A stretch of DNA of 43,702 bases from a virus: the IMG/VR virus record IMGVR_UViG_3300028883_000074, positions 1 to 43,702 of that record, one strand, 5' to 3'. Shown here one piece after another: positions 1 to 43,702 of this stretch. Made by a program: the position numbers and the translations under genes. The notes under the pieces were generated by a model. It saw only the letters and a program-made list of their open reading frames with translations, searched no databases and was not told where the DNA came from. Positions within the stretch are counted from its first letter, which is position 1. Each line of letters opens with the position of its first letter.

Positions 1-1
1 G

Positions 2-1135
2 CTAAGTATGCAGTCATTCGGCAGGTACGCCTTCAATAAATCCCATAGCGTTGCGTACTCGCTTATAACATACATGTGCTTGTATCTTAAGGCGAATTAT
101 CCAGCTGAGTGGTGGGCTGCTGCTATGACTGCATGCCACCAAGAGAAGTTACCATTGTATATGAGTGCCGCTAAGAAGGATGAGGTGAAGTTTGGTGTTT
201 TAGATGTTTGTAGGTTGACTGACTATTTTACTGTTCATGGTGATGAGGTCACTATTGGTATTCAGTCTATTAAGGGTATTGGTGCTTCTGTTGCCGAGCC
301 TTTTACCAAGGCCTACGGTACTTCCTTTACTAGTTTGGAGGAGGTTATAGAGAAGTGCGGTAAGAAGAAAACGGTTTTTGAGCGTCTTATTAAGTTAGGT
401 GCTTTTGATAAGTTGTATGCTAATAAGAAGGCTTTGTGGTATTATTATGTTTGGAAGTATTCTAAGGATAAGAATACCAAGGAGTTGCGTGAAGAAATTG
501 CTTCTTGGTTTAAGCTTAGTGATGATAAGTTGCAGGAGATTCGTGATAAGAAGATTGCTGAGTATAAGGAGTGGTATCCGAAGCGGAAGAAGTTGCCTAA
601 GAAGGTTGAGTTTTTTACTCCGAAGATAGATCCTTCTTATGAGGATATTAGTGCTCGTGTCGAGGATTTTGATTTGCGCGAACAGTTGGATATTGAGAAG
701 GAGTATTTGGGTTATTATTGGCATTCTCCTTTGGATTTGTACCGTACTACGGGCTATACGATACAGAAGTGTATTGATAATGCCAAGCAGGAGAGTGATG
801 AGATTATTCAGAAGCTTGAGGTTGTTATTGAGAAGGTTGAGCCTAGAAAATCTAAGAAGGGCAATCCATATTATGCTCTTAGAGTCACGGATGGTGTGCA
901 GACTGCTGATATTGTTTGTTGGGCTGATATTTTTTCTGCGAATAAGGGTCTTATGAAGGTTGATAATGGGATTTACATAGATGGTATTATTTATAATGTA
1001 CCTAGGAAGAGTTTTAGGTTCAGTAATAATACTGATATTATTCGTCTTATGAGGGCTGATATTGAGGATGAGGAGGAGCCTTTGAGTCCTGATGATTTAC
1101 AGAGGGTTAGAGATGAGGATTATCCGTTATGGTAG
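2..1135 (+). CDS. dnaE: DNA polymerase III alpha subunit (DnaE-like), C-terminal part
   Basis: The reading frame is already open at the window edge, so this is the 3' part (377 codons) of a longer gene. Its first residues, SFGRYAFNKSHSVAYSLI, then KANYPAEWWAA, match the conserved end of the PolIII alpha fingers region. A helix-hairpin-helix follows (IGIQSIKGIGAS, about residues 84-97 counted from the first visible Met). Next comes the DnaE-type segment EKEYLGYYWHSPLD (about 230-243), and an OB-fold-like beta region at about 268-330. The enzyme would be the main replicative polymerase, acting with the helicase, primase and SSB encoded downstream. The catalytic palm aspartates and any PHP domain lie outside the window. 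The stop overlaps the next gene by 7 bases. Confidence 0.93.
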   Translation, partial: LSMQSFGRYAFNKSHSVAYSLITYMCLYLKANYPAEWWAAAMTACHQEKLPLYMSAAKKDEVKFGVLDVCRLTDYFTVHGDEVTIGIQSIKGIGASVAEPFTKAYGTSFTSLEEVIEKCGKKKTVFERLIKLGAFDKLYANKKALWYYYVWKYSKDKNTKELREEIASWFKLSDDKLQEIRDKKIAEYKEWYPKRKKLPKKVEFFTPKIDPSYEDISARVEDFDLREQLDIEKEYLGYYWHSPLDLYRTTGYTIQKCIDNAKQESDEIIQKLEVVIEKVEPRKSKKGNPYYALRVTDGVQTADIVCWADIFSANKGLMKVDNGIYIDGIIYNVPRKSFRFSNNTDIIRLMRADIEDEEEPLSPDDLQRVRDEDYPLW

Positions 1136-1404
1136 CTTATTGTGATCCTAAGACTAAGAAGGCTGTTGGTATTAGGTGTGATTTATGCAATAAGATTTTG
1201 ACTAAGAAATTTGAGTATTTGAGTGTGAATTTTGATATGGTTGAGGTGGATTGTGTTGTTCAGAGGTCTGGGCCTAAATCTGTTGATGAGAGATTGATTA
1301 ATCTTGATATCTGCACATTGTGTTATAATGAGATTAAGGAGCGTGTGTTGGTAAATATTCGGAAACGGGAAAAAGAAAAATCAGATTGGACCACTAGCAC
1401 ATGA
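1129..1404 (+). CDS. Small zinc-finger protein, unknown function
   Basis: A 91-residue protein with two CxxC pairs (C17/C20 in RCDLC and C62/C65 in CTLC), which probably coordinate one zinc ion. Its tail is lysine-rich. It starts inside the end of the polymerase gene (7-base overlap) and ends in an ATGA overlap with the next gene, so it is probably translated as part of the same operon. The zinc pairs and position suggest a nucleic-acid or protein-binding accessory of the replication module. No specific family is recognised. Confidence that it is a real gene is high; its function is unknown. Confidence 0.75.
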   Translation: MVAYCDPKTKKAVGIRCDLCNKILTKKFEYLSVNFDMVEVDCVVQRSGPKSVDERLINLDICTLCYNEIKERVLVNIRKREKEKSDWTTST

Positions 1405-1760
1405 ATGTCTTCGATAGAATACAGGTCACTATAAACAAACATGACCTAGATGCTCGACCCATAGAATTCGAAATGGATGCTGATCAGAATCCTGTTAGTG
1501 TTATTTCTTATGAGACGACGTGTCCTGCATGTGGTGGTATGGTTCAGTTTAGGTTGACGGATGTCGATAAGAGGGATGATAGGTATTTGGTTGGGTGTTC
1601 TGATTGTGGTTCTGTACCGCCGAAGATTCCTAAGAAAGATAAGGTTGTTGTTGCTAAAGAGGGTCAGGTGGTTGATGAGGTCAGGGCTGTTTCTGAACCT
1701 ACTGAGTATCCTTTTTGTGATCCTATTTCTATTGGTGTTTTTAAACCGGATCAATTATGA
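1401..1760 (+). CDS. Zinc-ribbon protein, unknown function
   Basis: A 119-residue protein with a central zinc ribbon (C41-P-A-C44 and C66-S-D-C69) between short beta-rich flanks. Its start overlaps the preceding stop in an ATGA and its own stop overlaps the next start the same way, so the genes at 1129-2677 look translationally coupled. The first 60 or so bases are A/C-rich and the rest is strongly G/T-rich, a pattern seen in several genes here. A role as a small nucleic-acid-binding accessory is inferred from the zinc ribbon alone. Confidence 0.75.
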   Translation: MNVFDRIQVTINKHDLDARPIEFEMDADQNPVSVISYETTCPACGGMVQFRLTDVDKRDDRYLVGCSDCGSVPPKIPKKDKVVVAKEGQVVDEVRAVSEPTEYPFCDPISIGVFKPDQL

Positions 1761-2677
1761 ACTTGATTCTTGGTAGTGGTGTTGTTGGTTTGGTTGCTAG
1801 GCATATTTTGGGGCCGGAGTGGGTTTTGGTTCCTTTTGGTAGGTCTAGATATTATAGTCACGATATCCCCTTTTCTGATAATTATATTACTATTGATAGT
1901 GATGTTGATGATTTTATAGAGGAGTTTAACAAAGATAGACCTATTTTGTTTTATAAGAGGCCTTTTTCTCATACTGGCCAGTTGATGTATCAGGAGGTTC
2001 CTTTAACTGTTGATTCGTATTTGAGTAAGGTTTATGGTGATGCTATTCCGAGTGTTGCTGATAAGTTGTTGAAGACAAATCTGACTGTGTATTCTATTAC
2101 TTGTCTTGAATTGAATCGTAGTTTGTCTAGGATTTATATTGATGAGATTAATAGTCGGGTTGCTTCTCAGGGTAAGGTGGTTAGTATTAGGTTGTCGGAT
2201 AAGACTGTTTCTTGTGAGAATCAGGTTTTGTCTTTTGACAATATTGTATCGACTATTCCTTTGAATGCTTTATATGATTATTGTAATTTGTCTTGTGATT
2301 TGAGGTCTAAGGATACTTGTTTTTATTGGATTAGGTCTGATAAGGTTGATTTGGAGGGTGCTGAGACTAGTTTGGTTTGTGATTCTAATATTGCTTTTTA
2401 TAAGGTTTATAAGATTTCTGCGAATGATTATATTTTTTGTACTTTCGAGCCTTTAGATAATCCTTTGTCTTATTTTGGTCAGTTTATTGGGTATAATTTT
2501 GATCTTATGGAGGCTAGGAGGATTAAGGAGTGTTTTCCTTTGGGAGATCCTCCGGATTCTTCGTTATTGGATTCTTATAATATTTTCTGTGTTGGTAGCA
2601 ATGCTGAGTGGGATGATTTTAGGAATATTTCTTCTTGTATTAAGAGGTTACTCGGTTATAGTGGAAGGTTTAAGTGA
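1757..2677 (+). CDS. FAD/NAD(P)-binding Rossmann protein, amine-oxidase / UDP-galactopyranose-mutase-like
   Basis: A 306-residue protein that begins directly with a dinucleotide-binding motif, MNLILGSGVVGLVARHIL (GxGxxG at residues 6-11), as in FAD-dependent oxidoreductases. A later segment, FDNIVSTIPLNAL, resembles the second conserved strand of the amine-oxidase and UDP-galactopyranose-mutase families ('stTiPl'). It is shorter than typical mutases (about 370-390 residues by general knowledge), so substrate assignment is not possible. It is coupled by ATGA to the zinc-ribbon gene before it. Its 3' end overlaps the convergent minus-strand gene by 30 bases. It could act on a nucleotide sugar, since a glycosyltransferase occurs at 19082, or on another redox substrate. 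The Rossmann assignment is fairly secure and the function is not. Confidence 0.65.
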   Translation: MNLILGSGVVGLVARHILGPEWVLVPFGRSRYYSHDIPFSDNYITIDSDVDDFIEEFNKDRPILFYKRPFSHTGQLMYQEVPLTVDSYLSKVYGDAIPSVADKLLKTNLTVYSITCLELNRSLSRIYIDEINSRVASQGKVVSIRLSDKTVSCENQVLSFDNIVSTIPLNALYDYCNLSCDLRSKDTCFYWIRSDKVDLEGAETSLVCDSNIAFYKVYKISANDYIFCTFEPLDNPLSYFGQFIGYNFDLMEARRIKECFPLGDPPDSSLLDSYNIFCVGSNAEWDDFRNISSCIKRLLGYSGRFK

Positions 2678-3031
2678 GTAATATGTGATTCCTTTTGATT
2701 TTCTTTTCTTTATTTCCCAATGTGCTCCTTCTTGTTTTATTTTGTTTTTTAATCTTAATATTAGGCTTGATGATGTTTTGGCTTTACTTATTTCCATCAG
2801 ATCCTCTGTGGGTACTTCTAGTCCTTCGTTGGTGGCCTCCATGAGTAGTTGGAATGCTTTGTCTATGTGTACTTCTGCTCGTTTCTTTTTTCCTTTTTCT
2901 ATTAGTTCTTTTTGTGTTTTGGCTTCCTTTATTGCTTCGTCGATGTTTTTTGTTGTTTTTTCGTCTTTGTCGGGGATACTTGTATCGGTTAGGCCGAGGT
3001 CTAGCGTGATTATCTGCATTTTCTTTTTCAT
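2648..3031 (-). CDS. Hypothetical charged protein (minus-strand island 1)
   Basis: A 127-residue protein rich in Lys and Glu. It has a helical middle (KTQKELIEKGKKKRAEVHI) and a basic, possibly beta-rich end (HWEIKKRKSKGITYYSLKP). The charged, low-hydrophobic composition makes it the real gene here; the overlapping + frame is Phe/Ser/Cys-rich and looks like a shadow. An AGGT lies about 7 bases before the chosen ATG. A second in-frame ATG five codons in (MQIITLDLG) is an alternative start. Its 3' end overlaps the FAD gene by 30 bases, and 30 bases separate its start from the + gene at 3062. No family is recognised. Confidence 0.65.
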   Translation of the reverse strand: MKKKMQIITLDLGLTDTSIPDKDEKTTKNIDEAIKEAKTQKELIEKGKKKRAEVHIDKAFQLLMEATNEGLEVPTEDLMEISKAKTSSSLILRLKNKIKQEGAHWEIKKRKSKGITYYSLKPSTITE

Positions 3032-3061
3032 GAGAGTACCTAACCTTAGGAGGATCGATTC

Positions 3062-3844
3062 ATGAAATTCGACAAGTGTTGTATCGTATGTGGGTGTAGT
3101 GATTCATCCAAACTAAACACTGTTATCCAATTAAAACATTCTGGAAATATTTATCCGGTGGCGTTATGTGATGACCACGAAGAAACTTCGCCAAAAAATG
3201 TTCGTGAGTTAATAGAGAAAAAATTGGAGGAGGTTGAAAAGGCTTTAATTGTTCTGAGGAATGCGGGTATGTCCGTGTCCCAGGGTGGGGTTATTACGGT
3301 TGTAGAATCTACCAAGACGGAGGAGATACCAGATCCGGAGCCGGAACCAGAACCAGAACAAGAGGACGTGCCAAAACGCAGGAGCAAGGTTATTAAGTCA
3401 TCACCGAAAAAGGTTATGAAAGCTAAGTCTATTAGTGGTGTTGTTGATGGTGTAAAGATTGATGCCGGTGAGAGTATTGATCCAGATTCTATTGTTAGTG
3501 AAGAACTTAAGCATAATACAGATGCTAGTATTAAGAAGATAAGGGCTCAGGTTACTAAGACTGGGAGGTACAGTAGTAAGTCCGGTAGACAGATTGAGAT
3601 TCCTTCTCATATTAGGGATAATGCCGGTGGTAAGACTGATATAATTATTGTAGAGACTGATGACTCCCTGATTAAACAAAGACAACAGGCCATGAATATG
3701 GCAAGTGAGGGCTCTAGCCATAAGATGCAGAATTATGGTATGCGTGTCTGCCCATTGTGCAAAGGAACTAGTATTAGGAAAGTCAGGGGGGAGAATACGA
3801 AGTGTCCGAAATGTCAGGGTATTGGGGTTATATCAAATATATGA
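3062..3844 (+). CDS. Two-ended zinc-binding protein with acidic EP-rich linker
   Basis: A 260-residue protein. The N-terminus has a Cys/His cluster (CCIVCGC near residue 7, then CDDH at 36-39), and a helix follows. A PEPEPEPE-type acidic linker covers about residues 91-105. The C-terminus is a DnaJ-like or UvrA-like zinc ribbon (CPLCKGT then CPKCQGIG). The start is fixed by a strong SD (AGGAGGA) 7-8 bases upstream. Zinc modules at both ends joined by a flexible linker suggest a scaffold or nucleic-acid adaptor. The acidic PE repeats resemble those in the SSB at 11642. No orthologue is recognised. Confidence 0.75.
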   Translation: MKFDKCCIVCGCSDSSKLNTVIQLKHSGNIYPVALCDDHEETSPKNVRELIEKKLEEVEKALIVLRNAGMSVSQGGVITVVESTKTEEIPDPEPEPEPEQEDVPKRRSKVIKSSPKKVMKAKSISGVVDGVKIDAGESIDPDSIVSEELKHNTDASIKKIRAQVTKTGRYSSKSGRQIEIPSHIRDNAGGKTDIIIVETDDSLIKQRQQAMNMASEGSSHKMQNYGMRVCPLCKGTSIRKVRGENTKCPKCQGIGVISNI

Positions 3845-3866
3845 TAACTGATTTGGAGGATTATAA

Positions 3867-4532
3867 ATGTCTTCGCGTGTGCTTACGCCGAAAGAGATAG
3901 CTAACCTGATATCCGAGGATCTCTCTCTAAATAACGGTCTATTGATTGAGGCAGGTGATGTCGGTCATCTTCCGCCTGGCGTAAAGAAGATGCCTTTACC
4001 AAGCACGAAACAAGGCTTGGAACCTACTGTCTATAAGGGACAGATGTTTTATCTCGGTGGTTCCGTTCCGTTAGAATATATTCCGAGTGGCGAGGTAGAT
4101 TCGTCTGGTGCTGTTGTGAGGGACTCGCCAGTAAAATCTAGAAGACCGATGTTTAGTCTTGGTACGGATAATAAATTTGAGTTAGTTGGCTATGTTTATG
4201 ATGATGGTAAGGTGGAACTTACTGGTAGTAGTGCTCCGTATGATCCTAAGTTGGGTAGGCCTAAGGGTCCTGGTGGTGCCTCGGTTAAGTGTATTAGGGT
4301 CATAGAGAAGGATCCGAAGACGGGGACTAGGACGGTTAGGTATTGTAAGCCGGAGTTGAGGAGTAGGATGGAGAAGTTTGCTAGTAGTAGAAGCAAGAGA
4401 GGTATTGAGGTTGAGATTAAGGATATGACTATGGTTCCACGTGTTAGTGACAATAATGAATATTTGGAGAAGCTTAAAGCTGCCGGCAAGAGTACGGCTG
4501 TTCCGTTGGATTGTAAGCCTAGAGCTCTCTAG
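3867..4532 (+). CDS. Hypothetical protein
   Basis: A 221-residue protein preceded by a GGAGG ribosome-binding site. It has no recognised motif. It contains a proline/glycine-rich middle (KLGRPKGPGGAS) and a basic helix (RSRMEKFASSRSKRG) and is probably soluble. It lies between the zinc protein and a block of minus-strand genes, and its last 14 bases overlap the convergent gene ending at 4519. Function cannot be inferred. Confidence 0.7.
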   Translation: MSSRVLTPKEIANLISEDLSLNNGLLIEAGDVGHLPPGVKKMPLPSTKQGLEPTVYKGQMFYLGGSVPLEYIPSGEVDSSGAVVRDSPVKSRRPMFSLGTDNKFELVGYVYDDGKVELTGSSAPYDPKLGRPKGPGGASVKCIRVIEKDPKTGTRTVRYCKPELRSRMEKFASSRSKRGIEVEIKDMTMVPRVSDNNEYLEKLKAAGKSTAVPLDCKPRAL

Positions 4533-4962
4533 ATGGCATTATTAGTGGGAATCTTATTGTTGGTATTGGGAAGGGTGTTGTACTAGTTCCTATATTTCCG
4601 CTTTTTGTTCTCCATAGGTCATACAATTTGGTGTTTAGGTATTTTAGTGGTTTTGATATTGCTTTGTTAACGAAGAAGTAGATACTTTTTCTTTCTATAT
4701 AGTCAGAGAATGATTTTTGATGTAGGTCGAATCTGCCGTTTTGTATCTCGTAAACTAGGTATACGTCGTATTCGGATTGTTTTATTCCTAATGTTATTAC
4801 TGACTGTTTTATTGTTTTGTTTAGATTAAATCTGAGCATGTCGAATTTATTTCTGTTTGTATTGCAGATTTGGTCTATTTTGGCTATTTCTATACGGTTT
4901 GTGAGGCTGAATTGTTTTTGTTCTTGTGGGAATGTTTGTTCTGTTGGGCAGTTACAGGACAT
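4519..4962 (-). CDS. Hypothetical protein (minus-strand island 2, third gene)
   Basis: A 147-residue protein read leftwards. It starts MSCNCPTEQTF, is rich in Asn, Ile and Lys, and contains a segment with tyrosines (SEYDVYLVYEIQNGRFDL) that may be a beta hairpin. Its ATG overlaps the stop of the upstream minus-strand gene (TAATG on the minus strand), so the three genes of this island are probably co-translated. It ends inside the + gene at 3867 by 14 bases. No family is recognised. Confidence 0.65.
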   Translation of the reverse strand: MSCNCPTEQTFPQEQKQFSLTNRIEIAKIDQICNTNRNKFDMLRFNLNKTIKQSVITLGIKQSEYDVYLVYEIQNGRFDLHQKSFSDYIERKSIYFFVNKAISKPLKYLNTKLYDLWRTKSGNIGTSTTPFPIPTIRFPLIMPSREL

Positions 4963-5204
4963 TATATTGCTTTCATGAAGGAGCCACCGAAGTATTTCTT
5001 ATATCTGGGTTTTCCTTCTATGTAGGCGTCGTAATGTCCTCCTTGATATGGTCCGCCTGCGCTGGGGGTAGGTCTTGATGGTGATGTGGTGTTCATAGAG
5101 ATGTCTTTGTTGATATATTGTTGTTTTTTGGACAGTGGTTTTAGTGTTGTGCTTGTTTCCATGTCCATTTCTATAGGAGCTTTGTGGAGGTTATCCAATT
5201 TCAT
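4962..5204 (-). CDS. Small hypothetical protein (minus-strand island 2, second gene)
   Basis: An 80-residue polar protein, probably disordered in the middle (TSPSRPTPSAGGPYQGGHYD). An ATG start at 5204 is chosen. A GTG at 5228 would add eight residues, and neither has a clear SD, so initiation may depend on coupling to the overlapping upstream gene. The stop overlaps the next ATG by one base. Function is unknown; the Gly/Pro/Tyr-rich centre could suggest a virion or adaptor peptide, but nothing in the sequence proves it. Confidence 0.5.
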   Translation of the reverse strand: MKLDNLHKAPIEMDMETSTTLKPLSKKQQYINKDISMNTTSPSRPTPSAGGPYQGGHYDAYIEGKPRYKKYFGGSFMKAI

Positions 5205-5676
5205 TGTTGTCTGGGGCTGGCCCACCACCTGTGAAGGGTTTGGTGTTTTCTGCTTTTCTGTTGTTTGCGTTTCTTGTCATGTCTGCGATGTCGTTTATGT
5301 TGATGTTCCAGCCTGCTTCTTTTTCTTCGAAGTCTTCTTTTTTGAATTCTTCTTTTATTTTCTCTATTGCTTCTAGTGCTTTTTTGCGTTCTTCTGTGGG
5401 TATTCCTATAGCTGTTAGTCTTTTTTCTAGTGCTATTGGGAAGGTTGGATCGTCTAGGTATTTGTAGCTGTGGATGTCTCTGAATGCGGAGGTCAGGCTT
5501 TCATAGAATGCGGATTCGGTTAGTTCTAGGGCATAGGCGTATTCTATGTTGTGCCATTGGTGTTCGAATCCGTGGGAGGTTTCTTTGTGGTCTGTTTTGA
5601 CTATTCCTAGTTTGCTTCTTGAGTTGTCGAAGAGGTTCGATATACCTTCTATAATTTGTTTTTCTATTTGCTTCAT
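5191..5676 (-). CDS. Hypothetical helical protein (minus-strand island 2, first gene)
   Basis: A 161-residue protein beginning MKQIEKQIIEG. The ATG at 5676 is chosen because GGAG lies 8 bases upstream on the minus strand; an ATG 12 codons earlier lacks this. The protein is mostly charged helix (ERKKALEAIEKIKEEFKKED) with a flexible Gly/Pro end. It starts 34 bases from the + gene at 5711 on the other strand, so the two share a very short divergent region. No family is recognised. Confidence 0.65.
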   Translation of the reverse strand: MKQIEKQIIEGISNLFDNSRSKLGIVKTDHKETSHGFEHQWHNIEYAYALELTESAFYESLTSAFRDIHSYKYLDDPTFPIALEKRLTAIGIPTEERKKALEAIEKIKEEFKKEDFEEKEAGWNININDIADMTRNANNRKAENTKPFTGGGPAPDNNEIG

Positions 5677-5710
5677 TTTGTATTCTCCGCGTCTGTAGAT
5701 ATTTTTGATC

Positions 5711-6010
5711 ATGATTGGAAGATTTGATTTAGTTAAGCTTCGTACTGCGAAGCATGTTTCTTACCTTTCTGGCCCTGCTGGTAGGCCTGCGTCTCCAGAT
5801 GGCAATTGGATTGTTGTAGCTCGTGTGGCGGATACGAATTTTCTTGTGTGTTGTAAAGAGGGAACTACGATACAAGTCCCTGGGGATGATGTTGTTAAGG
5901 TTGCTGATTATAATTTGCAGGTTGGGCTTGATGCTTTGAAGGGCATTAAGTTTAAATCTGATCTTGGTAAGATTAGGAGATTTAGGCATGGCCAAAAAGA
6001 AGACAAATGA
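5711..6010 (+). CDS. Small beta-rich protein upstream of recA
   Basis: A 99-residue protein with the look of a small beta barrel (GRFDLVKLRT ... NWIVVARVADTNFLVCC ... IQVPGDDVVKVADYN). It has a basic tail. The ATG at 5711 is preferred over a TTG two codons earlier; no strong SD is visible. The last 23 bases overlap the start of recA, so the two are probably translated together. SH3-like small barrels often bind nucleic acid or partner proteins. The role here, perhaps as a RecA accessory, is only inferred from position. Confidence 0.6.
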   Translation: MIGRFDLVKLRTAKHVSYLSGPAGRPASPDGNWIVVARVADTNFLVCCKEGTTIQVPGDDVVKVADYNLQVGLDALKGIKFKSDLGKIRRFRHGQKEDK

Positions 6011-7049
6011 AGAGATGTTCAATGATCTTGTTGAGGGGATTGAGAAGGATTTGGGTTCGGGTGCTGTTCGTGTGGGGTTCACGGGCGGTATTGTGAAATG
6101 TAAGGCTATTTCTACTTCGTGTTTGAGTTTGGATGCTGCACTTGGTGTTGGTGGTGTTCCGATAGGCCGTATAATAGAGATTTTCGGTCCTGAGAGTAGT
6201 GGAAAGACGACATTAAGTTTGCACGTTGCGGCAGAAGCTCAGAAAAATTTCAAGGATAAGAAGGTTGCTTTTATAGATGTTGAGCATGCTATAGATCCTT
6301 TTTATGCCAGGAATATTGGTGTTGATATGGATAATCTTTTGTTTTCTCAGCCGAATAGCGCTGAGGAGGCTTTGAATTTGGTTGATCGTTTGGTTCGTTC
6401 TGGATTGTTTTCTGTCATTATTACGGATTCGGTTGCGGCTCTTACACCACAATGTGAATTAGATGGTGAGATTGGTGATCATAATGTTGGTGCTCAAGCT
6501 AGACTTATGGGCCAGGCTATGAGGAAGTTTAAGAGCATAGCTAACGAATACAGTACGGCTTTAATATTCATCAATCAGATTCGAGATAATATTGGTGGTA
6601 TGCCTGGGATGAAGACAACTACTACTCCTGGTGGCAGAGCTCTGAAGTTTCATGCTTCTGTGCGTATTGAGATTAAGAGGATTGGTTCTGAGTTTGAGGG
6701 TGCTGCACAGTCGAAGAATCGCAAGGCTATTGCGAATAAAACGGTAGCTAAGATTATTAAGAATAAGGTTGCTCCTCCTTTTCTAGATGCTTCTTTTTTG
6801 ATTTATTTTGGTGAGGGTATCAGTAGAGAGGCTGATTTGCTTAATTTGGCTGTCAAGTATAAAATCATTAAGAAGGCTGGTTCATGGTATGAGTATGGTG
6901 GTGAGAATTTTGCTAATGGTTTGAGGGAGGCTGTTTTGTATCTTAAGGAAAATAAGAAACTTGCAGATGATATTGATTCTAAGATTCGTCCTATTGTGTT
7001 GGATATCGCTGGCAGCGAAGATATAAAGGAGACAGAACAAGAGGAATGA
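5988..7049 (+). CDS. recA: RecA recombinase (bacterial type)
   Basis: A 353-residue RecA. Walker A is GPESSGKTT (residues 67-75), followed by FIDVEHAIDPFYARNIGVD with the catalytic Glu. DSVAALTP and GAQARLMGQAMRKF match the bacterial core, and NQIRDNIGGMPG plus the PGGRALKFHASVRIEI region form loop L2 and the following strand. The start at ATGGCC is fixed by AGGAGA 7 bases upstream; an upstream ATG at 5964 has none. It is closer in motif to cellular RecA than to T4 UvsX, and its length is that of the E. coli protein. It would catalyse strand exchange for repair and recombination-dependent replication, with the SSB at 11642 and possibly the small helical protein at 11155 as a loader. Its tail is acidic (ETEQEE). 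Confidence 0.96.
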   Translation: MAKKKTNEEMFNDLVEGIEKDLGSGAVRVGFTGGIVKCKAISTSCLSLDAALGVGGVPIGRIIEIFGPESSGKTTLSLHVAAEAQKNFKDKKVAFIDVEHAIDPFYARNIGVDMDNLLFSQPNSAEEALNLVDRLVRSGLFSVIITDSVAALTPQCELDGEIGDHNVGAQARLMGQAMRKFKSIANEYSTALIFINQIRDNIGGMPGMKTTTTPGGRALKFHASVRIEIKRIGSEFEGAAQSKNRKAIANKTVAKIIKNKVAPPFLDASFLIYFGEGISREADLLNLAVKYKIIKKAGSWYEYGGENFANGLREAVLYLKENKKLADDIDSKIRPIVLDIAGSEDIKETEQEE

Positions 7050-7053
7050 TAAT

Positions 7054-7779
7054 ATGTCTAAGGATAGGACGATCATCAGGCCACAGACTCCCCGGTTTGC
7101 TATCGGGGAGGTTGCTTATTTGAAGGCTTCTGCTGCTAAGGGGTTTGTTGAACCTCTCGGTGTTGCGGATGTGCGTTTTGATCCTCGTGGTTTTTATGTC
7201 TATGACATGTATCGTGAATTTAGTCGGAACTTTAATGGAACTGTAAAACCCGTACGTAAGAGGTTGATGCCGGCCTCCGTCATGGAGAGTAGTCTTGTTA
7301 CTCTTTGTGAAGCCCTGGAGTCCCAAGCCGTAATTTTGGCTAAGGAGCTTGATGATATACGCAGCAAGATTGACATGTTATGTAATGAAGTTGAAGATGA
7401 TCCTGGCGCTCAACCGGTCAGTACGGACAGGGGCCTGGTCTATCCTCCAAGGCCAAGATATGGTGTTAATAGTGTTGTCTATCTGAGGGAGAGCGCGGAG
7501 AGTTTGGGTAGACTTGAGGCTTATAGGGTATCTAATTTTAAATGGTCTAAGGATGCGAACGAATGGTTTTATAATTTTGATATTCACACTAGGCCTGAGA
7601 AGAATATGGTTGTTGGTGATCGTAATGAGATTTTGCGTGGGCATACGTTCGGTAAGGTTGAGTCTTCTTTATTGACGTTGTGCGAGGTTCTACCGTTGTG
7701 TGAGTCTTTCCTTTCTACAGCTCTGCAGAATAATGCCCGCAGAAGAACTACTTTCTGTGGGGGAACCGAAGGGGATTGA
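7054..7779 (+). CDS. Protein with an internal tandem duplication, unknown function
   Basis: A 241-residue protein made of two related halves. The first (about residues 12-90) runs PRFAIGEVAYLKASAAKGFVEP to MESSLVTLCEALE. The second (about 132-213) runs PRYGVNSVVYLRESAESLGRLE to VESSLLTLCEVLP. Each half starts with a beta-strand-rich, SH3-like-looking segment and ends with a nearly identical helix signature, ESSL-V/L-TLCE. A short charged helix joins them. It begins four bases after recA and runs into the helicase gene, so it belongs to the replication operon. Function is unknown. Confidence 0.75.
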   Translation: MSKDRTIIRPQTPRFAIGEVAYLKASAAKGFVEPLGVADVRFDPRGFYVYDMYREFSRNFNGTVKPVRKRLMPASVMESSLVTLCEALESQAVILAKELDDIRSKIDMLCNEVEDDPGAQPVSTDRGLVYPPRPRYGVNSVVYLRESAESLGRLEAYRVSNFKWSKDANEWFYNFDIHTRPEKNMVVGDRNEILRGHTFGKVESSLLTLCEVLPLCESFLSTALQNNARRRTTFCGGTEGD

Positions 7780-7781
7780 TA

Positions 7782-9188
7782 ATGAAGCCTAAGGATGATC
7801 TTGTTGAGGTGACTCCTGAGTTTGATGAGTATGAGGAAGAGAATATTGTTAAGCTCATGTTTGATGAGCCTGCTTTTATGTCTTCTATTATTCCTAGGTT
7901 AGATACTGATTATTTTAAGAAGCATGAGACTTTTTATGTTTTTAATATAATTAAGGCTTATTATGATGAAAAAGGCATTATAATGTCTAGGAAGTTGTGC
8001 GAGTCTTTAGCTAAGAAGCATCTTACCGCTGATGATCCGCATTCGGAGATTCTTAGGATTATTAATGAGGAATCTGATCCTCGTGATGTGCCAGCTATCA
8101 AAGAGAATTTGGTGGAATGGGCTAAGAAGAGGCAATACGATAGGCTTTATGATGAGGAGGCTATGGAGCAACATCAGAATGGCAATTATGATTATTTAGA
8201 TAATATTATAGAAGAGGCTAGGAATATTACTGAGTTTAATACTGATTTGCTGTGGTTGCATGATGATTATGAGAGATTGTTTGCTGAGGATAAGGATAAG
8301 AGGTACACAACTGGGTTTGAGAAATTAGATCAGGCTATTAATGAGGGTGGTGTTATTCGTGGTGATGTTTTTTGTTTTATGGCTCCGACTGGTGTTGGTA
8401 AGAGTATTGCTTTGGTGAATACTGGCGCTGCTAATTGTGTTCGTGGGGAGTTGGTTTTACATGTGACTTTGGAGATGACTAGCGAGAAGACTGGTCAACG
8501 TTATTTGGGTCCTTTAACTAATCAGATTATTCGTGATAGGCATAAGAATAAGGATGTTATTACTAGGCAATTGCGTAGGCAGAAGGTTGATTCTGGTGGT
8601 GATATTATTCTTGCCGCTTATCCTCCTGATGAGGTTTCGATTGATACGTTACGTAGTTTGCTTGATCATGTTAAGAGGTGTAGTGGTAAGAGGGTTAGTG
8701 TTTTAATTATTGATTATTTGGAGCTTATGGTTCCTAGGAGCAAGACAGATAATGAGTATGAGAGGCAGAAGAAGGTCAGTACTGAGATTTGTAATTTGGC
8801 TTCTAAAGAAAATATTGTGATTTTTACTGCCAGTCAGACGAATCGTTCTGGTACGGATGTTAATAATGCTGATAGTGTTAAGGATAAGGTTATTGATCTC
8901 AATAAAACTGCTGAGAGTTATGGTAAGAATATGCCTCTGAGTTATGTTGTTACAATTAATCAGACTAGAGCTGAGTATGATAGTGGTAAGGAGCATGATG
9001 CTGAGGATGCTCCGGTAACTAGAGCTAGAGCTAGGTTGTATATTGCTAAGAATAGGAATGGTCCGAAATTCAAGGAGATTGAGACTTATATTAATTATGA
9101 GAAGATGAAGATGACAGAGGGTGATTGGCTTACTGATGATGCTAGAGAGGCTTGGAAGAAAAAGAAAAAAGAAAAATCTCAGAAATGA
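7782..9188 (+). CDS. dnaB: Replicative DNA helicase, DnaB / T4 gp41 type
   Basis: A 468-residue protein. A helical N-terminal domain (about 20-150) precedes a RecA-fold ATPase. Its ATPase motifs are GFEKLDQAINEGGVIRGDVF, Walker A APTGVGKS (201-208), TLEM (229-232), Walker B LIIDYLELM (D311), and a sensor-like FTASQTNRSG. The tail is very lysine-rich. The ATG at 7782 is preceded by a purine-rich SD; a TTG two codons earlier is less likely. It would unwind DNA 5'-3' at the fork together with the primase at 27734. It follows the duplication protein and overlaps the next gene by ATGA. Confidence 0.93.
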   Translation: MKPKDDLVEVTPEFDEYEEENIVKLMFDEPAFMSSIIPRLDTDYFKKHETFYVFNIIKAYYDEKGIIMSRKLCESLAKKHLTADDPHSEILRIINEESDPRDVPAIKENLVEWAKKRQYDRLYDEEAMEQHQNGNYDYLDNIIEEARNITEFNTDLLWLHDDYERLFAEDKDKRYTTGFEKLDQAINEGGVIRGDVFCFMAPTGVGKSIALVNTGAANCVRGELVLHVTLEMTSEKTGQRYLGPLTNQIIRDRHKNKDVITRQLRRQKVDSGGDIILAAYPPDEVSIDTLRSLLDHVKRCSGKRVSVLIIDYLELMVPRSKTDNEYERQKKVSTEICNLASKENIVIFTASQTNRSGTDVNNADSVKDKVIDLNKTAESYGKNMPLSYVVTINQTRAEYDSGKEHDAEDAPVTRARARLYIAKNRNGPKFKEIETYINYEKMKMTEGDWLTDDAREAWKKKKKEKSQK

Positions 9189-9568
9189 ATCTTAAACCGA
9201 ATATGACGTATTATGCCCAGGTGGGGTCTGAGCGTCAATTGTTGTATTATGTGGATTGGCCTAGATATGAGTTTAAGATTATAGAGGAAGAAGTTAAGGG
9301 TAAGAAGGTATTGAAGAAGAATAAGCATTTTTGGCATAGAATTGCTATGGAATTTCCGACTAGGATGGTAGAGACGATGTCTGTTTGGTTGAATTCTGGT
9401 AAGGAGACGGACATTATTATAGGTGCAATTTGCGGAGATAAGAATGTTCAGCAGTGGTTTTTACAGAATGCTAAGATTGAGAGTGCTAAGGAAGGGCTTG
9501 GTAGAACTGTAAATATTTCGGTTGTGGTGGTTCATTTGTCTTACACTTGGGCGAGGCGATTAAAATGA
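9185..9568 (+). CDS. Hypothetical protein
   Basis: A 127-residue protein whose ATG overlaps the helicase stop (ATGA). It has a beta-rich N-terminal half (MTYYAQVGSERQLLYYVDWPRYEFKII) and an alpha/beta second half ending in a hydrophobic strand (VNISVVVVHLSYTW). No recognised motif. It sits between helicase and an FmdB-type zinc ribbon, and its stop overlaps the next start. Its place in the operon suggests a replication or recombination accessory, but this is weak evidence. Confidence 0.65.
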   Translation: MNLKPNMTYYAQVGSERQLLYYVDWPRYEFKIIEEEVKGKKVLKKNKHFWHRIAMEFPTRMVETMSVWLNSGKETDIIIGAICGDKNVQQWFLQNAKIESAKEGLGRTVNISVVVVHLSYTWARRLK

Positions 9569-9903
9569 GATATGATTATTATTGCAAAGATTGCGATGCA
9601 CTTTGGGAAGTAGAACATTCCATGAAAGAGAAACCAGAGATTCTATGCCCGGAGTGTTCCAGTAAGAACACCGCGATAGCGATTACGACCTCGCCGGAGG
9701 CGTATGTAAGGGGCAATGGTTATCTAGATGTTAAGGGACGTCGTGCGGATATGCATAGATATAAGTTATTGAATGATGACCCTTATGCTGGCATGCGTCA
9801 ATCTGGTGAGGTTGATCATATTGCTAAAACTCTCAGAGATAGTGGTAAACGTCAAAAGAATCCTAAGACGTTTAACATGAGTACCAAGAAGAGCAAGAAG
9901 TGA
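9565..9903 (+). CDS. FmdB-type zinc-ribbon protein
   Basis: A 112-residue protein with an N-terminal zinc ribbon of the FmdB/CxxC-CxxC class: RYDYYCKDC (C7, C10), a short beta hairpin with EVEHSM, then ILCPEC (C28, C31). The rest is basic and ends in a lysine-rich tail. The start at 9565 overlaps the preceding stop. FmdB-like ribbons are common in bacteria and phages as small putative regulators; the actual target is unknown. The stop is linked by ATGA to the family A polymerase-like gene. Confidence 0.7.
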   Translation: MRYDYYCKDCDALWEVEHSMKEKPEILCPECSSKNTAIAITTSPEAYVRGNGYLDVKGRRADMHRYKLLNDDPYAGMRQSGEVDHIAKTLRDSGKRQKNPKTFNMSTKKSKK

Positions 9904-11033
9904 ATGTACTTACATTATTTAGTTATAAAAGGACGCCAATTCCGTTACTTTCTTTGGTAGTGGATGATGAGGATATAGAGTTCTATACTTTCTATTTTCC
10001 CAATACTGGCCTTACTATAAATCAGATAGAGGATAATATTAATAAGTTCAAGAAGTTATTTTCACGGGATAATGTTTGTTGCAATGATTTTCTTTCGCAT
10101 ATCCAGGCTTTCGATTTAGATATTCGTGATTCGTATGATGTTTATGATTATTGTATTCCTGAGATTAAGTTGTCTACGAATGATCTTGGTAGATGCAAGA
10201 GGGCGTTGTGTTCTATTATTGACGAGTTGATTGATGATGATTATTCTCAGCAGTGGCGTCGGCTTGTCTCGAGTGCTTCTCTTGTATATTCGGTGTTGCA
10301 TTCTAGGGGTGTTTTTTGCGGTTATCGTAAGGAGTTTCCTAGATATAGTCTACAGACCTTGACGGGTAGGTCTAAGACAACTGGTTTTAATATCCAGGGG
10401 ACTACTTCTGATGATAATATAAGATCAGTTAATGATAATCATGAGTTTTTTATTTGTTTTGATTGGATTTCTGCTGATATTTGTATGGCTGCGCATATGT
10501 CTGGGGATAAGAAGTTACTTAGGTCTTTTACGGAGTCTGATCCGTATACTGTTATTTCGGATCAGACTGGTTTGGGGAGGGATGTTTGTAAGAATTCTTT
10601 TATTAGGTCTTTGTATGCTATGAATTTCGATAATGATATTTTTTCTATATTTCCGGGTTTTCGTTCTTGGATGGAGTCTCGTAGGGAGGAATTGCGGATG
10701 TATGATAAAGTTGATACGATCTTAGGTAGAGAATTCGTTTTGGGTGATAATAGGGAATTGAGTGTGTTTAATGCTCAATTTCAGGGTAGTGTGGTGCATG
10801 CTATGCAGTCAGTTTTGTCTAGGGTCTTTGATAAATATCCAGAGTATATTCTAACTGAGGTTCATGATGCTTTGATTTTATGTTGCCCGGAGCGTGTTGT
10901 GTGTAATATTATAGATGAGGTTGGTAAGATTATGATTTCGCCTCTTGAAGGTTTGGTTGATATTAGGATGCCTTTTACGATAAGTATTGGTGGGCATTGG
11001 AAAGATTGGGTTAAGGTTCGGACGTGTAGATAG
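9900..11033 (+). CDS. Reduced family A (PolI-like) DNA polymerase
   Basis: A 377-residue protein with the ordered motifs of family A polymerases. TGRSKTTGFNIQG resembles the 'TGRLSS..NLQ' element. Motif A is FICFDWISADICMAAHM, with the catalytic Asp at 188. Motif B keeps R227, K231 and Y239 with T7-like spacing. Motif C is EVHDALIL, where H322 and D323 remain but the usual following Glu is Ala. The N-terminal 140 residues show no clear 3'-5' exonuclease or 5' nuclease motifs, so the protein is far shorter than PolI or T7 polymerase. It could be a gap-filling or repair enzyme, a primer-processing partner for the separate 5' nuclease at 12852, or a non-catalytic relic. Both metal-binding Asp residues being present argues against a relic. 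Confidence 0.7.
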   Translation: MNVLTLFSYKRTPIPLLSLVVDDEDIEFYTFYFPNTGLTINQIEDNINKFKKLFSRDNVCCNDFLSHIQAFDLDIRDSYDVYDYCIPEIKLSTNDLGRCKRALCSIIDELIDDDYSQQWRRLVSSASLVYSVLHSRGVFCGYRKEFPRYSLQTLTGRSKTTGFNIQGTTSDDNIRSVNDNHEFFICFDWISADICMAAHMSGDKKLLRSFTESDPYTVISDQTGLGRDVCKNSFIRSLYAMNFDNDIFSIFPGFRSWMESRREELRMYDKVDTILGREFVLGDNRELSVFNAQFQGSVVHAMQSVLSRVFDKYPEYILTEVHDALILCCPERVVCNIIDEVGKIMISPLEGLVDIRMPFTISIGGHWKDWVKVRTCR

Positions 11034-11050
11034 TCAAAAATAAAATAGCG
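11032..11050 (+). promoter_or_regulatory. Shared A/T-rich intergenic element, copy 1
   Basis: AGTCAAAAATAAAATAGCG follows directly on the stop of the family A polymerase gene. A near copy (one base insertion and one mismatch) follows the stop at 21019, and a partial copy is at 43245. All three sit in gaps ahead of new transcription-type units, so it may be a phage promoter element; the TAAAAT/AATAAAATA core loosely resembles a -10 or T4-late box. No good -35 is visible. Confidence 0.4.
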
Positions 11051-11089
11051 AGTTAACGAGTAAACGATTAGTTTAGCGATTTTGCGATT
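11049..11089 (+). repeat. Five spaced CGA(G/T)T repeats upstream of the SSB operon
   Basis: CGAGT, CGAGT, CGATT, CGATT and CGATT start at 11049, 11057, 11065, 11077 and 11085, giving steps of 8, 8, 12 and 8 bases. The lettering between them is A/T-rich. The regular spacing suggests an array of protein-binding sites or single-stranded-RNA sites for the SSB. It is short enough that chance cannot be excluded. Confidence 0.45.
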
Positions 11090-11097
11090 ACTAGGTT

Positions 11098-11144
11098 GGA
11101 TGGTGAGAAGGTCTTCCCCAGAACTTCTATCCATTTGACCATCC
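11098..11144 (+). promoter_or_regulatory. Two-stem RNA structure abutting the ribosome-binding site
   Basis: A perfect 7-base outer stem (GGATGGT at 11098-11104 with ACCATCC at 11138-11144) encloses an inner 5-base stem (AGAAG at 11106-11110 with CTTCT at 11124-11128). The SD-like TGAGG starts one base after the outer stem and the ATG is at 11155, so folding would affect initiation. There is no U-run, so it is not a standard terminator. It is too short (47 nt) for a tRNA. Confidence 0.55.
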
Positions 11145-11154
11145 TGAGGTTTCA

Positions 11155-11631
11155 ATGAGTTGGATTACTAGGAACATTGATGCTGATTTGTCTGAATGGC
11201 TGTTTAACATTCGTGTTAAGTTGCCGAAGCGTTCTCTTATACATCGTGATATTCGTCCTGATATTAGGATCGATTATGATGATTTAGAGAGACAACTGGC
11301 TGAGATTCCAGAGATCATGGCTTTTTGGGATTTAGTTTTGGCAGAAGTCAAAGCGGAAGTTGCAACCATAGAAAGTAGAAAGGAGGCTATTCGGGCTGAT
11401 ATACTTGATGAAATAAGGAAAAAGGCTGAGGAAACCAATGTCAGGATCAGCGTTCAGATCATGCGCGATATTGTGAATTCCGATAATCGCATGATGGCTG
11501 AATCTGCTCAACTCATTGCTTTCCAAAAGAGGGAAAACCAGGTTAGAGCGATTGTTAATGCTTTGTTTCGCAAGTCAGAGAGTCTGCGTAGTTTAGCAGG
11601 ATTTAAAAGAGAAGAACACAAAAGAGCATAG
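11155..11631 (+). CDS. Small helical protein next to SSB, possible UvsY-like recombination mediator
   Basis: A 158-residue, almost entirely helical, charged protein ([32 protein letters not shown], ending [13 protein letters not shown]). Size, helical character, basic end and position directly upstream of the SSB gene resemble T4 UvsY, which loads the recombinase on SSB-coated DNA. Sequence identity to UvsY is not evident by eye. A RecA gene elsewhere in the window gives it a plausible partner. It is preceded by a structured leader and followed by SSB after 10 bases. The gene is secure; the role is an inference. Confidence 0.6.
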
Positions 11632-11641
11632 GAGACCCTCC

Positions 11642-12793
11642 ATGATTAGCAAGAAAGATATGTTAAACCGGATGCGGAAGAAGCGAGAGGAACGTAATAC
11701 CAGAAGAAAAGACCCAACGGAATTCCGTCCTCCCCGCGTCAAGGAAGACAAGAAGACCTACTACATACGGTTTTTGCCGCCATTGGAAGCTGGCGAGAAG
11801 TGTGTGACGGGAACTTGCCCCGAAGATAAAGCCCTGGATAATTGGTTCTATGAAAATGGGAACCACTGGCTGGGAGCGGCAGGTAAGCGTTTGAAGTTAG
11901 AATGTCCTAGAGCGCATGACAATGGGGATTGCGCCATATGTCAGTTGGGTTTTGATCTTCTTGACGAAGAGAAAGACGAAAAGAAGAGAAGCGAGATTGC
12001 CAGGACGTATTTATCTCGCGTATATTATGCTGTTAATGTGTATTTTCCGGATATCAAAGCAAATCCGGAGGAAGTTAGAGGGAAGGTGATGTGGTGGAAT
12101 CTTCCCAAGACGATTTATGATAAGTGTGATGAGTGTCTTATGAATGATGATTGTGGGGATGAGATCGATCCTAAGGCTCATGGTCTTTTCTTCTATCCAG
12201 AAGAGGGTTATGCTTTTAAGGTATCAATCAAAAACAAAAACGAATATAATAATTATGAGGAGTCTGGCTTTGTAGTCTCCAGTCTGGGGCATCTTCTCTC
12301 AGAAGAGACAAAGGATGGTTTCGAGGAGGTTAAGGATAAGGTGGGGCAGATTTTAGCTCAAAGACATATCTTGCAGGACAAGTTCCAAGCCCGTGACCCC
12401 GACAAGATTGAAAAGGTCGTAGATGAGTTGCTTGGTGGTGGTGACGATGATGAGGATGAGAGCATCGATGCCACGAAGTCTAAACCGCGTGATAAGACAT
12501 CCGCCGCCACACAGAATCTTGGTAGTACGAAAGCTGGCGAGATAGACAAGAGCGGTTTGCCTGATGATGAGCCGGTAGCCGAAGAAAAGAAGGAACCAGA
12601 ACCGGAGAAGGAGCCGGAGCCAGAGCCGGAGCCGGAGAAGGAACCAGAGCCGGAGAAGGAGCCAGAACCGGAGAAGGAGCCGGAGAAGGAACCAGAGCCG
12701 GAGAAGGAGAAGGAACCGGAGAAGGAGCCAGAGGGAGATCCGGACGTAAAGGATCTATTGGCCAGAATCAGGGCTAAGAAGGCAAAGAAATAA
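11642..12793 (+). CDS. Single-stranded DNA-binding protein, T4 gp32-like, zinc type
   Basis: A 383-residue protein. A basic N-terminal arm (residues 1-25, [14 protein letters not shown]) would give cooperativity, as in gp32. The core contains YYIRFLPP and a zinc site H75, C88, C97, C100. The spacing H-x12-C-x8-C-x2-C is nearly that of T4 gp32 (H-x12-C-x9-C-x2-C). A second Cys cluster, [10 protein letters not shown], follows at 162-171. Residues 301-310 are [10 protein letters not shown], a motif repeated in the NYN protein at 42581. A long PE/KEPE low-complexity stretch (about 317-364) and a basic end follow. The long acidic tail probably recruits partners. A terminator follows the gene. Confidence 0.87.
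12591..12733 (+). repeat. GAG/CCG-rich tandem codon repeat in the SSB tail
   Basis: An imperfect array of 12- to 18-base units encoding [10 protein letters not shown] and KEPE. It uses varied Glu and Pro codons (gaa/gag, cca/ccg), so part of the repetition is kept at protein level. Its length is likely to vary between relatives by slippage or recombination. A shorter PE repeat occurs in the gene at 3062. Confidence 0.75.
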
Positions 12794-12811
12794 GCATCCT
12801 GGATGATCGAC

Positions 12812-12836
12812 AAAGCCCCACATTCCGTGGGGCTTT
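12812..12836 (+). terminator. Hairpin terminator after SSB
   Basis: AAAGCCCCAC and GTGGGGCTTT form a 10-base-pair stem with loop ATTCC, 18 bases after the SSB stop. The U-tract is short and partly in the stem, and the symmetric A/T flanks would allow some activity in both directions. The 5' nuclease gene starts 16 bases later, so readthrough or a new promoter must serve it. Confidence 0.8.
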
Positions 12837-12851
12837 AAATTAAAGGATAAT

Positions 12852-13721
12852 ATGATGTATGATCACATGCTAATTGATGGTAGAAATTGTACGTATCGAG
12901 CTATTTATGCAGGGTTATCGGATCCAAATTTTAAGGCCCATTCTGCGGTTGTATTTTTCAGGTTTGTATCGACATATCTTAGGAAATTCAAACCACAAAA
13001 TGTGCATATCTTCTGGGATTGTAAAAGAAAGAAAGTCTGGAGGAAGCAACTCCTAGAAAGTTATAAAGAAGGTAGAGATACGAGCAGGAGTGGGAAATAC
13101 GATAAAGAGGAAATTAATAATCTTGTTGAAAATTGTTGTGAAGTTGTAGAGGCTTTAACGAATGTTCTTGGTTGTAGGAATTATATGTTAGAAAATCAAG
13201 AAGCAGATGATCTCATTTATGCTTTTTGTAGGCAATGTCCTTCTGACAAAATAATTATTATCAGCAGTGACGGTGATCTGAGGCAGATTGCTTTTGAGTA
13301 TAAAGGCGTTGACCTCTTTAGCCCCAACAACAAATCTAAGAGATTATATGATCCAACGGATGATGTAAACCCGATTGAACAGAAGGTCTTTGTAGGGGAC
13401 AAATCTGATAATATTGTTGGATACCACAAAATTGGTCCTGTTACTGCTAAAAAGATTATTGGTGATTATGCCAAGAGAAAAGAATTTTTTAAGTCGCATG
13501 ACGAGGAAGTATATCTTATGAACCGTGCGATCATTGATTTATCAATTAATCCAAATTTGCTTATAAATATCAAATATATCTCCGAAGTACTTTCTGAGAA
13601 GGTATCTTTGGATATGAGCAAATTACATAAAGAGATTCAAAGATATAAGGTGAGGGGGCTTAATGCCGAGATAAGTAAGCTTGCACACCCGTTCAAAGTA
13701 ATGTTTAATGGAGATAAGTAA
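12852..13721 (+). CDS. 5'-3' exonuclease / flap endonuclease (T4 RNase H, FEN type)
   Basis: A 289-residue PIN-type nuclease. Metal-binding acidic residues occur in the expected order: MLIDGRN near the start, IFWDCKRKKVWR, ENQEADDLIYAF (about residues 115-126), IISSDGDLRQI, then VGDKSDNIVGY leading into the helix-hairpin-helix HKIGPVTAKKI. It would remove RNA primers and flaps on the lagging strand, a natural partner for the separate family A polymerase-like protein. AAAGGA precedes a double ATG; the second (12855) has the better spacing. Its stop overlaps the next ATG (TAATG). Confidence 0.9.
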   Translation: MMYDHMLIDGRNCTYRAIYAGLSDPNFKAHSAVVFFRFVSTYLRKFKPQNVHIFWDCKRKKVWRKQLLESYKEGRDTSRSGKYDKEEINNLVENCCEVVEALTNVLGCRNYMLENQEADDLIYAFCRQCPSDKIIIISSDGDLRQIAFEYKGVDLFSPNNKSKRLYDPTDDVNPIEQKVFVGDKSDNIVGYHKIGPVTAKKIIGDYAKRKEFFKSHDEEVYLMNRAIIDLSINPNLLINIKYISEVLSEKVSLDMSKLHKEIQRYKVRGLNAEISKLAHPFKVMFNGDK

Positions 13722-13984
13722 TGGCTGTCGAGGTTCACGTAGCTAATATTGGTCTTCTACATGTCGATACACGGACGGGCGAAGTCTACACCAGAAGCTC
13801 CGGTAGCAGATCTATACAAGAGAACTTACACTTTGACACCCAACACAGGGTGTTGGCTGATGATACAATACCAAATACGAGCAACAATCCAGACATCAAA
13901 ACGTACCTAGAATTGGAAGCTGCTAGCGATTTCCAACCTGTGCAGATCTTCCAATCGCTGATAATAACAAAGAAGGTAACATGA
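13721..13984 (+). CDS. Small hypothetical protein
   Basis: An 87-residue protein coupled by TAATG to the 5' nuclease gene. It starts with strands (VEVHVANIGLLHVDTRTGEVYT) followed by a polar region. No motif is recognised. It is the first of four small genes (13721-15215) that form an accessory cassette ending in a strong terminator. Its ATGA overlap with the next gene supports it being real. Confidence 0.6.
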   Translation: MAVEVHVANIGLLHVDTRTGEVYTRSSGSRSIQENLHFDTQHRVLADDTIPNTSNNPDIKTYLELEAASDFQPVQIFQSLIITKKVT

Positions 13985-14241
13985 GGTACGTAGTCCTACT
14001 TATATTATTGCTACCTGGCTGTAAAAGCGTATCCAAAGAAACAGTAAGAAACATTAGGAACCAACACGTTATCTATAGAGAATTTTCCAAAAGAATGGAT
14101 GAAGGTAAGACAAACCGACAACAAGAACAACAAATGATCAGGAATGCTGCCCTGACTTACCAGGCATTAGATAGGGAAATCACTAATTGGAAGCCTGATA
14201 AGACGTTGTCGGAAGTCGATATAGACAAACCAGATAGGTGA
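13981..14241 (+). CDS. Small lipoprotein
   Basis: An 86-residue protein with a short lipoprotein signal: MRYVVLLILLLPGC with a lipobox-like LPGC, cysteine 14. The mature part is a charged helix rich in Gln, Arg and Asn (NRQQEQQMIRNAAL). It should be lipid-anchored at the membrane. Phage lipoproteins of this size include outer spanins and superinfection-exclusion factors; no inner-spanin or holin gene is recognised next to it, so neither role can be assigned. It overlaps its upstream neighbour by ATGA. Confidence 0.65.
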   Translation: MRYVVLLILLLPGCKSVSKETVRNIRNQHVIYREFSKRMDEGKTNRQQEQQMIRNAALTYQALDREITNWKPDKTLSEVDIDKPDR

Positions 14242-14244
14242 TTA

Positions 14245-14658
14245 ATGTCTACATCAGAAAGAGGATGGGTCGTAAACTTATTGCAGGTGCTTGACCAAGC
14301 CCTATCTGACGATGGCAAACTGACCTTTAATTTGCCGTCTGGAGAAGAAATCGTAACTACCATTACTGCAGATACTGTCGATTTCATCAAGAATAATCAA
14401 TGCCATTTGCTTTCTGTGGGATTTGAGACCTTCCAGCTTTTCTTGATACATAAGTCAAAGGGCGAAGATTTAGATGCTCTGGAGGAACTCTATTCTAAGA
14501 TTGATACGGATGAGCTAGTGGAAATGTCCAAAGTAACAGCGATACAAATGGACCAATATGCTAAGAAGATACAGGAAGTAAGAAGATTTTGGGTGGATTT
14601 GGCAAAACGATTGGGTACTAATGTTGCTCTCGGGTTGTTAAGTACGGTCGTCAGATAA
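14245..14658 (+). CDS. Hypothetical protein between two lipoprotein genes
   Basis: A 137-residue soluble protein with an acidic N-terminal half and a helical C-terminal half (IQMDQYAKKIQEVRRFWVDL). The end is hydrophobic (VALGLLSTVV) but short for a membrane anchor. It lies three bases after one lipoprotein gene and 11 before another, so it probably works with them. No family is recognised. Confidence 0.6.
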   Translation: MSTSERGWVVNLLQVLDQALSDDGKLTFNLPSGEEIVTTITADTVDFIKNNQCHLLSVGFETFQLFLIHKSKGEDLDALEELYSKIDTDELVEMSKVTAIQMDQYAKKIQEVRRFWVDLAKRLGTNVALGLLSTVVR

Positions 14659-14669
14659 AGGAGAAGACG

Positions 14670-15215
14670 ATGAACAGACTTGGAAAGGCACTTGTGCTTT
14701 GCTCATTATGTTTCTTTATAGTATTGCCCCCGGCTTTATTGGTTGGATGTGGGGATAATGCATCAGATATTATCAAGAAGCATCACGAAGAAATAGTGCT
14801 GGGAATCCAGATAGGGGTTATGAAAGCTGCTGAATATGGATTCAAGAAATGGAATGATGCTGATCCTGCTGCTTGCAAGGAAGCTGCTACTAAATTAGCT
14901 AAGAACATTTCGGAACAAATAAAACCTTGGATACAAGGTGATGGGAAACTTAAATCATCTCAGGAAATACAAGAGTTTGTCAATTCGTCATTGTTTAAAA
15001 ATTTACCTCAAGAAGCGCTGGATGCGATAGTTGCCGCAGCGGCTGTCCTCGATGTGTATCTCCCTACGCCAGATGTGAATGAGAAGCTTACTGAACAACA
15101 AATAGATTATATAATGGCTTTTCTTACTGGACTAGAGAAGGCGGCCAACATCTACACCGGCGATACCAGAGCAGCTCTTGGGAAGCCGAACATATGGATT
15201 AAGCCGTCGACATAA
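14670..15215 (+). CDS. Lipoprotein
   Basis: A 181-residue protein with a clear signal peptide: basic start MNRLGK, hydrophobic core to residue 25, and lipobox LVGC with cysteine 27. The mature part is mostly helical and soluble-looking. A perfect AAAGGAG SD lies 6-8 bases before the ATG, so it may be well expressed. It would be anchored in the cell envelope and is the second lipoprotein of this cassette. Superinfection exclusion or a lysis-related role is possible but not shown. Confidence 0.72.
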   Translation: MNRLGKALVLCSLCFFIVLPPALLVGCGDNASDIIKKHHEEIVLGIQIGVMKAAEYGFKKWNDADPAACKEAATKLAKNISEQIKPWIQGDGKLKSSQEIQEFVNSSLFKNLPQEALDAIVAAAAVLDVYLPTPDVNEKLTEQQIDYIMAFLTGLEKAANIYTGDTRAALGKPNIWIKPST

Positions 15216-15230
15216 ACAGAATTATTTTTA

Positions 15231-15254
15231 GTAAGTAGATATAGTAAATCAAAC
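15231..15254 (+). promoter_or_regulatory. Shared GTA(A)GTAGATA...GTAAA element, copy 1
   Basis: A 24-base stretch in the gap before the nuclease gene contains GTAAGTAGATA and AGTAAATCAAAC. A very similar 23-base stretch occurs at 31071 ahead of the tape-measure gene. Both follow an AATT-rich, -10-like run. It may be part of a promoter or a transcript leader. Copy 1 overlaps the first bases of the terminator stem. Confidence 0.35.
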
Positions 15255-15277
15255 GCCCGCGCAAAGCGGGCGTTTTT
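15251..15277 (+). terminator. Strong Rho-independent terminator
   Basis: AAACGCCCGC and GCGGGCGTTT form a perfect 10-base-pair stem with loop GCAAA, followed by two further Ts to make TTTTT. It closes the lipoprotein cassette. The next gene's SD (AGGAG) starts a few bases downstream, so transcription must restart or read through. Confidence 0.9.
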
Positions 15278-15290
15278 CTAGGAGAATATA

Positions 15291-15950
15291 ATGGCTAATA
15301 AATCCAAGAGCAAGGGTAATTATGGAGAACGCAGATGGGCTTCATTGCTGTCCGATTTCACTGGTGAGAAATTCAGGAAGACTCCGTCTAGCGGAGGTTT
15401 TAATAAGCAAGGTGGCGTAGTGATTGCTGAACATAAGTTTTGTGGTGATGTTATCTGTGATAACCAGGATTTTATATTCTGCTTAGAGTCCAAGAATAGA
15501 CCAGACGATTTTCAGCTTGCTTTGCTTAATACCAGACCTGAATCGGCTGAGTTTACGAAGTGGTGGTTCCAGACCTGTTTGGATGCTAAGACTAATCAGT
15601 TACTGCCTTTTTTGGGTTTTAAGGTTGGAGCTAGTGCTGGAACTGTTGGTAATGATTTCGTTGCTATGTCCTATGCTGTCTTACAACATATTGGTTATCC
15701 TCAGGATATGCCCTTGACTGTGCTGGAGGTGTATCGGAAGCCGTTTTGGTTGAAGATGATTAAATCTACGGGTAGTAAGAAAAAGGGTACTAAGACGACG
15801 TATCAGAAATATTTTGTTAGTTTTCCTATTCCTTGTATTGTTAATTGGAAACTTATTTCTGAGAATTGTGATAAGGATAGTTTCTTTAATATGCCGGATT
15901 GGTCTATATCTGAATGCGAAAAATTTATTATACACGAGTCTGATCCATAG
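15291..15950 (+). CDS. PD-(D/E)XK nuclease, Holliday-junction-resolvase-like
   Basis: A 219-residue protein whose N-terminal half fits the Hjc-like nuclease pattern: KGNYGERRWASLL (E13), KFRKTPSSGGFNKQGG, then GDVI (D53), and LESKNR (E66, K68). The E...D...ExK order is the metal site. The C-terminal half (about 90-219) is alpha/beta and not recognised. It would cut branched DNA, resolving recombination intermediates before packaging, consistent with RecA and SSB in the genome. The start has AGGAG upstream, just after the terminator. Confidence 0.75.
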   Translation: MANKSKSKGNYGERRWASLLSDFTGEKFRKTPSSGGFNKQGGVVIAEHKFCGDVICDNQDFIFCLESKNRPDDFQLALLNTRPESAEFTKWWFQTCLDAKTNQLLPFLGFKVGASAGTVGNDFVAMSYAVLQHIGYPQDMPLTVLEVYRKPFWLKMIKSTGSKKKGTKTTYQKYFVSFPIPCIVNWKLISENCDKDSFFNMPDWSISECEKFIIHESDP

Positions 15951-15961
15951 GAGGGCTTAAT

Positions 15962-16234
15962 ATGGGCTGTGGATGCGGTGGTTCTAGGAAAGTTAGGAGC
16001 TACAAAAACAAATCAAGAGGATATAGTGTACAGCCTAAGACTACAAAGGCTAAAGCCATAATAATTAAGAAAAAAGCTCCAAAGACAAGATCATTTGCAG
16101 TAAACGAAACAAAGACATGTTCAAAATGTAATAAACCTATGAAGATGGTAAGTAGATATGATTCGTCGATTAAGAAATTAATTAAGTTTTGGATTTGTCA
16201 GAATAGGATTTGTAGGAATAGGGTGAAGGTATGA
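15962..16234 (+). CDS. Small basic zinc-finger protein
   Basis: A 90-residue, strongly basic protein. It starts MGCGCGGSRK and has a C-terminal zinc finger (TCSKCNKPM ... WICQNRICRNR). A GGAGGG SD precedes it. The Lys/Arg richness and finger suggest nucleic-acid binding. It overlaps the membrane-protein gene that follows by ATGA. No specific family is recognised. Confidence 0.65.
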   Translation: MGCGCGGSRKVRSYKNKSRGYSVQPKTTKAKAIIIKKKAPKTRSFAVNETKTCSKCNKPMKMVSRYDSSIKKLIKFWICQNRICRNRVKV

Positions 16235-16614
16235 TCGTTGCAAGTCATTGGATTCTGGCTGTGTTCTATGTTATGGCCGTTACGGAGCTTGTAACTGAGT
16301 CCGATATTTTCTTTAGAATAAGATTATTTCTAACTAATAAGTTTCCAAGGTCTTTTGGGGCTGTGACTAGGTGTGGTTATTGTTTTTCTGTTTGGGCTGC
16401 CCTTTCTATTGGCTGGTGTCTGGAGGGTTCGCTTGTTTCTTCTTTTTTGGGTTACGATACGGTGTTAGTATTTGTTGTGGATGTTTTAATTAGATCTTTA
16501 GCCCTCCATAGGTTGTCTAATTTGGTACATAAGTTGTATAAGAGAGAATGGCATTTAGTTGTGCACCATGTGAATGAGGACCTAGAGAGTTATGAAGATT
16601 CAACAGAAGAATAA
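16231..16614 (+). CDS. Small membrane protein with CxxC motif (DUF1360-like)
   Basis: A 127-residue protein with hydrophobic segments near residues 3-20 and about 55-95. A TRCGYCFSVWAAL motif stands at the start of a membrane span, similar to the small DUF1360 membrane proteins. The C-terminus is acidic and cytoplasmic-looking. The family link is by eye. It overlaps both neighbours (ATGA upstream, 23 bases downstream). Function is unknown; a role in the infected-cell membrane is likely. Confidence 0.6.
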   Translation: MIVASHWILAVFYVMAVTELVTESDIFFRIRLFLTNKFPRSFGAVTRCGYCFSVWAALSIGWCLEGSLVSSFLGYDTVLVFVVDVLIRSLALHRLSNLVHKLYKREWHLVVHHVNEDLESYEDSTEE

Positions 16615-17047
16615 AAAATTCGAAGAACGATTCGCATCTATAGAGGTATCGACATTATCGGACATCAAAAAAGTCCTAGATAATTTTAGAAGAAACAATT
16701 CTGGTAAAGTTGAGTTTACTGTAAGTATAAACGGCGATAAAGTCAATGGCCAGAGTAATGATGCTAGTCTCCATGATATGTTAATTACTGGATTTGATAA
16801 GGTCAAAAAAAGAAAAGAAGCCCTAAGTAAGATGGTTGAGGAATATAAAACTGCAGAAAGAGAAGGGATTATCGAGCCTATAGATCTTGTAAATTGGGAT
16901 ATCGATAGTCTTAAATTCGATGTAGATAATCTGATTCGAAATAGGCTTGGTGGTAAAAGAAAAGGTCTTAGAATTAGATGGGACCTGCAAGAAGGTTCGT
17001 TTGAGTATGATCCCTATACCAAAAAAGTTTTTAGGGTGGAGAAATAA
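16592..17047 (+). CDS. Hypothetical charged protein
   Basis: A 151-residue protein with a helical N-terminal half (EERFASIEVSTLSDIKKVLDNFRRN) and a mixed second half ending LRIRWDLQEGSFEYDPYTKKVF. It starts 23 bases inside the preceding gene and ends in a TAATG overlap with the next. The coding sequence is A-rich compared with its G/T-rich neighbours. No motif is recognised. Confidence 0.62.
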   Translation: MKIQQKNKKFEERFASIEVSTLSDIKKVLDNFRRNNSGKVEFTVSINGDKVNGQSNDASLHDMLITGFDKVKKRKEALSKMVEEYKTAEREGIIEPIDLVNWDIDSLKFDVDNLIRNRLGGKRKGLRIRWDLQEGSFEYDPYTKKVFRVEK

Positions 17048-17361
17048 TGCCGGGATCAAGAATCTCTCCACGATCAGCCGAGATGGAATTGGCCAGATAT
17101 GCCCCGTTGCACAAGTGGGAGCCTAGGGTTGGTGATTTGATTTTTTGGTATGGATGGTTCGGGAAGTGGGTTGGTATAATCAGTTCTATTGGTGTTAATG
17201 AGATCTTCGTTCTGACCGAAGCTTTTCCGTCTCTACTTATGACTATGGATCAGAATGATTATGACAAGAACATTAGGGCAATAAAAATGTCTAAAATACA
17301 AAGTTCGGCGAGAGGAGAGTATCATGTTCAACAAGATAATATTTGGTATTTTAAAGCATGA
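17047..17361 (+). CDS. Small SH3-like hypothetical protein
   Basis: A 104-residue protein with a beta-barrel-like run, VGDLIFWYGWFGKWVGIISS, typical of small SH3 or KOW-like folds. It is coupled to both neighbours (TAATG upstream, ATGA downstream). Function is unknown; the fold assignment is from pattern only. Confidence 0.6.
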   Translation: MPGSRISPRSAEMELARYAPLHKWEPRVGDLIFWYGWFGKWVGIISSIGVNEIFVLTEAFPSLLMTMDQNDYDKNIRAIKMSKIQSSARGEYHVQQDNIWYFKA

Positions 17362-17939
17362 TTATCCCCGATCCTCTTCCATATCATAGGTTATATGATC
17401 TGAGAGATGTTAAGGAATTGAATAATGTTTATTGTTATGTTCTAGAGGCATATCCTGATGAGGGTGTGGCCGTTACTGTGGTTAGAGATTCTGGGGATGT
17501 TGGGATTAGGTTATCTGATTTTTCTGGTAATATTATTGATGTTAATAGTATGGGCGATTTGTCTGATTATATTAATGAGATTATGTCTGATTATATGAGG
17601 AGTGCTTTGGCAATATTGTCGGCTATTAATATTGATAAGTGTATCTTGTATTTTTCGTGTTCTAGTGATATTTTGCTTGTTGATATTCGATGGGATATGA
17701 ATAAGTATTGTGGTCCTGGGTGGTTGCAGGATTTTATGGGTAAGAGAATTCCTGTTCAGAAGCAAATTGGGAAGCCGCTGGTTTTGGATGAGGACAATAG
17801 GAAGATGCTTTGTGATGGTATTGGGGATTATTCCGGTGATGTGGTATTGAAGCCTTCTAAATTCAAACTTATGAATAGAGAAGATGTTCTTGTTCCTATG
17901 TATGGGGTTATTCGCCGTGAAATTAAGTCTGTTACATGA
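17358..17939 (+). CDS. Hypothetical protein
   Basis: A 193-residue acidic alpha/beta protein with no recognised motif. It begins MIIPDPLPYHRLYDLRD and has a central run of strands (KCILYFSCSSDILLVDIRWD). It overlaps the previous gene by ATGA and the next gene's possible start region. It is part of a string of small unknown genes (15962-18548) between the nuclease and the kinase. Confidence 0.62.
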   Translation: MIIPDPLPYHRLYDLRDVKELNNVYCYVLEAYPDEGVAVTVVRDSGDVGIRLSDFSGNIIDVNSMGDLSDYINEIMSDYMRSALAILSAINIDKCILYFSCSSDILLVDIRWDMNKYCGPGWLQDFMGKRIPVQKQIGKPLVLDEDNRKMLCDGIGDYSGDVVLKPSKFKLMNREDVLVPMYGVIRREIKSVT

Positions 17940-18258
17940 ATCATTAACTACTGGATCTGTTGATATTGGTCCTGGTGGGTCTTTCGGTAAACCTCAAAAG
18001 AAAAGATGGAAAAGCAAGAGATTGGAGGATGATGGTTATTTGTCTGTCCTTACTCCGGAGAAGGATCGTCCTAGGAATAAGGTAGATGAGAATAAGAAAT
18101 CTGATCTTAAACGGAAGCAAGTAAACACTATGGACCAGGTTTGGCAGACTGTTGATGCTAAGAATTCTAGGAAGAAGACTCAGAAGGGTTTTAATGACAG
18201 GTCTGTCTATGCGGCCACGACTAGCATGGATCACCCTTATGGGGAAATGGGGCTATGA
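17884..18258 (+). CDS. Hypothetical basic protein, start uncertain
   Basis: The frame from about 17940 to 18258 encodes a basic, Lys/Arg-rich, probably disordered protein (GSFGKPQKKRWKSKR ... KKSDLKRKQVN) that looks genuine. The first usable ATGs (17884, 17902) lie inside the preceding gene and give a hydrophobic start that looks like a shadow. No better ATG, GTG or TTG is in frame near the previous stop. Initiation could use a rare codon or these upstream ATGs. It ends in an ATGA overlap with the next gene. Confidence 0.5.
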   Translation: MFLFLCMGLFAVKLSLLHESLTTGSVDIGPGGSFGKPQKKRWKSKRLEDDGYLSVLTPEKDRPRNKVDENKKSDLKRKQVNTMDQVWQTVDAKNSRKKTQKGFNDRSVYAATTSMDHPYGEMGL

Positions 18259-18548
18259 GTGAAAATGCAGAAGTTGTTGAAATAGCTAAATCTATTGATG
18301 AACCTCTGTCTTCTAGGATGAGTCCGGGAGAAATTTTCCAATATATTAGTGCTTTGATTTCGCAGGGCTATAACAAGAGGTATATTGCTAAGGACTTGAG
18401 TATTGATGAGGATGATGTATTGCCGATATTCTGTGAGTCTATGAGGGTTTATAGTGATGAGTTGGTTGACCAATTGCAGTCAAATGGTCGGTCTGATAAT
18501 GATATGGAACAGCCTGAACAGCCTGAATACTCGTGTGCAATTGGTTAA
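18255..18548 (+). CDS. Hypothetical acidic protein with helix-turn-helix-like segment
   Basis: A 97-residue acidic protein. The middle (GEIFQYISALISQGYNKRYIAKDLSI) resembles a helix-turn-helix of the type that picks out spaced DNA sites, but without the full pattern. It may be a small regulator. It is coupled by ATGA to the previous gene; the kinase gene follows after 16 bases. Confidence 0.55.
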   Translation: MSENAEVVEIAKSIDEPLSSRMSPGEIFQYISALISQGYNKRYIAKDLSIDEDDVLPIFCESMRVYSDELVDQLQSNGRSDNDMEQPEQPEYSCAIG

Positions 18549-18564
18549 ATATTAGGAGATTATT

Positions 18565-19089
18565 ATGTCATCTGTGAAACTGGCCATTTTCATGGCTGGA
18601 TACCCTTTTTGTGGGAAATCTCACGTAGCCAGATTAGCTACGGAAGGATTTCCTGAGTGTGTTATTGATCCTAAGAAGTTTCGTAGTGATAAGTACGATA
18701 CATTAACTGAGAGTGAGAAGAGGGAAGAGAATTTAGATGTGTGGGAGGTGTCTCTGGATGTATTGAAGGAATGTTTGGAGAAGGATAATCCGGTGGTGTT
18801 ATACGATACTGCATGTGCAAGTTATTTGTCTATGAAGCCATATTTTCAATTGGCTAAGAATTATGACAGGATGGTCATTTATGTGTGGGTAGATGCCGAT
18901 CTGTCTGTTTGTAAGGAAAGAGCTAGCGCAGATTGGTTACCAGAGTCCGTTATTGATAAATATAAAAAGAAGTTTAGCATAAGTCGGCCGCAACTGTCTG
19001 AGTTTTCCGATGGCAGTTTGGTCATAGATAATAATGATGAGCCGGATATTTCCGGTTTGAGAGAAATCATCGGGATGGCTTATGAGTGA
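18565..19089 (+). CDS. P-loop kinase, polynucleotide/zeta-toxin-like (AAA_33 type)
   Basis: A 174-residue kinase with Walker A GYPFCGKS (residues 12-19). A DP...R pattern (VIDPKKFRSDKYD) suits the acceptor side. VVLYDTACAS and a later lid-like YVWVDADLSVCKERASAD are as in T4 Pnk or zeta-type kinases. It could phosphorylate nucleic-acid 5' ends, a sugar or a modified base. It overlaps the two-domain glycosyltransferase by 8 bases, which raises a shared modification role. No phosphatase domain is present, unlike full T4 Pnk. The start is supported by AGGAG. Confidence 0.68.
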   Translation: MSSVKLAIFMAGYPFCGKSHVARLATEGFPECVIDPKKFRSDKYDTLTESEKREENLDVWEVSLDVLKECLEKDNPVVLYDTACASYLSMKPYFQLAKNYDRMVIYVWVDADLSVCKERASADWLPESVIDKYKKKFSISRPQLSEFSDGSLVIDNNDEPDISGLREIIGMAYE

Positions 19090-21019
19090 GTACTTTGAGT
19101 TTGCGAATATTCACAATAGGATTATAACATTAACCGGACCACCTCCGGATGCCAAACCAATACAGTTTGGCAAGAATGAAAAGAAATATCTTCCAAAGTA
19201 TTTTACTAGGTATGTTCCTAGGTATCTTCGTATTAATGATAAACAGGTTAAGAATAAGCCTGTAAAGAACGAGGTTGTACAGGCTGCTGGGAATGTACAG
19301 AATAGGAGAGCTATTTTAGAGAAGAGGAGACAGCAGAAACGCGAGAAGCGGCAATATCTGTTGAATATTAAGAAGGAAGCTACTTCTGCTAGGTCTGGGT
19401 CGAAAAAACCGGATATTGGGAGTCTAAGGAGGGCTACTAAGCAGCGTAGGATTGTTGGTTCTACGTTGGCTAGGGCTTCTGAATCAACTAATTATTATAA
19501 GCAATTGATTTCTAAAGTTACTGTTCCTGTCTCGAATGATATTGGTGTTGGTATTCTTAGTTATAACAGATTGCATACGATCCGTAGATTGCTGAATTCG
19601 ATACAAAAGCATACGGATTTGTCTAGGGTTACCGTTATTGTTAGTGATGAGTCTACTCAGCCTGATGTTAAGAATTATCTTAGCACGGTTAAGGGCATTA
19701 CGGTCCTTAAGAATGATAATAGGATCGGTATTGCTGGGAATGCGAATAGGTTATTGCAGTGTTTGAGTAGGTTTACTTATAAGATTCTTTTGAATGATGA
19801 TGTTGAGGTATTGAGGGATGGGTGGGCTGGTTTTTATGTGAATGCTATGAAGATTACGAAGTATCATCATTTTTGTATGCGTCAGAATGGTGTTTATGGT
19901 GCTAAAGATTCGGAGGGAACTTTTAAGAATATTGATGGTATTAAGATTCAGACTATTAATGCTAAGCCACATGGTGCGGTGATGGCTTTGGATCATGTGG
20001 CGTTTGACAAGGTTGGTTATTTTGATGAGAAGTTTGGTGTTTATGGTATGGAGCATGTGGATTGGTCGCAGAGGGTGTCTAGATCTGGTATTCAGCCTCG
20101 TGGTTATCATGATGTTGTTGGTAGTGAGAAATTTTTTAAGATTCATGGTGAAGCTTCTTCGACTGAGGAGAGAGGTAAGCATCTTAATAGGGCTCGTGGT
20201 TATTTTAATGATGTGTCTGGTAATGCGGGCAGGATTCGTGTGGAGCAGGGGGACGCCAGCAAGGTGCCTGGGGTCACCTATATTGTCCCTTTTCAGAGCA
20301 GGGAACAAGATAGGGCGGCTTGCATTAGGGATGTTTTGCTGAATATTAAGGCGCAGAGGTATCCGTTTATTGAGATTATTTTTGTTGAGCAGGATGATGT
20401 TGCTAGGGTGTCTTGTCCGGAGTTTGCTAGTATTAGGAAGGTGTTGGTGAGGGGCTCTAGTCCAAAGCAGCCTTTCACGAAGGCTTTGGCTTTTAATTAT
20501 GGTTTTTCGTTGTCTACTCAGAATAAGATTATTTTACATGATGCGGATATGTTGGTACATGCTAGTTATACTAGTACGATGTCTAGATTGTTGGATAATT
20601 TTGAAGCTGCACATGTGGGGAAGTCTGTTCTGTATATGGATCGTCCTTCCACGAATAGAGTGCACAGTGAGGGGAAGGTTAATGATTCATTGAGGATGGA
20701 TCGTTCTGTAAGTTATTTTGAGGGTGGTTCCTTAGCGGTTAGACGTGACGTTTTTATTAAGATTGGTGGCTTTTGTGAGTCTTTTGTTGGATATGGAAAT
20801 GAGGATACGGAATTTTTTGATAGATTATCTAAAAATTGTGAATTTTGTAATGAGAGAACTATTGATTTGATTCATTTGCATCATGGTCGTACGCATGGTT
20901 GGATTTCTTTGCATGATAAGAATAAAGAAATTGAGAAGTCTTTATGTTCTCAGAATATGTCTAAGAGGGTTCGTGATAGGCATAATGCTCTGATATCTAA
21001 GTATAGAAATCTTTCTTGA
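19082..21019 (+). CDS. Two-domain glycosyltransferase (tandem GT-A, GT2-like)
   Basis: A 645-residue protein. Residues 1-145 are a basic, proline- and lysine-rich arm. Residues about 154-360 form a first GT-A domain (GILSYNRLHTIRRLLNSI; DxD-like LLNDDVEV at 236-243; GMEHVDW at 322-328). Residues about 398-590 form a second (TYIVPFQSREQDRAA; HDADM at 486-490; GYGNEDTEF at 570-578, as in the C-terminal motif of galactosyltransferase-type GT7/GT2 enzymes). Both metal-binding sites look intact, so two sugars or alternating transfer are possible. Acceptors could be DNA, virion protein or host surface glycan. It starts within the kinase gene. Confidence 0.82.
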   Translation: MSEYFEFANIHNRIITLTGPPPDAKPIQFGKNEKKYLPKYFTRYVPRYLRINDKQVKNKPVKNEVVQAAGNVQNRRAILEKRRQQKREKRQYLLNIKKEATSARSGSKKPDIGSLRRATKQRRIVGSTLARASESTNYYKQLISKVTVPVSNDIGVGILSYNRLHTIRRLLNSIQKHTDLSRVTVIVSDESTQPDVKNYLSTVKGITVLKNDNRIGIAGNANRLLQCLSRFTYKILLNDDVEVLRDGWAGFYVNAMKITKYHHFCMRQNGVYGAKDSEGTFKNIDGIKIQTINAKPHGAVMALDHVAFDKVGYFDEKFGVYGMEHVDWSQRVSRSGIQPRGYHDVVGSEKFFKIHGEASSTEERGKHLNRARGYFNDVSGNAGRIRVEQGDASKVPGVTYIVPFQSREQDRAACIRDVLLNIKAQRYPFIEIIFVEQDDVARVSCPEFASIRKVLVRGSSPKQPFTKALAFNYGFSLSTQNKIILHDADMLVHASYTSTMSRLLDNFEAAHVGKSVLYMDRPSTNRVHSEGKVNDSLRMDRSVSYFEGGSLAVRRDVFIKIGGFCESFVGYGNEDTEFFDRLSKNCEFCNERTIDLIHLHHGRTHGWISLHDKNKEIEKSLCSQNMSKRVRDRHNALISKYRNLS

Positions 21020-21021
21020 AG

Positions 21022-21041
21022 AGTCAAAATTAAAAATAGCG
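21022..21041 (+). promoter_or_regulatory. Shared A/T-rich intergenic element, copy 2
   Basis: AGTCAAAATTAAAAATAGCG lies just after the glycosyltransferase stop and ahead of the virion-type genes. It is nearly identical to the element at 11032. It is a possible promoter element shared by separate units. Confidence 0.4.
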
Positions 21042-21063
21042 CGCTAATCTGAGGAGATTTTTC

Positions 21064-21468
21064 ATGGCCAATGCATTATACGACAAAGCCAGACAGAAAT
21101 TCCTAGAGGGGTCTCTGGATTGGTCCGGTGATAGTATTAAGTTCGTATTGGTGACTTCCGGATATTCGGAAGACCTTGCGAATGATGAATTCCTGAGTGA
21201 TATTGTAGCCGGCAATAGGGTCGATACATCAGCTAATCTTTCAGCTAAGACGACCACAGATGGTGTGGCAGATGCTGCTGATGAAACCATTACATCTGTC
21301 ACCGGTTCTGAGGTAGTTGCGATTGTATTATATAAGGATACTGGGGTTGAGGGTACTTCCCCGTTGATTGCGTTTATAGATACGGCGTCAGGGCTTCCGT
21401 TCACCCCGAGTGGCGGTGATGTGGAAGTGCGGTGGGATTCCGGAGTTAATCGTATTTTCAAGCTTTAA
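21064..21468 (+). CDS. Phage structural protein, tail or adsorption apparatus
   Basis: A 134-residue protein with the form of a widespread small phage protein: MANALYDKARQKFLEGSL, then DWSGDSIKFVLV, NDEFLSDIVAG, and a beta-rich C-terminal half (VVAIVLYKDTG ... VEVRWDSGVNRIFKL). The exact virion position of this family is not something I can state. GAGGAG lies before the ATG. It opens a block of three + genes that look like adsorption or tail-surface proteins. Confidence 0.65.
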   Translation: MANALYDKARQKFLEGSLDWSGDSIKFVLVTSGYSEDLANDEFLSDIVAGNRVDTSANLSAKTTTDGVADAADETITSVTGSEVVAIVLYKDTGVEGTSPLIAFIDTASGLPFTPSGGDVEVRWDSGVNRIFKL

Positions 21469-21483
21469 GCCAGGGAGATTGGG

Positions 21484-23145
21484 ATGGCTAATCATTTTGT
21501 GGACTTTAGTGCCACTTTCGATGGCGATGGCACTTCTCCTTCCCAGGCTTCCGGTGGTGGACAACCTGGCGCGTATAATACGATCTTCGGAAAATCATTT
21601 AACAATGGTGATTTCGTATGGATTAGACGCAAAACGCTTACTGTATCGTCGGCACAAACGCTCACTGATGTTGGGGTGACTTATGTCGGTTGGCCTGTTG
21701 GTGCTTCTACAGGTGGCACTTCCGGGACAGATCAAGATGATGACATCTACTATGCGACTAGACCGGCAGTTGCCAGGGCCTTATGGGATGATGATCCCGG
21801 CGAATATGCTGTCGTAGAATCTGATGGTTTTAATGGCCAATTGTTGAATGTTGAGACTGGTATTTCCCAGGAATTTCATAGAATAGAGGTGAGCGGTACT
21901 GGCACAGGTAGTTCTATTGAGAATATTATAATAGATATTGATTCTACTTATTATAATTGTTATTTCCATACGGATGCTACTTACGATGGTGCTGTTCGTA
22001 TTACTGGCGGTGATGTTCGTTTTTATAGTTGCATTCTGGAGAGGACTGGCTCTACTAGCAGTTCTGCTTTTGTTTATAGTATTGCTTCATCTGGCGAGAT
22101 TGTATTCAAGGATTGTACTATTGTTCAAATTGGCGATGATAATACTTATGGTAGGGAGATGCTAATATCTGGTGGAGGAAGATATTATTTCATAAATTGT
22201 ATTTTGGAATCTGAACATACTTCCATGGCTGAGGTGATGTTCAGAAGTACTAATTTGGTTGCTGTGGTTTATATGGCCGATTGCGTTATGTCGGATGCTT
22301 CTACTTCCACATCAACCTCGAATATAATATTGGAATTAGATTGTAAGGCGTTTATTTATAATCTTGATGTTGTTTCCTGTAGGAAGATTGATCTTAGTGA
22401 TTCGGATACTCATGGCTCTATTATTCATTTTAAAAATTTCACACAGGCGGTTAATTCTGATTATGCTATTGAGTCTTCAGCTGGCGTGATTATTACTGGT
22501 TCTAATTTCTCGTTTGCCACTAATTCTGTGTCTAATTTTAGTGCTGGTGTTGGCCAACATTATTTTGTGCAGAATGTTGAGTCTGTTGGTACGATGTTTG
22601 GTACGAATGAGTTTGGTGCTTTTGTTGGTGATATTGGTGGTGTTGTTGGAAGTTGGTCGTTTTTTGGTTCGAAGGGTACTGTTTCCACGAACAGTGTGAA
22701 TCGGACTGGTGGCGAGTCTTATTCTCTTAAATATGATATGGATTCTGGGGATGTTGATGATCCTAATAATTATTTCGGTTTGATTCCGTTTATTCATGGT
22801 TTAGAGACGATTTATGCTAGTGTTCCTGCTTCTGCTTCTACTATTGTTGTATATGGTGCTTATAAGAATTATGGTGGGGACCCTCCTTTACAGGATGATC
22901 TTTATTTGGAGACGGATTACTTGTCTGAAGTTTCTGGTGGTACTAGGGAGTTTGCATCGTCGAAGGTTGCTGTTGATCTGTTAACTGATGGTTCTTCTTG
23001 GGTTGGTGATTCTGGCCTTACTCCTTTCAAATTGGAACTTCCTATTACTCCTGGTCAATCCGGCATTGTTCCTGTTCGTGTGCATCTTACGAAGAGGAAG
23101 GCTGGGGCTTTCTTATACATTGATCCTAAACCAGAGGTTGTCTAA
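21484..23145 (+). CDS. Beta-helical virion protein (tail-spike/fibre-like)
   Basis: A 553-residue protein with few charged helices and many short strands and turns rich in Gly, Ser, Thr and Asn. Residues about 100-360 look like repeated right-handed beta-helix rungs (VRITGGDVRFYSCILERTG, GEIVFKDCTIV, GRYYFINCILES), as in pectin-lyase-fold spikes. The C-terminal 200 residues look like a separate beta domain. It is a good candidate for a tail spike or surface fibre. Catalytic residues cannot be assigned. It precedes the repeat protein by a TAATG overlap. Confidence 0.68.
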   Translation: MANHFVDFSATFDGDGTSPSQASGGGQPGAYNTIFGKSFNNGDFVWIRRKTLTVSSAQTLTDVGVTYVGWPVGASTGGTSGTDQDDDIYYATRPAVARALWDDDPGEYAVVESDGFNGQLLNVETGISQEFHRIEVSGTGTGSSIENIIIDIDSTYYNCYFHTDATYDGAVRITGGDVRFYSCILERTGSTSSSAFVYSIASSGEIVFKDCTIVQIGDDNTYGREMLISGGGRYYFINCILESEHTSMAEVMFRSTNLVAVVYMADCVMSDASTSTSTSNIILELDCKAFIYNLDVVSCRKIDLSDSDTHGSIIHFKNFTQAVNSDYAIESSAGVIITGSNFSFATNSVSNFSAGVGQHYFVQNVESVGTMFGTNEFGAFVGDIGGVVGSWSFFGSKGTVSTNSVNRTGGESYSLKYDMDSGDVDDPNNYFGLIPFIHGLETIYASVPASASTIVVYGAYKNYGGDPPLQDDLYLETDYLSEVSGGTREFASSKVAVDLLTDGSSWVGDSGLTPFKLELPITPGQSGIVPVRVHLTKRKAGAFLYIDPKPEVV

Positions 23146-24032
23146 TGGCTGGGTTATCTGCGCGGGGGCCAACTTCTGCGGTCGATGCTGTTGGCCCGGC
23201 GTTGGGCGTTGTTCATGTTGATGATATTACGCTCGCTTACGATTTTCCCGGCGGCAGTTCTGTAGTTATTGGTCAACATAATATTGACGTCTTAGGTCCT
23301 ATTTATAATCCTGATGCGGATGTTACTTCTGGTATTCAGGGTTTTATGACTCCTCTTGGATATAGGATACAGCCACAGGGTAATGTTAGTATTGATGTTT
23401 TTGGTATTGGTCCCGGCCAGGTGGGAAGGCCGTCTGTTGTTCGTGATCAGATTATTGAGGTTGTTGGTATTGATTCGGCTGAGGCTTTTGGTTCTCTAGA
23501 GGTTCTTCCGGAGAGTTTGGTTATTGCGGTTGGTATTGGGTCTGGTGGGGCTTTTGGTGAGCCTACTATTCATCGTACTGATTATGTTGATGTTTCCGGT
23601 ATTTCTTCTGGTGAGGCTTTTGGTACTCCTATTGTTGTTTCTGAGGGTTTGGTTAGTCCTTCTGGTATTTCGTCTGGAGAGGCGGTTGGTTCTCCTACGT
23701 TAGTTATTGATCAGATTATTAGGCCTGAGGGTATTGGTCCTGGTGAGGTTGGTGTTCCTAGTATTAAGAAGGTGTTTAGGAATACTGAGCGTTTTTATGA
23801 GAAGTTGTCTGAGGTTAGTGGTGAGAGGAGTTCTGGTGGTAATTCTATGCATTTGATTGAGTTGTTGGGTGGTGCGCAGGCTTCTTTTTCTTCTTATGAG
23901 CCTGATGCGTCTACGTTTCGTGGTGAGTATTATTATAATACTCGTCTTAACGTTTTATTTAAGAAGGCGAAGAGTAGGAATCCTGATTCGTACGAGATTA
24001 CTTATTATTGGAAGAGGATATCAGGTCTCTAG
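23145..24032 (+). CDS. Repeat-containing virion surface protein
   Basis: A 295-residue protein. From about residue 85 to 210 it has six imperfect repeats of about 22 residues built on G-I-x-S-G-E-A-F-G-x-P and a following hydrophobic strand (VFGIGPGQVGRPS, VVGIDSAEAFGSL, AVGIGSGGAFGEP, VSGISSGEAFGTP, PSGISSGEAVGSP, PEGIGPGEVGVPS). Repeats of this kind occur in phage tail-fibre-type proteins. The end is a separate basic domain (YYYNTRLNVLFKK). It is coupled to the beta-helix gene, so both may build one fibre. It ends overlapping the minus gene by 12 bases. Confidence 0.65.
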   Translation: MAGLSARGPTSAVDAVGPALGVVHVDDITLAYDFPGGSSVVIGQHNIDVLGPIYNPDADVTSGIQGFMTPLGYRIQPQGNVSIDVFGIGPGQVGRPSVVRDQIIEVVGIDSAEAFGSLEVLPESLVIAVGIGSGGAFGEPTIHRTDYVDVSGISSGEAFGTPIVVSEGLVSPSGISSGEAVGSPTLVIDQIIRPEGIGPGEVGVPSIKKVFRNTERFYEKLSEVSGERSSGGNSMHLIELLGGAQASFSSYEPDASTFRGEYYYNTRLNVLFKKAKSRNPDSYEITYYWKRISGL

Positions 24033-24281
24033 TTGTTTGTTTATTTCGTTTTTTAGGACTCTGGTTGCTGCTGCCATTATTTTAGCTACGTCGTAAGGGT
24101 GTCCTAATTGGGATACAGCTGGTGTTTGAGTTTCTGGATGCGTGAATACTACCGCCATATTTGTTATATTGTGTTTTTTCGCCACTTCGTTAAATTCTTC
24201 TATTACTTTGTCTGCCCAGTCTGATAGCTGTTCTTTTTTATTCAAATCTGCCTTTTGGGAGGCTTCCGATTTGGTTTCCAT
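24021..24281 (-). CDS. Small hypothetical protein (minus-strand island 3)
   Basis: An 86-residue protein with a charged helical N-terminus (KADLNKKEQLSDWADKVIEEF), then a short strand region (MAVVFTHPETQTPAVS), and a C-terminal helix. A GGGGAAA purine run lies before the ATG. It overlaps the 3' end of the repeat protein by 12 bases and is divergent from the gene at 24337. No family is recognised. Confidence 0.6.
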   Translation of the reverse strand: METKSEASQKADLNKKEQLSDWADKVIEEFNEVAKKHNITNMAVVFTHPETQTPAVSQLGHPYDVAKIMAAATRVLKNEINKQLET

Positions 24282-24306
24282 TTCGTTTCCCCGTGGTATT
24301 TAAACT

Positions 24307-24320
24307 TAGTGTCTACACTA
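24307..24320. promoter_or_regulatory. Perfect inverted repeat in divergent region, operator-like
   Basis: TAGTGT-CT-ACACTA is a perfect 6-base inverted repeat with a 2-base centre. It is placed between the divergent genes at 24281 (minus) and 24337 (plus), 16 bases before the + start. Symmetric sites of this size often bind dimeric repressors, but one copy is weak evidence. Confidence 0.35.
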
Positions 24321-24336
24321 TTTACTGGAGAAAGCG

Positions 24337-25023
24337 ATGATTGCAGAAGCTACTAGAGAAGAGAAAATTTTTCGTGTTTACGAATTATTTCAGAAAAACG
24401 CTCTGAGATACAAGAAGTCGATACAATTCCCAGATAATACAGATCCAAGAAAGACTTATAGTTGGAGATATTTAAATAATTTCGTTAAGAAGCTAGAGAA
24501 AGAAGATATATCGGACGATATGATGTCAACTGTTATTGCACATATAGTGGAAGATGGTTACAAGACTAAATCATTGTATCGAAGGGGTATAGCGATACTG
24601 GACGAGAAGGATGCTATAAGTAAATGTATAAACGAGCTTGAACGTGAAGTTAATGACGAGATGAGAGAAATAAAGAATATACAAGCATCATATCTTTTCG
24701 TATTAAAAGAAATGAAAGTCGGGAAAAAGAGAAACCTAAAAGAGACACTATCGGAGCGTAAAAGAAGATTAGGATACGCCAATATTGTCCGATGGTTCAG
24801 GGAGAGACGCATAACTGCAGGGTTTATCTCCTTATCCAAATCTTGCATTGAGGCATTAGAACAACTTGACGATGACGAGTTATCAATGCTTCCCAGTAAA
24901 AGGGAAATGAGATTTAAAAGACACAAACTGATTCTAAATTACAAACCTCAAATCAGAGAGATACTAGGAACAGAACTAGGAGATAAAAATGCCAGAAGGT
25001 ATCACCATCGAAGAAGCATATAA
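24337..25023 (+). CDS. Hypothetical helical protein upstream of ribonucleotide reductase
   Basis: A 228-residue, highly charged, almost all-helical protein (Lys, Arg, Glu; e.g. ELEREVNDEMREIKN and SERKRRLGYANIVRWFRERR). It has no recognised motif. The SD TGGAG precedes the ATG. It overlaps the reductase start by 35 bases, so it may be co-translated with it. The coding strand is A-rich, unlike the G/T-rich virion genes before it. A regulatory or DNA-binding role is possible because it is basic and helical. Confidence 0.62.
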   Translation: MIAEATREEKIFRVYELFQKNALRYKKSIQFPDNTDPRKTYSWRYLNNFVKKLEKEDISDDMMSTVIAHIVEDGYKTKSLYRRGIAILDEKDAISKCINELEREVNDEMREIKNIQASYLFVLKEMKVGKKRNLKETLSERKRRLGYANIVRWFRERRITAGFISLSKSCIEALEQLDDDELSMLPSKREMRFKRHKLILNYKPQIREILGTELGDKNARRYHHRRSI

Positions 25024-27715
25024 AACATGCGAAACAATAACAAAAGACCGTCTAGCAGCCAAAATATTAGTGGACAAATACTTCCTACAAGACCCAGAAA
25101 CCAAATTATATACAGAACATAAACCAGAACACCTATGGGATAGATTAGCCAAAGCAATATCACAAGCCGAAATAAAACAGCTGAAAAAAGAATTTGAATT
25201 AAAATTCAGAGACTTATTAGAAGATTTCAAATTTGTACCAGGTGGAAGAATCTTATACGGCCTAGGAAACCCATATGCCAACATAACCCTAAAAAATTGC
25301 TACGTCATAGACATTCAGGAAGATTCCATTAAAGGTATATTCGATACAGCATATAAGATGGCTGAGACCTACAAGGCCGGAGGCGGTTGTGGTATCGATA
25401 TTTCGAGGCTTAGACCCAAAGGTTTGCCTGTACACAATGCCGCTAGGACGTCATCAGGTTCTGTTTCTTTTATGCAATTTTTCAGTACTGTGACTGGTAT
25501 GATTGGTCAGAATGGTAGGATAGGTGCTTTGCTTATTTCGATTGATGTTGATCATCCAGATATTATGGATTTCATTAAGATCAAGGGCGGTGATGATCTT
25601 GATTTAGTTCGGTATGCGAATGTTTCGGTTAAGATTACTGATGAGTTTATGAGGGCTGTTGAGGATGACGGAGAGTATGATTTGAAGTGGAATGGCCAGG
25701 TGTTTGATACGGTCCCTGCTAGGAAGGTTTGGAATGAGATAATTCATCGTGCGTGGAAGCGTGGTGAGCCTGGTATGTTGTTTTGGGATACTGTTAAGAG
25801 GACGGTGCCGGCGCATCATTATGGTGGTTTTGGGTGTGTTACTACAAATCCTTGCATTACTGGTGATACAAGGATTCTTACAGACTCTGGTTATAAGACA
25901 GCCAGACAATTATGGGCAGAAGGCGAATATCAGGAGTATATTAGCAGGGATCAAGGTCTGGTATTGGATATTATGACTATTAATGGTCCTGGGAAGGCAA
26001 CAAGAGTTTATAGGACTTCTAAATCAGAAAAGATCTTCAGAGTATTATTGGACAATGGTTCTTATATAGATGCTACCTCTAATCATAAATTCATAAAAAC
26101 TGATGGTAGCAGAATTGAATTGTTACAATTAAATAAAGGAGACGAATTATGGTCTTATGAAGATAACAATAAATTTAAATCCAAAATAATATCTATCTCA
26201 TATCTTAAAATAGATGAGACATTCTGCCTTACAGAACCAAAAACAAATTCTTTTGTTGCTAATGGTGTAATTATTGGTAATTGTGGTGAAACGTTGTTAT
26301 CCCATGGTGATTCCTGCAATTTAGGTTCAATGAATCTGAGCAAATACGTAAAGGATCCATTTTCAAGTGAAGCTGAATTCGATTATGATAAATTCGGATC
26401 AGATGTAAAACTCGCTGTTCGTTTCCTAGATAATATTATAACGCTAGAAAAAGCCCCACAAGAATTCCAACAATGGGCCAATGACAATGGACGTCGCCTA
26501 GGTCTGGGCATCATGGGCCTAGCTGATCTGTTCCTGATGATGGGCATGCGTTTTGATGACGAGTCTGCAATAGAATTGACAGAAGAGGTAATGAGCCGTT
26601 TTGCCCATGACAGTTATGAGGCGTCATGTGATTTAGCAGTTGAGAAAGGTGCTTTTCCCGTTTATGATTTCAAGACCCATATGAAGTCTGAATTCATGCA
26701 ATCTCTCCCAGAGGGATTGACACGGAGAATAGAGAAAGAGGGTCTCAGAAACATAAGCATCCATGCCATAGCACCTACGGGTTCTCTTTCTCTTATATCC
26801 CAATGCTCATCCGGGATAGAGCCAGTATTCCAAATGAAGCATGTGAGAAAGACCAATCTGGGGACGTCAAAGAAGGTAGAACATCATACCGTATTTCATC
26901 CAGCTGCTAGGAAATATTGCGAGATTCATAATACTGAGGATTTGCCTGATTATTTTATTTCGGCACATGATGTAGATCCGAAGCATAGGATCAGATTACA
27001 GAGCGTGACGAACAGGTATATCGATCAGAGCATTAGTAATACTGTTAATCTTCCTAGGGATTGCAAGCCTGATGTTATTTCCTATTATTATCAGGAGGCA
27101 TGGAGGGCTGGTTGTAAGGGTATTACGGTCTATCGTGATGGTAGTAGAGAGGGTGTTTTGGTTACGGAATCCGAATCTGAATCTGAAATTAAGCGCCATA
27201 AGTCTCCTAAGAGGCCTAGGAAGTTGGATGCGGTTGTTCGTTTGATTAAGCCGAATGGTAAGATATATACGGTGTTTATTGGGTTTTTGAAGGGTAGAGT
27301 TTTCGAGGTTTTTGCTTTAGATCATGCTCAGGCTGGTGTTGCAGATAGGCAGAAGGGTCATATAATTAAGCATAAGAATAAGGGCGAAGCGAAGGGTACT
27401 TATGAATTTGAGAGTGGTGCCATGGTTGTAAGACAATTGAATAGGTATGAGGATGAGGCTGCTTCTCTTATTACTAGGCTGATTTCTACTTCTTTGAGGC
27501 ATGGTGTTCCTATTGAGTTTGTGGTTGATCAGATTTTGAAGTCTCAGGAGACGGTTACGTCGTTTGCTAAGGCTATTGCGAGGGCTTTGACTGAGTATAT
27601 TGATGCTAAGGAAGCTAAGGGTTCGTTTAAGTGTACTGATTGTGGTAGTAGTAATGTGAAGTTTGAGGGCACTTGTAGGACTTGTCAAGATTGTGGTAGT
27701 TCTAAGTGTTCTTAG
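24989..27715 (+). CDS. nrdJ: Class II (adenosylcobalamin-type) ribonucleotide reductase with mini-intein
   Basis: A 908-residue precursor that converts ribonucleotides to deoxyribonucleotides. Exteins carry the family's KNCYVIDI, GGGCGIDISRLRPKG, SSGSVSFMQF and GRIGALL, then TTNP, a split, and CGE (the active-site NxCxE loop). Downstream come DSCNLGSMNLS and a cysteine-rich ribbon at the end (TDCGSSNVKFEG ... CQDCGSSKCS), typical of NrdJ. No NrdB subunit is needed or seen. A 143-residue intein (residues 289-431) sits directly before the loop's catalytic-site Cys, leaving 765 residues after splicing. The start is fixed by AGGAGA. Codon choice changes from A/C-rich to G/T-rich near 25330. Confidence 0.93.
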   Translation: MPEGITIEEAYKTCETITKDRLAAKILVDKYFLQDPETKLYTEHKPEHLWDRLAKAISQAEIKQLKKEFELKFRDLLEDFKFVPGGRILYGLGNPYANITLKNCYVIDIQEDSIKGIFDTAYKMAETYKAGGGCGIDISRLRPKGLPVHNAARTSSGSVSFMQFFSTVTGMIGQNGRIGALLISIDVDHPDIMDFIKIKGGDDLDLVRYANVSVKITDEFMRAVEDDGEYDLKWNGQVFDTVPARKVWNEIIHRAWKRGEPGMLFWDTVKRTVPAHHYGGFGCVTTNPCITGDTRILTDSGYKTARQLWAEGEYQEYISRDQGLVLDIMTINGPGKATRVYRTSKSEKIFRVLLDNGSYIDATSNHKFIKTDGSRIELLQLNKGDELWSYEDNNKFKSKIISISYLKIDETFCLTEPKTNSFVANGVIIGNCGETLLSHGDSCNLGSMNLSKYVKDPFSSEAEFDYDKFGSDVKLAVRFLDNIITLEKAPQEFQQWANDNGRRLGLGIMGLADLFLMMGMRFDDESAIELTEEVMSRFAHDSYEASCDLAVEKGAFPVYDFKTHMKSEFMQSLPEGLTRRIEKEGLRNISIHAIAPTGSLSLISQCSSGIEPVFQMKHVRKTNLGTSKKVEHHTVFHPAARKYCEIHNTEDLPDYFISAHDVDPKHRIRLQSVTNRYIDQSISNTVNLPRDCKPDVISYYYQEAWRAGCKGITVYRDGSREGVLVTESESESEIKRHKSPKRPRKLDAVVRLIKPNGKIYTVFIGFLKGRVFEVFALDHAQAGVADRQKGHIIKHKNKGEAKGTYEFESGAMVVRQLNRYEDEAASLITRLISTSLRHGVPIEFVVDQILKSQETVTSFAKAIARALTEYIDAKEAKGSFKCTDCGSSNVKFEGTCRTCQDCGSSKCS
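25853..26281 (+). other. Mini-intein in the reductase active-site loop
   Basis: Residues 289-431 of the precursor. It starts CITGDTRILTDSGY (block A, nucleophile Cys). Block B is YIDATSNHKF with the TxxH signature, and the C-terminal block is LTEPKTNSFVANGVIIGN followed by extein Cys. There is no homing endonuclease domain (about 143 residues only). The residue before the terminal Asn is Gly, where His is usual, so splicing chemistry may be atypical or slower. The insertion sits between Pro and the catalytic-loop Cys, a favoured, highly conserved site. Confidence 0.9.
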
Positions 27716-27733
27716 ATATGATATTTTATTTGT

Positions 27734-28756
27734 ATGAAGTTAGAAGCTCATCAAATTGAAGATTGGGTATCTAGGCATTTCGAATATAAGTATTCGAAGA
27801 ATAAGACTCAGTTGCGTATTTGTAATCCGGATGGCGATAAACGGTTTAATCTTTATATTAATTTGATCGCTGAAGAGAATAAACGTGGTATTGTATCAAA
27901 TTGGGTGCATGATTTCCGTCCTAAACATCAGGATTATGATGGTTCTTTTATTAAGTTTGTAATGAATTATAAGAATTTGTCGTATTATAAGGCTTTGGCT
28001 GATGTTGGTGGTGCGCCTAGTGCTGCTAGGAGGTTGTTGCAGCGTAATAGGATCAGGGACCTTAAAAAGGAGAAGGATGAAAAGCCGCAGGAGCATTTGA
28101 AGCTCCCTGAACATAGTCAGGAGTTTGGTGATTCTGGGAAGAAGTTGGAGAGGGCGTATAGGCGGTATTTGTATGGTCGTGGTGTTTCTGATGATGTGAT
28201 TTCCAGGAATAGGTTGTATTATACTCCTTCTACTATTGTTTTTCCTTATTTTGAGTATGATGATTTGGTTTATTGGCAGGAGAGGTTTGTTATGAATAAG
28301 AGGTTTAATTTTCCTGATGAGTCTGTGACTGGTTTGTCTAAGTCTGATTTTTTATATGGTTTTGATAATGTGGAGTATGGTTGTGAGTCGGTGGTTGTTG
28401 TTGAGTCTATTTTTAATTGTTTGGGTATTGGTGGTGATTGTGTGGCTACTGGTGGTGCTATGATGTCGCGTAATAGTTTGCAGGTTAAGAAGTTGGTTTC
28501 TTTTGAGTCTGGTCTTGTGGTTTTGGCTCCGGATGCTGATGAGGCTGGTATTTTGTCTATTAAGAAGAATTATTTTGTTCTTAGGGATAAGGTCAGGAAA
28601 TTGGCTTATTCTATTCCTCCGGACCCAGATATTGATTGGAACGATATGGACAGTGAGTGTCCTGGTTCGTCTAGGTCTTATATTGAGAATAATGTGTATA
28701 ATTTGAATGCTGGCTCACTTACTCGTCTTCTTAATAGAATCAATTTGAGAAAGTGA
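27734..28756 (+). CDS. dnaG: DNA primase, DnaG-type (Toprim)
   Basis: A 340-residue protein. Residues 27-90 resemble a phage primase zinc-binding domain in layout, but only one Cys (C30) remains of the expected zinc ligands (LRICNPDGDKRFN ... VSNWVHDF). A linker follows, then a Toprim-type catalytic region: ESVVVVESIF (E224), CVATGGAMMS, and VVLAPDADEAG (D267, D269). It would lay RNA primers for the helicase and PolIII fork. Its 42-base 3' overlap with the minus gene and weak ribosome-binding site are unusual. It is short compared with cellular DnaG, as for T4 gp61-sized primases. Confidence 0.85.
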   Translation: MKLEAHQIEDWVSRHFEYKYSKNKTQLRICNPDGDKRFNLYINLIAEENKRGIVSNWVHDFRPKHQDYDGSFIKFVMNYKNLSYYKALADVGGAPSAARRLLQRNRIRDLKKEKDEKPQEHLKLPEHSQEFGDSGKKLERAYRRYLYGRGVSDDVISRNRLYYTPSTIVFPYFEYDDLVYWQERFVMNKRFNFPDESVTGLSKSDFLYGFDNVEYGCESVVVVESIFNCLGIGGDCVATGGAMMSRNSLQVKKLVSFESGLVVLAPDADEAGILSIKKNYFVLRDKVRKLAYSIPPDPDIDWNDMDSECPGSSRSYIENNVYNLNAGSLTRLLNRINLRK

Positions 28757-29032
28757 ATATTCTTTCTTTATAATAAGTTGGTTTGTTTTGAATTTCTTTA
28801 CTGCGTTGTTATATAGGTCGGGTAATTCTTTCTTTACCCATTCTAGGACGGTTTCTAGATTGGTTCTTCTCAGGTGGTTTAGGTTGGCTCGGATTATCAT
28901 AGTATCTCTTGGTGTTGCTCTACGTGCGTCGATGGCTATGGTGTAGCCTTCTGCCTCTCCTAAATATAGAAGTAAGTAATGGTTTGAATTTTTGTCGTAC
29001 AGAACCCAAGTTAGATCTAGTTGCTGAGGCAT
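28715..29032 (-). CDS. Small hypothetical protein (minus-strand island 4)
   Basis: A 105-residue protein with a beta-rich start (LTWVLYDKNSNHYLLLYLGEAEGYTIAI) and a basic helical end. It overlaps the primase gene by 42 bases. Its start lies only 3 bases from the start of the divergent hub gene at 29036, so both promoters must lie inside neighbouring coding sequence. No family is recognised and no good ribosome-binding site is seen. It is supported by protein-like composition and pattern shared with the other minus islands. Confidence 0.55.
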   Translation of the reverse strand: MPQQLDLTWVLYDKNSNHYLLLYLGEAEGYTIAIDARRATPRDTMIIRANLNHLRRTNLETVLEWVKKELPDLYNNAVKKFKTNQLIIKKEYSLSQIDSIKKTSK

Positions 29033-29035
29033 AAT

Positions 29036-30352
29036 ATGGCCAAAACCGGTTTAACAAAGATTTCGTCACGTCCCAAGTTATATTTAACAATCGAAGGAGG
29101 AAAGGACCTTGGATATATCTTCGAAAGATTCGAGTGGCAAGCTATGACCAATGGCGGTTATATCGTCAGGGGTAAAGTCAGAGACTCTTATTGGAACGTC
29201 CTTAGGGAGTTTGCTACTCAGGATAAGTATCTTGATAGGGGCAGAAGGATTCCGACTAAGGTTGTGTGGGAATTGGAGTGGCCTGGCGCGGATCGTACGG
29301 GTAAGCATTTAGGTTATTTGGTTGATGTTAGGGCTAATGGTATTAATACTGGTGGTGGTTTTGAGTTTGTTGCTGTTGATCCTCCGTCTTATTGGCTTAA
29401 TGCTGGGGATAGTTCTGGTGAGGTTTATGAGGGTTCCGTAAAGGAGGTTATTGAGCAGGTTATTCAGCGTTATTTTATTGAGCCTAATAGGTCTGTGGTT
29501 GAAGAGGGTGGTCGTGTTGAGGTCAGTGAGACTTTAGATAATGTTAAGAATAAGTGGTATATGATGAGGATGGATCCTAAGACGTTTATAGGTTCTTTGC
29601 TTGATTGGGCTTCTAGTGTTACTGGCAATAAGACGAATTTTATTGTTTCTAGTGATGGGAATTTGGAGAATGAGGTTCCTGTTATTTGGGTGAAGGAACA
29701 AGCAGCTAGGAACCCTATCGATTATGGTTCTTGGGTTTTTGATACGAATGCACCTGGTGGCCATGATGGTATGAACTTCGAGTTTTTGGCGAATACGTTT
29801 ATTTCTGTATTTCAGAGGCAGCTTATCACTGGGGGTATTTCTGCTACTACTGAGAAGTATATTGATAGGATTACTGATGCTGGTCGTACTTTTGCACATG
29901 TGTATGATGAGAATACTTCTTCTAAGAAGAATGTTAATATTGATGAGAGAAAGGGTTTTAAGAAGCCTCAAGGTCCTCCTGGTTCTTTCGAGAAGCCACA
30001 TGAGTGGTCTACTAGCGTCTTGGCGATTCCTGAGCATAATGCGGGGGATCTTGGTTTACGGTATCAGGATTATATTGACGGTCGGGCTAGGGGTATGTTT
30101 TTGAATATGTTGAATTTGGTTATGAGGTTGAAGGTTAGGGTGACTGGTGAGACTTCTAGGGATCTTGCGAATGCTCATAATTTGGGTGTGAGCAAGATGA
30201 AATTGTTGTGGATTGATGCTGATTTTCAGCCGTTTTTCTTAGGTGGGGATTGGCTTGTTTATGGTTTTCACCATATTATGACTAGGGGTGAGTGGTTCAC
30301 TGATTTGTATTTGGCTCGTCTTGATTATGATGCGAGTGCTGTGAAGGTGTAG
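29036..30352 (+). CDS. Baseplate hub protein, gp27/gpD-like
   Basis: A 438-residue beta-rich protein with the character of contractile-tail hub proteins. An N-terminal beta region (KLYLTIEGGKDLGYIFERFEW, YIVRGKVRDSYW) is followed by a helical middle (SVKEVIEQVIQRYFIEPN) and a second barrel (DWASSVTGNKTNFIVSSDG). The end is GGDWLVYGFHHIMTRGEWFTDLYLARL. TGAGG lies 6 bases before the chosen ATG; an upstream TTG at 29021 is not needed. Position before the tape measure and near gp5-like at 35528 fits a central hub that binds the spike. Its last 56 bases overlap the minus-strand membrane protein. Confidence 0.68.
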   Translation: MAKTGLTKISSRPKLYLTIEGGKDLGYIFERFEWQAMTNGGYIVRGKVRDSYWNVLREFATQDKYLDRGRRIPTKVVWELEWPGADRTGKHLGYLVDVRANGINTGGGFEFVAVDPPSYWLNAGDSSGEVYEGSVKEVIEQVIQRYFIEPNRSVVEEGGRVEVSETLDNVKNKWYMMRMDPKTFIGSLLDWASSVTGNKTNFIVSSDGNLENEVPVIWVKEQAARNPIDYGSWVFDTNAPGGHDGMNFEFLANTFISVFQRQLITGGISATTEKYIDRITDAGRTFAHVYDENTSSKKNVNIDERKGFKKPQGPPGSFEKPHEWSTSVLAIPEHNAGDLGLRYQDYIDGRARGMFLNMLNLVMRLKVRVTGETSRDLANAHNLGVSKMKLLWIDADFQPFFLGGDWLVYGFHHIMTRGEWFTDLYLARLDYDASAVKV

Positions 30353-31028
30353 TGTCGACTACTGCACCTAGTAGGGTTAATGCTCCGAGTGATAGCATGA
30401 GTATGGTCCAGAAGGTCCAATAGCCTCTCTTGTGGTGTCCGGCGTTGTATCCGTCTGGTACTCGCTCGTCCCAATTGTGATTAGACCATGCGTATTTGAG
30501 TGGATCTGATTCGAATTTTTTCTTGGATATTGCGTAGTTTCTCTGTAGTCTCCTCACTACGCATTTTACACCTACGCCTTCTGCTGGGCTGTCTTCGTCG
30601 AATTTCGTATCTGGGCCTTGTATTGTGAATATTTTGGTTCGTCCATTGGTTTCTGGCTTTACGTAGTATCTCTTCCCATCGTAACAGGTCACAAACAGTT
30701 GGTTGTTTTTTCTTTCTTTTGGTGGTTTGTTGAAGATTACTTTCTTTCCTTCTATCTTGTAGTCGTACCCTGCGGGGTTGCTTTCGCTATATGCTCCCAT
30801 TCTTCCTTCTTCCGGATCTGGCAGCACTATGGGCACCCACAAGACAGCCAATCCGACTATGAAGGATTGTTTTATAGACGGCATTTTGATAAAGGCTTTC
30901 TTCGGCCCTAGCAATATTAGTCTGGATATCAGTATAACCAGGAAACCGACTGGGACCAGAAAGACTGTTAGTAGCGCTATGCCGATTAGATTTCTTTTTA
31001 TCCAAGGTAGTGTGCCTTCTTCGTTCAT
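30297..31028 (-). CDS. Membrane protein with three predicted spans (minus-strand island 5)
   Basis: A 243-residue protein. Spans are at about residues 13-40 (IGIALLTVFLVPVGFLVILI), 55-70 (SFIVGLAVLWVPIVLP) and 203-225 (TFWTILMLSLGALTLLGAVV). A soluble loop of about 130 residues lies between the second and third, and the tail is His/Gln/Asp-rich. A perfect SD (AAAGGAGGA) precedes the ATG, so it is likely to be well translated. It lies inside the tail module but on the opposite strand, overlapping the hub gene by 56 bases. A role in envelope change or exclusion is possible; there is no family match. Confidence 0.7.
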   Translation of the reverse strand: MNEEGTLPWIKRNLIGIALLTVFLVPVGFLVILISRLILLGPKKAFIKMPSIKQSFIVGLAVLWVPIVLPDPEEGRMGAYSESNPAGYDYKIEGKKVIFNKPPKERKNNQLFVTCYDGKRYYVKPETNGRTKIFTIQGPDTKFDEDSPAEGVGVKCVVRRLQRNYAISKKKFESDPLKYAWSNHNWDERVPDGYNAGHHKRGYWTFWTILMLSLGALTLLGAVVDTTPSQHSHHNQDEPNTNQ

Positions 31029-31040
31029 GATGTTCCTCCT

Positions 31041-31068
31041 TTGTCTTGTTGTATCGTGCTAGGATAAT
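31041..31068 (+). promoter_or_regulatory. Candidate sigma-70-type promoter for the tape-measure unit
   Basis: TTGTCT and GATAAT with a 16-base spacer lie in the divergent gap after the minus-strand membrane gene starts. The -10 matches at five of six positions and the -35 at four. It could serve the + strand tail genes from 31124. It directly precedes the shared element at 31071. Confidence 0.4.
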
Positions 31069-31070
31069 TT

Positions 31071-31093
31071 GTAAAGTAGATAGTAAACCAAAC
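31071..31093 (+). promoter_or_regulatory. Shared GTAAAGTAGATA...GTAAA element, copy 2
   Basis: This 23-base stretch closely matches the one at 15231 (GTAGATA and AGTAAAYCAAAC in common). It lies 31 bases before the tape-measure ATG, just after the candidate -10 box, so it may be part of a promoter or mRNA leader. Confidence 0.35.
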
Positions 31094-31123
31094 ATATTAA
31101 GAGTAATTATCGTAGGGGTATCC

Positions 31124-34100
31124 ATGGCCGACATCACTTCCTATGCTCTCAGTATTGACCTTGTTCTGCAGAGCAACGTGGACCAGGTTCTAGATTCTGC
31201 TCTGACTAAGATCGAGAGCCTAGAGGCACGTGTGCAGAATTTGGCTAAAAACACCAGTAATATGCTGGATAAAATGGGTGGAAATATCGCAAGTAACTTT
31301 ACGAAGATATCCGAATCATTTGGGAAAACATCAAAGACTATATCCCAGACTGATATATCCCAGTCAGTTAGGAATTTTGCCAAAGAAACTTCTGGGGCGA
31401 CACAGAATGTCGAAGGGCTGAATAAACAACTCGGATTACCAGAGGCGATGCTGGATCGCCTTAGCTCAGCTATGCGTTCCGTAGCTCAGATAAGATATCT
31501 CCGGGGAGAGGATCTAGATTATGCAGTAGAGCAATATAAGTACCTGTCCGATACTGCGATTCCTTATCTTATGGATCTTATGGAGAAACGCAGTAAAAAA
31601 GGCATAGGTATGGCCGAGGAGGAGATGGTATTAATTAGGCAATTCTCTTCCGAGAAGAGTAAGTTGTTGACCCAGGAAGCTAAACTGGCATATAGGCATT
31701 ATGATCTTAGGAAGAGGTACGAAAAACAAATTGGTAAGACTCTGGATAATCGTATTAAGACGAAATCTGATATTATTAAGATGTCTGAGAAAGAACGTGA
31801 TCTTTATGAAGAGATTCTTGAAATACAGGAACAGAGAAACAAAATATCAGAGGCCCTATCTGATTCCGTGGAGGACAGAGCGGAAGCTCAGAAGAAAGTA
31901 CTAGATATTCGTCAAGCTAAGAATTATATTGGCGGTCTAAGGGCAATGGGCAAAGTATGGTCGTCTATCAAGGACACTATAGGTTCTATTGGCCAGGGTT
32001 TACGCAAGACTCTGGATACGGTAGGTCTTGGCGAATTAACTAAAATGGCCAGTGCAGCTGGTATTTACTCTGTTGCTGTTGATAGGGCAGCAAAAAGAGA
32101 AGAACTATTTCATGAGCTACATTACCAGACTATGGGTGGGATGGAGGCTCTAAGCGAAAGAACCTTGGATTTAGCGGGTCAGTATGATGTTATGGCCGAG
32201 GAATTGGAACAGTCTATAGTCGCTATGAGGTCTGTCGGTTTCCAGAATGCGGAGGCTGTTGATACTATTGGCGTGCAGATGCAGATTCTAAAGAGGAATG
32301 CGGGTGCGAGTAATGAAGTCATGGCCAGAATGGCGTTGAATTTGACTTCTGTTACGGGTAATACAAAAGCAGCTACCAAGCAGCTCTTATGGATGAACAG
32401 GGCTTCGAAAGAAATTGGGCTTACTGGTTCTGATCTTGACCAAATACTTAGTAATATTGGTGAATCTGCTGTGGTTATGGGTGATCGTGGTGGGGTGTTT
32501 GCAGAGAGATACAGTAAGGCGCTTATGCGTGCTGCTGGTGGTGCTAAAAAATTGGGTATGAATACTTCTGATGCTGTTTCTGTTGTTAAGAGAATGCTTG
32601 ATCCCTTGCAATCAGTGGCCTTTATAGGCCAGGATGCTTTTAATCTTATGGACGATCCGGCGGCTATGCAGAAGAGATTGGCTGAACAGGCCACGCAGTG
32701 GCTTGAGATTCTTGATGATATGGAGGGTGGCAGAAGTAAAATAGCCAAAATCCAAGATGTGGGTACTCGGATAGGTATGCAAGGTGCACATTGGATGGAT
32801 ATCATGAAAGCTGTTAGATTATTGGCAAGTGGGCAGGAGGATTTCGACAAGGTCGCAGAAGAGTCAGCAGATCCTATGAAGGAGATGAATGCGACTCTAG
32901 ATAAAACAAACACACTGATTAGGGACCTAAAGACTACGGTAGATGATATTAAGAACAGTTTGGAAACTACTCATAGTTATCTTAAGTCAATTGCTGAATC
33001 TAGTATTGGTTTCCTAGATACCCCATGGGTCAAGACTTTGGCATCGTGGGGTATTACGATAACTGCCTTCTCCGGATTATTAGGTTCAGTGGGGTCGTTG
33101 TTGGGCGGCGTAACACGTGGGATCTTAGGTGTGGGTAAGGCTGCATTAGAGGCATTTCCTTTTGTAGGTAAAATGCTTGGTGGTTTAGTAAGTAAGATGA
33201 AAGGTGCGGCTGGTTATGTTGCTAACTTCTTTAGACAGATGTTTGCAGGCGTAACTGGGAAAGGTGGTGGCTTTATAGGAAGAGGGTTCTCAATTATTGG
33301 TGATAAGGTGTCTGGATTGTTTAATATGCTTAAAGGCATGAGCGGGTTGCGTGTTCTTCAGTTTGGATTCTGGGCAGCTATAGCCGCCGAAATTTATATA
33401 TTGGCTAAGGGGGTCTATGATACTCACAAGGCATTCAAGGAAGGTAAAGCCTCTATCGAGGAAGGGAATAAGGCATTAGATAGACGTCGTGATAAATTAT
33501 TAGAACAAAAGAAAATTATGCAAGGGATACATGAGGAAGAAATAAAACAATTGAGGACTAAATTAACAAAATTAAGAATTGAGCAGATGGATAAAGCTGA
33601 GATGCAGGCATATAGTGATGCCATTGATGCAATAATGTTAGACCCGTCTGCGATATCGAAGGGGATTGGATATCTATTTGGAGATGATACCGGAGTTACG
33701 ATCAAAAAGACTAAGGAGATCATGGAATTAGAAAATAAACTGAATTCTCTGGTGGTGGCTCAAGCTAAAGCGAATAAGGCAGTAATAGGCGATGTTAATG
33801 TTCTTGATAAGCAATATCAGGAAGCTATTAAGCAAGGTAATCTTGCTCAAGCGATTATACTGGGTATCCGCAAGGAGGCCTTGCGTACACACAAACCGAT
33901 AACTGAGTTGTATAAGGATCAAGAAGGAATAAAGAAAATAACGGCGGATATAACAGCAGAACACGAGAAAATGATAGCTATTCGTGAAAAAGAAAAGAAG
34001 AAGATACAAGAGCAGAAGAGAATAGAACAAGTAGGTATTACGGCCAGCAAAGAGAAACTAATTTTCGAAAAGAACATGGATCATATCCTAAAGGAGCGGC

Positions 34101-34660
34101 AGAAGACCCAAAAAGATATAACTATGAAGGACTTGTTAGATGATTCCAGGCTCGTAGCAGATCAAATGACTAGAGCTAGCGATGAAGCTAAAAAGCTAAA
34201 AGATAGTCTTACTGTAGATAAACAAATAGAACAATTTGAAGATCTAACAGAAGCTGTACAAAATATGTTCGCACTGGAGCCAGATGCGGAAAATCCGTTT
34301 GGTGATTATGAGAGCGAATCTCTAGAACAATGGCGCAGAGAATTAGTAAAAGCAGAACAAGCATTGAAAAACCAAAAAAATAAAGCTATGGGTAAAGTTA
34401 ATGAAGCAGAAAAAGCTACGGAGAAAATGAGAGCACGTCCAAATGAAGTAGCGAAGGTCAAAATAGATGAAGATAGTGCAAGACCACCAAAAGAAGAGAA
34501 CAAAGAACTTCAAACAACGAATACCTTGCTGAATGACATTTCAAACAAATCATCTAACAAGGATGTTGCCGAGATCCTGATCTCGATAAGGGATCTTTTG
34601 GAGGCAAAACAAGAAACGAGTTCGGGTTTGACTGTCCAAGCGAATCAGTGGGTCTCCTAA
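31124..34660 (+). CDS. Tail tape-measure protein
   Basis: A 1178-residue protein, the longest here. It is helical and rich in Lys, Gln and Met, with an N-terminal coiled-coil region, a middle of about 300-560 with phage tape-measure style repeats (GLTGSDLDQILSNIGES, LLWMNRASKEIG), and glycine-rich hydrophobic stretches at about 628-672 and 744-766 that may act as membrane-insertion segments. The C-terminal coiled coil is very A-rich. The start ATGGCC follows AGGGGT; an ATG 26 codons upstream is unsupported. It sets tail length and may cross the host envelope on DNA ejection. It lies two bases before the next tail gene. Confidence 0.88.
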   Translation: MADITSYALSIDLVLQSNVDQVLDSALTKIESLEARVQNLAKNTSNMLDKMGGNIASNFTKISESFGKTSKTISQTDISQSVRNFAKETSGATQNVEGLNKQLGLPEAMLDRLSSAMRSVAQIRYLRGEDLDYAVEQYKYLSDTAIPYLMDLMEKRSKKGIGMAEEEMVLIRQFSSEKSKLLTQEAKLAYRHYDLRKRYEKQIGKTLDNRIKTKSDIIKMSEKERDLYEEILEIQEQRNKISEALSDSVEDRAEAQKKVLDIRQAKNYIGGLRAMGKVWSSIKDTIGSIGQGLRKTLDTVGLGELTKMASAAGIYSVAVDRAAKREELFHELHYQTMGGMEALSERTLDLAGQYDVMAEELEQSIVAMRSVGFQNAEAVDTIGVQMQILKRNAGASNEVMARMALNLTSVTGNTKAATKQLLWMNRASKEIGLTGSDLDQILSNIGESAVVMGDRGGVFAERYSKALMRAAGGAKKLGMNTSDAVSVVKRMLDPLQSVAFIGQDAFNLMDDPAAMQKRLAEQATQWLEILDDMEGGRSKIAKIQDVGTRIGMQGAHWMDIMKAVRLLASGQEDFDKVAEESADPMKEMNATLDKTNTLIRDLKTTVDDIKNSLETTHSYLKSIAESSIGFLDTPWVKTLASWGITITAFSGLLGSVGSLLGGVTRGILGVGKAALEAFPFVGKMLGGLVSKMKGAAGYVANFFRQMFAGVTGKGGGFIGRGFSIIGDKVSGLFNMLKGMSGLRVLQFGFWAAIAAEIYILAKGVYDTHKAFKEGKASIEEGNKALDRRRDKLLEQKKIMQGIHEEEIKQLRTKLTKLRIEQMDKAEMQAYSDAIDAIMLDPSAISKGIGYLFGDDTGVTIKKTKEIMELENKLNSLVVAQAKANKAVIGDVNVLDKQYQEAIKQGNLAQAIILGIRKEALRTHKPITELYKDQEGIKKITADITAEHEKMIAIREKEKKKIQEQKRIEQVGITASKEKLIFEKNMDHILKERQKTQKDITMKDLLDDSRLVADQMTRASDEAKKLKDSLTVDKQIEQFEDLTEAVQNMFALEPDAENPFGDYESESLEQWRRELVKAEQALKNQKNKAMGKVNEAEKATEKMRARPNEVAKVKIDEDSARPPKEENKELQTTNTLLNDISNKSSNKDVAEILISIRDLLEAKQETSSGLTVQANQWVS

Positions 34661-34661
34661 A

Positions 34662-35207
34662 ATGCCAGACTCATCATTGAGACAATTTGATAAGAAATTA
34701 GCTGAGCAATGTTGGTTTAAATTGTATAATTCTAAGCGCATAGAATTTCAATTTGCTCCTAAGCTAGTTTCTGAGAACAACAGTTCCTTATGGATGGAAG
34801 TACCACAATGGTCTTATGAACCACTGAGAATTCATAAGGGATCTCAAGGCCGAAGGGTCAATATGGAATGGGAATATTTGGCCTCGGATAGGAAATTCAA
34901 TTGTTCAAAAGTCGGTTTAGAACTCAAGAAACTAAAATCTTATTTCTTCGAATTTGAAATAAAAAATAAACGGATTTATCCTACTGTGCAGGTAAGATAT
35001 ACTAAGACAATACCGCAAAATACCCAATTTAGAATAAGGGACGTCAATATAACTTTTGGACCAGAAATTATAGAAAACCAAGGAATACACCCGCTTTACA
35101 CTAAGGTAGCTGTCTTACTAGAGCTGGCCACGAATCTAGCCACCAAGACAAGTGACCCTAAGATAATAAACAAGAATCTCCAGAAACCAGCACTCACATG
35201 GTACTAA
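34662..35207 (+). CDS. Tail or baseplate protein after the tape measure
   Basis: A 181-residue beta-rich protein. It lies directly after the tape measure and four bases before the gp53-like gene. Position and patterns such as VRYTKTIPQNTQFRIRDVNI and GIHPLYTKVAVLLELAT fit the small tail-tube or baseplate components of contractile tails (as gp48/gp54 region in T4), though no exact family is recognised. It is probably a structural component joining tube and baseplate. Confidence 0.6.
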   Translation: MPDSSLRQFDKKLAEQCWFKLYNSKRIEFQFAPKLVSENNSSLWMEVPQWSYEPLRIHKGSQGRRVNMEWEYLASDRKFNCSKVGLELKKLKSYFFEFEIKNKRIYPTVQVRYTKTIPQNTQFRIRDVNITFGPEIIENQGIHPLYTKVAVLLELATNLATKTSDPKIINKNLQKPALTWY

Positions 35208-35210
35208 AAC

Positions 35211-35528
35211 ATGCCTATACTAACCAGCGAATTCTCAAGATTTAAAGACACCGAACCCGTCATAAAAGACGGCAAAGAAACATTCGGACTATGGAACAGA
35301 CCACCAGAACTAGAAAGAAAAAACCTCAACGACGAACAAATAACAACCATCAAAATAGACCAAATTAACCAAGGAAGACCAGACCTAATATCACAAGAAT
35401 ATTACGGAACACCATCCCTATTCTGGGTAATCACAATGTTCAACAGACCACTAAATACATTAGGATGGCCACAAGCAGGGGAAACAATACAATTCCCCAA
35501 TAAGGATTCAGTAATGAGGCTATTATAA
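35211..35528 (+). CDS. Baseplate wedge protein, gp53-like
   Basis: A 105-residue protein with the gp53 pattern: PDLISQEYYGTPSLFWVI (residues about 62-79), then MFNRPLNTLGWP and AGETIQFP, which resembles a LysM-like end. It helps assemble the wedge around the hub. It belongs to a block of A/C-rich codons (35211-36170) that stands out from its surroundings. It overlaps the next gene by TAATG. Confidence 0.75.
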   Translation: MPILTSEFSRFKDTEPVIKDGKETFGLWNRPPELERKNLNDEQITTIKIDQINQGRPDLISQEYYGTPSLFWVITMFNRPLNTLGWPQAGETIQFPNKDSVMRLL

Positions 35529-37702
35529 TGGACAATCTAGGACAAGTATGGGGGAAATTCCACCAGAATAGAGTTAAAGACTTATTCAACCGCTTTCCAG
35601 GCTGGTATCGCGCCCTAGTTATAGACACAAACGACCCACTACAGATATACCGAGTAAGATTCAAATGCCCCGAACTACACGACGAAGACATCAGAAACAC
35701 AGAATGTCCATGGGCAATACCAGCACCCTACCTAGGAGGTAAAAACGCCGGGTCCTGGACACACCCCATAATCGGCGACATAATCTGGATAACCTGGGAG
35801 AAAAACCACCCCTACGGACCAATCTGGTGCGGATTCGCATCTGGAACAAGAAGAAAACGATACCCACTAGAATCCATATATCACCCAAGCCCACTAGCAC
35901 TCAAACTAGACGGAAGTGCCGACGAAACACCAGACGATTACCTACAAGAATACCTACCAAAAGACTACAGACCAATGTCAAACGGCCAAAGAGACCGTTA
36001 TGGAAACTACAAAATAGCAAGTTCCGTAGGATACTTCCCAGTAGAACACGATATAAAACCAGCCGATCCAGACACAGACGCCATAGCCAGACGAAACTTC
36101 GACATAGGCGCAAAACCCGAAATAAACAACCCAGACAGGAAATACGTTACAGAAGTAACCAAATACGGAATATTGGTTCTACAATCAGATGTGGGGTACT
36201 ATTGGAAAAAAGAAGGATCATTAGGAGAATTCGAAGGCGATTTTGAGAAAGACCGGGATTTTGAAATAGAACGCAGCAAATACCTAACTAGACTATTGAA
36301 CGAAGATCAACCAGACTCTAATGAGCAGGACCAAAGAAAATACCTAATTCTAACTAGAGCTGGTCATAAATTCGAAATGAGAGACGTAGGATGGGCGCAA
36401 CAAGGCGGATCGATGTCCGGGTGTAGTGCCGTAGGTGGCACCAGTAGATCCGATGAGTATGGCCCACAGAGGATATTATCTAGAAATGCAAAATCTGATG
36501 AGAGATGGATGAAATGGAGAACTAAAGGTGGACATCTGATCCAGTTAATGGACATAGGTTTCCATCCCTCGGAGGATGAATTCTATAAGAAGAAACTTAT
36601 AGATGAAGTAGGATCTAAGGGTGATTTAGAGGAAGAGCATGGTTGGACAAAACGTGACTCTCGGCAGATGCGTTTTGTGACAAGATATGGGTTTAAGTTT
36701 GTATTAGATGATAGGGGGACAAGTCCAACAGATGCTGAGGCAGAGGAACTCCCCAGAGGTAATGGCTGGCTGCTTAAAACCAGAAGAAGCTGGACGGACA
36801 GCCCTGGAGCAGCGAGGGGTTTTGGTTTTGAAGCTATCGATAAAGACGAATTAAATACAACAAGATGGTATTCTCCTAAATCCAAGATCGTAGAATTAAA
36901 TGATAGAGAAGATTATATTATGGCGTGCACAGATACCGACTCGGAGGTATCTCGTGAATGGAAGAAATTAGAAGAGAACGAATTTGCTACTAAGGTAGCG
37001 ATGACGGAAGAACCTGAGAAGGATACTTATCATTTTAAGTTAGATAAGCATAATGGTTATCTTAGACTAAAGACAGCTGCCGGAGGAGATAATGGTAGGA
37101 GAGACGAGCCTCTTGGTTTGGCTTCTGCGGAGGGTGGTATTAACCAGGGTTTGGAGGCTCGTGATGGTAGGGTAGGTCAGGATGGTGCATGGACTGAGGT
37201 TGTCGATATTGAGGATCGTGGTTTATGGCTATCTAAGAACGAGGGTATAAGTGTTCTTAGGGCTAAAGAGGGTAAAGAACAGTATATCGTCATTAATGAT
37301 AAGAACGATACAGTTATTATCCGGAATAATGAGAATGGTAAGATTCAGATTTATTGTCAACAGGATATCGAGATTGTCTCTGGTAGGAATATAGCATTTA
37401 AGGCTGCTAACAGGATTTCATTCAAAGCTGGTTCTAATATAGATTTCGAGTCTTCTGGTTCTGGGCATTTGCAGTTGGCTGGTAATGGTGTTAATACTGA
37501 TGTGGCTGTGAATGCTCCTGAATTGAATGGTTTTCTTCCCGGTGCTGCACCTGGTGGGGGCGCACAAGAAGAAGCTGGTAGTGGAAATACACCGCTTGAT
37601 CCGCAGGAGATCAAACAGGATAAGAGGAAGCCAGAGGATAGGGCGTTTGTCGAATATACTCCTGAGGAAGTAGACGAGAACGTTATAACTTCCTGCGACT
37701 GA
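35528..37702 (+). CDS. Baseplate spike / hub protein, gp5-VgrG-like
   Basis: A 724-residue protein. Residues about 25-105 form an OB-fold resembling the N-domain of T4 gp5 and VgrG (YRALVIDTNDPLQIYRVRFKCP to VDIIWITW-type strands, ending YGPIWCGF). The C-terminal part (about 590-660) is a spike-like beta-helix (IQIYCQQDIEIVSGRNIAFKA, ISFKAGSNIDFESS) and the middle is large and beta-rich. No lysozyme catalytic motif is recognised in the middle, so it may be a spike without a cell-wall hydrolase. It would form the central needle that the gp27-like hub holds. The end is Pro/Glu-rich. Confidence 0.8.
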   Translation: MDNLGQVWGKFHQNRVKDLFNRFPGWYRALVIDTNDPLQIYRVRFKCPELHDEDIRNTECPWAIPAPYLGGKNAGSWTHPIIGDIIWITWEKNHPYGPIWCGFASGTRRKRYPLESIYHPSPLALKLDGSADETPDDYLQEYLPKDYRPMSNGQRDRYGNYKIASSVGYFPVEHDIKPADPDTDAIARRNFDIGAKPEINNPDRKYVTEVTKYGILVLQSDVGYYWKKEGSLGEFEGDFEKDRDFEIERSKYLTRLLNEDQPDSNEQDQRKYLILTRAGHKFEMRDVGWAQQGGSMSGCSAVGGTSRSDEYGPQRILSRNAKSDERWMKWRTKGGHLIQLMDIGFHPSEDEFYKKKLIDEVGSKGDLEEEHGWTKRDSRQMRFVTRYGFKFVLDDRGTSPTDAEAEELPRGNGWLLKTRRSWTDSPGAARGFGFEAIDKDELNTTRWYSPKSKIVELNDREDYIMACTDTDSEVSREWKKLEENEFATKVAMTEEPEKDTYHFKLDKHNGYLRLKTAAGGDNGRRDEPLGLASAEGGINQGLEARDGRVGQDGAWTEVVDIEDRGLWLSKNEGISVLRAKEGKEQYIVINDKNDTVIIRNNENGKIQIYCQQDIEIVSGRNIAFKAANRISFKAGSNIDFESSGSGHLQLAGNGVNTDVAVNAPELNGFLPGAAPGGGAQEEAGSGNTPLDPQEIKQDKRKPEDRAFVEYTPEEVDENVITSCD

Positions 37703-37712
37703 GGAGAATGCT

Positions 37713-38429
37713 TTGATAATTGAATTTCCTACGGCTTTATATTCTCCTCTATTACCTAAAGAGGCTTCTGATAATCAGAGTGTAACTTTTATTATAAGCA
37801 GTGAAGATCCTCCAAGGGATACGAGTATCACTAGACAATTGTTTAGGGGTGAGGAATTAAGGCCTCTCCCTCCCAAGATTTATACTTATAATCAGAGGCG
37901 TTCTACGTATGGGGATTATATTTTTAATGTTTCTTCTGGTGCCAATACTTTGGTTGGCGATGGCCAGAAGGGTTATGAGGTCGGCCAGGTTCTTGAATTT
38001 GGTGATGAGGACGTGCCTGAGCTTTCTTTCCCAGAGATTCCGGCTGTTTTGGAACTGCAGCAGAACACGAATCGTTTGAATTTGGAGGCTGCCGGCCTCA
38101 CAGAAGAGGAAGCTTCTGAGCTTATACAGAAGTCGCAGGACCAGCTTAATGAGTTGATTAAAGATTATAACGAGATTCAGTCTGATATCAAGGATAATGA
38201 GACCAAGATTTCTGACTCTAATAAGCAGCTCAGTGAGGTTAGGAAGATCAAGAACGCAGCTTCTGCTGTTATAGGGGCTACTGGGTCTGAGATATATGAG
38301 AAATTGGTTCAGAGGGAGGAGGAGTTGGTTGCTGAGAGAGATCGTTTGATTGAGTATGGGAATGATCTGAATGAATTGGCTAAGGATGTTTATGATGAGA
38401 TTTTGGTTGTTAGGGAGATGGTGCGATGA
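37713..38429 (+). CDS. Coiled-coil baseplate-region protein with TTG start
   Basis: A 238-residue protein. Residues 1-100 are beta-rich and proline-rich; residues about 115-238 are a long coiled coil (NRLNLEAAGLTEEEASELIQ, EKLVQREEELVAERDRLIEY). The TTG at 37713 is chosen because GAGGAG lies 6 bases upstream and the only nearby ATG (37708) leads at once to a stop. It is linked to the gp25-like gene by ATGA. It probably is a baseplate or wedge component unique to this phage group. Confidence 0.68.
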   Translation: MIIEFPTALYSPLLPKEASDNQSVTFIISSEDPPRDTSITRQLFRGEELRPLPPKIYTYNQRRSTYGDYIFNVSSGANTLVGDGQKGYEVGQVLEFGDEDVPELSFPEIPAVLELQQNTNRLNLEAAGLTEEEASELIQKSQDQLNELIKDYNEIQSDIKDNETKISDSNKQLSEVRKIKNAASAVIGATGSEIYEKLVQREEELVAERDRLIEYGNDLNELAKDVYDEILVVREMVR

Positions 38430-38872
38430 TCAAGTATTTTGGCTATAATGCGCCTTTTATTGGTGGTCAGGAGAATATTTTATCTAGGCAGGAGGGTGAG
38501 CGTCTTATAAAGAATGATCTTGTCCAGTTGTTGCTTACAGCTCCTGATGAACGGGTGATGCGGCCTGATTTTGGTACTCGGATTCGTACATTTGTGTTCG
38601 ATAATATGGATGAACAGTCTTTGGATGAGTTGGAGAATGATATTCGTGAGGCTATTAGCACGTATGAGAGGAGAGTGCAGGTTAGAGAGGTTGTTTTGAA
38701 TTCTGATGATTCTAGGAATTTATTGGAGATTAAGATTTATGGTTATTTTAAGTTGGATAAATTTACTCCGGATGAGGCTGAGGAATTATTTGATCCTAGT
38801 GGTAATCCGGGGAATTATGATCTTTTAGTGGAGCTTGATATACCTACGGCTAGGTTGGAGACGGCTAGATGA
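38426..38872 (+). CDS. Baseplate wedge protein, gp25-like
   Basis: A 148-residue protein with the GPW/gp25 signature: NDLVQLLLTAPDERVMRP, then DFGTRIRTFVFDNMDEQS, followed by an extended acidic helix and a final beta region. gp25 joins the sheath-initiating wedge to the baseplate. The start overlaps the coiled-coil gene (ATGA) and its stop overlaps the start of the inserted endonuclease-like gene by four bases. G/T-rich codons match other baseplate genes. Confidence 0.86.
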   Translation: MIKYFGYNAPFIGGQENILSRQEGERLIKNDLVQLLLTAPDERVMRPDFGTRIRTFVFDNMDEQSLDELENDIREAISTYERRVQVREVVLNSDDSRNLLEIKIYGYFKLDKFTPDEAEELFDPSGNPGNYDLLVELDIPTARLETAR

Positions 38873-40326
38873 TGTCTGAGAAGGTGATTATTTCTTGCCC
38901 TAATTGCAATAGGAATATCGAGTTAACTAAGAGGGCTCTATATAATAGAAGATCGAAAGGTACGAAAAATTGCAGAAAATGTATGTATGAGAAAATAGGA
39001 AATAAAAATTCCCAGAATTTAAAGAGACTATGGAAAGATGAGAAATATAGACACAATATGATTAGTAAGATTGATAAGAGTAAAAGTATTATGAAATTGT
39101 TATCTCTTACAGAAGAGCAAAGAAAGAATGCCCACAGTGCTTCGGCCTCTACTCAGCGTAGACAGGAAAACCGCGAACTAAGTCGTAAAATGTCTTTATC
39201 ATTAGTGACCGAGGATTTTAGACGTAAAATATCCGATGCTGTTAATAAAGCATATTGTGATCCTGTTAAAGCAGCAAAGATGAAGTTGAGGAAGCCCTAT
39301 ACAGAGGAGATGAGAAGATCTGCGTCAGTTAAGATGAAAGAATTATGGAGAACTAAAAAATTTAGAGAAGCTTGGTTTTCTGGGATGGAAAGAATAAGCA
39401 ACAACCACAATTGGATCAGTTCTAATCAATTAATTTTATATTCGATACTAGATGATTTAGGTTTAGAATATTATAAGGAGCCTGAAGATATTAGAAAATT
39501 ATCTTTTGGTTCTTATAGATGTGATGCGATGATCTTGTCCGATAGGCCGTGTATTATATTCGTAAATGGAGATTACCATCACAGGTTTATACCGGAACGG
39601 GTTGAGAAAGATAAGAAATTTATGAAGTTCTATAATGAGAAATTGGCGAAGGATTACGATTTGTTGATATTATGGGAACACGAATTCTTAGCTAAGAATA
39701 GAATTAGAGATAGAATATTCGAAATCTTGGGAAAGACGGAGGAAATAAGACATATTGACAAGGAATCTATAAATTTCTGCGTAATTAATCGTAAGGAGGG
39801 CGATGAATTTTTATCGAAGTATCATTATATGACAAAAGGTGGGAGAGGAGGAACATACTTTGGAATTTATCATCGTACTATACTTATTGGTGTATCTTCT
39901 TTTTCCTCGATTACTAGAAAAGAGAGCGCTGATAGGTTAGGGGCAGAGCCTCACCAGGTATTAGAATTAAATAAATTCTGTCTTAATCCTGGGTATTATT
40001 CTCATAATTTATCGTCTTGGTTTTTGTCCAGATGTGTGAAGTTTATAAAAAAGAACAGAACATATGTGAAATATCTATTGGCATTTTCTGATGAGGCCTT
40101 CCAACATTTGGGGACCATTTATAAAGCGTCTGGATGGATGGAAGACGGTTGTAACAAGCCTAGTTATTGGTATGTAGATTCCAACGGGCATATTATACAT
40201 AAGAAAACTTTATATGTTCATGCTAGATCGATAAGGATGAAAGAATCAGATTTTGCAGTAAAGTTCGGATATAGAAAAATATACACTGGAAGAAGAATAA
40301 GATTTGTAAAGGAATTATATGGCTGA
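38869..40326 (+). CDS. Free-standing homing-endonuclease-like protein with Mom-like C-terminal domain
   Basis: A 485-residue chimera. Residues 10-38 form a zinc finger (C10, C13, C35, C38). Residues about 90-170 are basic, short helix repeats of a DNA-binding kind (NUMOD3-like). Residues about 183-285 resemble the Vsr/PD-(D/E)XK-type nuclease fold (SYRCDAMIL with D219, NGDYHH at 233-238, LILWEHEF at 267-273). Residues about 300-485 look like the GNAT-type Mom adenine-modification domain (DEFLSKYHYM, VLELNKFCL, GTIYKASGW, KKTLYVHARS). A-rich codons differ from neighbours. It overlaps gp25 at its start and the gp6-like gene by 8 bases at its end. Confidence 0.72.
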   Translation: MMSEKVIISCPNCNRNIELTKRALYNRRSKGTKNCRKCMYEKIGNKNSQNLKRLWKDEKYRHNMISKIDKSKSIMKLLSLTEEQRKNAHSASASTQRRQENRELSRKMSLSLVTEDFRRKISDAVNKAYCDPVKAAKMKLRKPYTEEMRRSASVKMKELWRTKKFREAWFSGMERISNNHNWISSNQLILYSILDDLGLEYYKEPEDIRKLSFGSYRCDAMILSDRPCIIFVNGDYHHRFIPERVEKDKKFMKFYNEKLAKDYDLLILWEHEFLAKNRIRDRIFEILGKTEEIRHIDKESINFCVINRKEGDEFLSKYHYMTKGGRGGTYFGIYHRTILIGVSSFSSITRKESADRLGAEPHQVLELNKFCLNPGYYSHNLSSWFLSRCVKFIKKNRTYVKYLLAFSDEAFQHLGTIYKASGWMEDGCNKPSYWYVDSNGHIIHKKTLYVHARSIRMKESDFAVKFGYRKIYTGRRIRFVKELYG

Positions 40327-42013
40327 GAATGTTTTATTTAAACTTCCTAATGCTCCGGAGGAATTCGGTGTCGTTTTAGATCCTGCGGAGCTGCGTAGGC
40401 TGGATTATTCCGCGCTTGATTTTGAGGCGTTCCGCAGAGCTGGTATCGAATACTTACGAACGTATTATCCGAATGACTTTAATGATTATGTAGCTAATAA
40501 TGGTATAATTATGCTTCTTGAATTACTGTCTTTTATAGGCGGTAATTTATCACAACGTGCAGACATTCTTGTGGACGAATCGTTCCTGCCGACGGCCCAG
40601 ACAAGAGAAGCCGTATCCAATCACCTTCAGTTAATCAACCAAGATATCCAGAGAGCTACCCCAGCTACGGTGGATGTGCTGATTACCATAGATTCTCCTC
40701 TGCCGACTGAGATTAAAGTCCCCGCTGGCACTAGCTTTAGTATTAGAGGTCCGGATAACCAGCCTTTGACATATGAGATATTTAGGGCTCCGGGCGATTT
40801 TACTTCGGATATAATTGTACCCGCTGGCAAGAAGGGCATTGTAGCTTATGGTATAGAGGGTAAGACCGGCACTCCTCTCATTATTAGCTCGCCCGGTGGT
40901 ACAGATCAGAGTATTGAGATTGAACAAAGCAATGTTCTTGATGAACCGATTAGGGTTGAGGTTAGAACTGGTTCTGAAGTGTCTGTATGGCGCAGGGTCG
41001 ATATCCTAGAGAAAGCTTCTGCAGATGAGGAGGTATACGAGGTTATTCATCTGGAGAATAGCTCTAGGATTCGATTTGGCAATGATATTGCTGGTAAGTC
41101 TCCTTTAACTGGCCAGGAGATTACGGTTAGGTATCGTACTGGTGGTGGTATTCGTGGTCGTATTGGTTCTGGTGCTATTAACGATACTAGACCAGTTATT
41201 CCTGATGCTCCTTATAATGCTGCTGTTGAGGCTTTGTTTAGGAATCCGAATCCGTCTTCTGGTGGTACTGATGCTGAGACGGTTGAGGAGGCTAAAAGGC
41301 GTGCTCCTAGAGAGTTCTCTACGCAGGAGAATGCTGTTACTAGTGAGGATTATGGTATTTTAGCTAAGAATTTTACACATCCGGTTTTTGGTTCTGTTTC
41401 TAAGGCTATTGGTACTCTCAGGACGGGTGTTGATCAGGATTTTGATTCTGTAGTAAAGGCTGTGCAGGCTGCTCCTTCTGTTGCAGAAGGTGTTGCTATT
41501 ATTCAGAATGATTTCGTGAATAGGAATATTGTGGAGGTTTATGCTCTTGCTGAGGGTCCTGATCAGACTCCTGTCAGACCTAATAGTGGGCTTAAGAGGG
41601 GTTTGGTTGATTTCTTCAGTCGTATTAATGTTTTGACGGATGAGGTTAGGATTTATGATGGTGCTATTAAGCCTATTGATGTTGAGGCTAGTGTTGTTAT
41701 GAGCCGGAATGCTGATTCTGGTACTGTCAAGGTGGCTGTTGAAGATGCTATTCGTGATTTCTTCAATATTAATAATTTTGAGATGGGTACTGGGATGTTT
41801 TTGTCTAATTTATATGATGTGATTCAGAATGTTCCTGGTGTTTCTTATACGAATATCTTCAGTCCTGCTGATGATATTATTGAGACTAATAAGATCGCTG
41901 ATCCGGATAATCCTGGCGTTGGTTTTAATGAGGTGATCACGCTCGGTAATCTAGATCTGAAGTTCTTTTTTGAGAAGGGTAATTTCAAAGTTCCTCCTGT
42001 GGATCCTAGATAA
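40319..42013 (+). CDS. Baseplate wedge protein, gp6-like (baseplate J)
   Basis: A 564-residue protein of the baseplate-J/gp6 family: an N-terminal helical part with LDYSALDFEAFRRAGIEYLR and YVANNGIIMLLELLSFIGGN, then DILVDESFLPTAQTREAV. Beta barrels follow (VRYRTGGGIRGRIGSGAI), and the C-terminal part (about 390-540) is typical of J-type wedges. It builds the wedge with gp25 and gp53. Its start, with AAGGA upstream, lies inside the end of the inserted endonuclease-like gene, so the insertion kept both reading frames intact. Confidence 0.86.
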   Translation: MAENVLFKLPNAPEEFGVVLDPAELRRLDYSALDFEAFRRAGIEYLRTYYPNDFNDYVANNGIIMLLELLSFIGGNLSQRADILVDESFLPTAQTREAVSNHLQLINQDIQRATPATVDVLITIDSPLPTEIKVPAGTSFSIRGPDNQPLTYEIFRAPGDFTSDIIVPAGKKGIVAYGIEGKTGTPLIISSPGGTDQSIEIEQSNVLDEPIRVEVRTGSEVSVWRRVDILEKASADEEVYEVIHLENSSRIRFGNDIAGKSPLTGQEITVRYRTGGGIRGRIGSGAINDTRPVIPDAPYNAAVEALFRNPNPSSGGTDAETVEEAKRRAPREFSTQENAVTSEDYGILAKNFTHPVFGSVSKAIGTLRTGVDQDFDSVVKAVQAAPSVAEGVAIIQNDFVNRNIVEVYALAEGPDQTPVRPNSGLKRGLVDFFSRINVLTDEVRIYDGAIKPIDVEASVVMSRNADSGTVKVAVEDAIRDFFNINNFEMGTGMFLSNLYDVIQNVPGVSYTNIFSPADDIIETNKIADPDNPGVGFNEVITLGNLDLKFFFEKGNFKVPPVDPR

Positions 42014-42042
42014 TTTTCACGACATATTCCTATTGATACTAT
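42014..42042 (+). promoter_or_regulatory. Weak candidate promoter after the baseplate genes
   Basis: TTTTCA and TACTAT with a 17-base spacer lie just after the gp6-like stop. The match is four of six at each box, which is weak. It could serve the unit at 42059-43228. Confidence 0.22.
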
Positions 42043-42058
42043 GTTTCCAGGGGACAAA

Positions 42059-42571
42059 ATGAGTAGGATAATCCGTAACTTGGCTTTGTTACGTAATCTG
42101 GGTGTGAGGCTCTCCTCTTTGGCGGATATGAGAGGGAATCCGGAGAATGTGACAAAACAGCATCAGGACGAGTCTCGTGCTTTGTCATGGGCTTTTAATG
42201 AGCTGAGAAAAGAGCATTTAGCCAGATTGTTTTTGGCTTATTGTGCGATTGGGGATGAAAAGCATCTGCCTATTTCGTCTAGAATGAGACCAAATCAAAG
42301 ACATGATATGGTTGCTTTTATAGAGATGAACCCGGATGAGATTCTGGTTGCTGAAGCTCTGGATGTACTTCCGAATGGCGAAGAAATCGATATGTCCTTG
42401 GACAAGTGCCCTGATTGGTTCTTTTGTGATCGTGTTATTGTTGTGAATGAACCAGTTAAGGCGGTTTTCATTGATGGTTTTTTGGACGTTCAGTGGGTGT
42501 CTGAGAATGGTCTTGGGAAGGCTAAGCTCGCACTGATGTCTTGGTTAATGGGGCTGTACAGCAGCCTATAG
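42059..42571 (+). CDS. Hypothetical protein
   Basis: A 170-residue protein. The ATG at 42059 is chosen, with AGGGGA upstream; an ATG six codons earlier lacks a site. It starts basic (MSRIIRNLALLRNLG) and has an alpha/beta body (CDRVIVVNEPVKAVFIDGFL). It directly follows the baseplate genes and lies nine bases before the NYN-domain gene. No family is recognised. Confidence 0.6.
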   Translation: MSRIIRNLALLRNLGVRLSSLADMRGNPENVTKQHQDESRALSWAFNELRKEHLARLFLAYCAIGDEKHLPISSRMRPNQRHDMVAFIEMNPDEILVAEALDVLPNGEEIDMSLDKCPDWFFCDRVIVVNEPVKAVFIDGFLDVQWVSENGLGKAKLALMSWLMGLYSSL

Positions 42572-42580
42572 GGGGAAGTT

Positions 42581-43228
42581 ATGACACACAATTCACAGCG
42601 TGTGGGTATCTTTGTTGATGTTCAAAATATGTTCTATTCAGCAAAGACTATTCATTGTGGCAAAATCGAATATGGTAAATTCCTTGAGGAGTTGGTCCAG
42701 GGAAGGCAACTCGTAAGGGCGATAGCTTATATTGTACAGAAAGCCGATGTCAATCAAAGCGCCTTCAAGGAGGCTCTGCAGAGGTTTGGGTATGAATTAC
42801 GGGTCAAAGAACTTAAGATCCGAGAAGGCAGTGATGGGAAGATGAAGGCCAGAGGCAACTGGAATGTTGGTATTGCTGTAGAGGTTCTTGAGATTGCTTC
42901 TCGGTTGGATACGGTTGTTCTTTGTTCTGGGGATAACGAGATGACTCCTCTTGTTGAGTCTCTTAAGAGCAAGGGTGTCTGTGTTGAGTTATGTAGTTTT
43001 CCTGGTGCTACTGGGCATAAGTTGAAAAATGCGGTTGATAGGTTTATGGCTATTCCGGATGAGTGTATCTTTAAAGAGAAGAAATTTGATAGCAAGAAGG
43101 CTGAGGAACACGGGCTAGGTTCTACTGATAGAGATGGTATTGATCGCAGTGGATTGCCCGAGGATGATTATGATGAGGAATATGATGAGGAGTATGACGA
43201 GTCTCCTTTGTCGCTTGATATTCACTAG
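42581..43228 (+). CDS. NYN/LabA-like (PIN-type) RNase-like protein with acidic tail
   Basis: A 215-residue protein with a NYN domain: VGIFVDVQNMFYSAK (D13), RGNWNVGIAVEVLEIASRLD, and VVLCSGDNEMTPLVESLKSKG (D118, E120). In the usual KGVDVxxxxD motif the first Asp is Asn95 and the second is Glu101, so metal binding may be altered. A separate acidic tail carries IDRSGLPEDD (residues 187-196) and DEEYDEEYDES. The same ID-x-SGLP motif is in the SSB tail. NYN proteins usually cleave RNA. The tail suggests a partner shared with SSB. Confidence 0.78.
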   Translation: MTHNSQRVGIFVDVQNMFYSAKTIHCGKIEYGKFLEELVQGRQLVRAIAYIVQKADVNQSAFKEALQRFGYELRVKELKIREGSDGKMKARGNWNVGIAVEVLEIASRLDTVVLCSGDNEMTPLVESLKSKGVCVELCSFPGATGHKLKNAVDRFMAIPDECIFKEKKFDSKKAEEHGLGSTDRDGIDRSGLPEDDYDEEYDEEYDESPLSLDIH

Positions 43229-43244
43229 GAATATCTACGCCGTG

Positions 43245-43258
43245 CAAAAATAATATTG
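43245..43258 (+). promoter_or_regulatory. Shared A/T-rich intergenic element, partial copy 3
   Basis: CAAAAATAATATTG resembles the start of the elements at 11032 and 21022 (CAAAAATAAAATAG and CAAAATTAAAAATAG). It sits in the gap before the gene at 43303. With three related copies upstream of separate units it may be a phage promoter element. Confidence 0.3.
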
Positions 43259-43264
43259 AACTTG

Positions 43265-43284
43265 GTCAGGGAATGGTACCTGAC
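43265..43284 (+). promoter_or_regulatory. Leader hairpin before the last gene
   Basis: GTCAGG and CCTGAC form a 6-base stem around an 8-base loop, about 5 bases before the SD (TGGAGGA) of the gene at 43303. It lacks a U-run, so it is more likely a leader or stabilising hairpin than a terminator. Confidence 0.35.
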
Positions 43285-43302
43285 GCAATGGAGGATTATA
43301 AG

Positions 43303-43695
43303 ATGGGTGCTGCTCAGCCAGCTAACGCTACGATCTCGGTTTTTCGCAGAGCCAAGACGACGTACGACAACCGACGTCACACGTCCATCAAGCATCTGAC
43401 GACTCCGTTCGATGAGGTGCTTGTGACTGTACCAGGTGAAGAGAATCTGGTGGTCGAGACGCGTGATTCCAGTTTCCGGACGGATGCGTTCCGTTACGGT
43501 CATCCGGTTGTTGTTGCGCCGCGTGATCCGTGCACCCTTAGCGAGGTATACGCAGGCGTCAGCGGTCTTGATCTTCCGGTACGTCTTACGGGCAACCCCC
43601 GTGAGATCCAAATCCAGAAGACAGAGGCCAACATCACTGACGATCTGTACGGCGAGCTTCGGACTGCTTGTCCCAGCGACGCCTTCACTGCGTAG
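43303..43695 (+). CDS. Hypothetical protein with distinctive, C-richer codons, possibly highly expressed
   Basis: A 130-residue protein, probably complete within the window. TGGAGGA lies 8 bases before the chosen ATG; two upstream ATG or GTG-type starts lack this. It is rich in beta strands (DEVLVTVPGEENLVVETRD, HPVVVAPRDPC) and has no recognised motif. Unlike almost all other genes here it uses many C-ending codons (ctg, cgt, acg, gtt/gtc mixed), as highly expressed genes often do. A small virion surface or head protein is a reasonable guess from this alone. Confidence 0.65.
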   Translation: MGAAQPANATISVFRRAKTTYDNRRHTSIKHLTTPFDEVLVTVPGEENLVVETRDSSFRTDAFRYGHPVVVAPRDPCTLSEVYAGVSGLDLPVRLTGNPREIQIQKTEANITDDLYGELRTACPSDAFTA

Positions 43696-43702
43696 AGCCT
43701 CT

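Follow-up and report, generated by a model that had tools for sequence, protein, structure and literature searches.

The tails of two phage proteins, a gp32-like single-stranded-DNA-binding protein (SSB) and an NYN-domain protein, share a short motif that we tentatively regard as a docking motif of host origin, carried by a probably inactive NYN protein and present in a second copy on the SSB. We put this reading at slightly less than an even chance. Both genes lie on the plus strand of a 43.7-kb virus record of IMG/VR, which was analyzed at its full length and is here called the window. The replication module of the window comprises UvsX, a DnaB-like helicase, a polymerase, a UvsY-like protein, the SSB (383 aa, 11642..12793), and a 5'-3' exonuclease. 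At its far end, baseplate genes are followed by the gene for the NYN protein (215 aa, 42581..43228).

A preliminary description of this DNA had reported a ten-residue likeness between the two tails, and both peptides were exactly placed: SSB residues 301-310 at 12542-12571, and NYN residues 187-196, IDRSGLPEDD, at 43139-43168. The match is longer than first claimed. It begins eight residues further upstream, with LGST in both proteins (12518 and 43115), and runs gap-free over 18 residues, SSB 293-310 (12518..12571, plus strand) against NYN 179-196 (LGSTDRDGIDRSGLPEDD; 43115..43168, plus strand), with identical LGST-x9-LP spacing and 11 of the 18 residues kept. The underlying codons do differ, as had been stated, 8 of the 11 shared residues being encoded by other codons. 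Identity of the motif DNA is 14/18, 13/18, and 4/18 at first, second, and third codon positions, respectively. Since third positions agree at only 4/18, the likeness is not a recent DNA duplication. Each copy indeed opens an acidic, low-complexity tail, with a net charge of about -19 in the SSB and -14 in the NYN protein. In the SSB, an acidic spacer consisting mostly of EP/EK repeats extends from the motif to the C-terminal tip (12572..12739, plus strand); the long Ser/Gly-rich antisense ORF at 12358-12813 on the minus strand is a mere complement of this EP-repeat tail.

The motif consensus, written as a testable peptide, is LGST-x9-LP-x-D-[DE], and the LGST-x9-LP spacing is constant in all ten copies, that is, in phage NYNs, host NYNs, and the window SSB. 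The SSB copy has GE[IV]D in common with the NYNs of the closest relatives of the window phage, G001 and G002, and ID[KR]SGLP in common with the window NYN. Because it contains GE[IV]D and not the GQTVYE of the host proteins, it is of the version found in the phage clade. Probably, the SSB copy descends from a phage NYN or has evolved together with one.

The Smith-Waterman score of the SSB tail against the NYN tail is 66, a value that 5000 double shuffles never reach; the Gumbel p is about 1e-4. When whole proteins are compared by local score and the motif is not known beforehand, the SSB-NYN pair ranks second among the 1128 protein pairs of the window; hence, the strength of the match comes from the conserved motif and not from bare pairwise likeness. 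Nine phage contigs, translated in six frames (1.25 million residues), contain LGST-x9-LP five times, namely in the two window copies and in three NYN tails. A profile of the NYN motif that included the window NYN row and left the SSB out finds the SSB at E 2.1e-6. With a held-out profile, built from NYN tails only and containing no window sequence, the SSB is the top match in the window (E 0.0053, the next match having 0.99) and has E 0.077 over all nine contigs; 2 of 100,000 shuffled SSB tails reach its score. The window NYN itself is not among the matches of the held-out profile, and its copy is thus the most diverged one. A strict version of the motif, applied to all IMG/VR contigs, yielded G001, G002, and four frames that we took as chance.

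Eleven related phage contigs, two of which (G003 and G004) are near-copies, were identified in IMG/VR by scanning with the NYN protein and with an alignment. The NYN tails of G001 (LGSTAPGEVDIKDLPKDED), G002 (LGSTASGEVDLKDLPKDED), and G016 (LGSTAAGKTIIDGLPRDDD) carry the full motif. Only the GLP-acidic half is present in G003/G004 (EGLPHDEEE) and G015 (EGLPVDDE), the motif is absent from the NYN tails of G005 and G017, and the remote NYNs of G018-G020 have no such tail. Thus, the full motif is found in 4 of 8 phage-clade NYNs and half of it in two more. A GLPADEE peptide in G015 was rejected as a second motif carrier, as it sits before any usual start codon. It belongs to a stretch of 21 bases (L080, about 12221-12241) that is 90% identical to the NYN tail-coding DNA at 10206-10226, reads in frame as ETLEGLPADEE, and lies just upstream of a gene resembling those of homing endonucleases, an insertion that separates the NYN gene from the conserved gene next to it.

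Directly upstream of the NYN gene in the window, positions 42041-42571 encode an unannotated protein without a family, which also occurs in G001-G005 and G015 (22-28% identical) and had no tblastn match in G016. In G016, some 84 kb separate the NYN gene from the baseplate genes. Another window protein, encoded at 38869-40326, matches two families, one of Mom-like DNA modification proteins (phrog_1384) and one of homing endonucleases (phrog_3339). As G016 contains six stretches resembling it, it looks like a member of a mobile or expanded family.

The NYN family of the window phage is host-derived. A single genome scan produced 80 bacterial NYNs, the best being from Planctomycetota. Five Planctomycetota NYNs (L082-L085 and L088), all from metagenome-assembled genomes, show about 49-57% identity over the domain and carry LGSTAxGQTxxEGLPxDED in a long tail; the other bacterial NYNs of the 80, mostly short anammox-type proteins, have no motif. 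Among the five, identity is 88% in the motif, against 19% in the preceding 18 residues and 31% in an 18-residue stretch just downstream. In the phylogenetic tree, the phage NYNs and the five tailed Planctomycetota NYNs form one 13-row clade (97/93). The window NYN has the same arrangement as the tailed planctomycete proteins, an FKEKKF junction followed by a tail with the LGST-x9-LP motif and its acidic end (LP-x-D in the window); the planctomycete proteins differ from it in a longer tail and in a catalytic triad kept in 4 of 5. As far as one gene can tell, the phage host is probably a planctomycete of the motif-carrying class.

Of the 12 matches that a DNA pattern of the motif had in 294 Planctomycetota genomes, five are the NYN genes just described and the other seven are scattered, unrelated frames; a profile search of 29 genomes of the motif-carrying class found the motif in those five NYNs only. 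The motif is thus no random tail of a common kind; the profile searches revealed no second host protein with it. The 555-aa planctomycete ORF L172, which fits the DNA pattern (LGSTGDPSNKPDALPDDD), was attributed to chance, the profile search of its genome, G149, being silent at E 0.01. An obgE-like gene is found near the host NYN gene in L083, L084, and L085, and a thiamine-phosphate-synthase-like gene directly upstream of it in L083, L084, and L088 (both named by eye). In the open-library literature searched, no paper connected an NYN domain with the LGST-x9-LP motif.

The C-terminal tips of the NYN proteins form a separate feature. Four of the five tailed Planctomycetota NYNs (L082-L084 and L088) end in PDLGIL[AG], and the tips SKFGIFS, SKFGILS, NKFGIFG, and SKFGVLS are found among the phage proteins of G001, G002, G016, and G017 (KFGVL in G017). 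The pattern [DK][LF]GI[LF] does not occur in the window NYN, which ends in SPLSLDIH (43202..43225, plus strand), at most a putative homologue of the tips of the relatives. The NYN tips (KFGIF, DLGIL) are reminiscent of a weak beta-clamp-binding peptide (QLxLF); since the Gln is missing, we do not claim them as such.

The assignment of the window protein to the NYN family is based on PF01936 (E 1.2e-31; 110.6 bits against a cut-off of 24.2), on PDB 2qip, which is matched by sequence (E 6.8e-22) and is also the best fold match (E 1.7e-15, with a TM of 0.88 for the target length), and on the tree. The AlphaFold model, built from a shallow alignment, has a well-folded domain at about 7-166 and a disordered tail at 169-215 (pLDDT below 50) that contains the motif. 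The catalytic triad of this NYN type, D14, D92, and D115 in VPA0982 and D358, D426, and D452 in MARF1, is reported to be absolutely conserved (PMC11346440), and mutation of MARF1 D426/D427 impairs silencing (PMC6294520). The fold and overall sequence of the window protein are those of the VPA0982-type NYN (PIN-like; PDB 2qip), the CRISPR-associated NYN ribonuclease (PMC11346440), and the MARF1 NYN domain (PMC6294520), and the first and third Asp (D1 and D3) correspond to its D13 and D118. Unlike these proteins, it has Asn at the second position (D2), N95 (42863..42865, plus strand), the equivalent of D92 of VPA0982 and D426 of MARF1; it reads ARGNWNVG instead of AKGDWDVG, and SGDNE instead of SGDGD, and the domain is followed by the motif-bearing disordered tail.

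Other phage NYNs are altered as well. The D2 residues in the window, G001, G002, G003, G005, G015, G016, and G017 are N, N, N, A, D, N, S, and E, respectively, and G005, which keeps D2, has E for D3; the triad is changed at at least one residue in 8 of 8 phage-clade NYNs. In the bacterial homologues, D1 is present in 80/80, D2 in 75/80, and D3 in 80/80. The protein had initially been described as an NYN-type RNase. With the second Asp replaced by Asn in the window and every phage-clade NYN altered in the triad, nuclease activity is doubtful. The window NYN is probably not catalytic, a changed Asp triad being no proof of inactivity, and its sequence makes a decoy or adaptor role appear more likely than that of an RNase.

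For the SSB, the gp32-like label proved right. It matches PF08804 at E 5.5e-14 (53.1 bits, above the curated cut-off of 26.8) and phrog_224 at E 3.9e-14, and the gene order polymerase, UvsY-like protein, SSB, 5'-3' exonuclease is also found in G016. In a six-sequence alignment, H75, C88, C97, and C100, which would make up a putative metal-binding Cys/His site of the core, are invariant. The SSB structure model is too poor to use (mean pLDDT 39); a helix is predicted at 367-382. T4 gp32 and other SSBs of PF08804 (PMC11551737) likewise have a gp32-type core, an acidic C-terminal tail with a conserved tip, and a position beside the genes for a UvsY-like protein and a 5'-3' exonuclease; what the window SSB adds is the internal LGST-x9-LP motif and the EP-repeat spacer. 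In alignments, the C-terminal tip (12740..12790, plus strand), with its DxxxLL, is the part of the tail that is common to the window SSB and the SSBs of its relatives, unlike the internal motif. The C-terminal A-domain tails of gp32 recruit partner proteins (PMC11551737), so that one more recruiting motif would be reasonable in the tail of the SSB; in the window protein itself, the acidic tail with its conserved tip would be the candidate for such recruitment.

The preliminary description had taken its proposal to be refuted if most homologues of either protein lacked the motif, and on the SSB side this is the case. The SSB copy was found in the window phage only, being absent from five other SSB lineages, represented by G016, the G007 type, L044, L045/L046, and L047. 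G016, the only relative found to have both genes, carries the motif in its NYN protein and lacks it in its SSB. No NYN of the window kind was seen in the contigs with the other four SSB lineages, several of which are fragments, and the contigs of G001 and G002 are without the replication module and so fall outside the SSB comparison. Searches of annotated phage genomes yielded nothing at E 0.01 by tblastn with the window SSB and NYN and no match to the tail peptides. Only remote gp32s (from cyanophages, vibriophages, and others) were found for the SSB, at E 0.03 or worse, and a close relative containing the SSB was not reached by searches with the helicase or UvsX either.

Location in a disordered tail and conservation in both phage and Planctomycetota NYNs are the behavior of a partner-docking motif. 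In this part, the initial proposal, that the motif serves docking, is supported, by the protein-level constraint, the disordered NYN tail, and the conservation in NYNs of other phages and Planctomycetota. The other part, a partner common to SSB and NYN, is not: their link is not conserved, no partner was identified, and a single shared one would have to be postulated. If the motif serves docking, the phages would have inherited it along with the NYN gene taken from a Planctomycetota host, where it may bind a partner of the host. Having kept the motif while its nuclease center eroded, the phage NYN could then occupy this partner as a decoy or adaptor, and the SSB copy, exposed many times on coated single-stranded DNA, might hold the partner or the NYN domain at replication sites. 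A more specific scenario, to which we give a rather low probability, is that the disabled phage NYN is a decoy with a dominant-negative effect on a host complex for RNA decay or defense, and the graft on the SSB captures this complex at replicating DNA.

The NYN tail motif might instead bind to its own NYN domain, either in cis or from one subunit to another; the SSB copy would then recruit the phage NYN directly, with no third partner involved. Such a direct contact between SSB motif and NYN domain is a serious rival: domain and motif go together in hosts and phages, and no other motif protein or candidate partner is apparent in the phage and host genomes searched. However, the tail has no defined place in the AlphaFold model (pLDDT below 50, from the shallow alignment), and tail-less close homologues from Brocadiales show that the domain can do without the tail; overall, binding to the domain itself does not seem very probable. 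It is also conceivable, but unlikely, that the SSB motif has no function of its own, NYN tail DNA having been copied long ago within the genome into a low-complexity tail that tolerated it. Such tails exchange easily, one SSB only carries the motif, and its version is of the phage-clade type. Yet an unselected old copy would be expected to decay, and here 11 of 18 residues persist with third positions agreeing at 4 of 18.

Both tails are compositionally biased, and two acidic tails rich in G, S, D, E, and P could have arrived at like peptides by convergence or chance, the more so as the pair is only second of 1128 when nothing is known of the motif. The shuffling results (0 of 5000, p about 1e-4; 2 of 100,000 with the profile free of window sequence) and the occurrence of LGST-x9-LP, five times in 1.25 million residues and always in an NYN tail or the window SSB, make this distinctly improbable. 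Least credible is a processing or turnover signal, recognized in the host by a protease or adaptor and acting on both proteins, which we consider very improbable; the shortness of the motif, its place in disordered tails, and its host origin would suit such a signal, but a general tag should occur in several proteins, and only the NYNs and the window SSB carry this one.

Under the docking interpretation, which we still prefer at the tentative level given above, the window would provide a case in which the appearance of a host docking motif on a phage replication protein can be traced, and the peptide could be used to fish for the partner of the planctomycete NYN family. The alteration of the triad in every phage-clade member examined is, in addition, a caution against reading phage NYNs as active RNases.
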